Positions 1 through 64,000 of a stretch of DNA of 64,000 nt are shown here, piece by piece; the first letter of the stretch is position 1, and each line of letters starts with the position of its first letter. The stretch spans positions 682,001 through 746,000 of the forward strand of contig NZ_CP035952.1 in assembly GCF_004214895.1 (NCBI RefSeq), written 5' to 3'. The translations under genes were made by a program, and so were the position numbers. The notes beneath the pieces were generated by a model that did no database searches, had not been told where the DNA came from, and worked only from the letters and a program-made list of their open reading frames with translations. This DNA is from Pseudomonas tructae (GTDB lineage: Bacteria > Pseudomonadota > Gammaproteobacteria > Pseudomonadales > Pseudomonadaceae).

Positions 1-227
1 CGGTTGGCGGCGACGTTCTCGCTCAGCACGCTCATCAAGTACTGCATGGTCGCTGCGATCAGGCCGTTCTTGTCCTGAAAGTAGTGACTGATGATGCCAT
101 TCGACACACCGGCCAAACGGGCGATCAGCGCAATGCTGGCGTCACCCATGCCGACCTGGTCGATGGCCAGTAACGTGGCTTCGATCAACTGCTGGCGGCG
201 GATGGGTTGCATACCGACCTTGGGCAT
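1..227 (-). CDS. betI: BetI, TetR-family repressor of choline/glycine betaine genes (N-terminal part only)
   Basis: The ATG is at 227 and the gene runs off the left edge, leaving about 75 residues. The visible part starts [18 protein letters not shown] and continues through a TetR helix-turn-helix around residues 25-55 ([19 protein letters not shown]), a stretch I recognise as BetI. BetI represses the betaine synthesis and choline uptake genes and releases DNA when choline is present. It is divergent from betT, with a perfect palindromic operator between them at 298-317. The ligand-binding domain is outside the window, so intactness of the full gene cannot be judged. Confidence 0.93.
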
Positions 228-297
228 CTTGCAAATCTCCTCAGGCCTGCGAGCAGTCGACGAGCGGCTGCCTCGGCGAAGGCCAGTCTATTTTGTT

Positions 298-317
298 TTG
301 ATTGAACGTTCAATCAA
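298..317. promoter_or_regulatory. BetI operator (20-bp perfect palindrome)
   Basis: TTGATTGAACGTTCAATCAA is a perfect inverted repeat with no spacer. It lies 71 bp upstream of the betI start and 333 bp upstream of betT. The TTGAACGTTCAA core fits the BetI operator type known from proteobacterial bet promoters, so BetI probably binds here to control itself and possibly betT. Assignment to BetI rests on position and motif, not on binding data. Confidence 0.75.
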
Positions 318-649
318 CAAAGAATATCCTCTGCGACAATCTGTGCCATTGACAGGTTTTTCTTACCTGCGGTTGACACAAATTGGCACCCCAAAAAGAC
401 GTGAAACCCCCGTAATACAAGGTGTTGGCGGGTGTAAACGGCGCGTTGAACAGATCTGCCGAGCGGCATCACACCGCGCGGACAACCCTCGGGACGGGGT
501 TTTCGGCCTGTTTTTTTCAATGCAATCGATTCGGGATCACGGTTTTTTCAAGGTGCTTTTATAACACCTGTGGCAGTGGGGCTATTGCACCATTTGCGCA
601 GGGATAGGTCGTTTCGTGTTTCTCTCGCACTGCCCGGAGCAAATGTGCA
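318..649. other. Long betT leader / betI-betT intergenic region
   Basis: This stretch of about 330 bp holds no convincing gene. Two TTGACA hexamers (349-354 and 373-378) could be -35 elements, but neither has a good -10 at 16-18 bp. A short hairpin AGGTG/CACCT (551-569) and a T-rich tract near 512-518 lie in what would be the betT leader. A plausible ribosome-binding site (GGAG at about 636-639) precedes the betT ATG. Confidence 0.4.
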
Positions 650-2653
650 ATGAGTTCTGCCTCCCTTACCAAGACCCCCACCGAGAGGGTCCGGGTCAAC
701 CGCACGGTGTTCTTCACCTCGGCGTTGCTGATCCTCGTTTTGACTGCCTTGCTTATCGCTGTACCTGAAAAAGCCGGCGAAGTGCTCAACCTCGCCCAGA
801 CCTGGCTGACACGCAGCTTCGGCTGGTATTACATGCTGGTGATCGGCGGCTATCTGGTATTCGTGGTCGTCCTGGCCTTCTCCAATTTCGGCAAGCTCAA
901 GCTTGGCGGCAAGGACGACAAACCCGACTTCAGCTACGGCGCTTGGGCCGGCATGCTGTTCTCTTCGGGTATCGGTATCTCGCTGCTGTACTTCGGCGCT
1001 TCCGAGCCACTGGATCACTACTTCAACCCGCCAGAAGGCGCATCGGCCAGTGCCGAGGCTGCGCGCCAGGGCCTGCAACTGACCTTCCTGCACTGGGGCC
1101 TGCACGGTTGGGCGATCTATGCCCTGGTCGGTCTGGCCGTTGGCTACTTCGCCTACCGTCACAACCAGCCGCTGGCACTGCGCTCGGCGCTGTACCCGCT
1201 GATGGGTGAGCGCTGGGTCAAGGGTGGCGCCGGTCATGCGGTGGACATCTTCGGCATGTTCGTGACGCTGCTGGGGCTGGTGACCAACCTCGGTATCGGC
1301 TCGATGCAAGTGTCTTCGGGCCTGGAATACCTGTTCGGCATGGACCACAGCAAGACCAACCTGCTGATCGTGATCCTGGTCATGGCCACAGTGGCCACTG
1401 TGGCTGCAGTCTCCGGCGTGGAGAACGGTATCCGTCGCCTGTCGAACCTGAACATCATTCTGTTCAGCGGCCTGTTGATCTTCGTCCTGCTGGCAGGTGA
1501 CACCCTGCACCTGCTCAACGGCTTCGTACAGAACATCGGCGACTACCTCAACGGTATCGTGCTCAAGACCTTCGATCTCTACGTCTACGAAAGCGAGGCG
1601 GGCAAGTCCGAGCGCTGGCTGGGCCTGTGGACCGTGTTCTACTGGGCCTGGTGGATTTCCTGGGGGCCGTTCGTCGGCATGTTCATCGCGCGTATCTCCA
1701 AAGGCCGCACCGTGCGTGAACTGGTTGCCGGCGTGCTGCTGATCCCGCTGGGCTTCACCCTGGCCTGGCTGTCGATCTTCGGCAACACCGCGCTGGACCT
1801 GGTAATGAATCATGGCGCCGTGGAGCTGGGCAAGACCGCGCTCGAGCAGCCGTCGATGTCGATCTACCAACTGCTGGAATTCTTCCCGGCGGCCAAGATT
1901 GTCATTGGCGTGGCAGTGTTCGTCGGCTTCGTGCTGTTCCTCACCCCGGCCGACTCGGGCGCGGTGATGATGGCCAACCTGTCGTGCAAAGGCGGCCAGG
2001 TCGACGAGGACGCGCCGCACTGGATGGTGGTGTTCTGGTCGGTGGTGATCACGCTGGTGACCATCGGTCTGCTGTTCGCCGGCAACTTCGCCGCCATGCA
2101 GACCATGGTAGTGCTGGCTGGCCTGCCGTTCTCGGTAGTGCTGGTGCTGTTCATGTTCGGCTTGTACAAGGCCATGAAGCAGGACAGCCAGGTCGAGCAG
2201 GAGCAAGCCGAGCTGGCCGCCCGCGGCCGTCGCGGCTTCAGCGAGCGCCTGAGCCAGCTGGACCTGCAGCCGACCCAGGCGATCGTCCAGCGTTTCATGG
2301 ACAAGCAGGTCAGCCCGGCGCTCAAGGAAGCTGCTGGACAACTGCGCAACCTGGGTGTTGAGGTGGAGACACGCGTCGGTCAGTCGCGCTCGACCATGGG
2401 CCTGCGGGTGATGATGGAAGAGGGTAATCCTTTCGTCTACGAAGTGAGCCTGGACGGCTACCTGGCGGCGCCGAGCGAGGCACCGGTGGAAGGCGAATCG
2501 GAAGTGCGTCAACGCTTCTACCGCGCCGAGGTGTACCTGCACAACGGCAGCCAGGAGTACGACCTGATGGGCTTCACCCCGGAGCAGATCACCCGTGATG
2601 TACTCGATCAGTTCGAAAGCCACCGGCAGTTGCTTGGCCGGGTCTACAGCTGA
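650..2653 (+). CDS. betT: BetT, high-affinity choline transporter (BCCT family)
   Basis: This 667-residue inner-membrane protein has twelve predicted hydrophobic segments up to about residue 505, followed by a hydrophilic cytoplasmic tail of about 160 residues. The BCCT signature with its tryptophan box, FYWAWWISWGPF, is at about residues 327-338, where the quaternary-ammonium substrate is held. BCCT carriers of this type import choline by proton or sodium symport. The long C-terminal tail matches the osmosensing BetT subtype rather than short BCCT proteins. The gene is divergent from betI and ends at a strong hairpin terminator, so it appears to be monocistronic. Choline taken up would feed glycine betaine synthesis by BetA/BetB, which are not in this window. 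Confidence 0.95.
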   Translation: MSSASLTKTPTERVRVNRTVFFTSALLILVLTALLIAVPEKAGEVLNLAQTWLTRSFGWYYMLVIGGYLVFVVVLAFSNFGKLKLGGKDDKPDFSYGAWAGMLFSSGIGISLLYFGASEPLDHYFNPPEGASASAEAARQGLQLTFLHWGLHGWAIYALVGLAVGYFAYRHNQPLALRSALYPLMGERWVKGGAGHAVDIFGMFVTLLGLVTNLGIGSMQVSSGLEYLFGMDHSKTNLLIVILVMATVATVAAVSGVENGIRRLSNLNIILFSGLLIFVLLAGDTLHLLNGFVQNIGDYLNGIVLKTFDLYVYESEAGKSERWLGLWTVFYWAWWISWGPFVGMFIARISKGRTVRELVAGVLLIPLGFTLAWLSIFGNTALDLVMNHGAVELGKTALEQPSMSIYQLLEFFPAAKIVIGVAVFVGFVLFLTPADSGAVMMANLSCKGGQVDEDAPHWMVVFWSVVITLVTIGLLFAGNFAAMQTMVVLAGLPFSVVLVLFMFGLYKAMKQDSQVEQEQAELAARGRRGFSERLSQLDLQPTQAIVQRFMDKQVSPALKEAAGQLRNLGVEVETRVGQSRSTMGLRVMMEEGNPFVYEVSLDGYLAAPSEAPVEGESEVRQRFYRAEVYLHNGSQEYDLMGFTPEQITRDVLDQFESHRQLLGRVYS

Positions 2654-2671
2654 TCCTGTCTGAGTGACAAC

Positions 2672-2708
2672 AAGGGCTCCGTTGGCGACAACGGGGCCCT
2701 TTTTGTTT
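2672..2708 (+). terminator. Rho-independent terminator of betT
   Basis: A GC-rich hairpin, AGGGCtCCGTTG paired with CAACGGgGCCCT around a GCGA loop, is followed by TTTTTGTTT. It starts 19 bp after the betT stop and lies in the gap between betT and the convergent protease gene. Confidence 0.85.
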
Positions 2709-2714
2709 GAGCCT

Positions 2715-4220
2715 TCAGCCTGATGTTTCCGGCGCCTGGAGCAAGTCGTTGCGCACCGCCGAACGTTGGCCTATGACATCCTGGGCCTGACTGCACAAGG
2801 TGAGCGGCAGCTTGGCGGCTTTGAAGGTGAAGGTCCGATCATGGTGGAAGTTGCCGTAGCCTTTGTCGTCGTCGCAGTCGGTGGTGCCGGGTGGGCCGCG
2901 TTTGACCCGGTAGCCTTCCAGGTTGGGCGGGTCGATATGCCAGGTGACTTTGATGTCGCCATTGTCCTGATATTTGATCGAGATATCCGGCTCAGGCACT
3001 GCGGCTGCGGGCAACAGTTCAACGGCAATGCTCAGGCTGTTGCCCATCAGTGCCAGCGAAGGGCGCTGTGCGGCGGAGTCGACACCGACCAGGCAGAGAA
3101 AGTGCCAGCCGGTCTGCGGGCCAATCGAATCATTGATGTGGTTATCGGTGGCCGCTATGGTGCCGCTGTAACCCACGGGGTTCTCGCAAGCCAATGGATC
3201 GCGGACTGTTTTGTACCGATATCTGGGTGTATCCAGCGTGAAAGTGAAGTTCCATAGGGGTAGCTCTTCACTGCCATCGGCTTTTGTTGCGATCTTGTTG
3301 ATCGGTTTAAGGGAGTAGAGCTCCTGTTGCTCGAGTTGGAAGCCCGGCAGTAGTTGGCAGCTGTTCAAGCGCAGGTCGGCGTGCCCTTCACGAAAACACC
3401 CTGCCAGCCGCTGCACCGGTATGGCGTAATTCAGGTTTTCCACACTGACACGCTTGCCGTCGACTTGTTGGCAAGGATTGTTGAGACCACAGGCGGGCGT
3501 GCCGAAGCGCGTGTCGGTCGTGGTGTTGAGTACGCTGACGATCTGGTTGCTCGAACGCTCGATCACCGGGCTTCCCGATGATCCAGAGTCAATACCTCTG
3601 CAATCATTGCTCTTCACGTTGCGCCAGACCCAGGGATACTCGATTACCTGAGTTGCGTTGTGTTGTGTGCAGGTGGCAAGACGCAGGCCTTGCCCAGGGT
3701 TGATCGGGTCGCCCAGCACCAATACCTCGACGCCGGACTCGGTAACGTTGCCCAGCTTCAGCGGTTCGACACCTTGTGCCATTACCTCCTTCAAGCTGGC
3801 ATCCAGCTCCAGCAGGGCCAGATCCACACCTTGCATACTGCTCCAGACCCGTCGCTTGAGCGGGAACTCCCGGCGTTGTTCGAGGGTGTCGGCGAAGTAG
3901 TTGAAGGCAATTTTTCCAGTCAGTGGCAGGTCATGGCCGATCACCCCATTGCGCTTATCAACACAATGCCCGCTGGTGACGACGTAGGCAGGTCCATCGG
4001 ATGGATTCCAGGGGTCGCGGCTATCGATCAACGAAGCCATGCACTGCAGGTCATCCAGCAGGCGGCCCACGCCGCTCCAGTGCGCATTCTGGCCATTGGC
4101 GTTGGCTAGCGTGAGCGGTTCCGATGGGCTTGGCAGTCCCTGGCCCTGGTCGATTGCCAGCACTTGAAACGCCATGCCGGCGAGGGTGGCGGCCAGGCAC
4201 GACTCGAAGGGTTTGAACAT
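2715..4220 (-). CDS. Secreted trypsin-like serine protease
   Basis: The protein has 501 residues. I chose the ATG at 4220 because CAAGGAGG lies just upstream and translation begins with a signal peptide (MFKPFESCLAATLAGMAFQVLA). A chymotrypsin-fold triad is visible: His85 in TSGHCVD, Asp133 in GVDLALLE and Ser215 in GSSGSP. The half after about residue 235 is not protease-like. It carries a beta-rich segment near residues 410-470 (IKVTWHIDPPNLEGY) resembling a fibronectin type III domain, which could bind a substrate or surface. The product is therefore probably exported to the periplasm or medium. It is convergent with betT and divergent from a solute-binding protein gene. The substrate is unknown. 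Confidence 0.8.
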   Translation of the reverse strand: MFKPFESCLAATLAGMAFQVLAIDQGQGLPSPSEPLTLANANGQNAHWSGVGRLLDDLQCMASLIDSRDPWNPSDGPAYVVTSGHCVDKRNGVIGHDLPLTGKIAFNYFADTLEQRREFPLKRRVWSSMQGVDLALLELDASLKEVMAQGVEPLKLGNVTESGVEVLVLGDPINPGQGLRLATCTQHNATQVIEYPWVWRNVKSNDCRGIDSGSSGSPVIERSSNQIVSVLNTTTDTRFGTPACGLNNPCQQVDGKRVSVENLNYAIPVQRLAGCFREGHADLRLNSCQLLPGFQLEQQELYSLKPINKIATKADGSEELPLWNFTFTLDTPRYRYKTVRDPLACENPVGYSGTIAATDNHINDSIGPQTGWHFLCLVGVDSAAQRPSLALMGNSLSIAVELLPAAAVPEPDISIKYQDNGDIKVTWHIDPPNLEGYRVKRGPPGTTDCDDDKGYGNFHHDRTFTFKAAKLPLTLCSQAQDVIGQRSAVRNDLLQAPETSG

Positions 4221-4365
4221 AGTGAACCTCCTTGTTTGAATAGGCGCTACTATCGGGCGGGAGGTTTCAGGGTGGGTGGTACATAGTGCTATTGCACAAA
4301 GCCTGGACAGCCCTCGCAGGCCTCGGCACTCTTGGCCTGGCCAATCCAGGAAACCGGTGTTGCTC

Positions 4366-5103
4366 ATGTTCCAGCGTATCGTCCTCTCGAGCCTGCTCAT
4401 GCTTTGTGGTGCCTTGGCGCATGCCGCGCAGCCGTTGGTACTGCTGACCGAGAATTTCCCGCCATACAACATGGCCAAAAACGGCAAAAGCTTTGCCCGC
4501 GACGAAGGCATCAACGGAATTGCAACCGACATCGTGCGCGAGATGTTTCGGCGAGCTGAAGTGCCCTACAGCATTACGTTGCGCTTTCCGTGGGCGCGCA
4601 GTTATCAAAAGGCGCTGGATACGCCCGATCACGGGATTTTCGTACTTGCTCGCGAGCCGGAGCGTGAGGCTCTGTTCAAATGGGTCGGTCCGATTGGCCC
4701 GGATGACTGGATTCTGTTGGCGCCGGCGGGCAGCACCTTGCGCCTGGAGCATCTGGAGCAGGCCAAAGGTCTGCGTATCGGTGCCTATAAGGGCGATGCC
4801 ATCGCCGCTTACCTGACGTCCCAGGGATTCGCCCCCGAACTGATGCTGCGCGACCGCGACAATGCCAGAAAGCTGCAGCGCGGCGAGATCGACCTCTGGG
4901 CCAGCGGCGATCCGGCTGGACGTTACCTGGCACGCCAGGACAATATCCACGGGCTCATGACTGTGCTGCGCTTTCACGGCAGTGAACTGTACCTGGCGCT
5001 CAACCGGCAGGTGCCTGACGAGGTGGTGGCGCGCTTGCAGGGGGCGTTGGAACAGATGCGTGCCGATGGTTTCGTCGAGGCGGTGTTTGCCCGCTACCTT
5101 TAG
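4366..5103 (+). CDS. Periplasmic solute-binding protein, amino-acid ABC transporter type (SBP_bac_3)
   Basis: The protein has 245 residues and a clear signal peptide, MFQRIVLSSLLMLCGALAHA. The mature part starts with LVLLTENFPPYNM, the usual opening of family 3 binding proteins, and contains the two-lobe pattern with a GLRIGAYKGDA hinge strand in the middle. No permease or ATPase gene adjoins it, so it is an orphan binding protein: it may serve a transporter elsewhere or deliver a ligand to a sensor. The ATG at 4366 is preferred over an upstream in-frame start because it begins the signal peptide exactly. The ligand cannot be read from the sequence; polar amino acids are typical. Confidence 0.8.
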   Translation: MFQRIVLSSLLMLCGALAHAAQPLVLLTENFPPYNMAKNGKSFARDEGINGIATDIVREMFRRAEVPYSITLRFPWARSYQKALDTPDHGIFVLAREPEREALFKWVGPIGPDDWILLAPAGSTLRLEHLEQAKGLRIGAYKGDAIAAYLTSQGFAPELMLRDRDNARKLQRGEIDLWASGDPAGRYLARQDNIHGLMTVLRFHGSELYLALNRQVPDEVVARLQGALEQMRADGFVEAVFARYL

Positions 5104-5275
5104 CGTCTGCCAACTATCGGCGCAGCCATGAACAAACTGTGGGCACAACGGGGGCAGGGGCGAAAGGCAGAGTTGGAAGCGGCAAAAATAATAATCAGGC
5201 ATTGATCAAGGTCTATCGTGCCGACCTTAAGTTGGCGCACGTCGAGCCTATCCTCAACTTCCAGCCTTGAGGGTG

Positions 5276-6049
5276 CTAGCGGGGGCTGTACAGCCCCGCC
5301 TTGCCATGGTTCTGCATCGCCCGGTTGCCGCGCTGGGCGATCATCTGACGGATCTCGATCCATTCGATGCCCTGAGCCTTGAGCTTGGGCAGTTCGCGTT
5401 CGAGTACGTCCAGGGTCTGTGGATAAGGATGGCCGATCAGCACCGCCGAGCCCTGCTTACGGGCCAGGGCAATGCCCTGTTGCAGCTGGCCGGCAATGGC
5501 TTCGCTGGTCCGCACATCGTCGAGAAATACATCCCGTGAGACATGCGCCAGGCCAATCGCCTGGGCCTTGGCGGCAGCCACGGTGGCTGCGCTGGTGCGG
5601 CTGTCAACGAAAAACAGGCCGCGGCGCTGCAGCTCGCCCATCAGCCAGGCCATGGCCACAGGCTCGGCGGTCATGCGGCTGCCCATGTGGTTGTTGATGC
5701 CGGCCGCGTAGGGGACTTTGGCGAGTGCCGCGTCAAGCCGTTGCGCAAGCTCCGGCAGCGGTGCGCCGGGGTGCCAGGCGTAGGGGCCGGTGGCCGGGTC
5801 CATGGGCATGTGCAGGATCACGGTCTTGCCGGCACGGTGCGCCTGGCGGGCGAAGTCGCTGGCATGGGGGGTGTCGGGCATGATTGCGAGGGTCACCGGG
5901 CCAGGCAGGGCGAGGGTGCGTGCATCACGCCCGGGGCTTTGCCCCAGGTCATCGATGATCAGCGTCAGGTAGGCCTTGCCCGCTTGAGCCGGCGCCGCCA
6001 GGGCGACGCCGCTCATCAGGTACAACAGGGTCAATAGCAGGTAACGCAT
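5276..6049 (-). CDS. Divergent polysaccharide deacetylase family protein (YibQ-like)
   Basis: The 257-residue protein has a signal peptide (MRYLLLTLLYLMSGVALA) and then the strand-loop motif LTLIIDDLGQ at about residues 27-36. HMPMDP near residue 100 and the NNHMGSRMT segment near residue 140 are also typical. These features mark the divergent polysaccharide deacetylase family (DUF610), which keeps the NodB-like barrel. It is probably periplasmic, and its enzymatic role is not established. It is the last gene of the minus-strand run envC-ctpA-yibQ, 9 bp after the ctpA stop, which points to a cell-envelope role. Confidence 0.85.
   Translation of the reverse strand: MRYLLLTLLYLMSGVALAAPAQAGKAYLTLIIDDLGQSPGRDARTLALPGPVTLAIMPDTPHASDFARQAHRAGKTVILHMPMDPATGPYAWHPGAPLPELAQRLDAALAKVPYAAGINNHMGSRMTAEPVAMAWLMGELQRRGLFFVDSRTSAATVAAAKAQAIGLAHVSRDVFLDDVRTSEAIAGQLQQGIALARKQGSAVLIGHPYPQTLDVLERELPKLKAQGIEWIEIRQMIAQRGNRAMQNHGKAGLYSPR
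5282..5297. other. 16-bp perfect palindrome at the 3' end of the YibQ-like gene
   Basis: GGGGCTGTACAGCCCC overlaps the last codons of the deacetylase gene. It would form an 8-bp stem but has no T-run on either side, so it may stabilise the mRNA end rather than terminate transcription. It lies in the convergent gap with the solute-binding protein gene. Confidence 0.4.
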
Positions 6050-6058
6050 TGGCTGGCC

Positions 6059-7387
6059 TTACTTGCCCTGGGTGATGCTCAGGCCCTTGAGCAGGCTCAG
6101 CGCCTGGCTGAGCTGGTAATCATCGTCCTGTGGGCGTGGCTTGGCGCTGCCACCTTTGCCCGACGGTCGGTCGGCGCCGCCGTTGCCATTGCCCAGGTGG
6201 CCCTGCAGGTCGGCTTCCTTGAAGTTCTCGCTGTCCTGCTCGGCGGTGATCTTGGCGCGGCGCACCTCGATGTCCGGGACAATGCCCTGGGCCTGGATCG
6301 AGCGGCCATTAGGGGTGAAGTACAGGGCGGTGGTGATTTTCAGCGCGCGGTCGTTGTTCAGCGGCAGGACGGTCTGCACCGAGCCCTTGCCGAAGCTGTC
6401 GGTGCCCATCAGCACGCCGCGTTTCTGGTCTTGCAGGGCGCCGGCGACAATTTCCGAGGCCGAGGCACTGCCGCCGTTGATCAGCACCACCAGTGGCACG
6501 CCTTCGCTGGCATCGGCCGGGTCGGCGGAGAAGCGCAGCTCGGAGTTGGCGATGCGGCCCTTGGTGTAGACGATCAGACCCTTGGTCAGGAAGTGGTCGG
6601 CCACTTCCACCGCCGACTGCAGTACACCACCCGGGTTGTTGCGCAGGTCCAGGACCAGGCCGCGCAGTTTCTTGCCGTTGTCCTTGCGCAGTTTGGCCAG
6701 GGCCTTGCCGACTTCTTCACCGGTCTTGACCTGGAACTGGGTGATGCGGATGTAGCCGTAGCCGTCTTCGAGCATCTGGCTCTTGACGCTCTTGACCTGG
6801 ATGACCGCGCGGGCCAGGGTCACATCAAACGGGTTGCCGCCGTCGCGCACCAGGGTCAGGGTGATTTTTTCACCGACCTTGCCGCGCATCTTGTCGACCG
6901 CTTCGGTCATGGTCTGGCCGCGGGTCGGCTGGCCGTTGATCTTGACGATCAAGTCGCCGGCTTCGATGCCGGCGCGCGAGGCCGGGGTCTCGTCGATCGG
7001 CGAAACCACCTTGATGAAGCCGTCTTCCATACCGACTTCGATGCCCAGGCCGCCGAACTCGCCACTGGTGCTCTCCTGCAGTTCGAGGAAATCTTCCGGG
7101 CCGAGGTAGGCCGAGTGCGGATCAAGGTTGCTGAGCATGCCCTTGATGGCGTTTTCCAGCAGGGTCTTGTCGTCTACCGGTTCGACATAGGCGGCCTTGA
7201 TGCGGTCCATGACCTCGGCAAAGGTGCGCAGCTCTTCCAGCGGCAACGGCGCCTTGGCCGACGGTGCCGAGACCGTCGTCGCTGGAATCGCTGCGGGCTT
7301 GGCCGGCTCGGCCGCGCGGGCCAGGGGCGCGCCAAGGACCATGGCGATGGTCAGTGCCAGCGAGGTGAGGCGAGGCGATTGCAGCAT
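6059..7387 (-). CDS. ctpA: CtpA, periplasmic carboxyl-terminal processing protease (peptidase S41)
   Basis: The protein has 442 residues from the ATG at 7387, which has an AGGAG ribosome-binding site; the upstream in-frame extension lacks one. A signal peptide (about 1-25) is followed by a PDZ domain (about 108-190) and the S41 catalytic core. Ser309 in GGSASASE and Lys334 in SFGKGS form the Ser-Lys dyad. The low-complexity tail after about residue 395 is rich in Gly and Lys. Ctp proteases of this type trim periplasmic peptidoglycan hydrolases and other envelope proteins. The gene lies between envC and the YibQ-like gene in one minus-strand transcription unit. Confidence 0.95.
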   Translation of the reverse strand: MLQSPRLTSLALTIAMVLGAPLARAAEPAKPAAIPATTVSAPSAKAPLPLEELRTFAEVMDRIKAAYVEPVDDKTLLENAIKGMLSNLDPHSAYLGPEDFLELQESTSGEFGGLGIEVGMEDGFIKVVSPIDETPASRAGIEAGDLIVKINGQPTRGQTMTEAVDKMRGKVGEKITLTLVRDGGNPFDVTLARAVIQVKSVKSQMLEDGYGYIRITQFQVKTGEEVGKALAKLRKDNGKKLRGLVLDLRNNPGGVLQSAVEVADHFLTKGLIVYTKGRIANSELRFSADPADASEGVPLVVLINGGSASASEIVAGALQDQKRGVLMGTDSFGKGSVQTVLPLNNDRALKITTALYFTPNGRSIQAQGIVPDIEVRRAKITAEQDSENFKEADLQGHLGNGNGGADRPSGKGGSAKPRPQDDDYQLSQALSLLKGLSITQGK

Positions 7388-7474
7388 GTCGAACGAACTC
7401 CTGATCCTGGTAGCGCTCCGTAGAGCATCGGCGCAGCTTGAAGTCACGCTGCGCCGTCAAATAGGGGGTAGTGC

Positions 7475-8761
7475 CTATCCCTGGGCACGGCACCATTGTG
7501 CGGGGTCGCTGGGGCGGCCCTGCTGGCGGATGGCGAAATACAGCCCGGAGCTGTCCTGGCCACCGCTGTTGCCGACGGTGGAGATGGCCTCACCGGCCTT
7601 GACCACGTCGCCGGCGCTCTTGAGCAGGCTCTGGTTGTGGCCGTACAGGCTCAGGTAACCATTACCATGGTCGAGAATGACCAGAAGTCCAGCGCCGCGC
7701 AACCAGTCGGCAAATACCACGCGGCCACCATGCACGGCGTGCACCTGGCTGCCCGGCGAGGCGCTGATCATCACCCCATCCCACTTGGCCCGGGCGTCGC
7801 CGCCACGGGTTTCGCCAAAGCGTGCCAGCAATCGACCATTGACCGGCCATGGAAGTTTTCCCCGTGCGGCAGAAAAGGCCCCGCCGAAGGTTTCGCCGCT
7901 GCTGGAAACCAGCGGGCCGGGCATCGCCCGAGGCTTCTTCGGTTCGTCGCTGTCGCTGGCAGCCAGGGCCTCGCGCTGGCGCTGTTTTTCCGCTTCTTGA
8001 GCGGCGAGCAGAGCCTTCTGTCGTGCCTCTTCGGCTTCACGAGCCTGGCGGGCGAGGGTTTCCTCGATGGTCTTGAGCACCTTGCTCAGGTCGGCCTGAT
8101 CCTGTTCACGGGCCAGCAACCTCTGGTCGCGGGCCTTGACGTCATTGTTGAGCTTGGCCAGCACCTGTGTTCGCTCGGTGCGCACTTTCTCCAGCTCCTG
8201 GCGCTGAGTGTCGAGGGTGCCTTGCTGCGCCAGCAACTGGGCTTGCTGCAGGCTGATGTCTTTTTCCACATTGGCCAATTGGCGCAACGTCTCATTGAAG
8301 TTGCGCAACTGTTCCAGGCGCGCCTGGTTCAGGTAATCGTAATAGGTCAGGGTACGGGCGAATTTTTCCGGGTTCTGCTGGTTGAGCAGCAGCTTGAGGT
8401 ATTCCTCGCGACCGTTCTGATAGGCCGAACGGGCCTGGATGGCGATCAGTCGTTGTTGTTCAATGCGGGCGCTCTGGAGTTTTTTTTTCTCGGTATCAAG
8501 GCGCTCCAGTTCGCCTTCCGTCTTTTTTAGTTCGTGTTGCAGGGCCTCCACCTGCTTTTCCAGCTTGCCGATGTCGGTTTCGGTCGAGCGCAGGTCTTTC
8601 TGCACGCCGGATTTTTCTTCCTGCAGCTTGCCAAGCATTTTTTTCAGCTCGGCAATGTCCTGGCGTGTGGCGTCCAGTTGCTGCTGGGTTTGCGCGCGCT
8701 CGTCGGCGAACACCGAACTGAGCAGGCATGACAGGGCTAGAAGCATAAGGGCGCGGCGCAT
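7475..8761 (-). CDS. envC: EnvC, murein hydrolase activator (LytM/M23 domain)
   Basis: The 428-residue protein has a signal peptide (1-19). A long coiled coil runs from about 20 to 265 with heptads rich in Glu, Lys and Gln, and a C-terminal LytM domain spans about 310-428. The first metal-ligand motif of active M23 peptidases is not kept: the position reads KWDGVMIS instead of a His-x-Gly-x-Asp pattern. The domain is therefore probably non-catalytic, as in E. coli EnvC, which activates AmiA/AmiB at the septum when recruited by FtsEX. It is followed after 87 bp by ctpA, so cell-separation functions cluster here. Confidence 0.93.
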   Translation of the reverse strand: MRRALMLLALSCLLSSVFADERAQTQQQLDATRQDIAELKKMLGKLQEEKSGVQKDLRSTETDIGKLEKQVEALQHELKKTEGELERLDTEKKKLQSARIEQQRLIAIQARSAYQNGREEYLKLLLNQQNPEKFARTLTYYDYLNQARLEQLRNFNETLRQLANVEKDISLQQAQLLAQQGTLDTQRQELEKVRTERTQVLAKLNNDVKARDQRLLAREQDQADLSKVLKTIEETLARQAREAEEARQKALLAAQEAEKQRQREALAASDSDEPKKPRAMPGPLVSSSGETFGGAFSAARGKLPWPVNGRLLARFGETRGGDARAKWDGVMISASPGSQVHAVHGGRVVFADWLRGAGLLVILDHGNGYLSLYGHNQSLLKSAGDVVKAGEAISTVGNSGGQDSSGLYFAIRQQGRPSDPAQWCRAQG

Positions 8762-8815
8762 GGAATCGAGCGTACCAAGGATGGAGACTGGCCTAGTATG
8801 CCCGCCTGAGCATGC

Positions 8816-8850
8816 AAAAAAAACGCCTCCGGGCGCTTCGGGGCCAGCGT
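8816..8850 (-). terminator. Terminator-like hairpin on the minus strand upstream of envC
   Basis: Read on the minus strand, AAACGC and GCGTTT flank a GC-rich interior and are followed by a run of eight T. Its orientation would stop transcripts arriving from the direction of gpmI before envC. No minus-strand gene ends here, because the space is occupied by a plus-strand gene (9017-9514), so it is an orphan terminator. Confidence 0.5.
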
Positions 8851-9016
8851 TTGTCAGGAAGTCCTATGGAAAACCGGATTTAACCCTGAAAAAACGAGAA
8901 ACGTACTACCTGGTTGCCTAGGGACTGTTCATTACCCTTGTACTGTCCTCCTGTCCGTCCGGCAAAGGCTTGTCGGGACGGTCACAGCCCGAAAATAGCT
9001 GTACGAGACCCCATGC

Positions 9017-9514
9017 ATGCCAATATTCAAACGCTTCAACCTGCCATGCCGCTGGCTGTTCCGCGCCATGCTGACAGTCGCCGCTATAGCCCCGGTATCT
9101 GCCGCCGTGGCTGAGGAGGGCAGTTGGTATCTACAGACCAGCCTCTACACCCGGCATTTCAATCCCAAGCCCGAGCACCTCGAGCGTCAGGAGCTGATCG
9201 GCCTGGAGCGCAATCGTGCCGATGGCCTGCTCTATGGCGCGGCGACCTTTCGCAACTCGTACCGCCAACGCTCGGTGTATGCCTATGGCGGCAAAGTTTG
9301 GAATCATGGCCACTGGCCTGTCTATGCCAAGGTCAGCGGCGGATTGCTGCACGGTTATCGCGGAGATTATCGCGACAATATTCTGCTCAACCGCTTCGGT
9401 GTGGCGCCATCGATCATTCCGTCGCTGGGTATACGCCTGGGGCCTGTCGGCCTGGAAGCTGTGCTGCTGGGGGGCAATGCAATGATGGTGAACGCCGGTT
9501 ATCGCTTCAAGTAA
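9017..9514 (+). CDS. Small exported protein, probable outer-membrane beta-barrel; function unknown
   Basis: The 165-residue product has a basic N-terminus and hydrophobic stretch ending in SAAVAEEG, a good signal peptide. Alternating aromatic and polar strands follow, such as GSWYLQTSLYTRHF and SVYAYGGKVWNHG. It ends in NAGYRFK; a final aromatic strand is typical of outer-membrane barrels. Similar Pseudomonas proteins are, as I recall, often labelled sn-glycerol-3-phosphate transporter, a label I would not trust. It is a single plus-strand gene set between gpmI and envC on the opposite strand. The nearest downstream feature is a bidirectional terminator. Confidence 0.7.
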   Translation: MPIFKRFNLPCRWLFRAMLTVAAIAPVSAAVAEEGSWYLQTSLYTRHFNPKPEHLERQELIGLERNRADGLLYGAATFRNSYRQRSVYAYGGKVWNHGHWPVYAKVSGGLLHGYRGDYRDNILLNRFGVAPSIIPSLGIRLGPVGLEAVLLGGNAMMVNAGYRFK

Positions 9515-9526
9515 GCCTGCCGAATG

Positions 9527-9558
9527 AAAAAGCCCGATGTCATGGCATCGGGCTTTTT
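9527..9558. terminator. Bidirectional terminator between the beta-barrel gene and gpmI
   Basis: AAAAAGCCCGATG and CATCGGGCTTTTT form a perfect stem around a six-base loop. An A-run on one side and a T-run on the other let it work on both strands. It ends the plus-strand gene at 9514 and the minus-strand gpmI at 9572. Confidence 0.9.
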
Positions 9559-9571
9559 CGCGTAGCGTGAC

Positions 9572-11107
9572 TCAGGCGTCGAGCAGAATCGAGATGCCGG
9601 TCATTTCGGCGGGTTTTTCCAGGCCCAGCAACTTGAGCATGGTCGGTGCCACATCGGCCAGTACACCGCCTTCGCGGACCTGCACCTTGCGCTTGCCGAC
9701 ATAGATGAACGGTACCGGCTCGGTGGTGTGCGCGGTGTGCGCCTGGCCGGTGCATTCGTCTTCCATTTGCTCGACGTTGCCGTGGTCGGCGGTGATCAGC
9801 GCTTCGCCGCCAACTTTGTCCAGCGCCTCGACGATGCGCCCGACGCAGCCATCCAGTGCTTCGACCGCCTTGACCGCCGCGTCAAACACACCACTGTGGC
9901 CGACCATGTCGCCGTTGGCGTAGTTGACCACGATCACGTCGTAGCGCTGCTGCTCGATGGCCTCGACAATGCGGTCGGTCACTTCCGGCGCGCTCATCTC
10001 CGGCTGCAGGTCGTAAGTGGCGACCTTCGGTGACGGGATAAGGATGCGCTCTTCGCCTTCGAACGGCTCTTCACGGCCACCGGAGAAAAAGAAGGTGACG
10101 TGGGCGTACTTCTCGGTTTCGGCGATGCGCAGCTGGGTCTTGCCGTTTTTCGCCAGGTATTCGCCGAGCACGTTGTCCAGGCTGCCCGGGGCAAACGCCG
10201 CCGGGGCGGGGATTTTTGCCGAGTACTGGGTCAGGCCGATGTAGGCGGCGAGCTTTGGCAGGCGTGCCCGTGGGAATTCGTTGAAGTCCGGCTCGACGAA
10301 CACCCGCGACAGCTCGCGGGCGCGGTCGGCGCGGAAATTCATGAAGATCACCGCGTCGCCGTCTTCGACCTTGACCGCCTCGCCAATGCGCGTGGCCTTG
10401 ACGAATTCGTCGCTCTCGTTGCGGGCGTAGGCTGCTTCAAGGCCGGCAAGGGCCGTGTCGGCGCTGAACTCGGCGCTGCTGTCGACGATCAGGTTGTAGG
10501 CTGCCGATACGCGGTCCCAGCGGTTGTCGCGGTCCATGGCGTAGTAGCGGCCGATCAGGCTGGCAATACGGCCCTTACCGAGTTTGGTAAAGGTGGCATC
10601 GAGCAGTTCGATCGACGACTGCGCGCTTTTGGGCGGGGTGTCGCGGCCATCGAGGAAGGCGTGCAGGTAGATTTTCTCGGCACCGCGCTTGGCGGCAAGT
10701 TCAGCCATGGCTACCAGATGGTCCTGGTGGCTGTGCACGCCGCCATCGGAGAGCAGCCCGAGGATGTGCACGGCCTTGCCGGCACCGACGGCTTTGTCGA
10801 CCGCGCCGCACAGTACGGGGTTGTCGAAGAACTCGCCGTCCTTGATCGCCTTGGTCACCCGGGTGAAGTCCTGGTACACCACGCGGCCGGCACCCAGGTT
10901 CATGTGGCCGACTTCGGAGTTGCCCATTTGCCCGTCCGGCAGGCCGACATCCATGCCCGAACCGGAGATCAAGCCATGCGGCTGGGTAGCACGCAGGCGA
11001 TCGTAGACCGGCGTGTTGGCCGAATAGATGGCGTTGTATTCGTGGCTTTCGCTGTGACCGAAACCATCCAGGATGATCAGGACCAAGGGTTTTGGCGTGC
11101 TCGTCAT
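9572..11107 (-). CDS. gpmI: GpmI, 2,3-bisphosphoglycerate-independent phosphoglycerate mutase
   Basis: The protein has 511 residues, the normal family length, beginning [15 protein letters not shown] at the ATG at 11107. A GTG five codons upstream (11122) is possible but less usual. The alkaline-phosphatase-like metal site opens with ILDGFG, and the phosphorylated serine is Ser64 in GNSEVGH. A second metal cluster is visible in TADHGN near residue 440. This manganese-dependent cytoplasmic enzyme interconverts 3- and 2-phosphoglycerate in glycolysis and gluconeogenesis. It is divergent from the rhodanese-grxC-secB unit and ends at a bidirectional terminator. Confidence 0.97.
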
Positions 11108-11262
11108 CAATCCCACACTCACGGTTGTTCAGATGATAAAGACACGCATTTTAGGGCAAATTGGCCACGAATGACGAATTAACCTTGCGCGCCCGGCGGC
11201 GCTGGCCGACGGGCTGCAAGCCGGCAATGAGAATTACTGGCGATAACCCTGCCCGGCGGGCT

Positions 11263-11290
11263 TTGGCCGACCTTGGGGGCTGTGTATACT
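11263..11290 (+). promoter_or_regulatory. Candidate sigma-70 promoter of the rhodanese-grxC-secB unit
   Basis: TTGGCC (11263-11268) and TATACT (11285-11290) are separated by 16 bp and lie 34 bp before the rhodanese ATG. The -10 is good and the -35 moderate. Confidence 0.5.
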
Positions 11291-11324
11291 GGCCAACATT
11301 TTTAATGGCCTGGAACACCCTCCG

Positions 11325-11741
11325 ATGGTTGCTCACCTGATTGAATTCGCAACAAATCACTATCTGCTGGTCGGTATCTTCGTCGTTCTGCTGGTTTTGC
11401 TGATCGTCACCGAAGCGCGCAAGGGCGGCCGCAGCCTGAGCACCGGCGAGCTGACTGCGCTGGTCAACGCCGACAAAGGCCTGGTGATCGACATCCGTTC
11501 GAGCAAGGACTACGCCGCAGGTCATATCGTTGGCGCCGTGAACATTCCCCAGGATAAAGTCGCCGCACGCGTCGGCGAGCTGGAGAAGCACAAGGCCAAC
11601 AAGACCCTGATCATCGTCGACGCCATGGGCCAGCACGCCGGTACCACCGCTCGCGAACTGCTCAAGGCCGGCTTCACCGCTGCCAAGCTTTCGGGCGGCG
11701 TGTCGAGCTGGAAGGCCGACAATCTGCCGCTGGTGAAGTGA
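11325..11741 (+). CDS. Membrane-anchored rhodanese-like protein lacking the catalytic cysteine (YibN-like)
   Basis: The 138-residue protein has an N-terminal membrane helix (about 14-29, LLVGIFVVLLVLLIV) and then a rhodanese domain (about 38-136) with the usual DIRSSKDYAAGHI and GGVSSWK motifs. The active-site loop, normally Cys-containing, reads VDAMGQHAGTT, and there is no cysteine anywhere in the protein. Sulfur transfer by the classical persulfide route is therefore impossible. It may bind a partner instead. It sits just upstream of grxC (one base between stop and start) and secB, the same order as in many gammaproteobacteria, so a redox or export-linked role is plausible but unproven. 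Confidence 0.88.
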   Translation: MVAHLIEFATNHYLLVGIFVVLLVLLIVTEARKGGRSLSTGELTALVNADKGLVIDIRSSKDYAAGHIVGAVNIPQDKVAARVGELEKHKANKTLIIVDAMGQHAGTTARELLKAGFTAAKLSGGVSSWKADNLPLVK

Positions 11742-11742
11742 C

Positions 11743-11997
11743 ATGAGCCAGGTCATCGTCTACTCCAGCGACTACTGCCCTTATTGCTCGCGGGCCAAGC
11801 ACCTGCTTGCCAGCAAAGGCGTGGCCTTCGAAGAGATCAAGGTCGATGGCAAGCCTCAGCTGCGCGCCGAAATGAGCCAGAAGGCCGGCCGTACTTCGGT
11901 GCCGCAGATCTGGGTGGGCTCCACCCACGTCGGCGGTTGCGACGACCTGTATGCCCTGGAGCGCGCCGGCAAGCTCGACGCGCTGCTCAAGGCCTGA
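11743..11997 (+). CDS. grxC: Glutaredoxin 3
   Basis: The 84-residue protein is a single thioredoxin-fold domain with the dithiol active site Cys12-Pro-Tyr-Cys15. A cis-Pro segment (TSVPQIW) and the glutathione-binding GGCDDL motif near residue 65 follow. It reduces protein and glutathione mixed disulfides in the cytoplasm using glutathione. It begins one base after the rhodanese stop and is followed 40 bp later by secB, so the three genes probably share one transcript. Confidence 0.96.
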   Translation: MSQVIVYSSDYCPYCSRAKHLLASKGVAFEEIKVDGKPQLRAEMSQKAGRTSVPQIWVGSTHVGGCDDLYALERAGKLDALLKA

Positions 11998-12037
11998 ATC
12001 AGAAACCCGTTAAAGACTCTGGAAAGAAGGATCTGTC

Positions 12038-12529
12038 ATGACTGATCAACAGAACAACGATGCCGCCGCAGCAGCCGACGACAACACTCCGCAATTCTCC
12101 CTGCAGCGCATCTATGTGCGCGACCTGTCGTTCGAAGCGCCGAAAAGCCCGGCGATCTTCCGTCAGCAGTGGGAACCGAGCGTTGCCCTGGACCTGAACA
12201 CCAAGCAGAAAGGCCTGGAAGGCGACTTCCACGAGGTCGTGCTGACCCTGTCGGTGACCGTGAAGAACGGCGACGAAGTAGCCTTCATCGCTGAAGTGCA
12301 ACAAGCCGGTATCTTCCTGATCAAGAACCTCGACGCGGCATCGATGAGCCACACCCTGGGCGCGTTCTGCCCGAACATCCTGTTCCCGTACGCCCGTGAA
12401 ACGCTGGACAGCCTGGTGACCCGTGGTTCGTTCCCGGCGCTGATGCTCTCGCCGGTCAACTTCGACGCCCTGTACGCTCAGGAAATGCAACGCATGCAGG
12501 AAGCTGGCGAAGCGCCTTCGCTGCAATAA
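12038..12529 (+). CDS. secB: SecB, protein-export chaperone
   Basis: The 163-residue protein matches the family length and pattern: an acidic N-terminal tail, [16 protein letters not shown] at about 20-35, and the [10 protein letters not shown] segment near 113-122. SecB is a cytoplasmic tetramer that keeps precursors unfolded and hands them to SecA. AGAAAG at 12022-12027 provides a Shine-Dalgarno-like site. A strong hairpin terminator follows the stop. Confidence 0.97.
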
Positions 12530-12546
12530 GCCTGTTGCGATGTAAT

Positions 12547-12575
12547 GAAAAAGCGCCCTCAGGGGCGCTTTTTTC
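12547..12575. terminator. Bidirectional terminator between secB and trmL
   Basis: AAAAAGCGCCC and GGGCGCTTTTTT pair around a short TCAG-type loop, with an A-run upstream and a T-run downstream. It can end both secB (plus) and trmL (minus). Confidence 0.88.
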
Positions 12576-12608
12576 TTGGGAGTCTGTGGGAGCGGCTGTG
12601 GGCTTGGC

Positions 12609-13064
12609 TCAGGCAAAGCCCTGCTGACGCCACGCTTCATACACCGTCACCGCGACAGTATTGGACAGGTTCAAGCTGCGGCAGCCCGGGCGCATCGGCA
12701 GGCGCAGGCGTTGCTCGGTGGGCAGGCTGTCCAGCACGTCGGCAGGCAAACCGCGGCTTTCCGGGCCGAACAGAAAGGCGTCACCCGGCTGGAAAGCGGT
12801 TTCATGGTACGGGTGCGAGGCTTTTGTGGTGAAGGCGAACACGCGTGGCTGGCCCAGGCTTTCCAGGCAGCTGGACAGGTCTACGTGGCGCTTGAGCGTG
12901 GCATACTCGTGGTAGTCCAGACCGGCCCGGCGCAAGCGCTTGTCGTCCAGTTCGAAGCCGATCGGCTCGATCAGGTGCAGGTGGCAGCCGCTGTTGGCAC
13001 ACAGTCTGATGATGTTGCCGGTATTCGGCGGAATCTCTGGTTGAAAGAGGATGACGTGAAACAT
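12609..13064 (-). CDS. trmL: TrmL, tRNA (cytidine34-2'-O)-methyltransferase
   Basis: The 151-residue SPOUT-class enzyme begins [18 protein letters not shown]. It carries the knot motifs [11 protein letters not shown] (about 103-113) and [15 protein letters not shown] (about 124-138), which bind S-adenosylmethionine. It methylates the wobble base of leucine tRNAs. The ATG at 13064 gives the standard length, with CGGAG seven bases upstream. That ribosome-binding site lies inside the divergent gene, whose own ATG overlaps this one by two bases. Confidence 0.95.
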
Positions 13065-13500
13065 GCACGGCTCCGAACATAAAGATGGTGAGCATTCTAC
13101 TCCTGAACCGGACCCGCGTTCGCAGCTATGGCCGCGCGTACTGTTTTCCCTGGCGCTGTTCGGCATGCTGGTGGGGCTGATGATCGGTCGTATTACTGCT
13201 CCCGAGCCGCGGGTGCTGGAGCAGGTAGAGGTGTTCGAGGCGGGGTTGAACCTGTGGTTCAACGAAGAGCCCAAGCTGCACGGCGAAGAGGTCGAAGGCA
13301 CCCTGGCGCTGTTGTTCGAGGCCGAGGGCAAGGCTGCGCGCGGGCAGTTGCAGTTGCAGGGTAAGCCGGTGAGCTGGCGGGTGCAGCACAGCGATGGCGG
13401 CTTGCTCGTGACCCTGGTCGCGGCCCGCCCCCTGCACGGCGAGTGGATCGGTGCAGAGGAGGGCGGACGCTGGCGGGTGCAGGTGAAGCTGCGTGAATAA
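13063..13500 (+). CDS. Small single-pass membrane protein of unknown function
   Basis: The 145-residue product has a polar N-terminus, one transmembrane helix at about 25-43 ([18 protein letters not shown]) and a C-terminal domain of about 100 residues that would face the periplasm. Codon usage is Pseudomonas-like, which supports a real gene. I do not recognise the domain. The ATG at 13063-13065 overlaps the trmL ATG on the other strand, and AGAGGA about 12 bases upstream serves as ribosome-binding site. No other ATG, GTG or TTG keeps the helix with a better site. The stop is followed by the sRNA candidate downstream of ntrC. Confidence 0.7.
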
Positions 13501-13551
13501 AAGAGGGGATTCCCCGGCCTGCCTGTACCAAGGCCCCCAAAACTGGAAGTA
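13497..13551 (-). ncRNA. Candidate NtrC/sigma-54-dependent small RNA (NrsZ-like) downstream of ntrC
   Basis: A sigma-54 type promoter at 13563-13577 would start transcription at about 13551 on the minus strand. The RNA would contain a GCCT-TGGTAC-AGGC hairpin and end at GGGGA-A-TCCCC followed by TCTTTTATT (13515 down to about 13496). In P. aeruginosa the nitrogen-regulated sRNA NrsZ lies in the intergenic region after ntrC and depends on NtrBC and RpoN; position, orientation with ntrC and promoter type fit that. Length and 3' end are inferred, and I could not compare with NrsZ sequence. The end of the transcript touches the stop of the convergent small membrane protein gene. Confidence 0.5.
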
Positions 13552-13562
13552 CTGATACTAAG

Positions 13563-13577
13563 GCAGGGTGTGTGCCA
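13563..13577 (-). promoter_or_regulatory. Sigma-54 (-24/-12) promoter of the sRNA candidate
   Basis: Minus-strand TGGCAC-N5-CTGC matches the -24 element perfectly and the -12 element at all but one base (consensus TTGC). It lies in the non-coding gap between ntrC and the small membrane protein gene. Confidence 0.55.
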
Positions 13578-13661
13578 GTTTTATTGCAGTGCGCAAAATG
13601 GCAGGTTTTGAGGGGGTGGGTAGGGTTTTTGAGGGGATTTGTGCCTTGCTGCGGTGCGCAC

Positions 13662-13678
13662 GGCACAGCATCGGTGCA
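13662..13678 (-). promoter_or_regulatory. NtrC-binding site upstream of the sRNA candidate
   Basis: Minus-strand TGCACCGATGCTGTGCC resembles the NtrC consensus TGCACC-N4-TGGTGCA, with the left half complete and GTGC kept in the right half. It is centred about 119 bp upstream of the predicted start at 13551, a normal enhancer distance. Confidence 0.5.
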
Positions 13679-13683
13679 AAAAG

Positions 13684-13722
13684 CATCGCGGGGCAAGCCC
13701 GCTCCCGCAGAGTGGGGGCGGG
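13684..13722. repeat. REP palindrome (decayed pair)
   Basis: TCGCGGGGCAAGCCCGCTCC is followed by CGCAG and a shortened inverted partner (GTGGGGGCGGGCT). It lies between ntrC and the sRNA promoter region, with one mismatch against the common P. putida REP arm. Confidence 0.8.
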
Positions 13723-13729
13723 CTGATGC

Positions 13730-15162
<1,433 letters not shown>

Positions 15163-15166
<4 letters not shown>

Positions 15167-16248
15167 GAGGCGTTGGCTCCTTGTTCCAGCGGCAGGAAGA
15201 TCGAGAAAGTGGTGTGGCCAGGGTGGCTGTCACATTCGATCAGGCCCTGGTGCTGGCTGATGATGTTCTGGGTAATGGCCAGGCCCAGCCCGGTACCGTC
15301 CGGACGGCCGCTGACCATGGGGTAGAAGATGGTTTCCTGCAGCTCGGCAGGGATGCCGGGGCCGTTGTCGATGATCTCGATGCGGGCCACCAGGCGGTGA
15401 CGGGTGTGGCCTATGGTGAATTGGCGCATGGCCCGGGTGCGCAGGCTGATGCGCCCCAGGCGCAGCTCGTTCTGGCCGCTGATCGCCTGCATGGCGTTGC
15501 GCACGATGTTCAGTACCGCCTGGATCATCTGCTCACGGTCGATCAGTACATCCGGCAGGCTCGGGTCGTAGTCGCGCACCAGGGTGATCCCACCCTGGCT
15601 TTCGGCATCGACCAGGCTGCAGACCCGCTCCAGCACTTCGTGAATGTTGGTCATGGCCAGCGACGGCAGCTTGTTCGAGCCGAGCATGCGGTCCACCAGG
15701 TTGCGCAGGCGATCGGCCTCTTCGATGATCACATTGGTGTAATCCTTAAGGCCTTCTTCGGGTAGCTCGCGGGCCAGCAACTGGGCGGCGCCGCGAATGC
15801 CGCCGAGCGGGTTCTTGATTTCGTGAGCCAGGCCGCGCACCAGCATCTTGGTGGTTTCCTGCTTGGACAACTGGGCCTCTTCCTTGGTGATGCGCAGCAG
15901 TCGGTCGCGCGGGTGCACTTCCAGCAGCAGCAAGGTCGAGCCTTTGCTGAGGATCGGCGTCACCGCGTAGTCGACGGTCTGGGTCTGCCCGGTCAGCGAG
16001 GTCAACTGGGCTTCACGCTTGGTGAAGGGGTGCGCCTGTTCCACCGCCTGGCGCAGGGAGTTCAGCGCCTCGGGCGATTCGGTGAACAGCTCGCTGATGA
16101 ACTGCCCATGGCTGCGCTGGCCGCTGATGGCCAGGAGCATTTCCGCCGCCGGGTTCATGTATTCGAGACGCAACTGGGCGTCGAGCAGGATGGTGGCGGT
16201 GGTCAGGTTGTCCAGTAGCAGTCGGTGCAGTGCATCGCTGATGGTCAT
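15163..16248 (-). CDS. ntrB: NtrB, nitrogen-sensing histidine kinase
   Basis: The soluble 361-residue kinase has an N-terminal PAS domain (about 5-115), a dimerisation/phosphoacceptor helix with His142 in LAHEIKNPLGG, and an ATPase domain. The latter shows the N box (NIVRNAMQAI), G1 (DNGPGIP) and G2 (GTGLGLAI). PII proteins normally control whether it phosphorylates or dephosphorylates NtrC. It has no membrane segment. It is followed by ntrC with a 4-bp overlap, indicating translational coupling. The ATG at 16248 gives the family-standard N-terminus. Confidence 0.97.
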
Positions 16249-16504
16249 GGGGCGTCGGTGACCTCTTTTGGCTCATACAACCTCGGCCTGGGCCCAAGTC
16301 GCGGTCGCTGGTAATCCGCTGATATGAAGAAAATGCAAAAAGCAAACCAAGGCTCCGAAAAGAAGCGAAATTTCCGGATTAAGACCTGTATTTGCGCGAG
16401 AAATACCTACAAAGTCCTGAGGTAGCGCTTTGTGTGAACCAAAATGGGCTGAGTTGCTCAAGTGCAGGCAGATGCGTGCACCAATATAGAGCATAGAGGA
16501 AGGA

Positions 16505-17053
16505 TTACAGCGGCGAGCACAAATGCGTGGTGGCGCGGATCAGGGCCAGGGATTGCTGCGGGTTTTTATCCAGTTGATCGATGCTGCGGGCGAGGGTCGC
16601 CTGGCACTGCACTGGGCGGTTGCGATCAAACTCCGCCAGTTGGCTGAGCAATGTGCGTTGCAGGCGGTCCAGTTGTGGGCGCAATTGTTTTCCGAGGTCA
16701 ATGCGCTGTGTGTCTGGCGCACTGCCAACGGCATGCCAGCGAGACAGGGCGCTGTACTGCAACAGCTTGTTGGCTTCGATCTGGTCGGCAAAGAAACGGG
16801 CGGCCCGTTGCCCATCCACTCCAAAGCGCACGGCTTGCGCCTGGGCATTGGCAATGACTTGCTGCTCGCGCTCCGGCGCAGCTACCGGCTGGCCCGAGTC
16901 CCACTTGTTCAGGGCGACCGCTTCGGCGATGTCCAGGCGTTGATTCACGCTCTCAAGCAGGCGTGACAGGGCAGTTGGCGGTGCAGGCGTTGTGGCGCAA
17001 CCGTGCAAGAGCAGAGTTGACGTCAGCAGCAGGGGAAGCAGGGGCGTGCGCAT
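16505..17053 (-). CDS. Secreted AroQ-type chorismate mutase, predicted lipoprotein
   Basis: The 182-residue protein opens with a type II signal peptide whose lipobox is LHGC (Cys about 19), so it should be lipid-anchored. The mature part is all alpha-helical and shows AroQ-gamma features: a conserved Arg in NQRLDIAEAVALNKW, REQQVIANAQAQAVRFGV, and FFADQIEANKLLQYSALSRWH with the active-site Glu and Gln region. Exported enzymes of this class convert chorismate to prephenate outside the cytoplasm. The ATG at 17053 was chosen over an upstream TTG. It sits alone on the minus strand between glnA and ntrB, 256 bp before ntrB. Its physiological role in Pseudomonas is unclear. Confidence 0.75.
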   Translation of the reverse strand: MRTPLLPLLLTSTLLLHGCATTPAPPTALSRLLESVNQRLDIAEAVALNKWDSGQPVAAPEREQQVIANAQAQAVRFGVDGQRAARFFADQIEANKLLQYSALSRWHAVGSAPDTQRIDLGKQLRPQLDRLQRTLLSQLAEFDRNRPVQCQATLARSIDQLDKNPQQSLALIRATTHLCSPL

Positions 17054-17140
17054 GGCGAGGGTCCGTAGCGGCAAAACAGTAGTGTGCAGCTTTGCGCGGC
17101 TTTTACCTGTCGGTCAATGCCGACAAGAATGTCAGAAAAA

Positions 17141-17168
17141 CAAAAGGCCTCCCGGAGGAGGCCTTTGT
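17141..17168 (-). terminator. Terminator of glnA
   Basis: The minus strand reads AAAGGCCTCC...GGGAGGCCTTTTG, a hairpin of about 9 bp with a short T-run, 33 bp after the glnA stop. It separates glnA from the chorismate mutase gene. Confidence 0.8.
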
Positions 17169-17200
17169 CACACTACGCCGCTTGTGCGGGCGTCACTGAA

Positions 17201-18607
17201 TCAGCAGCTGTAGTACAGCTCGTATTCCAGTGGGTGCACGAAGGTGCGCACTTTGATCTCTTCTTCCGATTTCAGCTCGATGTAGGCATCGATGAAGTCG
17301 TCGGAGAACACGCCGCCCTTGGTCAGGAACGCACGGCCCTTGTCCAGCTCTTCCAGGGCTTCTTTCAGGCTGCCGCACACCTGTGGGATCTCTTTCGCCT
17401 CTTCAGGCGGCAGGTCGTACAGGTTTTTGTCGGCGGCATCGCCTGGGTGGATCTTGTTCTGGATACCGTCCAGGCCGGCCATCAGCAGGGCGGCAAAGCA
17501 CAGGTACGGGTTGGCAGCCGGGTCCGGGAAGCGTGCTTCGATACGGCGGGCCTTAGGGCTCGACACGTAAGGAATGCGGATCGAGGCGGAACGGTTGCGA
17601 GCCGAGTAGGCCAGCATGACCGGCGCTTCGAAGCCTGGTACCAGACGCTTGTAGGAGTTGGTCGCCGGGTTGGTGAAGCCGTTCAGGGCCTTACCGTGCT
17701 TGATGATACCGCCGATGAAGTACAGCGCGGTGTCGGACAGGCCGGCATAGCCTTCGCCTGCAAAGGTGTTCTTGCCGTCTTTCCAGATCGACATGTGCAC
17801 GTGCATGCCCGAGCCGTTGTCACCGTACAGCGGCTTAGGCATGAAGGTGGCGGTGCGGCCGTAAGCATCGGCAACGTTGTGCACGACGTATTTCAGGGCT
17901 TGAACTTCGTCGGCTTTCTTCACCAGGGTGTTGAACTTGACGCCGATTTCGTTCTGGCCGGCAGTTGCCACTTCGTGGTGGTGAACTTCGACGGTTTGGC
18001 CCATTTCTTCCAGTGCATTGCACATGGCAGTACGGATTTCGTGGTCGTGGTCGAACGGCGGGACCGGGAAGTAACCACCTTTGACGCCTGGACGGTGGCC
18101 TTTGTTGCCACCTTCGACGTCCTGGTCGGACATCCACGAGCCTTGCTCGGAGTAGATCTTGAACATGGAGCCGGAGATGTCGGACTTGAACTTCACTTCG
18201 TCGAAGATGAAGAACTCAGGCTCGGGACCGGCGTACACGGTGTCACCGATCAGGGTGCTTTTCAGGTGCTCTTCGGCGCGGCGGGCGATGGCACGTGGAT
18301 CGCGATCGTAGCCCTGCATGCTGGCAGGGTCGATGATGTCGCAGGTCAGGATCAGGGTCGGCTCTTCGGTGAACGGATCGAGCACGGCGGTGGAGTCGTC
18401 CGGCATCAGGATCATGTCGGAGGCTTCGATGCCTTTCCAGCCGGCGATGGAGGAACCGTCGAACATCTTGCCGGTTTCGAAGAAGTCTTCGTCCAGGCCG
18501 TCACGGGCAGGCATGGTGACGTGGTGTTGGACGCCCTTGGTGTCAGTGAAGCGCAGATCAATCCATTTAACGTCATGATCTTTGATGAGTTGAACCGACT
18601 TCGACAT
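17201..18607 (-). CDS. glnA: GlnA, type I glutamine synthetase
   Basis: The 468-residue subunit matches GSI of enteric bacteria in length. The ATG at 18607 has GGAGG upstream; longer in-frame extensions are not supported. Visible signatures are FDGSSIAGW (about 49-57), the ATP-binding [14 protein letters not shown] segment near 260, and Tyr397 in NLYDLPPEE, the site adenylylated by GlnE. The dodecameric enzyme makes glutamine from glutamate, ammonia and ATP. Upstream are a sigma-54 promoter and two NtrC sites, so it is induced under nitrogen limitation. It is adjacent to the ntrBC block. Confidence 0.99.
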
Positions 18608-18705
18608 AGTGTCCTCCGGGTGGGGTAGAGCTTGCCTGTGCAGCCCTTTAATTTGGGTGATGCCGGGCGCGAATAGTCGGCCAAGGCAACCTGCCTCACA
18701 AGGGA

Positions 18706-18720
18706 GCAAATTGCATGCCA
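18706..18720 (-). promoter_or_regulatory. Sigma-54 promoter of glnA
   Basis: Minus-strand TGGCATG-N4-TTGCT is a full match to the -24/-12 consensus TGGCAYR-N4-TTGCW. The predicted start is near 18694, giving a leader of about 87 nt before the glnA ATG. Confidence 0.85.
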
Positions 18721-18791
18721 GTGCCCCGAGTTGGAATCTTTGCCTCAAACCCAAGCGTTTGCGGTCGATTTCGCCAATTCCCGGCTTTTTT

Positions 18792-18808
18792 CTGCACTCT
18801 AAAGATGC
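18792..18808. promoter_or_regulatory. NtrC site, promoter-proximal (weaker)
   Basis: TGCACTCTAAAGATGCG matches the left half TGCAC and the GC-rich end of the right half of the NtrC consensus. Its centre lies near -106 relative to the predicted glnA start and exactly 32 bp from the stronger site at 18824, the same spacing as in E. coli glnA. Confidence 0.55.
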
Positions 18809-18823
18809 GTCAAGCGGGCATAA

Positions 18824-18840
18824 TGCACCATTTTGGCGCA
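18824..18840. promoter_or_regulatory. NtrC site, promoter-distal (strong)
   Basis: TGCACCATTTTGGCGCA differs from the palindromic consensus TGCACCA-N3-TGGTGCA at one base. It is centred near -138 of the predicted glnA start. It also lies about 50 bp upstream of the -10 of the divergent thiI, so NtrC binding could affect both genes. Confidence 0.8.
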
Positions 18841-18888
18841 TGAAAAACCTTCTGTACAAAAGTTGCTCAAAACGTGAGCGATTTCCGC

Positions 18889-18894
18889 TATAAT
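18889..18894 (+). promoter_or_regulatory. -10 element of thiI
   Basis: A perfect TATAAT lies 43 bp before the thiI ATG. The best upstream partner, TTGCTC at 18863, is 20 bp away, so the -35 is weak. Confidence 0.5.
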
Positions 18895-18937
18895 CCGCGC
18901 CCCACTTTTTTAGTCGGCATCGCGCGCGCTGTTTTTC

Positions 18938-20392
18938 ATGAAACTAATCGTAAAAGTCTTCCCAGAGATCACCATCAAGAGCCGGCCGGTTCGCAAGCGC
19001 TTCATCCGTCAGCTGGCCCGCAACATCCGCAACGTGCTCAAGGACCTCGATCCTGCGCTCGCGGTTAATGGTGTCTGGGATAACCTCGAAGTGATCACTC
19101 ACATCGAGGACGAGAAAGTCCTGCGCGAGATGACCGAGCGTCTGACCTGCATGCCGGGCATTGCCCACTTCCTGCAGGTCGACGAATACCCGCTGGGTGA
19201 CTTCGACGACATCGTCGCCAAGTGCAAGCAGCACTTTGGCCACCTGCTGGCCGGCAAGCGCTTTGCCGTACGCTGCAAGCGCGGCGGCCACCACGATTTC
19301 AGCTCGATGGACGTTGACCGCTACGTTGGCAGCCAGTTGCGCCAGCAGTGCGGCGCCGCCGGTATTGACCTGCGTACCCCGGAAGTGGAGGTGCGTATCG
19401 AGGTGCGCGACAAGCGCCTGTACGTTATCCACAACCAGCACAAAGGCATCGGCGGCTACCCGCTGGGTGCTCTGGAACAGACCCTGGTGCTGATGTCCGG
19501 TGGTTTCGACTCCACGGTCGCCGCCTACCAGATGATGCGCCGCGGCCTGATGACCCACTTCTGCTTTTTCAACCTTGGCGGCCGCGCCCACGAACTGGGG
19601 GTGATGGAAGTCGCTCACTACCTGTGGAAGAAGTACGGCAGCAGCCAGCGCGTTTTGTTCGTCAGCGTGCCGTTCGAAGAAGTGGTTGGCGAGATCCTTG
19701 GCAAGGTCGACAACAGCTACATGGGCGTGACCCTCAAGCGCATGATGCTGCGTGCGGCGACCAACATCGCCGACCGTCTGCAGATCGACGCCCTGGTGAC
19801 CGGTGAAGCGATTTCCCAGGTGTCGAGCCAGACCCTGCCCAACCTTGCGGTGATCGATTCGGCCACCGAGAAGCTGGTACTGCGCCCGCTGCTGGCCAGC
19901 CACAAGCAGGACATCATCGACCTGGCCCAGCAGATCGGCACCGCCGAGTTTGCCAAGCACATGCCTGAATACTGCGGCGTGATCTCGGTGAACCCGACCA
20001 CCTGCGCCAAGCGTCATCGCCTCGACTATGAAGAGAAGCAGTTCGACATGGCGGTGCTCGAGCGCGCCCTGGAGCGCGCCCGCCTGATCTCCATCGACCA
20101 CGTGATCGATGAACTCAGCGAAGATATTCAGATCGAAGAAGTCAGCCAGGCGCTGGCCGGGCAGGTGGTGATCGACATTCGCCACCCCGATGCCCAGGAA
20201 GACCAGCCCCTGGAACTGGACGGCATCGAGGTCAAGGCCTTGCCGTTCTACGCCCTGAACAGTCGCTTCAAGGAGCTGGATGCCACGCGCCAGTACCTGC
20301 TGTATTGCGACAAGGGGGTAATGAGTCGCCTGCATGCCCACCATTTGCTCAGTGAGGGACATGCCAATGTGCGCGTTTATCGTCCGACATAA
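18938..20392 (+). CDS. thiI: ThiI, tRNA 4-thiouridine synthase / sulfurtransferase
   Basis: The 484-residue protein has an N-terminal ferredoxin-like domain, a THUMP domain (about 60-165), the PP-loop SGGFDS at 187-192 and a C-terminal rhodanese domain. The acceptor Cys457 is in LLYCDKG, and a second conserved cysteine is in the [14 protein letters not shown] segment near 344. It adenylates U8 of tRNA and transfers sulfur from IscS. The C-terminal rhodanese half marks the long form seen in gammaproteobacteria, also used for thiamin thiazole sulfur. It is divergent from glnA. Confidence 0.97.
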
Positions 20393-20406
20393 GACGCCGG
20401 GGCTAT

Positions 20407-20491
20407 ATGGCGGGAGCATCCGCCATCGCCCTCCCGACCTACGGGCCCGTTGAGCGCCATTCATTCATATTGGCCGCCTAGACTGGGCGGC
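20407..20491 (+). other. Two hairpins in the thiI-typA gap
   Basis: ATGGCGG/CCGCCAT (20407-20426) and GCCGCC/GGCGGC (20473-20491) are perfect stems. The second ends 29 bases before the typA GTG and lies in its probable leader. Neither has a T-run. A structured leader could influence typA translation, but this is only a suggestion. Confidence 0.35.
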
Positions 20492-20520
20492 AACCCGAAT
20501 CCTCTGATCGAGATACACAC

Positions 20521-22341
20521 GTGATCGAAAATCTGCGTAACATCGCCATCATCGCCCACGTTGACCATGGTAAAACCACCCTGGTCGACAAACTCCTGCG
20601 TCAGTCCGGCACTCTGGAGCGTAACGAGCTCAACGACGAGCGCGTCATGGACTCCAACGACCAGGAAAAAGAGCGCGGTATTACCATTCTGGCGAAAAAC
20701 ACCGCCATCAACTGGAACGGCTACCACATCAACATCGTCGACACCCCCGGCCACGCCGACTTCGGTGGCGAGGTTGAGCGTGTAATGTCGATGGTCGACT
20801 CGGTACTGCTGCTGGTCGATGCCCAAGACGGCCCTATGCCGCAAACCCGTTTCGTGACCAAGAAGGCCTTCGAAGCCGGCCTGCGTCCAATCGTGGTCAT
20901 CAACAAGGTCGACCGTCCAGGCGCGCGTCCTGACTGGGTTCTGGACCAGATCTTCGACCTGTTCGACAACCTCGGTGCTACCGACGAACAGCTGGACTTC
21001 AAAGTCGTCTACGCCTCGGCCCTGAACGGCATTGCCGGTCTGGACCACACCGAAATGGCCGAAGACATGACCCCGCTGTACCAGTCGATCGTCGACAACG
21101 TACCAGCGCCAGCGGTTGACCGTGACGGCCCGTTCCAGATGCAAATCTCGGCGCTGGACTACAACAGCTTCCTCGGTGTTATCGGCGTTGGCCGTATTGC
21201 CCGTGGTCGTGTCAAGCCGAACACTCCGGTTGTTGCCATCGACACCGACGGCAAGAAGCGTAACGGTCGTATCCTCAAGCTGATGGGTCACCACGGCCTG
21301 CATCGCGTTGACGTCGAAGAAGCCCAGGCTGGCGACATCGTCTGCATCAGCGGTTTCGACGAGCTGTTCATCTCCGACACCCTGTGCGCCCCGGACGCGG
21401 TCGAAGCGATGAAGCCGCTGACCGTTGACGAGCCAACCGTTTCCATGACCTTCCAAGTCAACGACTCGCCGTTCTGCGGTAAAGAAGGCAAGTTCGTGAC
21501 TTCCCGTAACATCAAGGAACGTCTGGACAAAGAGCTGCTGTACAACGTTGCACTGCGCGTTGAAGAAGGCGACTCGGCTGACAAGTTCAAGGTTTCCGGC
21601 CGTGGTGAGCTGCACCTGTCGGTTCTGATCGAAACCATGCGTCGCGAAGGCTTCGAAATGGGCGTTGGTCGTCCGGAAGTGATCATCCGTGAAGTCGACG
21701 GCGCCAAGCAGGAACCGTTCGAGAACGTCACCATCGATATCCCTGAAGATTCCCAGGGCAAGGTCATGGAAGAAATGGGTCTGCGTAAAGGCGACCTGAC
21801 CAACATGGTGCCGGATGGCAAGGGCCGTGTACGTCTGGAATACAACATTCCAGCCCGTGGTCTGATCGGTTTCCGTAACCAGTTCCTGACCCTGACCAAC
21901 GGTGCAGGCATCCTGACCTCGATCTTCGATCGCTACGCTCCGATGAAGTCCGGCCACATGTCCGGTCGTCAGAACGGCGTACTGGTTTCGGTCGAAACCG
22001 GCAAGGCCCTGACCTACTCCCTGGAAACCCTGCAGGCGCGCGGCAAGCTGTTCGTTGAACACGGTCAGGAGATCTACAACGGTCAAATCGTCGGCCTGAA
22101 CAGCCGCGACAACGACCTGGGCGTCAACCCTACCAAGGGCAAGAAGCTCGACAACATGCGTGCTTCGGGTAAAGACGAAACCATCGCCCTGGTTCCACCT
22201 GTTCGCTTTACCCTGGAACAGGCTCTGGAATTCATCCAGGACGACGAGCTGTGCGAAGTGACCCCTAAGTCGATCCGTCTGCGCAAGAAGATCCTCGACG
22301 AAGGCGAGCGTACCCGCGCTGCCAAGAAAGCCAAGAACTGA
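20521..22341 (+). CDS. typA: TypA/BipA, ribosome-associated translational GTPase
   Basis: The 606-residue protein begins at a GTG. It has the EF-G-like G domain with G1 AHVDHGKTT (about 12-20), G3 [11 protein letters not shown] (about 74-84) and G4 NKVD near 128. Domains II, III and V follow, then the BipA-specific C-terminal domain rich in Lys and Arg. It binds the ribosome and supports 50S assembly and growth in cold or stress. The codon use is the most biased of the window, as expected for a highly expressed gene. It stands alone, ending at a strong terminator. Confidence 0.98.
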
Positions 22342-22361
22342 GTCTTAGTTCCAGCTGAATG

Positions 22362-22397
22362 AAAACGCCCCCGGTCGCAAGGCCGGGGGCGTTTTTG
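22362..22397 (+). terminator. Terminator of typA
   Basis: AACGCCCCCGG pairs with CCGGGGGCGTT across a short loop and is followed by TTTTTG. It begins 20 bp after the stop. Confidence 0.92.
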
Positions 22398-22414
22398 TTT
22401 GTCTGGTAAAACAA

Positions 22415-22473
22415 TCGCGGGGCAAGCCCGCTCCCACAGGCTCAGCACTGTGGGAGCGGGCTTGCCCCGCGAT
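22415..22473. repeat. REP pair (inverted)
   Basis: TCGCGGGGCAAGCCCGCTCC and its reverse complement form a near-perfect inverted pair around an eight-base centre. It sits in the convergent gap between typA and the YkgJ gene. Confidence 0.92.
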
Positions 22474-22478
22474 GATTT

Positions 22479-22886
22479 CTAGCGGCGCGCTGCCGGTTTT
22501 GGGATGTACGCGCAATAGCCCGGCCGCGGTCCGACCCGTGGATGGTTGCGGCAGGTGTCCGGGCGTGTCTCGTAAATGGTGCACAGGCGGCTCTTGCGGT
22601 CCAGGTACAGACAATCGCCGTTGCTCAACTGAGTCAGGGTGAAAATGCCCGACTTCTGGTTGAAGCGCTGGATGATCCCGTCCTTCTGCAAGCGTTTGGC
22701 GATGTTCTTCGGCGGGTCGCCTTGCTCGAACTCATCCACTACACCCATGCGGATCAGGTCTTTGATTTTCACTTCTGTTGCTAATGTGCAGCAGGTCGAA
22801 TTGCAGCCCCCGCACATATGGCTTTGGTACTTCTGCCAGGTCTCCAGTCGGTCGACTTCGGCGGCGGCAATCAGGGTCGGTTTCAT
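22479..22886 (-). CDS. YkgJ-type cysteine-cluster protein
   Basis: The 135-residue protein carries the CxxCxxxCC motif (CGGCNSTCC, about 25-33) and later cysteines in GDCLYLDRKSRLCTIY and RPDTCRNHP. Together these are the hallmark of the zinc- or iron-chelating UPF0153/YkgJ family. The function is not established; metal or iron-sulfur binding is the usual assumption. It is a single minus-strand gene convergent with typA and divergent from glgP. Confidence 0.85.
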   Translation of the reverse strand: MKPTLIAAAEVDRLETWQKYQSHMCGGCNSTCCTLATEVKIKDLIRMGVVDEFEQGDPPKNIAKRLQKDGIIQRFNQKSGIFTLTQLSNGDCLYLDRKSRLCTIYETRPDTCRNHPRVGPRPGYCAYIPKPAARR

Positions 22887-23085
22887 CAGGCTCAGGTTTT
22901 AGATGTTCTAGTTGGCGCGCGATCATACCGGAGTTGGTCAAAATGTGAACAACCATTTGCCGGTTGCCACGCCAACGGCTGCCGCTTTTGCACAGAAACT
23001 CCAGAACCCGCGCTGTCGCTCTGTGTCGAACGGTCTAGGCTGACAAATCTCCATCCGCTTTCGTCAACTTGCCCGAGGACGTCGC

Positions 23086-25536
23086 ATGTCTCAGGAACCG
23101 TTCGCTCGTGACGCAGAGGTGGCCGCTTTTCGCACCGCTGTGCTGGATAAATTGACCTACGCGGTCGGCAAGGACCCGGAGCACGCCTTCGACCACGACT
23201 GGTTCGAAGCCATTGCCCTGGCCGCCCGCGATCACATGGTCGATCACTGGATGGACCACACCCGGCAGATCTACCGCAAAAGCCAGAAGCGCGTGTACTA
23301 CCTGTCGCTGGAGTTCCTCATCGGCCGCCTGCTGTACGACAGCCTGAGCAACCTGGGCTTGCTGGATGTCGCCCGCGAGGCGCTGGACGGGCTCAACGTC
23401 GACCTTGAGCGCATCCGTCTACTGGAGCCCGATGCGGCGCTGGGTAACGGTGGCCTGGGGCGCCTGGCGGCCTGTTTCATGGAGAGCATGTCGACCCTGG
23501 GCATTGCCGCCCATGGCTACGGTATTCGTTACGAGCATGGCCTGTTCCGCCAGGCGGTGGTCGATGGCTGGCAGCAGGAGCAGACCGAGAACTGGCTGGA
23601 CTTTGGCAACCCCTGGGAGTTCGAGCGGGCCGAAGTGATCTATCCGATCAGCTTTGGCGGCAGCGTCGAAACCGTGCACGACACCGCAGGCCAGCCACGC
23701 CAGGTGTGGTGGCCGGCAGAGACCGTGCGCGCGGTGGCCTACGATACGCCGGTGGTCGGCTGGCGCGGCGCCAGCGTCAACACCTTGCGCCTGTGGCGGG
23801 CGCGGGCGCTGGAGGAACTGCACCTGGAGCGTTTCAACGCCGGCGACCATCTCGGTGCGGTGGCCGAAGTGGCGCGGGCCGAGAGTATCTCGCGGGTGCT
23901 GTACCCGGCCGACAGCACCGAGGCCGGCCAGGAGTTGCGCCTGCGCCAGGAGTATTTTTTTGTTTCTGCCTCGCTTCAGGACTTGCTGCGCCGGCACCTG
24001 AACATGCACGACAGCCTGCTCAACCTGCCGCAGCAAGCAGCGATCCAGCTCAACGATACCCACCCTTCGATTGCCGTTGCCGAGCTGATGCGCCTGCTGG
24101 TCGATCAGCACGAAGTGCCGTGGGACACCGCCTGGCAACTGACCGTCGAGACCCTGGCCTACACCAACCACACGCTCTTGCCCGAAGCCCTGGAGACCTG
24201 GCCGGTGGGCCTGATGGAGCGCATGCTGCCGCGGCACATGCAGATCATCTACCTGATCAACGCCTTTCATATTGATGCCTTGCGCGCCAAGGGCATCCAT
24301 GACTTCGACGTGTTGCGGGCGGTTTCGCTGATCGAGGAAGACAACGGCCGGCGGGTGCGCATGGGGAATCTGGCGTTCCTCGGTTCGCACAGCGTCAACG
24401 GCGTGTCGGCGCTGCACAGCAAGCTGATGCGCAGCACGGTGTTCGCCGAAATGCACAAGCTCTACCCCGAGCGGATCAACAACAAGACCAACGGCATCAC
24501 CTTCCGTCGCTGGTTGTTCCAGGCCAACCCGCAACTCACCGGCATGCTGGTCGAGGCCCTGGGCGCCGAGGTACTCGATGACCCGCAAGGGCGGCTGCGC
24601 GACCTTGAACCGTTTGCCGACAAGGCATCGTTCTGCAAGCAGTTCGCTGCCCAGCGCCTGCACAGCAAAAGGGCCCTGGCCAGCCTTATCCAGGAGCGCC
24701 TGGGCATCACCCTCAACCCCGAAGCGATGTTCGATGTGCAGGTCAAACGTATCCACGAGTACAAGCGGCAGTTGCTCAACCTGCTGCACACCGTGGCCCT
24801 GTACCAGGCGATCCGTGCCGAACCCGGCACCGGCTGGGCGCCGCGGGTGAAAATCTTCGCCGGCAAGGCCGCCGCCAGCTATCACCAGGCCAAGCTGATC
24901 ATCAAACTGAGCAACGACATCGCCAAGGTGGTCAACAACGACCCGACCGTACGCGGCCTGCTAAAGGTGGTGTTCCTGCCCAACTACAACGTCAGCCTGG
25001 CCGAGAGCATTATCCCGGCGGCGGACCTCTCCGAGCAGATTTCCACCGCCGGTTACGAAGCCTCCGGCACCAGCAACATGAAGTTCGGCCTCAATGGCGC
25101 GCTGACCATTGGCACCCTGGACGGCGCCAACGTCGAGATGTGCGAGCAGGTGGGGGCGCAGAACATGTTCATCTTCGGCCTCACCTCCCAGCAGGTGGAG
25201 GCGCGCAAGCGCAGCGGTGATTTTGGCGCCAGTGCCGCGATCGGCGCCTCCCATCGGCTCAACGATGTGCTCCAGGCCATTCGCGGCGGCGTGTTTTCAC
25301 CCGATGACCCGGCCCGCTACGTCGGCCTGGTCGATTCGTTGGTGGCCTATGACCGCTTTCTGTTGTGCGCCGATTTCGACGCTTATTGGGAGGCGCAGTT
25401 GCGCGTCGAAGCGCTGTGGCAGGAGCCCCGGCAGTGGTGGCGCATGGCGGTGCTCAACACCGCGCGCATGGGCTGGTTCTCCTCGGACCGGACCATCCGC
25501 GAGTACGCGACCGAAATCTGGAAAGCCCTCGACTAA
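23086..25536 (+). CDS. glgP: GlgP, glycogen/maltodextrin phosphorylase
   Basis: The 816-residue enzyme has family length. The N-terminal half shows YYLSLEFLIGR and the catalytic-site segment LGNGGLGRLAACF (about 119-131). The C-terminal half carries the pyridoxal phosphate lysine, about Lys666, in SGTSNMKFGLNGA. It releases glucose-1-phosphate from alpha-1,4-glucans in the cytoplasm. No other glycogen gene is adjacent. fbp follows 142 bp downstream on the same strand, so both genes of carbohydrate metabolism could respond together, though a separate promoter is likely. Confidence 0.97.
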   Translation: MSQEPFARDAEVAAFRTAVLDKLTYAVGKDPEHAFDHDWFEAIALAARDHMVDHWMDHTRQIYRKSQKRVYYLSLEFLIGRLLYDSLSNLGLLDVAREALDGLNVDLERIRLLEPDAALGNGGLGRLAACFMESMSTLGIAAHGYGIRYEHGLFRQAVVDGWQQEQTENWLDFGNPWEFERAEVIYPISFGGSVETVHDTAGQPRQVWWPAETVRAVAYDTPVVGWRGASVNTLRLWRARALEELHLERFNAGDHLGAVAEVARAESISRVLYPADSTEAGQELRLRQEYFFVSASLQDLLRRHLNMHDSLLNLPQQAAIQLNDTHPSIAVAELMRLLVDQHEVPWDTAWQLTVETLAYTNHTLLPEALETWPVGLMERMLPRHMQIIYLINAFHIDALRAKGIHDFDVLRAVSLIEEDNGRRVRMGNLAFLGSHSVNGVSALHSKLMRSTVFAEMHKLYPERINNKTNGITFRRWLFQANPQLTGMLVEALGAEVLDDPQGRLRDLEPFADKASFCKQFAAQRLHSKRALASLIQERLGITLNPEAMFDVQVKRIHEYKRQLLNLLHTVALYQAIRAEPGTGWAPRVKIFAGKAAASYHQAKLIIKLSNDIAKVVNNDPTVRGLLKVVFLPNYNVSLAESIIPAADLSEQISTAGYEASGTSNMKFGLNGALTIGTLDGANVEMCEQVGAQNMFIFGLTSQQVEARKRSGDFGASAAIGASHRLNDVLQAIRGGVFSPDDPARYVGLVDSLVAYDRFLLCADFDAYWEAQLRVEALWQEPRQWWRMAVLNTARMGWFSSDRTIREYATEIWKALD

Positions 25537-25678
25537 GCTTCAAGGGCCGGCCCGGGAGGGGTGAACTCTCGGGCCGATGTGCCGTCTGATCGGCCAAGCG
25601 TGTCTGATTGCTCGCTAGCGCTTCACTCTCCCTGTAAACTGCGTGGGTTTTTATTACCCCCTTCCTTCGGAGCCTTAC

Positions 25679-26689
25679 ATGTCCCGCGTTACCCTGAGTC
25701 GCTATTTGATTGAGCAGACCCGCAGCAACAGTACCCCTGCCGATCTGCGCTTCCTGATCGAAGTGGTGGCGCGTGCGTGCAAGGAAATCAGCCACAACGT
25801 CTCCAAAGGCGCGCTGGGCGGTGTTCTGGGCAGCATGGGCACTGAAAACGTGCAGGGCGAAGTGCAGAAGAAGCTGGACGTGATCTCCAACGACATCCTG
25901 CTCGAAGCCAACGAGTGGGGCGGTCACCTGGCCGGCATGGCCTCCGAAGAGATGGACAACGCCTACCAGATCCCGGGCAAATACCCCAAAGGTGCCTACC
26001 TGCTGGTATTCGACCCGCTGGACGGCTCGTCGAACATCGACGTCAACGTCTCGGTCGGCACCATCTTCTCGGTACTGCGCTGCCCGAACGAATACCTGAG
26101 CCAGAACGAAAGCCTCAACGAGCAGGCCTTCCTGCAGCCAGGCACCAAGCAGGTTGCCGCCGGTTATGCGATCTACGGCCCGCAGACCATGCTGATCCTG
26201 ACCCTGGGCAACGGTGTCAAAGGCTTCACCCTGGACCGCGAGCTGGGCAGCTTCGTGCTGACCCACGAGAACATCCAGGTGCCGGAAACCACCGCCGAAT
26301 TCGCCATCAACATGTCCAACCAGCGTCACTGGGAAGCGCCTGTGACCCGCTATGTGGGCGAGCTGCTGGCCGGTGAGACCGGTCCGCTGAAAAAGAACTA
26401 CAACATGCGCTGGATCGCCTCGATGGTTGCCGATGTGCACCGCATCCTCACCCGTGGCGGCCTGTTCATGTACCCGCGCGACGCCCGTGAGCCGTCCAAG
26501 CCGGGCAAGCTGCGCCTGATGTACGAAGCCAACCCGATGTCCTTCATCATCGAACAGGCCGGCGGTGCTTCCACCGACGGCAAACAGCGCATCCTCGACA
26601 TCCAGCCAGAGAGCCTGCACCAGCGCGTGGCGGTGTTCCTGGGCTCCAAGCAGGAAGTCGAGCGCGTTACCGGTTATCACAAGGAGTAA
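25679..26689 (+). CDS. fbp: Fructose-1,6-bisphosphatase, class I
   Basis: The 336-residue protein starts at the ATG at 25679 with CGGAG upstream. The metal site motif [19 protein letters not shown] is at about 111-129, and the sugar-phosphate binding segment with [12 protein letters not shown] is near 280. It hydrolyses fructose-1,6-bisphosphate to fructose-6-phosphate, a committed gluconeogenic step that matters in Pseudomonas growing on organic acids and amino acids. The downstream DUF924 gene begins 3 bp after the stop, so the two are probably cotranscribed. Confidence 0.98.
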
Positions 26690-26692
26690 ATC

Positions 26693-27289
26693 ATGCTCGC
26701 ACCTTGGCAGCCTTTGCTGGAGTGGTGGTTTGGCTGGGGCACCAGCCCCCAGGATGTGGCTGACGAGAAGAGCACCTTGTGGTTCGGCAAGCACCACGAC
26801 GACGAAGCGCGCGAGCGCTTCGGCGACCTGGTCGAGCAGGCGTTGGCCGGCGGCCTCGATGAGTGGCTGCAAAGCCCGCAGGGCTGGTTGGGCCTGGTGT
26901 TACTGCTCGACCAACTGCCGCGCATGATCCACCGCGACACACCGCGCGCCTTCGATGGCGACCGGCGTGCCCAGGTGCTGGTGATGCAGGGCCTGGACAA
27001 GGCCTGGGACTTCCAGCTGCTGCCGATCCAGCGGGTGTTCATCCTGCTGGTGCTGGAGCATGCCGAGGTGCTGGACTGGCAGAACATCAGCGTCAAGCGT
27101 TATCAGTTGCTGCTCGATGCCCAGCCCGAAGCCGATCGGCGCTTGTTCGAGGGTTTCCTCGACTACGCCGAGCAGCACCAGCGAGTGATTGCCCGCTTTG
27201 GCCGCTTCCCGCATCGCAACCTGGTTCTGAATCGGCCGAGTACCGATAAAGAGATGGATTTTCTGCTGGAGCCGGGCTCAAGGTTCTGA
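26693..27289 (+). CDS. DUF924 family protein
   Basis: The 198-residue cytoplasmic protein has the family pattern: WWFG near the start, LVLLLDQLPRMIHRDTPRAF at about 67-86, and a C-terminal FGRFPHRNLVLNR motif. It is all alpha-helical with no signal peptide. The function of the family is unknown; its fold resembles tetratricopeptide-like helical repeats. It directly follows fbp by 3 bp and ends at a REP pair convergent with a chemoreceptor gene. Confidence 0.85.
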   Translation: MLAPWQPLLEWWFGWGTSPQDVADEKSTLWFGKHHDDEARERFGDLVEQALAGGLDEWLQSPQGWLGLVLLLDQLPRMIHRDTPRAFDGDRRAQVLVMQGLDKAWDFQLLPIQRVFILLVLEHAEVLDWQNISVKRYQLLLDAQPEADRRLFEGFLDYAEQHQRVIARFGRFPHRNLVLNRPSTDKEMDFLLEPGSRF

Positions 27290-27298
27290 GTTGAATTC

Positions 27299-27353
27299 AT
27301 CGCGGGGCAAGCCCGCTCCCACATATTCTGTAGGAGCGGGCTTGCCCCGCGAT
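27299..27353. repeat. REP pair (inverted)
   Basis: The arms ATCGCGGGGCAAGCCCGCTC and their reverse complement are separated by a short centre. The pair fills the convergent gap between the DUF924 gene and the chemoreceptor gene. Confidence 0.92.
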
Positions 27354-27363
27354 CAGTTTCAAA

Positions 27364-29256
27364 TCAGATCCTGAAACTGCCCACCAGCTGCTTCAACCGA
27401 TTGGCCTGATTCTCCAGGTCATTGCAGGCGCGCAAGGTTGTCTGCAGGTTCGCTACCCCTTCCTGATTCAGCGTATTGATCTCGGTGATGTCGACATTGA
27501 TCGACTCGACCACGGCTGTCTGCTCTTCGGTGGCAGTGGCCACCGACTGGTTCATGCCGTCGATTTCACCAATGCGCTGGGTCACGCTGCCCAGCCGATC
27601 ACCGGCCTGGTTGGCGATGCCGACGCTGTGCTGGCTGTGGCTCTGGCTTTGGGTCATGGTGCTGACCGCCACCTGGGCGCCGGCCTGCAGTTCTTCGATG
27701 ATACGCTGGACCTGCTGCGCCGAGTCCTGGGTGCGGTGGGCGAGGTTGCGTACCTCGTCAGCCACCACGGCAAAGCCACGTCCGGCCTCACCGGCGCGGG
27801 CCGCTTCAATGGCGGCATTGAGGGCCAGCAGGTTGGTCTGTTGGGAGATCCCGCTGATTACCTCAAGAATCTGGCCGATGTTGACCGTGTTGGCATTGAG
27901 GGTCTCGATGTTGCTGCACGAGTCGCTGATCTTCTCCGACAGCTGGTTCATCACCTCGATGGTCTGCTCGACCACTTGCTGGCCTTGTTCGGCCAGGTTG
28001 CGTGCGTCGCTTGAGTGCTGCGAGGCGAGGGCGGCGTTCTGGGCGATTTCCTGGGCGGCGGCGCCCAGTTGGTTGATCGCGGCGGCAACACTGCTGGTGC
28101 GGCTCGACTGCTGGTCGGCATTATGGATCGAGGCGTTCGAGGCGCTGACCACACGCTGGGCCACTTCATTGACCTGGCCGGTGGCCGAGGCCACTTCGCG
28201 GATCGACTCGTGGATACGCTCGACGAAGCGGTTGAACGACTGGCCGAGGCTGCCGAACTCGTCCTGGCCATGGATGCGCAGGCGTCGGGTCAGGTCGCCT
28301 TCACCTTCGGCGATGTCGTGCATTGCCCGTCCCATCACATGCAGCGGCTCCATCAGCACGCGAATCAGCAGGCCGAGCAGGGCAATGATGATCAGCACAG
28401 CGATGACTGTGGCCACCACGGCAGAGGTGCGCAGTTCGCTGAGCATGGCGAAGGCGAAATCCTGGTCAAGCTCCAGCGCCACGTACCAGTCAGCCGAAGG
28501 CACACCGTTGACCTTGGTGAAGGTGATGAACTGCTGGTGGCCGTCACGTTCGGCTTCCTTCAGGCCGCTGCCGACCTGCGGGGTGGCTTGCGGGTAGGCG
28601 TCGCTGAGGTTTTTCAGCACCAGGTCGGCTTTGGGGTGCACGAGGATCTTGCCGGCGCCGTTGACGATGAAGGCCTGGCCGTGGCCGTCGAAGTTCAGTG
28701 CGTTGATGATTGCGCTGATGCTGTCCAGGTCAGTGTCCACGCCGTTGACGCCGATCAGTTGGCCCTGGTGCTGCACCGGGGTAGCCAGGGTGATCACCAG
28801 TTTGTTGGCGGATACCGAAATGTAGGGCTCGGTGACGATGGTCTGGCCAGCACCGGTGGCGGCCTTGTACCAGCCGCGAACCCTTGGATCGTAATCGGCG
28901 GCGCGATTACCCAGCGGTACCGATTGCATGTAGCCGTCCTGGCCACCGAAGTAGGTCAGCAGAAAATTGCTGCCGTAGACCGGCAGGTTCAGGCTGCGCG
29001 TCAGGCTGTCTTTGTTGGCGCCATCGACGGCGACCTGCTGGGACAACGACTGCAGAAGCTGCATGCGGCTTTGCAGCCAGGTCTGGATGTTGCTGCTGGT
29101 CAGGCTGCCGAGCTCCTGCATCGAGGCTTCGGTGTTGCTGCGCAGGGTCTGGCGCTGGCGGTAGTCGTTGAACAGGATGAAGCAGGTGAAGGCGACAGCG
29201 ACCACCAGGGCGGCGGCGAGCAGAATCTTGTGGCTGAACTTCAGGTTTTTTGTCAT
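27364..29256 (-). CDS. Methyl-accepting chemotaxis protein with amino-acid-type dCache domain
   Basis: The 630-residue receptor has TM1 at about 10-29, a periplasmic dCache domain to about 270, TM2 at about 272-295, a HAMP domain and a cytoplasmic signalling hairpin ([19 protein letters not shown]). The membrane-distal Cache module carries the amino-acid-binding signature Tyr122, Arg127, Trp129, Tyr130, Tyr145 and Asp174, the same pattern as PctA with one residue offset. It therefore probably senses L-amino acids directly. The ATG at 29256 was chosen because TM1 follows it directly. It has no C-terminal pentapeptide for CheR tethering. It is a single gene on the minus strand. Confidence 0.93.
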
Positions 29257-29490
29257 TGCGAGGTCTGTCTGCACAAGGCGGGTCAACGGGTGGGGCGCGG
29301 CAATCGGTCGCAGCGCCTTCCTATGTCGTCCGTTATGGGCAAAAGATTAATAGCAGAACCCACCAGTCGACCAATGGCGGGGGTTTGACGTCAACAAAGC
29401 CTTGGTGCTCGGGAACCGGAGGGGCTTTTTCCCTTCTAAGCTGTCGGTAGGCCATCGCGCCTGCACCCTCATGTCCAGGAGTGACCTTTC

Positions 29491-29745
29491 ATGTCGTTGC
29501 GTTCCCTCGCCCTGCTGTCCTTGTGCGTGTTCCTTACTGCGTGCAACAAGATCAACCAGGAAAACTACTCACAGCTCAAGTCCGGCATGACCAAGGTCGA
29601 GGTCGAGAAACTGCTGGGCGCGCCGACCGATTGCTCGGGCGCACTGGGCATGTCCAGCTGCACCTGGGGCGACGAGAAATCCTTCATCAGCATCCAGTAC
29701 GCCGCTGACAAAGTGCTGATGTATTCCGGGCAGGGCTTGAAATGA
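29491..29745 (+). CDS. Small lipoprotein with a BamE/SmpA-like domain
   Basis: The 84-residue precursor has a type II signal peptide with lipobox LTAC (Cys18). The mature part contains LKSGMTKVEVEKLLGAPTDC, the helix-turn typical of the BamE/SmpA/OmlA superfamily, followed by short beta strands. Such domains usually mediate protein contacts at the outer membrane. The true BamE is normally elsewhere, near fur, so this is a paralogue-like small member. The next gene overlaps by 4 bp and is also a lipoprotein, indicating a two-gene operon. Confidence 0.75.
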   Translation: MSLRSLALLSLCVFLTACNKINQENYSQLKSGMTKVEVEKLLGAPTDCSGALGMSSCTWGDEKSFISIQYAADKVLMYSGQGLK

Positions 29746-30317
29746 AGCGATTGCAACTGCTGCTGGTGTTGTGTGCCGGGTTGATCCTGGGCGGCTGCGC
29801 CAGCTCTGGCGCGGGCTCGCTTGCGCCGAAAACGGTCGAGCGGGTCGACCTCAAGCGCTATCAGGGCAAGTGGTATGAACTGGCGCGCTTGCCGATGTAC
29901 TTCCAGCGTGACTGCGCCCAGTCCGAAGCCCATTACAACTTGAAGCCCGATGGTAGCGTCGGCGTGCTCAACCGCTGCCGCACCCTTGCCGGTGAATGGC
30001 AGGAGGCCAGTGGCACGGCAACGGCGCAAGTGCCGGGCAAGACCGACAAGCTCTGGGTGGAGTTCGACAACTGGTTCTCGACCTTGCTGCCGGGGGTTGC
30101 CAAGGGCGACTACTGGATCCTCTATGTCGATGACAAATACCAGACCGCGCTGGTCGGCAATCCCGATCGAAAGTACCTGTGGATACTTTCGCGTACCCCG
30201 ACCATCCCGGCGTTGCAGCGCGAAAGCCTACTGGCCAAGGCGCGCCAGCAGGGTTATGACACCCAGCGGCTGATCTGGCGGGTGGCGGACAAGGACATGG
30301 TTGCGCACAAGCCCTGA
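29742..30317 (+). CDS. Blc-type bacterial lipocalin, lipoprotein
   Basis: The 191-residue precursor has lipobox LGGC with Cys19. The lipocalin signature follows: KRYQGKWYELARLPMYFQ at about 39-56, then beta strands and LWILSRTP near 150, and a C-terminal helix. Bacterial lipocalins of this group are anchored in the outer membrane and bind lysophospholipids or fatty acids, often under envelope stress. It overlaps the upstream small lipoprotein gene by 4 bp (ATGA), so the pair is translationally coupled. A single REP arm follows the stop. Confidence 0.9.
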   Translation: MKRLQLLLVLCAGLILGGCASSGAGSLAPKTVERVDLKRYQGKWYELARLPMYFQRDCAQSEAHYNLKPDGSVGVLNRCRTLAGEWQEASGTATAQVPGKTDKLWVEFDNWFSTLLPGVAKGDYWILYVDDKYQTALVGNPDRKYLWILSRTPTIPALQRESLLAKARQQGYDTQRLIWRVADKDMVAHKP

Positions 30318-30324
30318 GGTCCTT

Positions 30325-30349
30325 GTAGGAGCGGGCTTGCCCCGCGATG
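30325..30349. repeat. Single REP arm
   Basis: GGAGCGGGCTTGCCCCGCGA is present once, without an inverted partner, in the convergent gap between the lipocalin gene and hutF. Confidence 0.85.
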
Positions 30350-30355
30350 GCGCCA

Positions 30356-31720
30356 TCAGCCCAACAGGCTGCGCAGCACATGCGCAAATGCCCGAGCGCT
30401 GTCTTCTTCCTGGGCATGGCGGCCCTGGCGCACGACCCACTGGCCGTTGACCATCACATCGCGCACCTGACGGTCACCACCGGCAAACAGCCAGCGGTTG
30501 AGGATACCATCGCCACTGGCTGTGGCCAGGTACGGGTCGTTGCCATCAAGCACCAGCCAGTCCGCACGTTTGCCCACTGCCAGTTCACCAATCGGCTGCC
30601 CCAGCGCTTGTGCGCCACCGCTCAAGGCGGCGTCGAACAGGGTACGGCCGACCATCGGCTGATCGCCACGATATAGCCGATTGCGCCGCTGGTCGCGCAG
30701 GCGCTGACCATACTCCAGCCAGCGCAATTCCTCGACCACGCTCAATGACACATGGCTATCGGAGCCGATACCCAAGCGTCCGCCCTGGGCCAGGTAGTCC
30801 ACCGCCGGGAAAATACCGTCGCCCAGGTTGGCCTCGGTGGTCAGGCACAGGCCTGCAATTGCGCCGCTGCGGGCCATCAGGGTGACCTCGTCGGGCTCGG
30901 CGTGGGTGGCGTGCACCAGGCACCAGCGTTGATCGACTTCGGTGTTTTCATACAGCCACTGCAAAGGTCGGCGCCCGCTCCAGGCCAGGCAGTCGTCGAC
31001 TTCTTTCTGCTGTTCAGCGATATGGATATGTACAGGGCACGCCCGGTCGCTGGCAGCCATGACCTGGGCGATCTGTTCCGGGGTTACCGCGCGCAGGGAG
31101 TGGAAGCACAGGCCCAGCGCTTGTGCGGGCTGCGCGGCGAGCAACGGCGCCAGACGCGCCTGCAGGTCGAGGTATTGTTGTGTGCTGTTGATAAAGCGCC
31201 GCTGGCCTTCGTTGGGCGTTTGCCCGCCGAAGCCCGAGTGGCTGTAGAGCACGGGCAGCAGGGTCAGGCCGATGCCGCTTGCGCGGGCGGCGGCACTGAT
31301 GCGCAGGGACAGTTCCGCAGGGTCGGCGTAAGCCTGGCCTTGGGTGTCATGGTGAACATAATGGAATTCTGCGACCGAGGTATAGCCGGCTTTGAGCATC
31401 TCGATGTACAGCTGGCGGGCGATGACCTCTAGCTGTTCAGGGCTGATCTTGCCGACCAGACGGTACATCAGCTCGCGCCAGGTCCAGAAGCTGTCATTGG
31501 GGTTGCCGGCCACTTCCGCAAGCCCGGCCATGGCGCGCTGAAAGGCGTGCGAGTGCAGGTTGGGCATGCCTGGCAGCAATGGCCCGGCCAGGCGCTCGGT
31601 GCCTGCGGCCGATGCGTTGGCCTGGATACTGGTCAGCAGGCCGTCGGCGCCGACCTCGATTCGGACGTTTTCGGCCCAGCCTGTAGGCAGCAAAGCACGT
31701 TCGGCAAAGAAGACGGACAT
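30356..31720 (-). CDS. hutF: HutF, formimidoylglutamate deiminase
   Basis: The 454-residue amidohydrolase has metal ligands His56 and His58 in NLHSHAFQ, a further His in PVHIHIAEQ, a catalytic region around LVHATHAEPDE and an Asp in GSDSHVSLS. It converts N-formimino-L-glutamate to N-formyl-L-glutamate and ammonia, the fourth step of the five-step histidine pathway used by Pseudomonas. HutG then removes formate. It is divergent from hutC with a HutC operator between them, so it is controlled by the repressor but transcribed apart from the main operon. Confidence 0.96.
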   Translation of the reverse strand: MSVFFAERALLPTGWAENVRIEVGADGLLTSIQANASAAGTERLAGPLLPGMPNLHSHAFQRAMAGLAEVAGNPNDSFWTWRELMYRLVGKISPEQLEVIARQLYIEMLKAGYTSVAEFHYVHHDTQGQAYADPAELSLRISAAARASGIGLTLLPVLYSHSGFGGQTPNEGQRRFINSTQQYLDLQARLAPLLAAQPAQALGLCFHSLRAVTPEQIAQVMAASDRACPVHIHIAEQQKEVDDCLAWSGRRPLQWLYENTEVDQRWCLVHATHAEPDEVTLMARSGAIAGLCLTTEANLGDGIFPAVDYLAQGGRLGIGSDSHVSLSVVEELRWLEYGQRLRDQRRNRLYRGDQPMVGRTLFDAALSGGAQALGQPIGELAVGKRADWLVLDGNDPYLATASGDGILNRWLFAGGDRQVRDVMVNGQWVVRQGRHAQEEDSARAFAHVLRSLLG

Positions 31721-31744
31721 CGGCGCAGCACCTCGTTGTGATTA

Positions 31745-31758
31745 TTTGTATATACATA
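31745..31758. promoter_or_regulatory. HutC operator between hutF and hutC
   Basis: TTTGTATATACATA contains the perfect palindrome TGTATATACA and matches the operator before hutU (CTTGTA-N2-TACAAG) at nine of twelve fixed positions. It lies between the divergent hutF and hutC starts, so HutC probably represses both genes here. Confidence 0.7.
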
Positions 31759-31827
31759 TACAGACGTTTGCCTGCTGGGTAAACTCCGGCAAGCTACCGT
31801 TCATTCAACCGAACAAGGATATTTTCC

Positions 31828-32574
31828 GTGCCGACACCTCCTGTCTCCGCGCTGGTTGCCCAGATGGGCGAGGGTCCGGCGCCGCTGTACGCCCGGGTCA
31901 AACAAATGATCGCCCAGCAGATCCAGAATGGCAGCTGGCCGCCGCATCATCGGGTGCCGTCTGAGAGCGAGCTGGTCAACCAGCTGGGCTTCAGCCGCAT
32001 GACCATCAACCGCGCCCTGCGTGAGCTGACCGCCGAAGGTCTGCTGGTGCGCATGCAAGGCGTCGGTACGTTCGTGGCCGAGCCCAAGACCCGTTCAGCC
32101 TTGTTCGAGGTCAATAACATAGCCGATGAAATCGCCGCCCGTGGCCACCAGCATACTTGCCAGGTGGTCATTCTCGCCGAAGAGGCCGCGGGCTCCGAGC
32201 GGGCCCTGGCCCTGGACATGCGTGAAGGTCAAAGGGTGTTCCACTCGTTGATCGTGCATTACGAGAACGACGTTGCCGTACAAATCGAAGACCGCTTCGT
32301 CAATGCCGCCGTGGCGCCCGATTACCTGCGCCAGGACTTCACCCGGCAGACGCCCTATGCCTACCTGTCACAGGTGGCGCCCCTGACCGAGGGCGAGCAT
32401 GTGGTCGAAGCGATCCTCGCCGAGCCGGAGGAATGCCGCCTGCTGCAAATCGAACAGGGCGAGCCGTGCCTGCTGATCCGCCGCCGTACCTGGTCGGGCC
32501 GTCAGCCGGTGACTGCCGCTCGTCTGATTCACCCCGGATCCCGTCATCGTCTTGAAGGACGCTTCAGCAAATGA
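31828..32574 (+). CDS. hutC: HutC, GntR-family histidine utilization repressor
   Basis: The 248-residue regulator begins at a GTG with AAGGAT upstream. The N-terminal winged helix-turn-helix (about 17-80, including SESELVNQLGFSRMTINRALREL) is followed by a UTRA effector domain. In Pseudomonas HutC binds urocanate, which lifts repression of the hut genes. Operators are visible upstream of hutF/hutC and hutU. It overlaps hutD by 4 bp. Confidence 0.96.
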   Translation: MPTPPVSALVAQMGEGPAPLYARVKQMIAQQIQNGSWPPHHRVPSESELVNQLGFSRMTINRALRELTAEGLLVRMQGVGTFVAEPKTRSALFEVNNIADEIAARGHQHTCQVVILAEEAAGSERALALDMREGQRVFHSLIVHYENDVAVQIEDRFVNAAVAPDYLRQDFTRQTPYAYLSQVAPLTEGEHVVEAILAEPEECRLLQIEQGEPCLLIRRRTWSGRQPVTAARLIHPGSRHRLEGRFSK

Positions 32575-33140
32575 GCCAGTTGCAGGTATTACGCGCCAAA
32601 GACTATCCCCGCATGCCCTGGAAGAACGGCGGTGGCAGTACCGAAGAAATCACCCGCGATGCCGGAGTCGGCCTGGATGGCTTTGGTTGGCGCCTGTCGA
32701 TTGCCGATATCAGCGAGTCGGGAGGTTTTTCCAGTTTTGCCGGGTATCAGCGGATCATCACTGTGCTGGAGGGCGAGGGCATGCGCCTGCAGGTTGACGG
32801 CCAGCCAACGCGGCCGCTGCTGCCGTTCGATGCCTTCGCCTTCAGCGGTGAGAGCCAGGTCAGTTGCAGCCTGCTCGGGGGCTCGATTCGCGACTTCAAC
32901 CTGATCTATTCCCCCGAGCGTTACTGTGCTCGCCTGCAGTGGCTCGATGGTAGTCAGCGGGTGTTCAGTTCGGCCTCGACCCTGCTGTTGTTCGCCGTGG
33001 CCGCTCAGGTCGAGGTGGTGCTGGACGAAAGCGCGCAGTTGCTCGGGCGTCATGATTGCCTGCACCTGGAGGGCAACCAGGGCCTGCGGACCTTGAACAT
33101 TCAGGGGCGTTGCTGCCTGATCGAGTTGACCCCGCGCTGA
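32571..33140 (+). CDS. hutD: HutD, cupin-fold protein of the histidine pathway
   Basis: The 189-residue protein shows the HutD signature: MPWKNGGGSTEEI near the start and a double cupin pattern with GGSIRDFNLIYSPER in the middle. It has no catalytic assignment. Work in P. fluorescens suggests that it sets an upper limit on hut expression, perhaps by binding a pathway intermediate. It is coupled to hutC by a 4-bp overlap and followed by a 298-bp promoter region before hutU. Confidence 0.92.
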   Translation: MSQLQVLRAKDYPRMPWKNGGGSTEEITRDAGVGLDGFGWRLSIADISESGGFSSFAGYQRIITVLEGEGMRLQVDGQPTRPLLPFDAFAFSGESQVSCSLLGGSIRDFNLIYSPERYCARLQWLDGSQRVFSSASTLLLFAVAAQVEVVLDESAQLLGRHDCLHLEGNQGLRTLNIQGRCCLIELTPR

Positions 33141-33143
33141 CGT

Positions 33144-33182
33144 TGTTACACCTCGGCCGCACACTGCGGCCGGGGCTGTTAC
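33144..33182. promoter_or_regulatory. Two TGTTAC direct repeats, candidate CbrB enhancer sites
   Basis: TGTTAC occurs at 33144-33149 and 33177-33182, 33 bp apart, about 170-210 bp upstream of the hutU sigma-54 start. As I recall, CbrB sites contain TGTTAC half-sites, and CbrB is known to activate hutU in pseudomonads. The match is short, so this is tentative. Confidence 0.35.
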
Positions 33183-33186
33183 CGAT

Positions 33187-33203
33187 TGACCCAAAGTGGT
33201 GCA
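33187..33203 (+). promoter_or_regulatory. NtrC-binding site upstream of hutU
   Basis: TGACCCAAAGTGGTGCA has the complete right half TGGTGCA and most of the left half of the NtrC consensus. Its centre is about 158 bp upstream of the predicted start at 33353. Confidence 0.55.
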
Positions 33204-33326
33204 ACGCCACTGGTCCCCTTGACTTGACCGTTCATCTCCCCTGAATTTTTTTATCGCGCCACAGCCCGCGCACTGCGGGGCTCTAGCACCTGCCTTGGCA
33301 GCGCTTTAGCGACGTCGGAGGGGAGT

Positions 33327-33341
33327 TGGCATTTCAATTGC
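33327..33341 (+). promoter_or_regulatory. Sigma-54 promoter of hutU
   Basis: TGGCAT-N5-TTGC, preceded by T, matches the -24/-12 consensus at all invariant bases. The predicted transcription start is near 33353, inside the HutC operator. Sigma-54 dependence of hutU with activation by CbrB or NtrC is established in P. fluorescens. Confidence 0.8.
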
Positions 33342-33346
33342 CTATG

Positions 33347-33360
33347 CTTGTACATACAAG
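33347..33360. promoter_or_regulatory. HutC operator at the hutU transcription start
   Basis: CTTGTACATACAAG is an inverted repeat of two 6-bp arms with a 2-bp spacer. It covers the predicted sigma-54 start, so bound HutC would block open complex formation or clearance. A half-site-like TTTGTATAA lies just downstream (33371-33379). Confidence 0.8.
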
Positions 33361-33438
33361 TAAAGATGTGTTTGTATAAGCGCCATGACCCACCCAATGC
33401 CTGGGTTGCTCTGGACCGATCGCTGAGGAGCTATTTCC

Positions 33439-35118
33439 GTGACTGACAACAATTTCAAGAAATTCCGTGACGTCGAAATCCGCGCAGCGCGCGGCAACAA
33501 GCTGACCGCCAAAAGCTGGCTGACTGAAGCGCCGTTGCGCATGCTGATGAACAACCTCGACCCGGAAGTCGCCGAAAACCCGAAAGAGCTGGTGGTCTAC
33601 GGCGGTATCGGCCGTGCCGCGCGTAACTGGGAGTGCTACGACAAGATCGTCGAGAGCCTGACCAACCTGAACGACGACGAGACCCTGCTGGTGCAGTCCG
33701 GCAAGCCGGTCGGCGTGTTCAAGACCCACAGCAACGCCCCACGCGTGCTGATCGCCAACTCCAACCTGGTGCCGCACTGGGCCAACTGGGAACACTTCAA
33801 CGAACTGGATGCCAAGGGCCTGGCCATGTACGGTCAGATGACCGCCGGTAGCTGGATCTACATCGGCAGCCAGGGCATCGTTCAAGGCACCTATGAAACC
33901 TTCGTCGAAGCCGGTCGCCAGCACTACAACGGCAGCCTCAAGGGCAAGTGGGTACTGACCGCAGGCCTCGGCGGCATGGGCGGCGCGCAGCCACTGGCGG
34001 CAACGCTTGCCGGTGCTTGCTCGCTGAACATCGAATGCCAGCAGAGCCGTATCGACTTCCGCCTGAGCAGCCGTTACGTCGACGAGCAAGCCAAGGACCT
34101 GGATGACGCCCTGGCACGCATCGCCAAGTACACCGCCGAAGGCAAGGCCATCTCCATCGCCCTGCTGGGCAACGCTGCTGAAATCCTGCCTGAGCTGGTC
34201 AAGCGTGGCGTGCGTCCGGACATGGTCACCGACCAGACCAGCGCCCACGACCCACTCAACGGTTACCTGCCAGCCGGCTGGACCTGGGAGCAATACCGCG
34301 ACCGCGCGCAGACCGAGCCGGCCGCTGTGGTCAAGGCTGCCAAACAGTCCATGGCCGTACACGTTCAAGCCATGCTGGATTTCCAGAAGCAAGGCATCCC
34401 GACCTTCGACTACGGCAACAACATCCGTCAAATGGCCAAGGAAGAGGGCGTGAGCAATGCCTTCGACTTCCCAGGCTTCGTCCCGGCTTACATCCGTCCG
34501 CTGTTCTGCCGCGGTATCGGTCCGTTCCGTTGGGCTGCGCTGTCGGGCAACGCCGAAGACATCTACAAGACCGACGCCAAGGTCAAGGAACTGATCGCCG
34601 ACGACGCCCACCTGCACAACTGGCTGGACATGGCCCGCGAGCGCATCAGCTTCCAGGGCTTGCCAGCACGTATCTGCTGGGTCGGCCTGGGTCTGCGTGC
34701 CAAGCTTGGCCTTGCGTTCAACGAAATGGTGCGCAGCGGCGAGTTGTCGGCACCGATCGTCATCGGCCGCGATCACCTGGACTCCGGCTCCGTCTCCAGC
34801 CCGAACCGTGAAACCGAATCGATGCAAGATGGCTCCGATGCCGTCTCCGACTGGCCGCTGCTCAACGCCCTGCTCAACACCGCCAGTGGCGCGACCTGGG
34901 TGTCCCTGCACCACGGTGGTGGCGTTGGCATGGGCTTCTCCCAGCACTCGGGCATGGTCATTGTCTGCGACGGTACAGATGAAGCGGCCGAGCGTATCGC
35001 TCGCGTACTGCACAACGACCCGGCCACCGGTGTCATGCGTCACGCCGATGCCGGTTATCAGATCGCCATCGATTGTGCGAAGGATCAAGGCTTGAACCTG
35101 CCGATGATCACCGGCTGA
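33439..35118 (+). CDS. hutU: HutU, urocanate hydratase
   Basis: The 559-residue enzyme starts at a GTG with GAGGAG eight bases upstream. It has the family's NAD-binding segment ([15 protein letters not shown], about 174-188) and the conserved cysteine of [14 protein letters not shown] at about residue 413. The C-terminal motif is [15 protein letters not shown]. The enzyme uses tightly bound NAD as an electrophile to convert urocanate to imidazolonepropionate. It is the first gene after the sigma-54/HutC promoter and is followed 67 bp later by hutH. Confidence 0.98.
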
Positions 35119-35185
35119 TCTTCGTTAAATAGTTGATACTGATATCTATGCAGGCGCATACGCCTCACGAGTACGGAGCATTAAC

Positions 35186-36718
35186 GTGACTGAATTGACC
35201 CTCAAGCCTGGCACCCTGACCCTGGCGCAACTGCGTGCGATCTACCAGCAGCCGGTGAAGCTCAAGCTCGATGCCAGCGCTAACCAGCAGATCGACGCCA
35301 GCGTCGCCTGTGTCGAGCAGATTCTTGCGGAGAACCGCACCGCCTACGGCATCAACACCGGTTTCGGCCTGCTGGCCTCGACCCGTATCGCCAGCCACGA
35401 CCTGGAAAACCTCCAGCGTTCGCTGGTGCTGTCCCACGCCGCAGGCGTTGGCCAACCAATCGATGATGCCCTGGTACGGCTGATCATGGTGCTCAAGGTC
35501 AACAGCCTGAGCCGTGGTTTCTCGGGCATCCGCCGCAAGGTGATTGACGCGCTGATCGCGCTGATCAACGCCGAAGTCTATCCACACATTCCGCTCAAGG
35601 GTTCGGTCGGCGCTTCTGGCGACCTCGCTCCGCTGGCACACATGTCGCTGGTACTGCTCGGTGAAGGCAAGGCCCGCCACAACGGCCAATGGTTGTCGGC
35701 CACCGAAGCCCTGGCGGTTGCCGGCCTTGAGCCGCTGACCCTGGCGGCCAAGGAAGGTCTGGCACTGCTCAACGGTACCCAGGCATCCACTGCCTATGCC
35801 TTGCGCGGCCTGTTCGAAGGCGAAGACCTGTTCGCCGCCGCAGCCTCTATCGGCGCCCTGACCGTGGAAGCCGTGCTCGGCTCGCGCTCGCCATTCGATG
35901 CCCGTATCCACGAAGCCCGTGGCCAACGTGGGCAGATCGATGTTGCGGCCTGCTACCGCGACCTGCTCGGTGACGGCAGCGAAGTGTCTGCTTCCCATGA
36001 GAACTGCGGCAAAGTCCAGGACCCGTACTCGCTGCGTTGCCAGCCACAGGTCATGGGCGCCTGCCTGACCCAGCTGCGCCAGGCCGCCGATGTACTGGTG
36101 GTCGAAGCCAACGCGGTGTCCGACAACCCGCTGGTGTTCGCGGCCGAAGGTGACGTGATTTCCGGCGGTAACTTCCACGCCGAACCGGTCGCCATGGCTG
36201 CCGACAACATGGCCCTGGCCATCGCTGAAATCGGTTCGCTCAGTGAGCGCCGCATTTCGCTGATGATGGACAAGCACATGTCCCAGCTGCCTCCGTTCCT
36301 GGTTGCCAATGGCGGGGTCAACTCCGGCTTCATGATTGCCCAGGTTACCGCTGCGGCCCTGGCCAGCGAGAACAAGGCCCTGGCGCATCCGCACAGCGTC
36401 GACAGCCTGCCGACCTCGGCCAACCAGGAAGACCACGTGTCGATGGCCCCGGCTGCCGGCAAGCGTCTGTGGGAAATGGCCGAGAACACCCGTGGTGTGC
36501 TCGCCGTGGAATGGCTGGCTGCGGCGCAAGGCCTGGATCTGCGCGAAGGCCTGAAGACTTCGCCGAAGCTGGAGCAGGCGCGTCAGACCTTGCGTGGCAA
36601 GGTCGCCTTCTACGAGAAAGACCGCTTCTTCGCTCCGGACATCGAGGCGGCCATCGCCCTGCTGGCCGAAGGCCAACTGACCGGCCTGCTGCCGGCCAAG
36701 GTCCTGCCTAGCCTGTAA
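35186..36718 (+). CDS. hutH: HutH, histidine ammonia-lyase
   Basis: The 510-residue enzyme begins at a GTG. The self-forming MIO cofactor residues Ala143-Ser144-Gly145 lie in [12 protein letters not shown]. Tyr53 in the YGINTGFG motif completes the usual active site. It removes ammonia from L-histidine to form urocanate, the first step of the pathway and the source of the HutC inducer. It is downstream of hutU and followed by a REP pair, which may reduce expression of hutT and later genes relative to hutUH. Confidence 0.98.
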
Positions 36719-36744
36719 TCCCCCAAGGGGTGGCTGCGAGCGAC

Positions 36745-36793
36745 TTCGCGGGGCAAGCCCGCTCCTACTGTGGGAGCGGGCTTGCCCCGCGAT
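36745..36793. repeat. REP pair inside the hut operon (hutH-hutT gap)
   Basis: Two inverted arms of the GCGGGGCAAGCCCGCTCC type are separated by a few bases. Unlike most copies here it lies between two genes on the same strand. Confidence 0.92.
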
Positions 36794-36848
36794 GGTCGAT
36801 GAAGCAGCTCAATCATTTTCACGACCAGAACAACAATAAGGACGTGAC

Positions 36849-38252
36849 ATGCAACAAACTCAAGGTTTGAAGCGCGGGCTTACCGCGCGTCACATTCGCT
36901 TCATGGCACTGGGCTCGGCGATCGGCACCGGGTTGTTTTACGGTTCCGCCTCGGCCATCCAGATGGCTGGACCGGCAGTACTGCTGGCCTACCTGATCGG
37001 TGGTGCAGCGGTGTTCATGGTTATGCGCGCGCTGGGTGAAATGGCCGTGCACAACCCGGTGGCCGGCTCCTTCGGTCATTACGCCAGCACCTACCTGGGG
37101 CCGATGTCGGGGTTCATCCTCGGCTGGACCTATGCCTTTGAAATGATCATCGTCTGTCTGGCCGACGTCACCGCCTTCGGCATTTATATGGGCTTCTGGT
37201 TTCCGGAAGTGGCGCGCTGGATCTGGGTGCTGGGCATCGTCTTCCTGATCGGCGGCCTGAACCTGTGTAACGTCAAGGTGTTCGGCGAGATGGAGTTCTG
37301 GCTGTCGCTGCTCAAGGTCGGCGCCATCGTCGCGATGATCCTCGCAGGCTTCGGCATCATGGCCTTCGGCCTGAGCAATGCCGGTGCCGACAACGCCGTG
37401 GGCGTCAGCAACCTGTTCGAGCATGGTGGCTTCATGCCCAACGGTGTTAGTGGCCTGATCGCGTCGTTTGCCGTGGTGATGTTTGCCTTCGGCGGCATCG
37501 AGATCATCGGCATCACCGCCGGTGAAGCGAAGGATCCGCAGCGCGTCATCCCCAAGGCGATCAACGCCGTGCCGATGCGCATCCTGCTGTTCTATGTGCT
37601 GACCCTGTTCGTGCTGATGTGCCTGTACCCATGGCCGCAGATTGGCAGCCAGGGCAGCCCGTTCGTGCAGATCTTCAGCAACCTGGGGATCGGCTCGGCG
37701 GCGACCGTGCTGAACATCGTGGTGATCTCGGCGGCGATCTCGGCCATCAACAGCGACATCTTCGGCGCCGGGCGCATGATGTACGGTCTGGCCCAGCAAG
37801 GGCAGGCGCCTAGAGGCTTTGCCAAGATCTCCCGTCACGGCGTGCCGTGGATGACCGTAGTGGTCATGGGGGCAGCCTTGCTCGGCGGCGTGGTGCTCAA
37901 CTACCTGATCCCGGAAAACGTCTTCCTGCTGATTGCCTCGATCGCCACCTTCGCAACCGTCTGGGTCTGGCTGATGATCCTGGTGACCCAGGTCGCCATG
38001 CGTCGCAGCATGAGCCGTGACGAAGTCGCCCAGCTGAAATTCCCGGTACCGTTCTGGCCTTATGGCCCGGCCGCAGCGATTGCCTTCATGCTGTTCGTCT
38101 TCGGCGTGCTCGGGTACTTCCCTGATACCCAGGCAGCACTGTTGGTGGGTGTGGTCTGGGTGCTGTTCCTGGTGGTGGCCTACAAGCTCTGGTGCAAGCC
38201 GCAGGTGGTTGCCAGCGCGCAGCCGCTGGTGCAGGAACCTACTCAACTCTGA
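36849..38252 (+). CDS. hutT: HutT, histidine permease (APC superfamily)
   Basis: The 467-residue protein has twelve predicted transmembrane helices. It starts with the amino-acid permease signature [21 protein letters not shown] (about 10-30), followed by [13 protein letters not shown]. The position in the hut operon, between hutH and hutI, makes histidine the likely substrate, and related hut-linked permeases in P. fluorescens transport histidine. AAGGACGTGAC precedes the ATG. hutI follows after 15 bp. Confidence 0.92.
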
Positions 38253-38267
38253 TCAAGGAGATTCTGG

Positions 38268-39473
38268 ATGAAAACCCTCTGGCAGCATTGCCATGTGGCA
38301 AGCATGGCGCAAGGCGCCTACTCGATCATCGAGGATGCGGCGATCGTCACCAGCGCCGGCCGTATCGAGTGGATCGGCCCGCGCCAGCAGCTGCCGGATC
38401 TGGTCGCTGACAGAACCGTGGACCTGGGCGGCGCCTGGGTCACTCCGGGGTTGATCGACTGCCATACTCACGCGGTGTTCGGCGGCAACCGCAGCGGCGA
38501 GTTCGAACAGCGCCTGCAAGGGGTCAGTTATGCCGAGATCGCCGCCCAGGGTGGCGGCATTGCCAGCACCGTGCGCGCTACCCGTGCAGCCAGCGAGGAC
38601 GAATTGTTCGCCAGCGCCCGCCAGCGCGTGCAGGCGCTGATGCGCGATGGCGTCACCACGCTGGAGATCAAGTCTGGTTATGGCCTGGACCTGGCCAGCG
38701 AGCGCAAGCTGCTCAAGGTCATCCGCCGCCTGGGCGAGGAGCTGCCATTGACCGTGCGCAGCACCTGCCTGGCCGCCCATGCCTTGCCGCCGGAGTACAA
38801 GGATCGGGCTGACGACTACATCAGCCATATCTGCGATGAAATGCTCCCGGCCCTGGCTGCCGAGGGGCTGGTGGACGCCGTCGATGCCTTCTGTGAGTAC
38901 CTGGCATTTTCGCCGGCCCAGGTCGAACGGGTATTCATCAAGGCGCGTGAGTTGGGGCTGCCGGTCAAGTTACATGCCGAACAACTGTCGTCCCTGGCCG
39001 GCTCCAGCCTGGCAGCACGCTACCAGGCGCTGTCGGCCGATCATCTGGAGTTCATGACCGAAGACGACGCCATCGCCATGGCGGCGGCCGGCACCGTGGC
39101 GGTGCTGCTGCCCGGTGCCTTCTACTTCCTGCGTGAAACCCAGTTGCCGCCGATGGACGCCCTGCGCAAGCATGGAGTGAAGATTGCTATCGCCAGTGAT
39201 CTCAATCCGGGGACTTCGCCGGCGCTGTCCTTGCGCCTGATGCTGAACATGGCGTGCACCCTGTTCCGCATGACTCCGGAAGAAGCCCTGGCCGGTGTTA
39301 CCCAGCATGCGGCAACAGCCTTGGGCCTGGGCGACAGCCACGGTTCGCTGGAGGTGGGCAAGGTCGCCGATTTCGTCGCCTGGCAGATTGAACGACCGGC
39401 CGACCTGGCCTACTGGCTCGGTGGCGACCTGCCCAAGCGGGTGGTGCGCCTGGGCCATGAACTATTCAATTAA
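38268..39473 (+). CDS. hutI: HutI, imidazolonepropionase
   Basis: The 401-residue amidohydrolase has the metal motif [10 protein letters not shown] (about 64-73), a substrate segment SGYGLDL near 140, [11 protein letters not shown] with a metal His near 235 and the catalytic region [10 protein letters not shown]. It hydrolyses 4-imidazolone-5-propionate to N-formimino-L-glutamate, the third step. A ribosome-binding AAGGAG precedes the ATG. It is followed by hutG after 10 bp. Confidence 0.97.
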
Positions 39474-39483
39474 GAGAGGGCCT

Positions 39484-40287
39484 ATGGACAAGGTACTGAA
39501 TTTTCACCAGGGCACGCTGCCGCTGCTGATCAGCATGCCCCACGCCGGCGTACGCCTGACCTCGATGGTGCAGGATGGTCTGGTCGAGCAGGCGCAAAGC
39601 CTGCCGGACACCGACTGGCACATTCCAACGCTGTACGACTTTGCCCGCACGCTGGGTGCCAGCGTGGTCGCGGCCGAGTATTCGCGTTTCGTCATCGACC
39701 TGAACCGCCCGGACGACGACAAGCCGCTGTACGTCGGTGCCACCACCGGCCTGTACCCGGCGACCCTGTTCGAGGGCGAGCCGCTGTTCAAGGACGGCAA
39801 GGTGCCGACAGAGCAGGAGCGGGCAGGGTACCTGGAAGCGATCTGGCGGCCCTACCATGACACCCTGCGCAACGAACTGGAGCGCCTGCGCGAGCAGTTT
39901 GGCTATGCCTTGCTGTGGGATGCCCACTCGATCCGCTCGCACATCCCGCACCTGTTCGACGGCAAGCTGCCAGACTTCAACCTCGGCACCTTCAATGGCG
40001 CCAGTTGTGATCCGCAGTTGGCGCAAAGGCTGCAGGGCGTGTGTGCGAAATTTGACCAGTACAGCCATGTACTCAATGGTCGTTTCAAGGGTGGGCACAT
40101 TACCCGGCACTATGGCGACCCGGCCAATCATATCCATGCAGTGCAGCTGGAGCTGGCGCAGAGTACCTATATGGAAGAGGTCGAGCCGTTCAAGTATCGC
40201 GAGGATCTGGCTGCTCCAACCCAGGTGGTGTTGAAGCAATTGCTGGAGACGGTATTGGCGTGGGGCAAGGAGCGCTATTCACGCTGA
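39484..40287 (+). CDS. hutG: HutG, N-formylglutamate deformylase
   Basis: The 267-residue zinc hydrolase starts at the ATG at 39484 with AGAGGG upstream. Motifs are ISMPHAGVR (about 16-24), DLNRPDDDKPLY near 82, LWDAHSIRSHIPHLFDG near 143 and GRFKGGHITRHYG near 200. It cleaves N-formylglutamate to glutamate and formate, the last step that follows HutF. This is the FGase type of HutG, not the formiminoglutamase (arginase-fold) enzyme of enterics. It ends the hut operon and is followed by a REP pair. Confidence 0.96.
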   Translation: MDKVLNFHQGTLPLLISMPHAGVRLTSMVQDGLVEQAQSLPDTDWHIPTLYDFARTLGASVVAAEYSRFVIDLNRPDDDKPLYVGATTGLYPATLFEGEPLFKDGKVPTEQERAGYLEAIWRPYHDTLRNELERLREQFGYALLWDAHSIRSHIPHLFDGKLPDFNLGTFNGASCDPQLAQRLQGVCAKFDQYSHVLNGRFKGGHITRHYGDPANHIHAVQLELAQSTYMEEVEPFKYREDLAAPTQVVLKQLLETVLAWGKERYSR

Positions 40288-40302
40288 TTCTGCGGCGCCT
40301 GC

Positions 40303-40356
40303 ATCGCGGGGCAAGCCCGCTCCCACAGAAATGTAGGAGCGGGCTTGACCCGCGAT
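40303..40356. repeat. REP pair (one arm variant)
   Basis: The left arm is the standard sequence. The right arm reads GGGCTTGACCCGCGAT with one C-to-A change in the core. It lies between hutG and pip on the same strand. Confidence 0.9.
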
Positions 40357-40446
40357 GAGGCCCCAAAGCCATCACAGGTACATGCTCAAAGCGCAATTCA
40401 GGTTTATGATGCCCAACGGCAGAATAATTCCCACACGGAGTGCGTA

Positions 40447-41418
40447 ATGCAGACCTTGTACCCACAGATCAAACCTTACGCCCGGCACGATCTGGCCGTG
40501 GAAGCACCGCATGTGTTGTACGTCGATGAAAGCGGTTCGCCGGAGGGTCTGCCGGTGGTGTTCATCCATGGTGGCCCGGGGGCCGGCTGCGATGCCCAAA
40601 GCCGCTGCTATTTCGATCCCAACCTGTACCGCATCATTACCTTCGATCAGCGTGGCTGCGGCCGTTCGACCCCCCATGCCAGCCTGGAAAACAACACCAC
40701 CTGGCACCTGGTCGAAGACCTTGAGCGCATCCGCAAGCACCTGGGCATCGAAAAATGGGTACTGTTCGGTGGCTCCTGGGGCTCGACCCTGGCCCTGGCT
40801 TATGCCCAGACCCACCCCGAGCGTGTGCATGGCCTGATCCTGCGCGGTATCTTCCTGTGCCGCCCGCAAGAGATCGAATGGTTCTACCAGGCTGGCGCCA
40901 GCCGCCTGTTTCCCGACTACTGGCAGGACTACATCGCACCGATTCCGGCCGAAGAGCGTGGCGACCTGGTCAAGGCCTTCCACAAGCGCCTGACTGGCAA
41001 CGACCAAATTGCCCAGATGCATGCCGCCAAGGCGTGGTCGACCTGGGAAGGGCGCACCGCGACCCTGCGGCCCAACCCGCTGGTGGTCGATCGCTTCTCC
41101 GAGCCGCAGCGCGCGCTGTCGATCGCCCGCATCGAATGCCACTACTTCACCAACAATGCCTTCCTGGAGTCGAACCAGCTGATCCGCGACATGCCGAAGA
41201 TCGCCCATCTGCCGGCGGTGATCGTGCATGGCCGCTACGACGTGATCTGTCCGCTGGACAATGCCTGGGAGCTGCATCAGGCCTGGCCCAACAGTGAACT
41301 GAAGGTGATTCGCGACGCAGGTCACGCGGCTTCCGAGCCGGGTATCACCGATGCGCTGGTGCGTGCCGCCGACCAGATGGCCCGGCGTCTGCTCGACCTG
41401 CCTCTGGAAGAAGCATGA
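40447..41418 (+). CDS. pip: Proline iminopeptidase (alpha/beta hydrolase, peptidase S33)
   Basis: The 323-residue enzyme has the oxyanion motif HGGPGAG (about 41-47), nucleophile Ser110 in GGSWGS, Asp in HGRYDVICP near 266 and His in DAGHAASEP near 294. It removes N-terminal proline from small peptides in the cytoplasm. The upstream in-frame extension is unsupported; the ATG at 40447 gives the usual length. dtd overlaps its stop by 4 bp, so the two are coupled. Confidence 0.95.
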
Positions 41419-41852
41419 AGGGTTTGCTGCAACGGGCGCGCGGCGCGCGGGTAGATGTCGAGGGCAAGACCGTTGGCGCGATCGACCAGGGCCTGCTGGT
41501 GCTGGTCGCGGTCGAGCCTGGCGATACCCGGGTCCATGCCGACAAACTGTTGCACAAGCTGCTCAATTATCGGGTGTTCAGCGATGCCGAGGGCAAGATG
41601 AACCTGTCGCTCAAGGACATCGGCGGCGGTCTGTTGCTGGTGTCGCAGTTCACCCTGGCCGCCGATACCCAGAGTGGCCTGCGCCCAAGCTTCTCGACGG
41701 CGGCGCCACCGGCGCTGGGCGCCGAACTTTTCGACTATTTGCTGGCTCAGGCCCATGCGCAGCACGCGACGGTTGCCAGTGGTCAGTTCGGGGCTGACAT
41801 GCAGGTGCACCTGGTCAATGATGGCCCGGTAACATTTATGTTACAAATATGA
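41415..41852 (+). CDS. dtd: D-aminoacyl-tRNA deacylase
   Basis: The 145-residue protein has the DTD motifs: [13 protein letters not shown] at the N-terminus, [12 protein letters not shown] with the catalytic region (about 75-86) and NDGPVTF near the end. It hydrolyses D-amino acids and glycine from mischarged tRNAs. It overlaps pip by 4 bp (ATGA). A hairpin terminator follows directly. Confidence 0.97.
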
Positions 41853-41856
41853 TGGC

Positions 41857-41892
41857 AAAAAACCCCTGTTTGCGGCAAAACAAGGGGTTTTC
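41857..41892 (+). terminator. Terminator of pip-dtd
   Basis: AAAACCCCTGTTT and AAACAAGGGGTTTT form a stem with one small bulge, followed by a short T-run. It starts about 5 bases after the dtd stop. Confidence 0.8.
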
Positions 41893-42113
41893 CAGCAGAA
41901 ATAGTTTGTTCCGCCTGATGCGTTGTAACGCGGCCTGCTGGATAATCGCGCGCTATGTGAGCCTGTGTTCGCAGGTTCGTTTCACTCTGACTTGAGACTG
42001 TCCGGAACCGTTTGGGGAATCATTGCGCCCTTTCGGAGTCCGAACAGTGCTCGCCAACCTGGCATATGTCGCTGGCCGTTGGTTTTATGATCTGTTTTCG
42101 GCGAGGGTTGCTC

Positions 42114-43829
42114 GTGATTGTAAGTCCCTGTAATGCACCAAGAACTCCCGGCATTCGGTTGCGCAAGGCCCTGTTGGCAGGCGCAACGCTGGTAAGCCTG
42201 CTCGGCGCAGGCCAGCTCTGGGCGTTCAACCTTGACGATGTCGCGGCCAAGGCAAAGGATCTTGCCGGACAAAAGTACGAGGCGCCGAAAAGCAATCTGC
42301 CGGCGGTGTTCCGTGACATGAAGTACGCGGACTACCAGAAAATCCGCTTCCTCAATGAAAAAGCCGAGTGGGCCAAGGACAAGACGCCGTTCAAGCTGTC
42401 CTTCTACCACCAGGGCATGCATTTCGACACGCCGGTCAAGATCAACGAAATCACCGCGAAAGCCGTGAAAGAGATCAAATACGACCCGAGCCGCTTCGAC
42501 TTCGGCGACCTGCAGTTCGACGCCAAGGCCACCGAGAAGCTGGGGTACGCCGGTTTCCGCGTGCTCTACCCGATCAACAAGGCCGACAAGCAGGATGAAA
42601 TCATGACCCTGCTGGGCGCCAGCTATTTCCGCGTGGTCGGCAAGGGCCATGTGTATGGCTTGTCCGCCCGTGGCCTGGCCATCGACACCGCGCTGCCGTC
42701 GGGTGAAGAGTTCCCACGCTTCAGCGAGTTCTGGATCGTGCGTCCCAAAGCCACCGACAAGCAACTGGTGATCTACGCCCTGCTTGATTCGCCGCGCTCC
42801 ACCGGCGCCTACCGCCTGACCCTGCGTCCGGGCAGCGACACCATTGTCGACGTGCAGTCCAAGGTGTTCCTGCGCGACCACGTCAGCCGCCTGGGTATTG
42901 CCCCGCTGACCAGCATGTTCCTGTTCGGTGGCAACCAGCCGTCCAAGGTGCTCAACTACCGTCCGGCCCTGCACGACTCCGAAGGCCTGTCGATCCACGC
43001 CGGCAACGGCGAGTGGCTGTGGCGCCCGCTGAACAACCCGAAACACCTGGCCGTGAGCAACTTCAGCGTCGAGAACCCGCGTGGTTTCGGCCTGCTGCAA
43101 CGTCAACGTGAATTCAGCCAGTTCGAAGACCTCGACGACAACTACCAGAAGCGTCCAAGCGCCTGGATCGAGCCGGTCGGTGACTGGGGCAAGGGTACCG
43201 TCGATCTGGTCGAGATCCCGACTGCCGACGAAACCAACGACAATATCGTGGCGTTCTGGAGCCCGGAGAAACTGCCGGAGCCAGGTACCCCGTTCGAATA
43301 CGCCTACCGCTTGCACTGGACCATCGACGAGTCCGAGCTGCACTCGCCGAAACTGGGCTGGGTCAAGCAGACCCTGCGCTCGACCGGTGACGTCAAGCAG
43401 TCCAACCTGATTCGTCAGGCCGATGGCAGCGTTGCCTTCCTGGTCGACTTCGAAGGTCCGGTACTGAGCGAGCTGCCGGCAGACACCGCCGTGCGTAGCC
43501 AGGTCAGCGTCGGCGACAACGCCGAGGTGGTCGAGAACAACCTGCGCTACAACCCGGAAATCAAAGGCTGGCGCCTGACCCTGCGGTTGAAGGTCAAGGA
43601 TCCGAGCAAGTCCGTGGAAATGCGCGCTGCCCTGCTGCGTGACGTTCCGGTCGAGCCGGCCAAGCCTGCCAAACCAAGCAAGCAGGACAAGGCTGCGGCC
43701 AAACACGCCAAGGCTGAAAAGCCTGCCGAGCAACCTGCCGCCGACGCGGCGTCCACCACCGGGGCACCGGCCACCACCGAACAGGTGCTGACCGAGACCT
43801 GGAGCTATCAGTTGCCTGCCGATGAGTAA
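42114..43829 (+). CDS. opgG: OpgG, periplasmic glucan biosynthesis protein
   Basis: The protein has 571 residues from the GTG at 42114, which has GAGGG seven bases upstream and gives the N-terminus VIVSPCNAP that I recall for P. putida. Earlier in-frame ATGs at 42066 and 42087 lack good sites. A signal peptide ends near [10 protein letters not shown]. The body is the MdoG fold, with [13 protein letters not shown] and [13 protein letters not shown] segments. A Lys/Ala/Pro-rich tail (about 518-548) precedes the C-terminus. OpgG shapes the branched osmoregulated periplasmic glucan made by OpgH. The opgH ATG overlaps the opgG end by 8 bp. Confidence 0.93.
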
Positions 43830-46395
43830 TGCTCAAACCCGGCCAGAATCGCTCAGCGAGTACCTGGCCCACCTGCCACTGAGCGACGAACAGCGCGCCG
43901 AACTCGCCCGCTGCACGTCGTTCAGTGAGCTGCACCAACATCTGTCTGCCCAGCCGGACGCCAACGCTGCCGAGGCCGTCCAGGCCTCGGTGGGCGAGCG
44001 CCTGCACCTGGCCAGCGCTGAAGAACTGCAAGACGCCGAGATGCTCGCGGTCGATGGCAGCGGTCGGGTGTGCCTCAAGGCCACCCCGCCAATTCGTCGC
44101 ACCCGGGTCATTCCCGAGCCGTGGCGGACCAATATTCTGATCCGCGCCTGGCGCCGCCTGACCGGCCGCACCAACGCGCCGGCACCAGAAAAGCGCGAGC
44201 TACCCAAGGCGCGCTGGCGCTGGGTCGGCTCGATGCGCCGCTACATCCTGCTGGCGCTGATGCTTGGTCAGACTATCGTCGCCGGCTGGTACATGAAGGG
44301 CATCCTGCCGTACCAGGGCTGGTCGTTCGTCGACCTTGACGAAGTCATGCACCAACCGTTGATGCAGACCGCCTCGCAAGTCTGGCCGTATGCATTGCAG
44401 ACCAGCATCCTGGTCCTCTTCGGCATCCTGTTCTGCTGGGTCTCGGCGGGTTTCTGGACCGCATTGATGGGCTTTCTGGAGCTGCTCACCGGGCGGGACA
44501 AGTACCGTATCTCCGGCAGCAGCGCCGGCAACGAACCGATCGAAGCCGGTGCCCGCACCGCGATCGTCATGCCGATCTGCAACGAAGACGTGCCACGAGT
44601 ATTCGCGGGCCTGCGGGCGACGTTCGAGTCGGTCGCCGCGACCGGTGACCTCGACCGTTTTGACTTCTTCGTGCTCAGCGACACCAACGACACCGACATC
44701 GCCGTGGCCGAGCAACAGGCCTGGCTGGAAGTCTGCCGTGAGGCCAAGGGCTTCGGGCGGATTTTCTACCGTCGCCGTCGTCGCCGGGTCAAACGCAAGA
44801 GCGGCAACCTCGACGACTTCTGCCGTCGCTGGGGTGGCGACTACCGCTATATGGTAGTGCTCGACGCCGACAGCGTGATGAGCGGCGAATGCCTGACCAG
44901 CCTGGTGCGCCTGATGGAGGCCAACCCGGACGCCGGGATCATCCAGACCGCGCCCAAAGCCTCGGGCATGGACACCCTGTATGCGCGCATGCAGCAGTTC
45001 GCCACCCGCGTCTACGGCCCACTGTTCACCGCCGGCCTGCACTTCTGGCAGCTCGGTGAGTCGCACTACTGGGGTCATAACGCGATCATCCGCATGAAGC
45101 CCTTCATCGAGCACTGCGCCCTGGCGCCGTTGCCGGGCAAGGGTGCCTTTGCCGGTGCGATCCTCTCCCACGACTTCGTTGAAGCGGCGCTGATGCGCCG
45201 GGCTGGCTGGGGCGTGTGGATTGCCTATGACCTGCCGGGCAGCTACGAAGAACTGCCGCCGAACCTGCTCGACGAGCTCAAGCGCGACCGGCGCTGGTGC
45301 CACGGCAACCTGATGAACTTCCGCCTGTTCCTGGTCAAGGGCATGCACCCGGTGCACCGTGCGGTGTTCCTCACCGGGGTGATGTCGTACCTGTCGGCGC
45401 CGTTGTGGTTCTTCTTCCTGGTGCTGTCGACCGCATTGCTGGCGACCAACACCCTGATGGAGCCGCAGTACTTCCTGGAACCCCGCCAGCTCTATCCGTT
45501 GTGGCCGCAGTGGCACCCGGAGAAGGCCATCGCGCTGTTCTCCACCACCATCGTGCTGCTGTTCCTGCCCAAGCTGCTCAGCGTCATCCTGATCTGGGCC
45601 AAGGGCGCGAAGGAGTTTGGCGGGCGCTTCAAGGTGACCGTGTCGATGCTGCTGGAGATGCTCTTCTCCATGCTCCTGGCACCGGTGCGGATGATCTTCC
45701 ACACCCGTTTCGTGCTCGCCGCGTTCCTCGGCTGGGCCGCGACCTGGAACTCGCCGCAGCGTGACGACGACTCCACCCCGTGGAGCGAAGCGGTACGCCG
45801 CCATGGTCCGCAAACCCTGCTGGGCGTGGCCTGGGCGTTGCTGGTGGCATGGCTGAACCCAAGCTTCCTGTGGTGGCTGGTACCGATCGTAGGTTCCTTG
45901 ATGCTGTCGATCCCGGTTTCGGTGATCTCCAGCCGCGTGCACCTGGGCCTGCGGGCCAAGGACGAAAGCCTGTTCCTGATTCCCGAGGAATACGCCACCC
46001 CGCAGGAGCTGCTGGCCACCGACCAGTACACCCACGAGAACCGCTGGCATGCCATGCACGACGGTTTCGTGCGTGCTGTGGTCGACCCGCAGCAGAACGC
46101 CCTGGCATGTGCCCTGGCCACTGCACGCCACGGTGTCGCCGCGCCGATCGAGACGCTGCGTGCCGAGCGTATCGCCAAGGCCCTGGAGGTTGGCCCTGGC
46201 GGCCTGGACGGTAATACCCGGCTGGCCCTGCTCAGCGATCCAGTAGCACTGGCGCGCCTGCACACGGCGGTCTGGGCCGAGCAGAACGAGGCGTGGCTGG
46301 GTGTCTGGCGTCAGTCGATCGCCAACGATCCGCACTCGCCGTTGCTGCCCCTGCATCCGGAGCCTTCCGTGCAGCCTGTGCTGGCCAGTGCCTGA
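43822..46395 (+). CDS. opgH: OpgH, membrane glucosyltransferase for periplasmic glucans
   Basis: The 857-residue protein has a cytoplasmic N-terminal region, two membrane helices (about 137-155 and 190-215) and a GT2 catalytic domain. Catalytic motifs are [10 protein letters not shown] near 350, SHDFVEA near 452 and RDRRWCHGN near 491. A membrane block from about 510 follows. It polymerises beta-1,2-linked glucose from UDP-glucose and exports the chain. In E. coli the N-terminal part also slows division when UDP-glucose is abundant. It is coupled to opgG by an 8-bp overlap and followed by a REP pair. Confidence 0.97.
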
Positions 46396-46398
46396 CTG

Positions 46399-46455
46399 AT
46401 CGCGGGGCAAGCCCATCCCACAGTCCACACTGTGGGAGCGGGCTTGCCCCGCGAT
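46399..46455. repeat. REP pair (left arm shortened)
   Basis: The left arm reads GCGGGGCAAGCCCATCCCAC, lacking a few bases of the standard GCTCC end, while the right arm is intact. It lies after opgH. Confidence 0.88.
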
Positions 46456-46590
46456 TGGTTTCAGCCCTTTTTCCGATACCCACAACGCTGTCCATGCGTT
46501 AGCATCCCTCCCCGAATATCTCGCACCCGTCTGAGTAGGACGGTTCGCACTAAAAATAAAATTCGAGCTTTCTTGCTGGGGGATCTGGTG

Positions 46591-47394
46591 ATGATTAAGA
46601 AGTATCTGTCGATGCTGCTGGTCGGCGTCACGGCGCTTGTTGCGGTCAATGCCGCCCAGGCGGCCGGTGCCATTGATGAGGCAGTCAAGCGTGGCACCCT
46701 GCGAGCAGGTATGGACCCTACCTACATGCCGTTCCAGATGACTAACAAGCGTGGCGAGATCGTCGGCTTCGAAGTCGATATCCTCAAGGCCATGGCCAAG
46801 TCCATGGGCGTCAAGCTGGAGATGGTCTCCACTTCCTACGATGGCATCATCCCGGCCCTGATGACCGACAAGTTCGACATCATCAGCAGCGGCATGACCC
46901 TGACCCAGGAACGCAACCTCAAGCTGAACTTCAGCGAACCCTTCATCGTTGTCGGTCAGACCCTGCTGATCCGCAAGGAGCTGGCGGGCGAGATCAAGTC
47001 CTACAAAGACCTGAACAACGAGAAGTACCGCCTGACCTCCAAGCTCGGCACCACCGGTGAGATGGTCGCCAAGAAGCTGATCGGCAAGGCCAAGTACCAC
47101 GGCTACGATAACGAGCAGGAAGCGGTGATGGACGTGGTCAACGGCAAGGCCGACGCCTTCGTCTACGACGCGCCTTACAACGTTGTGGCGGTGAACAAGG
47201 CCGGCGCAGGCAAGCTGCTGTTCCTCGACAAGCCGTTCACCTTCGAGCCTTTGGCCTTCGGCCTGAAGAAGGGCGACTACGACAGCCTCAACTTCATCAA
47301 CAACTTCCTGCACCAGATCAAGCACGACGGTACCTACGATCGAATCCACGACAAGTGGTTCAAGGACACCGCCTGGCTCAAGGACATGGAATAA
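46591..47394 (+). CDS. Periplasmic amino-acid-binding protein of an ABC transporter (SBP_bac_3)
   Basis: The protein has 267 residues. I chose the ATG at 46591 because GGGGGA precedes it and a signal peptide (MIKKYLSMLLVGVTALVAVNAAQA) follows. The mature part has LRAGMDPTYMPFQM, GFEVDILKAMAKSMG, SSGMTLTQERN and KLGTTGEM segments, all typical of polar amino-acid binding proteins. It is the first gene of a three-gene transporter with the permease and ATPase downstream. The ligand is not determined by sequence; the arrangement suggests a polar amino acid. Confidence 0.93.
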   Translation: MIKKYLSMLLVGVTALVAVNAAQAAGAIDEAVKRGTLRAGMDPTYMPFQMTNKRGEIVGFEVDILKAMAKSMGVKLEMVSTSYDGIIPALMTDKFDIISSGMTLTQERNLKLNFSEPFIVVGQTLLIRKELAGEIKSYKDLNNEKYRLTSKLGTTGEMVAKKLIGKAKYHGYDNEQEAVMDVVNGKADAFVYDAPYNVVAVNKAGAGKLLFLDKPFTFEPLAFGLKKGDYDSLNFINNFLHQIKHDGTYDRIHDKWFKDTAWLKDME

Positions 47395-47473
47395 GGCCAC
47401 GGCAGCACGCCTGGCTTGAAACCCGACGCGCAGGCTACGCCCTGCGCGTTCGCTTTTACGGAAGTACCCTCAC

Positions 47474-48428
<955 letters not shown>

Positions 48429-48436
<8 letters not shown>

Positions 48437-49163
48437 AGTCCGTGACCTGGTAAAAGTCTTCGACACCCGTGGGCAGGTCGTGCGCGCGGTGGATCACGTC
48501 AGCACCGACGTGGCCAAGGGCGAAGTGCTGGTGGTGCTCGGCCCTTCGGGCTCGGGCAAGTCGACGTTTTTGCGCTGCCTGAACGGCCTGGAGTCGTTCG
48601 ATGAAGGCACCGTGGCCATCGACGGCCTGCAACTGGCCGACCCGAAGACCGACGTCAACGCCTACCGCCGTGAAGTCGGCATGGTGTTCCAGCATTTCAA
48701 CCTGTTCCCGCACATGACCGTGCTGGAGAACCTGTGTCTTGCGCAGAAGGTTGTGCGCAAGCGCGGCAAGGCCGAGCGCGAGGCCAAGGCCCGGGCCTTG
48801 CTGGAGAAGGTTGGTATCGCTCAGAAGGCCAATGAGTACCCGTCGCGCCTGTCCGGTGGTCAACAGCAGCGGGTGGCGATCGCCCGCGCCCTGGCCATGG
48901 ACCCCAAGGTGATGCTGTTCGATGAGCCGACCTCGGCGCTCGACCCGGAGATGGTCGGCGAAGTGCTGGATGTGATGAAGACCCTGGCTCTGGAAGGCAT
49001 GACCATGGTTTGCGTTACCCACGAAATGGGCTTTGCCCGGGAAGTGGCGGACCGGGTGCTGTTCTTCGACCATGGCAAGCTGCTGGAAGATTCGCCGCCT
49101 GAGGCGTTCTTCACCTCGCCCAAGGACCTGCGCGCTCAGGCGTTTTTGCGTCAGGTACTTTGA
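48429..49163 (+). CDS. Amino-acid ABC transporter ATP-binding protein (GlnQ/HisP type)
   Basis: The 244-residue ATPase has Walker [10 protein letters not shown] (about 38-46), signature LSGGQQQR (about 146-153), Walker [15 protein letters not shown] and the switch His in THEMGFA. The GTG at 48429 was chosen because GGAGG lies 10 bases upstream; two TTG codons further 5' are poorly placed. It energises uptake through the upstream permease. The start lies inside the permease gene, which indicates translational coupling. A REP pair follows. Confidence 0.95.
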
Positions 49164-49169
49164 GGCCGT

Positions 49170-49221
49170 ATCGCGGGGCAAGCCCGCTCCCACAGAGGTG
49201 GGAGCGGGCTTGCCCCGCGAT
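49170..49221. repeat. REP pair (inverted)
   Basis: Two intact arms around a very short centre fill the convergent gap between the ABC ATPase gene and the second chemoreceptor gene. Confidence 0.92.
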
Positions 49222-49226
49222 GCTTT

Positions 49227-51143
49227 CTAAAGCTGGAACTTGCCGACCAGCGTCTGCAAATGGGTGCCCAAGCGCGCCAGTTCAACGCTCGACGCCGCTG
49301 TCTCTTCACTGGCGGCCGAGGTCTGATCCGACACATCACGTACATTCATCACGCTGCGGTTGATCTCTTCGGCCACCGCGCTCTGCTGCTCGGCAGCTGC
49401 GGCGATCTGCTGGTTCATCGCCTGGATCGACGAGACGGTGCGGGTGATGGTTTCCAGCGAAGTACCGGCGCGGCGGGTCAGTTCGACGCTGCTGTCGGTC
49501 AGACCACGGCTGGCGTCCATGACCGAGGCCACCTGCTGGGTGCCGTTCTGCAGGCCGGCGATCAATTGTTCGATCTCTTCGGTGGACTGCTGGGTGCGTT
49601 GCGCCAGGCTGCGCACTTCGTCAGCCACCACGGCAAAGCCACGCCCGGCTTCGCCGGCACGGGCTGCTTCGATGGCGGCGTTGAGGGCCAGCAGGTTGGT
49701 CTGCTGGGCCACTGACTTGATCACATCGAGCACACTGCCGATCTTGTCGCTCTCGGCCTTGAGCTGGCCCATGGCTTCGCTGGAGTGGTTGACCTCGCTG
49801 GCCAGTCGCTCGATCTGGGCGATGGCTTCGCCGACCACCCGATCACCCTCACGGGCCTGCTGGTCGGCCATCACTGCGGCCTCCGAGGCTTCCTCGGCAT
49901 TGCGCGCGACTTCCTGCACGGTCGCGGCCATTTCGTTCATGGCAGTGGCCACCTGGTCGGTTTCGACCTTTTGATTGTTGACCCCGGCGCTGGTCTGCTC
50001 GGTCACCGCCGACAGCTCTTCGGCGGCGCTGGCAATCTGGGTGACGCCGTCGCCGATGCCACCGATCAGTTCGCGCAGGCTGACGGTCATGCGCTGCATG
50101 CTGCGCTGCAACTGGCCCAGTTCGTCGCGGCGCTCGACCTTGAGGTCGTGGCGCAGGTCGCCACTGGCAACCCGGTCGGCGGCGTTGAGGGTCTGGCGCA
50201 GGGGGATGATGATCTGCCGGGTGATGGCCCAGGCGGCCAGCAGGCCGATCAGCAAGGCCAGCGCGGTGGCCAGGGCCAGCATCGACTTGGCGTGCTGCGC
50301 CTCTTCATCGCGCAGGCCGGTGAGGGTGGTGGACAGTTGCTGGCTGAGCTCGATCAGGTTCTGGCCCAGCACGACCATCTGTTGGGCGGCCTGCTCGGAA
50401 GCGTTTTGCGCGTTGCCGAATTCGATCACCGCGCCGCGATAGTTGTCCAGGGCGCGCGCCGCCTGGTTGAAGTTGCTGGAGTAGCTGGCGGGCAGCACTT
50501 CGGCCAGGGTCTTGAGTTGCGCGGTGGCCTGCTCGATGGCTTGTAGCGCGGTCTGCTGGAATTCGGCCTTGCCGCTGTAGGTGTAGCCGCGAACCTGGAA
50601 GCGCGCCTGTTGCAACAACTTGCTGGCGCCGACCACGCTGTTGAACAGGTTCAGGTCGCTGCCGCCAAGCAGTTGTTGCTCGACCTGGGCGATCAGCGCC
50701 GCGGCCTCGTCGGCGCTGTTGCCAAGCACGGCGCGGCTGGCTTCACGCTGCCGGGCGGCCTTGTCGGCACTGTCGAGGGCCTGGCGATACTGGCGCACGG
50801 CTTCGTGCTGCTGCTCGATCCGGCGGCGGTTCTCGGGCAGGACGATGCGTTGGTCGACTGTTTGCAGTTGGCGTTCCAGCGCCGCCAGGGCGTTGCTGAG
50901 GTTTTGCGCGGCCGCCTCGTCGCCCTTGAGTTGGTAGCCCTGACGGGCGATACGCAGTTCGAGGGTGGCCTGGTGCACCTGGGAGATTCCGCCCAGGGTG
51001 TCGCCGCGCTCGGTGATACCGTTCAGGCCCTGCCAGCCGGTCAGGGTAATGCTCAGGGTCAGCAGCAGGACCAGGCCGAAGCCAATGCCGAGTTTGAGGT
51101 TGACGCTCACATTACCCAGATGCTGGGCTAACCAACGGTACAT
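49227..51143 (-). CDS. Methyl-accepting chemotaxis protein with a helical (HBM-like) sensor domain
   Basis: The 638-residue receptor starts at the ATG at 51143 with GGAG upstream. TM1 is at about 15-36, and an all-helical Gln/Ala-rich periplasmic domain of about 250 residues follows. TM2 is at about 287-307, followed by a HAMP domain and signalling hairpin ([19 protein letters not shown]). The N-terminus [19 protein letters not shown] and sensor length resemble McpS of P. putida, whose helical bimodular domain binds TCA-cycle acids. Ligand residues could not be aligned, so the ligand is unknown. It is convergent with an amino-acid ABC transporter and next to rsmE. Confidence 0.9.
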
Positions 51144-51221
51144 GGTGGGACTCCATTGCGATCGGCAGAGGCGATTATTGTTCTGTTGCCAATGCATCGG
51201 CCGCGAGCGGCAAAACTGAAG

Positions 51222-51929
51222 TCAGAACAAGCGTGCCAATAGCGCGGTGACCGCTGTCTCCACGCGCAGGATGCGCTCGCCGAGCTGTACCGGGTTCAGT
51301 CCGGCCTTGCCCAGCAGGTCGATCTCGTAGGGAATCCAGCCACCTTCCGGGCCAATGGCCAGGGTGACCGGCTCATTCAGCCCGCGCGGGCAGGGTGGGT
51401 GCTGGCCGGGATGGCCGACCAGGCCGAGGGTGCCAGCGCTGATGGCTGGCAGGCGGTCTTCGACAAAGGGCTTGAAGCGCTTCTCGATGATCACCTCGGG
51501 CAGGACGGTATCGCGGGTCTGCTCAAGGCCCAGGATCAGTTGTTCGCGAATGGCCTCGGGTTCGAGGAACGGCGTTTGCCAGAAGCTTTTCTCGACCCGG
51601 TAGCTGTTGACCAGAATCACTTTCGGTACGCCCATGGTGGCGACGGTCTGGAACACCCGGCGAAGCATTTTCGGCCGTGGCAGGGCCAGCACCAGGGTCA
51701 GTGGCAACTTGGCCGGAGGTGGCTGGTCGAAGCTGACGCTGAGCTCGGCTTCATGGCCTTCCAGGCGCAGCACCACGGCCTGGCCCATCAGCCCGCCGAT
51801 ACGACCCACGCGCAGGGTATCGCCCACCGCGACGCGATGGATCTCCTGCATGTGGGTAAAACGCCGATCAGCCAGCACCACACGGTCGGCCGCGATGAAG
51901 TCGGCCTCTTCAAGTAACAGCAGGTTCAC
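51222..51929 (-). CDS. rsmE: RsmE, 16S rRNA m3U1498 methyltransferase
   Basis: The 235-residue SPOUT enzyme begins at a GTG that overlaps the tatC stop by 4 bp. It has a PUA-like N-terminal domain and the knot motifs LAIGPEGGW (about 191-199) and [12 protein letters not shown] near 218-229. It methylates U1498 in the decoding centre. Being coupled to tatC, it is probably the last gene of the ubi-his-tat transcription unit. Confidence 0.96.
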
Positions 51930-52717
51930 GGCTGGGTCGCTGGCGGTTGGTCGTTATGATCGTCGGCCGTATCTTGCGGATGATCGCCGCGCTTGCGGAT
52001 CAGCCCGCCAAACAGCACGCCGATCTCGAACAGCAGCCACATCGGCACCGCCAGCAAGGTCTGCGAGAAGATGTCCGGCGGGGTCAGGATCATGCCGACC
52101 ACGAAGCAGCCGATGATCACGTAGGGGCGGATCTTCTTCAGGTACTTCACGTCGACCACGCCGATCCACACCAGCAGCACCACGGCCACCGGGATCTCGA
52201 AGGCCACGCCGAAGGCGAAGAACAGGGTCATGACGAAGTCCAGGTAGCTGGAAATGTCCGTCATCATCGCCACCCCGTCCGGCGTGGCGCTGGCGAAGAA
52301 GCCGAAGATCAGCGGGAACACCAAGAAGTAGGCGAAGGCCATGCCGGCGTAGAACAGGATGATGCTCGACACCAGTAGCGGAATGGCGATGCGTTTTTCA
52401 TGGCGGTACAGGCCCGGCGCAATGAAGCCCCAGATCTGCTGGAGGATCAGCGGGATCGCCAGGAACAGCGAGACGATCATGGTCAGCTTGAACGGCGTCA
52501 GGAACGGCGAGGCCACATCGGTGGCGATCATCGTCGCATTGGCCGGCAAGTGCTCGCGCAACGGTGCCGAGACCAGGGTGTAGATCTGCTGCGCGAAGGA
52601 AAACAGCCCGGCGAAGATCAGGAAGATGGCCGCGACGCAGCGCAGCAGGCGTGTGCGCAACTCGGTGAGGTGCGAAACCAGCGGCATGGGCTGGTCGTTT
52701 TCCGGAATTTCGCTCAT
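51926..52717 (-). CDS. tatC: TatC, twin-arginine translocase subunit
   Basis: The 263-residue membrane protein has six hydrophobic segments. The conserved N-terminal [12 protein letters not shown] (about 15-26) lies in the first cytoplasmic region, where the twin-arginine signal is recognised. FLTPFKLTM near 72 is also typical. With TatB it forms the receptor for folded precursor proteins. Its start overlaps the tatB stop and its stop overlaps the rsmE start, each by 4 bp. Confidence 0.97.
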
Positions 52718-53097
52718 GGGGCTCGCGGTGGCTGTGTCGGTTCGGTGGGCGCGCTGGTGACCGGCGGCGTGGCGTGGCTGCCGCTCGGGGCTGGCGCCGG
52801 GGCGCTTTCGCTGGTGGCCGCCGGGGTTGCAGGCGGCTCGGGCGTTACGCTGTTGGGGTTGAGGATCTTGCGCGCTTCCTGCTCCATGGAGAGGATGTGC
52901 TCGTTGTGCAACTGGCGACGGATGTCATCAGCGCCGATTTCGCGCTCGACCTCCTGCTTGATCGCATTGAAGCTGCGCTTGAGCCGGCCGATCCACAGCC
53001 CGGCGGTGCGCGCGGCGCCCGGCAGGCGCTCGGGGCCGAGCACCAGCAGGGCCACCAGGCCCACGAGCAACAGTTCGCTGAAGCTGATCCCGAACAT
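52714..53097 (-). CDS. tatB: TatB, twin-arginine translocase subunit
   Basis: The 127-residue protein has one N-terminal membrane helix containing [21 protein letters not shown] with the conserved Glu, then an amphipathic helix. A Pro/Ala/Thr-rich C-terminal tail (about 87-127) follows. It pairs with TatC in the receptor complex. It begins 4 bp after the tatA stop and overlaps tatC by 4 bp. Confidence 0.95.
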
Positions 53098-53101
53098 GTG
53101 A

Positions 53102-53371
53102 TTACTCTTTCTTGGCCGGTTCTTCGACCTTGTGGGCCTGGCCTTCGAAGGTCTGCGGCTGGTTCAGCGGCGAAGCGGCCTGCGGTTGGGCGGGTTGCAC
53201 CGACGGTGGCGTCTGCTCGTCGGGCTTGGACTCTTCTTCGTTCATGGCTTTCTTGAAGCCCTTGATCGATTCACCCAGGTCGCTGCCGAAGTTCTTCAGC
53301 TTCTTGGTACCAAACACCAGTACCACCACGACCAGCAGGACGATCCAGTGTTTCCAGTCAAAAATACCCAT
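53102..53371 (-). CDS. tatA: TatA, pore-forming twin-arginine translocase subunit
   Basis: The 89-residue protein has a short membrane helix ([14 protein letters not shown]), the [24 protein letters not shown] amphipathic region and an acidic/Pro-rich tail. It oligomerises to form the variable translocation pore. It follows hisE by 25 bp and starts the tatABC genes, which sit directly behind histidine biosynthesis genes as is common in pseudomonads. Confidence 0.96.
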
Positions 53372-53396
53372 GGTGCAATCCCTCGAAATAATTCAG

Positions 53397-53732
53397 TTAG
53401 GCCGACGGCTGACGCGCTGCTTTTTCGGCATGCCCGCAGAGGCCGAAACGGCGGTCCAGTTCGTCCAGCACCGCCTGCGGGTGCTGGCCCAGTTGGGCAA
53501 GCATGACCAGGCTATGGAACCACAGATCGGCGGTCTCGTAGATGACATCGCTGCAGTCGCCGCTGTGGGCGGCGTCCTTGGCGGCGATGATGGTCTCGAC
53601 CGACTCTTCGCCGAGCTTTTCCAGAATTTTGTTCAGGCCCTTGTGATACAGGCTGGCCACGTACGAGCTGTCGGGTTCGGCGCCTTTGCGCGCTTCGAGT
53701 ACTTCGGCCAGGCGGGTCAGGGTGTCGCTCAT
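53397..53732 (-). CDS. hisE: HisE, phosphoribosyl-ATP pyrophosphatase
   Basis: The 111-residue all-helical protein starts at the ATG at 53732, one base after the hisI stop. The MazG-like metal motif is [13 protein letters not shown] (about 41-53), followed by [13 protein letters not shown]. It removes pyrophosphate from PR-ATP in the second step of histidine synthesis. Here hisE and hisI are separate genes, unlike the fused enteric hisIE. Confidence 0.96.
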
Positions 53733-53733
53733 G

Positions 53734-54126
53734 TCAGTGTCCTGCGCTGTAGATGGCATGCGGGTCCTTGAGGACCGGGTCGACGGTCTTCCACTCACCG
53801 TGCTCGAAGACCCGGTAGAAGCAGCTTTCGCGGCCGGTGTGGCAGGCGATATGACCCAGTTGTTCAACCATCAGGATGATTACGTCGGCGTCGCAGTCCA
53901 GGCGCATTTCATGCAGCTTTTGCACGTGGCCGGATTCTTCGCCCTTGCGCCACAGTTTGCCACGCGAACGTGACCAGTAGATGGCTCGCTGCTCGGCGGC
54001 GGTCAGGGTCAGCGCTTCGCGGTTCATCCAGGCCATCATCAGCACGCGCCCGGTTTTGTGATCCTGGGCGATAGCCGGTACCAGGCCATCGCTGTTCCAG
54101 TTGATCTCGTCCAGCCAGTCTTTCAT
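53734..54126 (-). CDS. hisI: HisI, phosphoribosyl-AMP cyclohydrolase
   Basis: The 130-residue enzyme begins at the ATG at 54126 with GGAG six bases upstream. Motifs are the [22 protein letters not shown] segment (within about 18-43), [17 protein letters not shown] and the zinc/magnesium site region LDCDADVI and CHTGRESCF. It opens the adenine ring of PR-AMP, the third step of histidine synthesis. It follows ubiB by 72 bp, the widest gap in this gene run. Confidence 0.97.
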
Positions 54127-54198
54127 CTTCGACTCCAAAGCCGGGTTCGAGCCTGTGCCGAACCCTTGCGCTAGTGTGCCAGCCAGCGGCGCGGCTGG

Positions 54199-55806
54199 CT
54201 ATCGACGCACGATCAGGTAGAGGCCGGCGGCGAGCATCAGCCAGGCCGGCCAGGCGGCGGGAGCGCTCAGGCTGACCGCGCCGGCGGCCAGGGTGGCGCC
54301 GCCGCCGAGCAACCCGGCACCGAGCAGGCGCAGGGCCCAGTGATCGCTCTTGTGCTGCCAGGGCGCCGGTGGGTCGGACAGGTGCGGCTGCGACATGCGT
54401 TCGAGCAGGTCGCGGGTCATGCCGGCCAGGTGCGGAATCTGCTCGACCTGGCCATGCAGGTTCTGCAGCAGGGTCTTGGGGCTGACCCGCTCGCGCATCC
54501 AGCGTTCCAGGAACGGCTGGGCGGTGCTCCACAGGTCGAGGTCCGGGTACAGCTGGCGGCCCAGGCCTTCGATGTTGAGCAGGGTTTTTTGCAACAGAAC
54601 CAGCTGCGGCTGGACTTCCATGTTGAAGCGCCGCGCGGTCTGGAACAGGCGCATCAGCACCTGGCCGAAGGAAATATCCTTTAACGGTTTTTCGAAGATC
54701 GGCTCGCAGACGGTGCGGATCGCCGCTTCGAATTCATTCAGTTTGGTCTGCGCCGGTACCCACCCCGAATCGATGTGCAACTGCGCCACGCGGCGATAGT
54801 CGCGCTTGAAGAAGGCAAACAGGTTGCGCGCCAGGTAGTCCTGGTCCTCGGGCGTCAGGCTGCCGACGATGCCACAGTCGATGGCAATGTACTGCGGGCT
54901 CCACGGTTTTATCGTGCTGACGAAGATGTTGCCCGGGTGCATGTCGGCGTGGAAGAAACTGTCGCGAAACACTTGGGTGAAGAAAATCTCCACACCGCGT
55001 TCGGCAAGCATCTTCATGTCGGTGCGCTGATCGGCCAGGGTCGCCAGATCGGTCACCTGGATGCCGTAGATGCGCTCCATGACCAGCACCTTCGGCCGGC
55101 ACCAGTCCCAGTAGACCTGGGGCACGTACATCATCTCCGAGCCTTCGAAGTTGCGCTTGAGCTGGCTGGCGTTGGCCGCTTCGCGCAACAGGTCGAGTTC
55201 GTCGTAGATGGTTTTCTCGTAGTCGTTGACCACTTCCACCGGGTGCAGCAGGCGCGCATCGGCCGAGACCCGCTCGGCGCCACGGGCAATCAGGAACAGC
55301 CAGGCCAGGTCCTGGGCAATGATTGGCTTGAGGCCCGGGCGCACCACCTTGACCACCACCTCTTCGCCGCTCTTGAGCTTGGCCGCGTGGACCTGGGCCA
55401 CCGATGCCGAGGCCAGTGGCTCGACGTCGAAGCGGCTGAACACCTCGCTGATGGTCGCCCCGAGCTGTTCTTCGATCAGGGCGATGGCGTGTTGCGAGTC
55501 GAACGGTGGCACCCGGTCCTGCAGCAGCATCAGCTCGTCGGCGATGTCTTCGGGCAACAGGTCACGGCGGGTCGAGAGCAACTGGCCGAACTTGATGAAG
55601 ATTGGCCCCAGATCCTGCAGTGCCAGGCGCAGGCGCGCGCCGCGGCTCAGTTCAAGCTGCTTGCGCGGCAGCCAGCGCCAGGGCATGGCATAACGCAGGC
55701 CCATGAGCCACCAGGGCAGGGGCAGGGCGAACAGCAGGTCATCGAGACGGTAACGGATCACGACGCGCTGGATGCGCAACAGACGGCGGACGGCAAGCAG
55801 CTTCAT
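54199..55806 (-). CDS. ubiB: UbiB, atypical kinase-like ATPase for ubiquinone synthesis
   Basis: The 535-residue protein has the ADCK/UbiB features: the KxGQ motif in [12 protein letters not shown] (about 70-81), an Ala-rich ASASVAQVH loop replacing the normal Gly-rich loop, and [11 protein letters not shown]. The DCG metal motif is AIDCGIVG. Two hydrophobic helices at the C-terminus (about 495-535) anchor it to the membrane. It is required for ubiquinone assembly, probably by extracting precursors using ATP. It overlaps ubiJ by 4 bp. Confidence 0.97.
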
Positions 55807-56426
55807 GCGTTATCGCTGGTATCAAGGGATCGGGCAAGGCGCTCGAGGCGCGCCTCAAGGCGTTCAATATCGACTTTGAGCGTGTCGAGTTCGCTGAAGC
55901 GGGCTTCGGCTTCGCGCTGGCCGACCAGGGTCCGGGCCTCTTCGGCGAGGTACTCGGAGAGGTTCTGGTTTAGCGCGGCCAAGCCCTGGCGGGTCCAGTT
56001 GGCGCGGCTGCGCAAGTGGCCGCTGAGCAGCTGCGTGGCGACCGGGCCGAGCCAGCGGGAGACTTCGTACTCCCAGTCCAGTTCCAGGTCCTGCAGCACT
56101 GCGACCAGGTCGAGCAGCACCGCGCTGTCGCCTTCAAGCTCGACCTGCGGGCTGTGCAGCACGGCGCTCTTGTCCTGGCTCAGGGCCAGGCGCAGCAGGC
56201 TGCTGGCCGGTGCACGCAAGGTGCAGTCCGCCTCGTTGGCCCAGTGTGCGGCCAGCATCAGGCCTTCGTCGCCGGGCAGGATGAACAGCTGCAGGGCCGG
56301 TTGGCGGCAGTCGATGGCAATCACCTTGCCGTCGAGCGGGCGCAGGCGCGGCAGCGCTGTGCTGTCCAGGCGCAGGACACGGTTGAGGCCGTGTTCGACG
56401 CTGGCGAGCAGGCCGGCCAGGAGCAT
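55803..56426 (-). CDS. ubiJ: UbiJ, ubiquinone biosynthesis accessory factor (SCP2 domain)
   Basis: The 207-residue protein has an N-terminal SCP2-like lipid-binding domain (about 15-115, with [17 protein letters not shown]) and a C-terminal coiled-coil region ([21 protein letters not shown]). It organises the soluble Ubi complex and binds the hydrophobic intermediates. Its start shares one base with the ubiE stop and its end overlaps ubiB by 4 bp, the standard ubiE-ubiJ-ubiB order. Confidence 0.93.
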
Positions 56427-57196
56427 CAGGGCTTGATTCCCCGGTGCAGGGCAACGATGCCGCTGGTCATGTTGTGGTAGGTGACGCGGTCGAAACCGGC
56501 TTCGACCATCATCGCCTTGAGGGTTTCCTGGTCGGGGTGCATGCGGATCGATTCGGCCAGGTAGCGATAGCTTTCCGAGTCGTTGGTGATCAGCTTGCCG
56601 GCCAGTGGCATGAAGGCGAACGAGTAAGCGTCGTAGACCTTGGACATCAGTTTGCTGGTCGGCTTGGAGAATTCCAGTACCAGCAACCGGCCACCGGGCT
56701 TGAGCACCCGCAGCATGGAGCGGATGGCCTCGTCCTTGTGGGTGACGTTGCGCAGGCCGAAGGCAATGGTCACGCAGTCGAAGTGGTTGTCCGGGAACGG
56801 CAGCTTTTCGGCATCGGCCTGGACGAACTCGATGTTGCCGGCCACGCCGCGGTCGAGCAGGCGGTCACGGCCGACCTTGAGCATCGACTCGTTGATGTCG
56901 GCCAGCACCACCTGGCCGCTTGGGCCGACCAGTTGCGAGAACTTGGCGGCCAGATCGCCGGTACCGCCGGCGATGTCCAGCACACGGTTACCTGGGCGCA
57001 CACCCGACAGCTCGATGGTGAAGCGCTTCCACAGGCGGTGCATGCCGCCGGAGAGCACGTCGTTCATCAGGTCATACTTGGCCGCCACCGAGTGGAAGAC
57101 CTCGGCGACTTTCTCGGCCTTCTGGCTTTCCGGCACGTTCTTGTAGCCGAAGTGGGTGGTGGGTTCGGCGTGGTCGCCTTTGCGCTGATCGTTCAT
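56426..57196 (-). CDS. ubiE: UbiE, ubiquinone/menaquinone C-methyltransferase
   Basis: The 256-residue class I methyltransferase shows [14 protein letters not shown] near 30-43, the SAM-binding motif [14 protein letters not shown] at about 73-86, and [24 protein letters not shown] segments near 140. It methylates the benzoquinol ring using S-adenosylmethionine. It is the first gene of the nine-gene minus-strand run that continues through ubiJ, ubiB, hisI, hisE, tatABC and rsmE. Confidence 0.97.
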
Positions 57197-57320
57197 ATCG
57201 CTTCACCGGAAAAAATTACTGGCCATTCTAGGGCGTACGGTCGGTTTTGTCTTGGCGGGGTGTGTCGCAGGTGGGGCGCGGGCATAATATAAGTATGCCT
57301 TCGAACCCAGGATTGAATGA

Positions 57321-57596
57321 ATGACCCAGATCAGCGTTGAACGCAAACACAACCTGGGCCGCGACGCGGCTCGGCAAAAGGCCCAAGCCCTGGTCGACAA
57401 GCTGGCCCGCGAATACGACCTCAAGGCCAGCTGGAACGGCGACCGGGTCGAGGTCAAGCGCAGCGGTGCCAATGGCAGCGTGCAGATCGGCGAGGACAGC
57501 ATCAAGGTCGAGCTGAAGCTGGGCATGATGCTGTCGATGATGAGCGCGACCATCAAGAGCGAGATCGAGCGGGCGCTGGACAAGGCGTTGGCTTGA
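57321..57596 (+). CDS. Polyhydroxyalkanoic acid system family protein
   Basis: The 91-residue protein starts ISVERKHNLGRDAARQKAQALVDKLA and ends with a Lys/Glu-rich helix (KSEIERALDKALA). It matches the small family annotated as PHA system or PHA granule-associated protein near pha genes. The pattern is helix, beta strands, helix with no signal peptide. It is upstream of phaI on the same strand but separated by 181 bp and a repeat, so cotranscription is uncertain. Its role in PHA metabolism rests on association, not on a known activity. Confidence 0.75.
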   Translation: MTQISVERKHNLGRDAARQKAQALVDKLAREYDLKASWNGDRVEVKRSGANGSVQIGEDSIKVELKLGMMLSMMSATIKSEIERALDKALA

Positions 57597-57611
57597 TTGC
57601 GCGTTGACCTC

Positions 57612-57656
57612 ATCGCCGGCAAGGCCGGCTCCCACAGGATTTGTGTGAGCCGGTCT
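57612..57656. repeat. REP-like palindrome, variant subtype
   Basis: ATCGCCGGCAAGGCCGGCTC with CCACA has the REP architecture but a different core (GCCGGCAAGGCCGGC). The downstream partner arm (GTGTGAGCCGGTCTGATT) is degenerate. Confidence 0.6.
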
Positions 57657-57662
57657 GATTTG

Positions 57663-57700
57663 GATCAGCTGATCTTGCCCTTAGGGTGAGAATTCTAATT
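57663..57700. promoter_or_regulatory. Palindromic region upstream of phaI, candidate PhaD/promoter region
   Basis: GATCAGCTGATC (57663-57674) is a perfect 12-bp palindrome, and AGAATTCT (57689-57696) is a second. In P. putida PhaD activates the phaI promoter through an inverted-repeat operator. Which of these, if either, is the operator cannot be decided from the sequence alone, and I see no well-spaced -35/-10 pair. Confidence 0.35.
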
Positions 57701-57777
57701 TTTCCCCCTACCTTGTGCTCAAGCCCAACTTTCCTGGGCAGTTCCTCCATTTCCGTTCAGCGCGTGAGGTGTAGAGC

Positions 57778-58197
57778 ATGGCCAACATTATCCTGAAGAA
57801 AAAAGACGACGCCCAACGCAGGTTGGGTGAGGTGCGCGGCTACGCGCGCAAGATCTGGCTGGCGGGCCTTGGGGCTTACACCCGGGCCGGCCAGGAAGGT
57901 GCCGACTACCTCAAAGAGCTGGTCAAGGCCGGTGAGTCGGTAGAAAAACGCGGCAAGAAGCGCCTGGATGCCGAGCTCGATGCCGCCAACTCCGAGATCG
58001 ATTCGGTGAAGAGCGAGCTGACCAGTGTCAGGGGCAAGGTCGAGGTTCAACTCGACAAAATCGAAAAGGCTTTCGACACGCGGGTCGCAAGTGCCTTGAA
58101 TCGCATCGGCATTCCGTCTAAACATGACGTGGAGGCACTCTCTGCCAAGCTCGATGAGCTCACGGCATTGCTTGAACGTGTCGCACGTAAACAATAA
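57778..58197 (+). CDS. phaI: PhaI, phasin (PHA granule-associated protein)
   Basis: The 139-residue protein is almost wholly helical: the phasin motif GYARKIWLAGLGAYTRAGQ (about 20-38) and then a coiled coil in which Lys and Glu alternate. It coats mcl-PHA granules with PhaF. The first 120 residues are clearly paralogous to the N-terminal half of PhaF, from KIWLAGLG through FDxRxxSALNRIGIPS. phaF begins 10 bp after the phaI stop, so the two form one operon convergent with phaC1ZC2D. Confidence 0.95.
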   Translation: MANIILKKKDDAQRRLGEVRGYARKIWLAGLGAYTRAGQEGADYLKELVKAGESVEKRGKKRLDAELDAANSEIDSVKSELTSVRGKVEVQLDKIEKAFDTRVASALNRIGIPSKHDVEALSAKLDELTALLERVARKQ

Positions 58198-58207
58198 GGA
58201 GAGCGGG

Positions 58208-58963
58208 ATGGCTGGCAAGAAGACTACTGAGAAAGAAGGCAGCTCCTGGGTCGGGGGGATCGAGAAGTATTCCCGCAAGATCTGGCTGGCTGGTTTGGGT
58301 ATCTACTCCAAGATCGATCAGGATGGCAGCAAGCTGTTCGACACCCTGGTCAAGGACGGTGAGAAGGCTGAGAAGCAAGCCAAGGGTTCGGTCAAGTCGG
58401 CTGCGGCAACCGCCAAGTCGGCGACCTCTCGGGTCAGTGATGTCAAAGACCGCGCACTGGGTAAATGGGGCGAACTCGAAGAGGCTTTCGACAAGCGCCT
58501 GAACAGTGCCATCTCGCGCCTGGGTGTTCCGAGCCGCAATGAAGTCGCCGCCCTGCACAAGCAGGTCGACACGCTGACCAAGCAGATCGAGAAGCTGACC
58601 GGTGCATCGGTCACGCCTATCTCGAAAAAGCCGGCGGCGAGCAAGACCGCGGCCAAGCCACTGGCCAAGGCTGCACCAAAAGCTGCGGCCAAACCTGCAG
58701 CTAAAACTGCGGCGGCCAAGCCTGTAGCGGCTAAGCCGGCAGCAAAAACTGCTGCGGCAAAACCCGCTGCCAAACCTGCGGCCAAACCGGCTGCGGCGAA
58801 GAAACCGGCAGCGAAAAAGCCAGCAGCCGCCAAGCCTGCTGCAGCGAAACCGGCAGCACCTGCGGCCAGCGCTGCACCGGCAGCAAGCGCAGCGCCGGTA
58901 GTAACGGCAGCATCGACCACGCCGGCACCCTCGGCACCGGTCAGCTCGATCAGCCAGGCCTGA
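58208..58963 (+). CDS. phaF: PhaF, phasin with histone H1-like C-terminal domain
   Basis: The 251-residue protein starts at the ATG at 58208 with GAGCGGG upstream. Residues 1-140 form the phasin domain (KYSRKIWLAGLGIYSKI and a leucine-zipper-like LHKQVDTLTKQIEKL). Residues from about 141 to 220 are repeats of AAKPAAK type, highly basic, and the last 30 are Ala/Pro/Ser-rich. The basic tail binds DNA non-specifically and helps PHA granules segregate with the nucleoid in P. putida. The repeats make the length likely to vary between strains. Confidence 0.96.
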   Translation: MAGKKTTEKEGSSWVGGIEKYSRKIWLAGLGIYSKIDQDGSKLFDTLVKDGEKAEKQAKGSVKSAAATAKSATSRVSDVKDRALGKWGELEEAFDKRLNSAISRLGVPSRNEVAALHKQVDTLTKQIEKLTGASVTPISKKPAASKTAAKPLAKAAPKAAAKPAAKTAAAKPVAAKPAAKTAAAKPAAKPAAKPAAAKKPAAKKPAAAKPAAAKPAAPAASAAPAASAAPVVTAASTTPAPSAPVSSISQA

Positions 58964-58973
58964 TACTGGCTCT

Positions 58974-59030
58974 ATCGCGGGGCAAGCCCGCTCCCACAGA
59001 AGTTTTGTGGGAGCGGGCTTGCCCCGCGAT
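58974..59030. repeat. REP pair (inverted)
   Basis: Two intact inverted arms lie in the gap where phaF and phaD converge, and may act as the shared end of both operons. Confidence 0.92.
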
Positions 59031-59034
59031 GCTT

Positions 59035-59649
59035 TCAGCCGTCCAGATACCTCAAGGCCAACTGCTCGGCCGCATGCCGTGATTCGGCCTCCAGATGCGG
59101 CGCCACCAGCATCATCACCTGATACACCACCACCCCTACCTCACCTTCACGGGCCAGCACGCGCTGGTAATCGAGGGAGAACAGCAAGGTCAGGGTGATC
59201 TGTTCCACCAGTTGCCCCAGTGCCCGGGTATCGCTGAGCACCTGGCCCTGGGTCTTGAGGCTGGCCAGCAAGGCTGCCAGGGTGCGCTTGAGGGCATTGA
59301 GCAGGTTGCGCATGCCACGGGCCAGCTTGGGCAGGCGTCCGGTCAGGTTCGACAGGTCCTGGAACAGGAAGCGGTACTGGGCCATGCGTTCGACGATCAG
59401 GTGCAGGAACAGCCAGTAGTCCTCAGCGTCCAGGCGCACTTCCAGCGGTGGGTCGAGCAGTGGCGTGAGCTCGTCCTCGAAACGTTCGAACAACCCCTGC
59501 ACCAACGGCTCCTTGCCGTGGAAGTGGTAGTAGAGGTTGCCCGGGCTGATGCCCATTTCGTTGGCAATCTCCAGGGTCGAGACATTCGGCTCGCCCTGGC
59601 GGTTGAACAGCTGCAGGGCACACTCAAGGATACGGTCGCGGGTTTTCAT
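59035..59649 (-). CDS. phaD: PhaD, TetR-family regulator of the pha genes
   Basis: The 204-residue protein starts MKTRDRILECALQLFNRQG, a TetR helix-turn-helix (about 20-50, TLEIANEMGISPGNLYYHFHGK), followed by a helical ligand-binding domain. In P. putida PhaD activates phaC1 and phaIF transcription and responds to a fatty-acid-derived CoA metabolite. It is 13 bp after the phaC2 stop and is the last gene of phaC1-phaZ-phaC2-phaD. Confidence 0.95.
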   Translation of the reverse strand: MKTRDRILECALQLFNRQGEPNVSTLEIANEMGISPGNLYYHFHGKEPLVQGLFERFEDELTPLLDPPLEVRLDAEDYWLFLHLIVERMAQYRFLFQDLSNLTGRLPKLARGMRNLLNALKRTLAALLASLKTQGQVLSDTRALGQLVEQITLTLLFSLDYQRVLAREGEVGVVVYQVMMLVAPHLEAESRHAAEQLALRYLDG

Positions 59650-59662
59650 CCGTTCTTCTTGT

Positions 59663-61345
59663 TCAGCGCGCCTGCACGTAGCTGCCGGGCGCGGGGTCCA
59701 TGGGAGGGTAGTGCTGGTTGCCGAGGGCCATCAGGGTTTCGCGCTGGGCGCCGGAGCGTGCCTGAATCCACTCCAGCCACTGCGGCCACCAACTGCCGTC
59801 AACCTGCTTGCCATCATAGAGCCAGGCCCGTGGGTCGCTGCTCAGGCGCGGGTTGTCGACATAGTGCGCCTTGGGGTTGCCCGGTGGGTTGATGATGCTC
59901 TGCACATGGCCGCTGTTGGCGAGGATGAAGCGCTTTTCGCCACCCAGCAGCGCCGCCGAGCGGTACACCGCATCCCAGGGCGTGATGTGGTCGTTGCTCC
60001 CGGCGACGCTGAAACTGTCGACGTTGACCTTCTGCAGGTCGATCGGCGTGCCGCACACCTCAAGCCCCGCAGCACGGGCCAGCGGGTTGTGCTTGAAGAA
60101 GTCCAGCAGGTCGCCATGCAGGGCGGCCGGCAAGCGGGTGTTGTCGTTGTTCCAGTAAAGGATGTCGAACGCTGGCGGCGCCTTGCCCAACAGGTAGTTG
60201 TTGACCCAGTAGTTCCAGATCAGGTCGTTGGGGCGCATCCAGGCAAACACCCGGGCTATCTCGCCGCCATCGAGCACCCCTTGCTGATAAGAGCGGCGCT
60301 TGGCCGCTTCCAGGGTCTGCTCGTCGGCGAACAGGCTGGCCGGGCTGTCGATCTGGCTGTCGAGCAGGCTGACCAGGTAGGTGGCGCTGCTGACCCGGCG
60401 CAACTGGCGCTTGGCCTGCAAGTGACCTTGCAGCGCCGCCATGGTCAGGCCGCCAGCGCAGGCGCCCATGAGGTTGACCTCGCGGCTGCCGGTGATCGCC
60501 CGGCACACGTTCAGGGCCTCTTCCAGTGCCTCGACATAGCTCGACAGGCCCCATTCACGATGCCGTGGATCGGGGTTGCGCCAGCTGACCATAAAGGTCT
60601 GCAGGCCGTTCTTGAGCATGTACTGGACGAAGCTGTTGGCCGGGCTCAAGTCGAAGATGTAGTACTTGTTGATCTGTGGCGGCACCACCAGCAGGGGCCT
60701 GGCATACTGTTTTTCGCTCATGGGCTTGTACTGGATCAGCTCCAGCAGCTCGTTGCGAAACACCACCGAGCCTGGGGTGGTGGCCAGGTTGCGGCCGACC
60801 TCGAAGGCTTGCAGGCTGACCTGGCGTGGCAGGCCGTTATTGTGGCGCAGGTCATCGAGCAGGTGATTGATACCGCGCAGCAGGCTCAGGCCACCGGAGT
60901 TGAACAGTTCCTTGACCGCCAGGGGGTTGAGTGGCGAGTTGCTCGGCGACACGGCGTCGTTGATCAGGGTGAACAAGAAGTGCGCCCGGGCGCGGTCGTC
61001 CGGCTCAAGCTGGCTCTCTTCGATCCACAGGCGGGTCTGTTTCTGCCAGGCCAGGTAGGCTTGCAGGCCACGGCTGTAGAGCGGGTTCTGGCTCCAGGCC
61101 GGGTCCTTGAAACGGTTGTCGCGGGGGCTGGGTTGGTAGGGCGTTTCGCCAAGCAGCACCTTGCCCAACTGTTCGCCCAGGGCAAGCATGTGCTTGGCGG
61201 TATGCAGTGGGTGGCGCAAGCCGTGGCGGCTGACGCTGCGCAAGGTCGAGAGCAGGTCGCGGCCACGCAGGCCACTGATTGCACTCTGCACGTTCATATA
61301 GGTGGCGGGGGCCGGTAGCGTCCCCTTCGCGGGTTTGTCTTTCAT
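59663..61345 (-). CDS. phaC2: PhaC2, class II PHA synthase
   Basis: The 560-residue enzyme matches class II length. The lipase-like box with the catalytic cysteine reads GACAGG. The Asp is in SNDHITPWD and the His in NSGHVQSI. It polymerises (R)-3-hydroxyacyl-CoA of 6-14 carbons into mcl-PHA on the granule surface. The ATG at 61345 was preferred over an in-frame upstream start. It is a paralogue of phaC1, separated from it by the phaZ depolymerase. Confidence 0.97.
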   Translation of the reverse strand: MKDKPAKGTLPAPATYMNVQSAISGLRGRDLLSTLRSVSRHGLRHPLHTAKHMLALGEQLGKVLLGETPYQPSPRDNRFKDPAWSQNPLYSRGLQAYLAWQKQTRLWIEESQLEPDDRARAHFLFTLINDAVSPSNSPLNPLAVKELFNSGGLSLLRGINHLLDDLRHNNGLPRQVSLQAFEVGRNLATTPGSVVFRNELLELIQYKPMSEKQYARPLLVVPPQINKYYIFDLSPANSFVQYMLKNGLQTFMVSWRNPDPRHREWGLSSYVEALEEALNVCRAITGSREVNLMGACAGGLTMAALQGHLQAKRQLRRVSSATYLVSLLDSQIDSPASLFADEQTLEAAKRRSYQQGVLDGGEIARVFAWMRPNDLIWNYWVNNYLLGKAPPAFDILYWNNDNTRLPAALHGDLLDFFKHNPLARAAGLEVCGTPIDLQKVNVDSFSVAGSNDHITPWDAVYRSAALLGGEKRFILANSGHVQSIINPPGNPKAHYVDNPRLSSDPRAWLYDGKQVDGSWWPQWLEWIQARSGAQRETLMALGNQHYPPMDPAPGSYVQAR

Positions 61346-61464
61346 CAGGCAACACTCCGTCGTCAGGCCATCAACAAACACATCAATGCAAAAGCGACAC
61401 CAACCTCACACCGCGCACCCGGGTTGCCTGGCGTCCCGCCATGGGCTCGGGTGTGGCAGGCGTC

Positions 61465-62316
61465 TCAGCTGCTGGGAGCGGGCCGAGGGTGCATGACGGC
61501 GCGTTGGCGCTCTTGCTGGAGGAACTTCATGATGATCGGGGCGACGGCCTCGGCCCGGGTGATCAGGAACAAGTGACCGTCGTCGATTATGTGTAGCTGG
61601 GCATTGGGAATTCGCCAGGCCAGCAAGCGCATGTTGATCAGTGGAATCAGCGGGTCGTCGTCACCGGCCAGCACCAGGGTGGGCTGCTGGATCTTGTGCA
61701 GCCAGTGGATGCTGGTCCAGCCAAGCCCGGCGAACAGCTGCCAGTAGTAACCCAGCTTGCCCCCGGAACGTACCTTGGCCGCGTGCGACAGGGCCAGGTC
61801 CGGGTCACGGCGAAAGCCGCCGCCGTAGATCTGCGGCGCAATGCGAATCACATGGGACGGCTGCACGTAGCGCCTGGGGCTGGCCATCATCCAGAGGACC
61901 TTGGGCTTGCCAGGGACCATCACCGCGCCTGCGGCCGTGGCAGCCAGCACCAGTTTCTTGCAGCGCTCGGGGTAGTCGTGGGCGAACTGCTGGGCCAGGG
62001 CGCCGCCCCAGGACACACCGATGGCATTGACCTGGCCATAGTCGAGGTAATCGAGCATGCGCGCGGTGAGCTTGGCCAGGCCCGGGAAGCGATAGGGGTG
62101 GCGTGGGGTGGAGGAGCCGCCGACCCCGGGCACATCGAAGGCAATGACCTCGAGGTCCGGGTCCAGAGCCTGAATAAAGGGGAACACCAGCTCCAGGTTG
62201 GCGCCGATGCCATTGAAAATCAGCAACGGCGTCAAGTGCGACTTGCCGGGTCGGACGGCGGTGCGGATGGTCTGGCCATCCAGGTCGACGGTCCTGAAGA
62301 TATACGGTTGCGGCAT
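61465..62316 (-). CDS. phaZ: PhaZ, intracellular mcl-PHA depolymerase
   Basis: The 283-residue alpha/beta hydrolase has the nucleophile motif GVSWGGA at about 100-106. The Asp region is AGDDDPLIP and the His is in IDDGHLFLI near 251. It releases 3-hydroxyacids from granules in the cytoplasm and is needed for PHA turnover. It lies between phaC1 and phaC2, 60 bp after phaC1 and 119 bp before phaC2, as in other pseudomonads. Confidence 0.97.
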   Translation of the reverse strand: MPQPYIFRTVDLDGQTIRTAVRPGKSHLTPLLIFNGIGANLELVFPFIQALDPDLEVIAFDVPGVGGSSTPRHPYRFPGLAKLTARMLDYLDYGQVNAIGVSWGGALAQQFAHDYPERCKKLVLAATAAGAVMVPGKPKVLWMMASPRRYVQPSHVIRIAPQIYGGGFRRDPDLALSHAAKVRSGGKLGYYWQLFAGLGWTSIHWLHKIQQPTLVLAGDDDPLIPLINMRLLAWRIPNAQLHIIDDGHLFLITRAEAVAPIIMKFLQQERQRAVMHPRPAPSS

Positions 62317-62376
62317 GCGCGAAGCCCTGTGGTTGGTAAACGCCGCCGCCCTTGCGAGCTGCGGCGGTGTTCGCTA

Positions 62377-64000
62377 TCAACGCTCGTGAACGTAGGTCCC
62401 TGGCGCTGCGGCACCGGCCGCATGGGCCTTGTTGCCGAGATTGACCGGGGCTTTCTTGAGCTTGCCCGAACGCTCGGCCAGCCAGGTTTGCCAGTACAGC
62501 CACCAGGAATCGGTGTGCTTGGTCGAGTTCTCTTGCCAGTCGAGAGCGCTGGCGGGCATTTCGCTGCTGGTCATGTAGCGCGCCTTGGGGTTGCCCGGCG
62601 GGTTGAGAATGCTCTGGATGTGGCCGCTGTTGGAGAGCAGGAACTCGACCTTGCCGCCAAACAGTTGCGCCGACTTGTAGCACGACTGCCACGGGGTGAT
62701 GTGATCGGCGGTGCCGGCGACGCTGAAGATGTCAGTGGTCACCTGCTTGAGGTCGATCGGCGTGCCGCACACTTCCAGTGCATCGGGGCGCAGCAGTGGA
62801 TTGTTTTTGAACATCTCGATCAGGTCGCCGTGGAAGGCGGCCGGCAGGCGCGTTGTGTCGTTGTTCCAGAACAGGATGTCGAACACCGGTGGTTCGTTGC
62901 CCAGCAGGTAATTGTTGACCCAGTAGTTCCAGATCAGGTCGTTGGGGCGCATCCAGGCGAACACCTTGGCCATGTCGCGGCCTTCGAGCACCCCGGCCTG
63001 GTAGGAATGGCGCTTGGCTGCTTCCAGGGTCTGCTCGTCGACGAACAGCGCCACCTGAGTGTCGAGAGTGGTGTCGAGCACGCTGACCAGCAAGGTCAGG
63101 GCGTTGACCTTCTTCTCGCCGAGGGCCGCGTAATGGCCCACCAGTGCGGTGCAGGTGATACCGCCGGAACAGGCGCCGAGCATGTTCAGGTCTTTGCTGC
63201 CGGTGATTGCCAGAACCACCTCGACCGCTTCCTTGAGTGCATCGATATAGGTCGACAGGCCCCATTCGCGCTGGGACTTGGTCGGGTTGCGCCAACTGAC
63301 GATGAAGGTCTGCACGTTGGAGCGCAGGCAGAAGCGCGCCAGGCTCTTGTCCGGGCTGAGGTCGAAGACGTAGAACTTGTTGATCTGCGGTGGCACTACC
63401 AGCAGCGGCTTTTCCAGCACCTGCTCGGTGATTGGCCGGTACTGGATCAGCTCCAGCACATCGTTGCGAAACACCACCGCGCCTTCGCTGGTCCCCAGGT
63501 TCTTGCCGACCTCGAAGGCATCCATGTTCACCTGGCTGGGCATGCCGCCATTGTTGACCATGTCCTTGGCCAGGTTCGACAGGCCATCGAGCAGGCTCTT
63601 GCCGCCGGTTTCGAAGAAGCGTTTGACCGCCGCAGGGTTGGCCGCGGTGTTGGTCGGCGCCATGGCCTCGGTCATCAGGTTGATGACAAAGTGGCCGCGG
63701 CTGATGTCCTGGTCACTCAGGTTGCTGGTATCGATCCAGTCGTGCAGTTCCTTGCGCCAGGCCAGGTAAGTCTGCAGGTAGCGGCGATACAGCGGGTTCT
63801 GGCTCCAGGCCGGATCATTGAAGCGACGGTCGTCGTTCTCCGGGTGCAAGCTCGACTTGCCGAAGATCACATCCTTGAGTTCCATGCCGAAATGGGCGAC
63901 ATGCTTGGCACTGTGCAGCGGTTGACGAATGGCCTGGCGCAGCACCATTCGAGCAGAAGTCAGCAAATCCTTGCGGCGCAAGCCGATCACCGGGTTCAGA
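62377..64000 (-). CDS. phaC1: PhaC1, class II PHA synthase (5' end beyond the window)
   Basis: The last 541 codons are present; the N-terminal ~20 residues and promoter lie beyond 64000. At the edge the reading frame still encodes LNPVIGLRRKDLL, which belongs inside the usual PhaC1 N-terminus. The catalytic box is GACSGG, the Asp is in TADHITPW and the His in NSGHIQSILN. It is the main mcl-PHA synthase and the first gene of the phaC1ZC2D operon. The C-terminus ends in YVHER, as in known class II synthases. Confidence 0.97.
   Translation of the reverse strand, partial: LNPVIGLRRKDLLTSARMVLRQAIRQPLHSAKHVAHFGMELKDVIFGKSSLHPENDDRRFNDPAWSQNPLYRRYLQTYLAWRKELHDWIDTSNLSDQDISRGHFVINLMTEAMAPTNTAANPAAVKRFFETGGKSLLDGLSNLAKDMVNNGGMPSQVNMDAFEVGKNLGTSEGAVVFRNDVLELIQYRPITEQVLEKPLLVVPPQINKFYVFDLSPDKSLARFCLRSNVQTFIVSWRNPTKSQREWGLSTYIDALKEAVEVVLAITGSKDLNMLGACSGGITCTALVGHYAALGEKKVNALTLLVSVLDTTLDTQVALFVDEQTLEAAKRHSYQAGVLEGRDMAKVFAWMRPNDLIWNYWVNNYLLGNEPPVFDILFWNNDTTRLPAAFHGDLIEMFKNNPLLRPDALEVCGTPIDLKQVTTDIFSVAGTADHITPWQSCYKSAQLFGGKVEFLLSNSGHIQSILNPPGNPKARYMTSSEMPASALDWQENSTKHTDSWWLYWQTWLAERSGKLKKAPVNLGNKAHAAGAAAPGTYVHER

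What the first reader, a model, noticed from the sequence alone, without database searches (positions are those of the whole stretch)
13497..13678. NtrC/sigma-54-controlled small RNA candidate behind ntrC (NrsZ-like)
The sequence shows a near-consensus sigma-54 promoter on the ntrC strand, an NtrC-like enhancer about 119 bp upstream, and a short hairpin with a T-rich tail after the predicted start. All lie in a gap with no other gene. NrsZ of P. aeruginosa is an NtrBC/RpoN-dependent sRNA located after ntrC. That this is its counterpart, and that it is only about 55 nt, is inference. The RNA would also end at the stop codon of the convergent membrane-protein gene, so it could act on that mRNA in antisense.
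Basis: partly seen in the sequence, partly recalled or inferred. Interest (0 to 1): 0.75.

Follow-up and report, generated by a model that had tools for sequence, protein, structure and literature searches.

The report
Single-module NrsZ nitrogen-response small RNA
Behind the nitrogen-control gene ntrC this Pseudomonas carries a tiny (about 55-base) RNA gene that looks like the one-unit form of NrsZ, a known nitrogen-starvation RNA whose units number from one to eight in related bacteria.

Summary
On the ntrC strand there is a sigma-54 promoter (13562-13578), an NtrC-like palindrome centred 119 bp upstream of the predicted start (13662-13678), and a 55-nt unit (13551-13497): a hairpin with loop ACAGGCAG and a U-rich tail. 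Rfam NrsZ matches at 40.2 bits, E 4.6e-9, below the gathering score of 76.9, because the Rfam model spans three modules and this locus has one. A one-module covariance model hits 291 of 298 genus genomes, 1 to 8 times each. The sigma-54 site scores 11 or more of 13 in 112 of 114 distinct loci (9 of 2280 shuffles). Inner-stem pairing survives sequence change: 76 of 81 distinct modules keep all six pairs, at most 59 after arm swapping. The antisense idea is not: the overlap is mainly the convergent gene's stop codon inside the terminator tract. This is a one-module NrsZ, close to the 60-nt 5' unit that reviews call sufficient in P. aeruginosa. No conserved target was found; expression was not tested.

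The parts
13497..13551 (-). nrsZ, predicted single-module sRNA (about 55 nt)
   Evidence: Rfam RF02695 40.2 bits, E 4.6e-9; module model R1 70.3 bits (the window's module is one of the 43 used to build R1); ends inferred from promoter and U tract
13562..13578 (-). sigma-54 (-24/-12) promoter CTGGCACACACCCTGCC
   Evidence: 11 of 13 consensus positions; same element in 112 of 114 distinct loci
13662..13678 (.). NtrC-like palindrome (enhancer), centre 119 bp upstream of the predicted start
   Evidence: 10 of 12 positions; 59 of 114 loci reach 10 or more against 31 of 2280 shuffles; binding not tested
13505..13538 (-). NrsZ hairpin (outer 5 bp, 2-nt bulge, inner 7 bp)
   Evidence: fold; covariation
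13519..13526 (-). 8-nt apical loop ACAGGCAG
   Evidence: alignment; AGGCAGG kept in 29 of 29 plausible modules read from 23 genomes of 11 other genera
13496..13504 (-). U-rich terminator tail UCUUUUAUU, overlapping the convergent gene's stop codon 13498-13500
13063..13500 (+). convergent 145-aa small membrane protein gene, at the position that reviews give for PA5126 (not compared with PA5126 itself)
   Evidence: homologue found by tblastn at 70 of 93 distinct array ends; no Pfam or NCBIfam family
13730..15166 (-). ntrC
   Evidence: TIGR01818, 791.8 bits over cut-off 558.6
15163..16248 (-). ntrB
   Evidence: NF008293, 398.8 bits over cut-off 240

Best explanation
This is the one-module NrsZ gene of this Pseudomonas. 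Under nitrogen limitation, phosphorylated NtrC bound near -119 would activate sigma-54 RNA polymerase at 13562-13578. A roughly 55-nt RNA would start near 13551, fold into one hairpin showing ACAGGCAG in its loop, and stop at the U tract that doubles as the stop codon of the convergent gene. The RNA would then act in trans by pairing its loop with CUGCCUGU-like sequences in mRNAs, in the way reviews describe for the first 60 nt of P. aeruginosa NrsZ. Shown here: sequence, conservation, pairing, promoter and gene order. Inferred: transcription, NtrC dependence in this species, and loop-target pairing. The target is unknown.
For: Rfam NrsZ hit as the only one in the genome. Module model R1 hits 291 of 298 genus genomes and 93 of 119 family genomes. 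Sigma-54 site in 112 of 114 distinct loci. NtrC-like palindrome enriched over shuffles. Inner stem kept with compensatory changes, 76 of 81 modules against at most 59 on arm swap. Same neighbours: of 148 nrsZ loci (redundant ones included) 105 have ntrC at over 70% identity and 120 have trmL in the stretch held. Reviews report NrsZ of PAO1 in the ntrC-PA5126 gap, NtrBC/RpoN-dependent, highly conserved among Pseudomonads, first 60 nt sufficient, conserved motif ACAGGCAG (passages).
Against: Below the Rfam gathering score (40.2 against 76.9). Fold energy not better than shuffles (z -0.08). The window's promoter misses two consensus positions (the first T of TTGC and the A/T after it); no relative scored 13 of 13, but 105 of 114 score one more than the window. 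In 43 of 148 loci no ntrC over 70% lies within the stretch held, and an NtrC-like site of 10 of 12 is missed in 55 of 114. No conserved target was found. No expression data.
Confidence: 0.88

Rival explanations
1. NrsZ works by binding a protein (a sponge or decoy), with loop number setting capacity, not by pairing with mRNAs.
For: The loop core AGGCAGG stays while stems change. The same loop is repeated up to 8 times. My target search found no conserved mRNA site.
Against: Reviews report post-transcriptional activation of rhlA by the first 60 nt, with an apparent interaction in its 5'UTR (passages). Processing into single modules does not need multivalency. No such protein is known to me. One Hfq CLIP study lists NrsZ among Hfq-associated sRNAs of P. 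aeruginosa, its enrichment between conditions not significant (passage).
Confidence: 0.15
2. The RNA acts mainly as a cis-antisense regulator of the convergent membrane-protein mRNA.
For: The stop codon of that gene lies in the terminator tract in 66 of 70 distinct tails with a homologue. The + strand shows no U run after the complementary hairpin (sequence), so read-through transcripts would be antisense to nrsZ.
Against: The overlap with the coding sequence is only a few bases. nrsZ with promoter and loop is kept where tblastn found no homologue of this gene (L142, L143, L146, L150 and others; in L165 and L199 a diverged version is visible further off). The best conserved part is the loop.
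Confidence: 0.07
3. No RNA gene: a transcription terminator for the convergent or ntrC transcript next to an unrelated sigma-54 site.
For: Hairpin plus U tract looks like a terminator; fold energy is ordinary.
Against: Promoter-to-loop spacing is 47-51 or 63-66 nt in 111 of 114 loci, the loop core is conserved, the unit is repeated in tandem, and Rfam NrsZ matches.
Confidence: 0.03

Closest known systems
NrsZ of Pseudomonas aeruginosa PAO1 (Wenner et al. 2014, not held; seen through passages of reviews PMC9308961 and PMC8395346; Rfam RF02695)
   Same: Gene order (gap between ntrC and the next, convergent gene), sigma-54 promoter, NtrC-like upstream site, hairpin with loop ACAGGCAG, U-rich tail.
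   Different: One module of about 55 nt, where PAO1 makes at least 226 nt with shorter forms of about 140 and 40 nt. Expression and target untested here; rhlA was not looked for.
CrcZ (CbrAB-activated sRNA of Pseudomonas, passage; sigma-54 dependence and protein titration recalled)
   Same: sRNA gene with a sigma-54 promoter and its own response regulator.
   Different: Different regulator and gene place; acts by titrating a protein (recalled). Not compared by sequence; Rfam at gathering score reports no family anywhere in the window.
GlnZ-type sRNA of enterobacteria (eLife 2022, PMC9731577; title and start of abstract in the listing; the name GlnZ is recalled)
   Same: Nitrogen-response sRNA.
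   Different: Released from the glutamine synthetase mRNA 3'UTR by that title; not compared by sequence.

Membership tests
NrsZ (module-level family at this locus) | Hairpin module with apical loop ACAGGCAG and U-rich 3' tail | tested here: met
NrsZ (module-level family at this locus) | sigma-54 promoter at a set distance from the first loop | tested here: met
   window 11 of 13; 112 of 114 distinct loci at 11 or more
NrsZ (module-level family at this locus) | NtrC binding site upstream | tested here: inconclusive
   Good motif at -119; binding not testable here, and a good motif is not seen in 55 of 114 loci
NrsZ (module-level family at this locus) | Gene in the gap behind ntrC, before a convergent gene (PA5126 in PAO1) | tested here: met
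   the PAO1 place is from review passages; the convergent protein was not compared with PA5126
NrsZ (module-level family at this locus) | Induced by nitrogen limitation through NtrBC and RpoN | not testable with these tools
   needs RNA data
NrsZ (module-level family at this locus) | Post-transcriptional control of a target such as rhlA | not tested
   rhlA not searched; a narrow search for other targets gave no conserved hit
Rfam RF02695 as curated (236 positions, three modules) | Score at or above gathering threshold 76.9 bits | tested here: not met
   40.2 bits, essentially only the first module aligned. By curated score it is not an RF02695 hit. In the genus 389 of 398 genomes have a match at E 0.01 and 273 of 398 reach the threshold
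Twister-sister ribozyme RF02681 | Score at or above gathering threshold 34 bits | tested here: not met
   26.2 bits at 13658-13742 (+), overlaps the REP element, several non-canonical pairs

The most novel reading that the evidence does not exclude
NrsZ is a modular RNA whose dose, or number of identical loops, is tuned by tandem copy number (1 to 8 in one genus). The single-module species are natural minimal forms with a core target shared by the whole family, different from rhlA, recognised through AGGCAGG.
Probability: 0.35. Interest if true: 0.55.

Novelty: new member of a known kind. Interest (0 to 1): 0.4.

Why it matters
It turns a tool-less guess into a well-supported gene call. It also shows that the curated Rfam threshold leaves out one-module NrsZ genes such as this one: 116 of the 389 genus genomes with a match do not reach it (their module numbers were not matched one by one). 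The natural one-module form offers a simple system for asking what NrsZ does outside P. aeruginosa, and module-number variation behind a near-constant promoter makes the value of extra modules testable.

Tried and rejected
Fold energy of the single sequence as evidence: z -0.08, not informative.

First module alignment A1 used wrong window coordinates (shifted by 9 bases) and was replaced by A2. Modules in A2 were picked by a pattern that required the loop, so loop invariance in A2 is by construction. Searches are a fairer test, although the model itself still favours that loop. The 81 modules were also picked by a pattern (AGGCAGG core, limits on a few neighbouring bases, a T-rich stretch downstream), so the U-G closing pair is partly by construction and modules with longer loops (L334, L335) or another closing base (L354) are left out; the arm-swap control has the same limits.

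Targets: CTGCCTGT within 25 nt before ATG gave 68 rows in the own genome, against 11 for the tool's backward-pattern control. I fetched the stretches for the rows (loci) and kept ATG reading frames of 50 aa or more. Most of these sites lie inside longer open frames. I judged two to be real start regions, by frame and codon composition, without annotation: an MiaE-like gene and a large mechanosensitive-channel-like gene (names recalled). Neither site is conserved beyond near relatives. For the first, CTGCCTG lies in the 60 nt upstream plus the first 12 nt in 7 of 30 loci, 5 of them (own genome included) with the site in the same place. For the second it does so in 6 of 30, 3 of them (own genome included) with the same CTGCCTGTAC (30 loci each, of 97 and 99 genomes with a match). 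Sites in coding sequence, further upstream, with GTG/TTG starts or with mismatches were not examined genome-wide. A scan of the window for CTGCCTG near plausible starts printed none.

Order-level search: 6 of 145 genomes matched; 5 are of the same family (own genome included) and the sixth (L355) is a plain terminator without the loop.

Twister-sister hit: sub-threshold and on a REP element, rejected.

Not resolved: the primary NrsZ paper is not held, so I cannot say whether it already reported module-number variation. The term NrsZ occurs in 30 papers of the library, several of them unrelated; I read passages of six, and those passages do not mention module numbers outside P. aeruginosa. One search was uninformative (8,681 papers hold any two of its terms; none of the 15 listed holds NrsZ). 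One search listed 15 of 16 papers; beyond those already named I read none.

Full report
WHAT IS THERE. The gap between the convergent ORF 13063-13500 (+) and ntrC 13730-15166 (-) was read on both strands. On the ntrC strand, from 5' to 3': an NtrC-like palindrome at 13662-13678; a -24/-12 element CTGGCACACACCCTGCC at 13578-13562; a predicted start near 13551 (12 nt after the GC of the -12 element); the leader UACUUCCAGUUUU; a 34-nt hairpin (13538-13505) with loop ACAGGCAG (13526-13519); and UCUUUUAUU, with the end near 13497. The predicted product is about 55 nt. ntrC and ntrB are confirmed by NCBIfam equivalogs over their cut-offs. Beyond the convergent gene lies a SpoU-type methylase gene (Pfam over its cut-off) whose best NCBIfam match is TrmL, under that model's cut-off; I call it trmL.

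IS IT NRSZ? Rfam at gathering score reports nothing in the window. With relaxed thresholds, NrsZ (RF02695) matches 13549-13440 (-) with 40.2 bits and E 4.6e-9 (39.3 bits and E 2.1e-8 in the larger stretch). The alignment is essentially to the first of the model's three modules. It is the only NrsZ hit in the 5.69-Mb genome. In the genus 389 of 398 genomes have a match at E 0.01 or better, and 273 of 398 reach the gathering score. Reviews say that PAO1 NrsZ lies between ntrC and PA5126, needs NtrBC and RpoN, is at least 226 nt, is processed, is highly conserved among Pseudomonads, carries the conserved motif ACAGGCAG, and that its first 60 nt are a functional unit in the control of rhlA and swarming (PMC9308961 and PMC8395346, passages read). 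The original paper was not available.

HOW MANY MODULES. I built a one-module covariance model (R1, 57 positions, 43 modules including the window's own). It gives the window's locus as the only hit in the own genome, E 9.6e-19 (partly by construction, since that module is in the model). In 298 genus genomes the number of hits is 0 in 7, 1 in 80, 2 in 55, 3 in 115, 4 in 29, 5 in 6, 6 in 1, 7 in 4 and 8 in 1 (tallied). Among genomes at least 90% complete and at most 5% contaminated, 285 of 288 have a hit. In the loci read, copies lie in tandem about 60-90 nt apart; that all hits of every genome lie in one array was not checked. In the family 93 of 119 genomes and 15 of 19 genera match. At order level only members of the family do, apart from one false hit (6 of 145 genomes). 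The window's species is therefore one of the single-module ones. Stricter filters were used in the large searches, so zeros and low counts may be underestimates.

PROMOTER AND ENHANCER. Upstream of the first module, the best sigma-54 match scores 12 of 13 in 105, 11 in 7, 10 in 1 and 8 in 1 of 114 distinct loci. Shuffled upstream sequence reached 11 in 9 of 2280 trials and never 12. The distance from the element's start to the loop region is 47-51 or 63-66 nt in 111 of 114. The window scores 11. Of the two exceptions, L157 is a locus whose most upstream module escaped my pattern (compare), and L191 scores 10. The NtrC-like palindrome reaches 10 or more of 12 in 59 of 114 loci against 31 of 2280 shuffles; in the other 55 it is weaker or absent. 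Loci are related to each other, so these are not independent trials, and the shuffles keep only base composition.

STRUCTURE. On alignment A2 the hairpin shows compensatory changes, although modules were chosen by their loop; there 'pairs with a change on both sides' (4) was reached by 31 of 500 shuffles, 'further pair types' was not above shuffles, and cells paired and the covariation score exceeded all 500. In a wider ungapped set of 81 distinct modules, including distant genera, 480 of 486 inner-stem cells pair, and 76 of 81 modules keep all six inner pairs. Swapping 3' arms among modules gives at most 461 cells and 59 modules in 2000 trials. For 26 distinct inner helices the numbers are 21 against a maximum of 18. 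In 23 genomes of 11 other genera the model gave 32 matches, of which 30 were fetched and read. One (L351) was dropped as a chance hit without a terminator. The other 29 all keep AGGCAGG, while the 5' side of the loop varies in 13 of them. The sigma-54 element scores 11 or more in 19 of the 22 that are first or only modules (L337, L338 and L346 score 8, 10 and 10). Rfam reports no NrsZ at E 0.1 in the two divergent loci tested, L340 and L342. L342, like L339 and L343-L347, sits directly behind ntrC.

NEIGHBOURS AND THE ANTISENSE IDEA. Of 148 nrsZ loci held (redundant ones included), 97 have both ntrC (over 70% identity) and trmL, 8 ntrC only, 23 trmL only and 20 neither within the stretch. In L176 and L188 the genes upstream of nrsZ are TauD-like and an ABC permease (names recalled) and no ntrC was found in the stretch. 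So linkage to ntrC is common but not seen everywhere. The convergent gene's stop codon lies inside the terminator tract in 66 of 70 distinct tails with a homologue. Of the 23 distinct tails without one, 17 read CTTTACA or CTTTTACA, so the TAA is probably imposed by the ORF. This is a compact shared end, weak evidence for antisense control.

TARGET. A narrow search for CTGCCTGT close upstream of ATG in the own genome gave no candidate conserved beyond close relatives. The target in this species stays unknown, and a protein-binding role is not excluded.

VERDICT. A well-supported, nicely minimal member of a known sRNA kind; transcription remains to be shown. The points that I did not find in the passages read are the single-module form here, the 1-8 range of module hits in one genus, the near-constant promoter, and the AGGCAGG core in loci that Rfam does not report. 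Whether the original NrsZ paper already noted module-number differences I could not check.

Noticed in passing
13062-13065: The divergent genes trmL (-) and the 145-aa membrane protein gene (+) share the CATG palindrome for their start codons. The same one-base offset of the aligned first residues occurs in 107 of 107 loci (redundant ones included) where both aligned from residue 1.
   Followed up: partly
13686-13702: A REP element (GCGGGCTTGCCCCGCGA) lies between ntrC and nrsZ; the same 17-mer occurs at 14 places in the window, 10 of them in inverted pairs.
   Followed up: partly
13658-13742: Sub-threshold Twister-sister ribozyme match (26.2 bits, cut-off 34) on the + strand over the REP element; probably chance.
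   Followed up: partly
L339, L342-L347 near 1501-1559: Divergent NrsZ-like modules (loop TCAGGCAG, different stem) right behind ntrC in one related genus; in L342, the one of them tested, Rfam did not report NrsZ.
   Followed up: partly
L176, L188: Upstream of nrsZ stand genes that look like taurine-use genes (recalled names), with no ntrC in the stretch held, while nrsZ keeps its place beside the membrane gene and the trmL-like gene.
   Followed up: no
L142, L146, L150, L167, L169: nrsZ with promoter and loop at sites where neither ntrC nor the convergent gene was found by tblastn in the stretch held.
   Followed up: no
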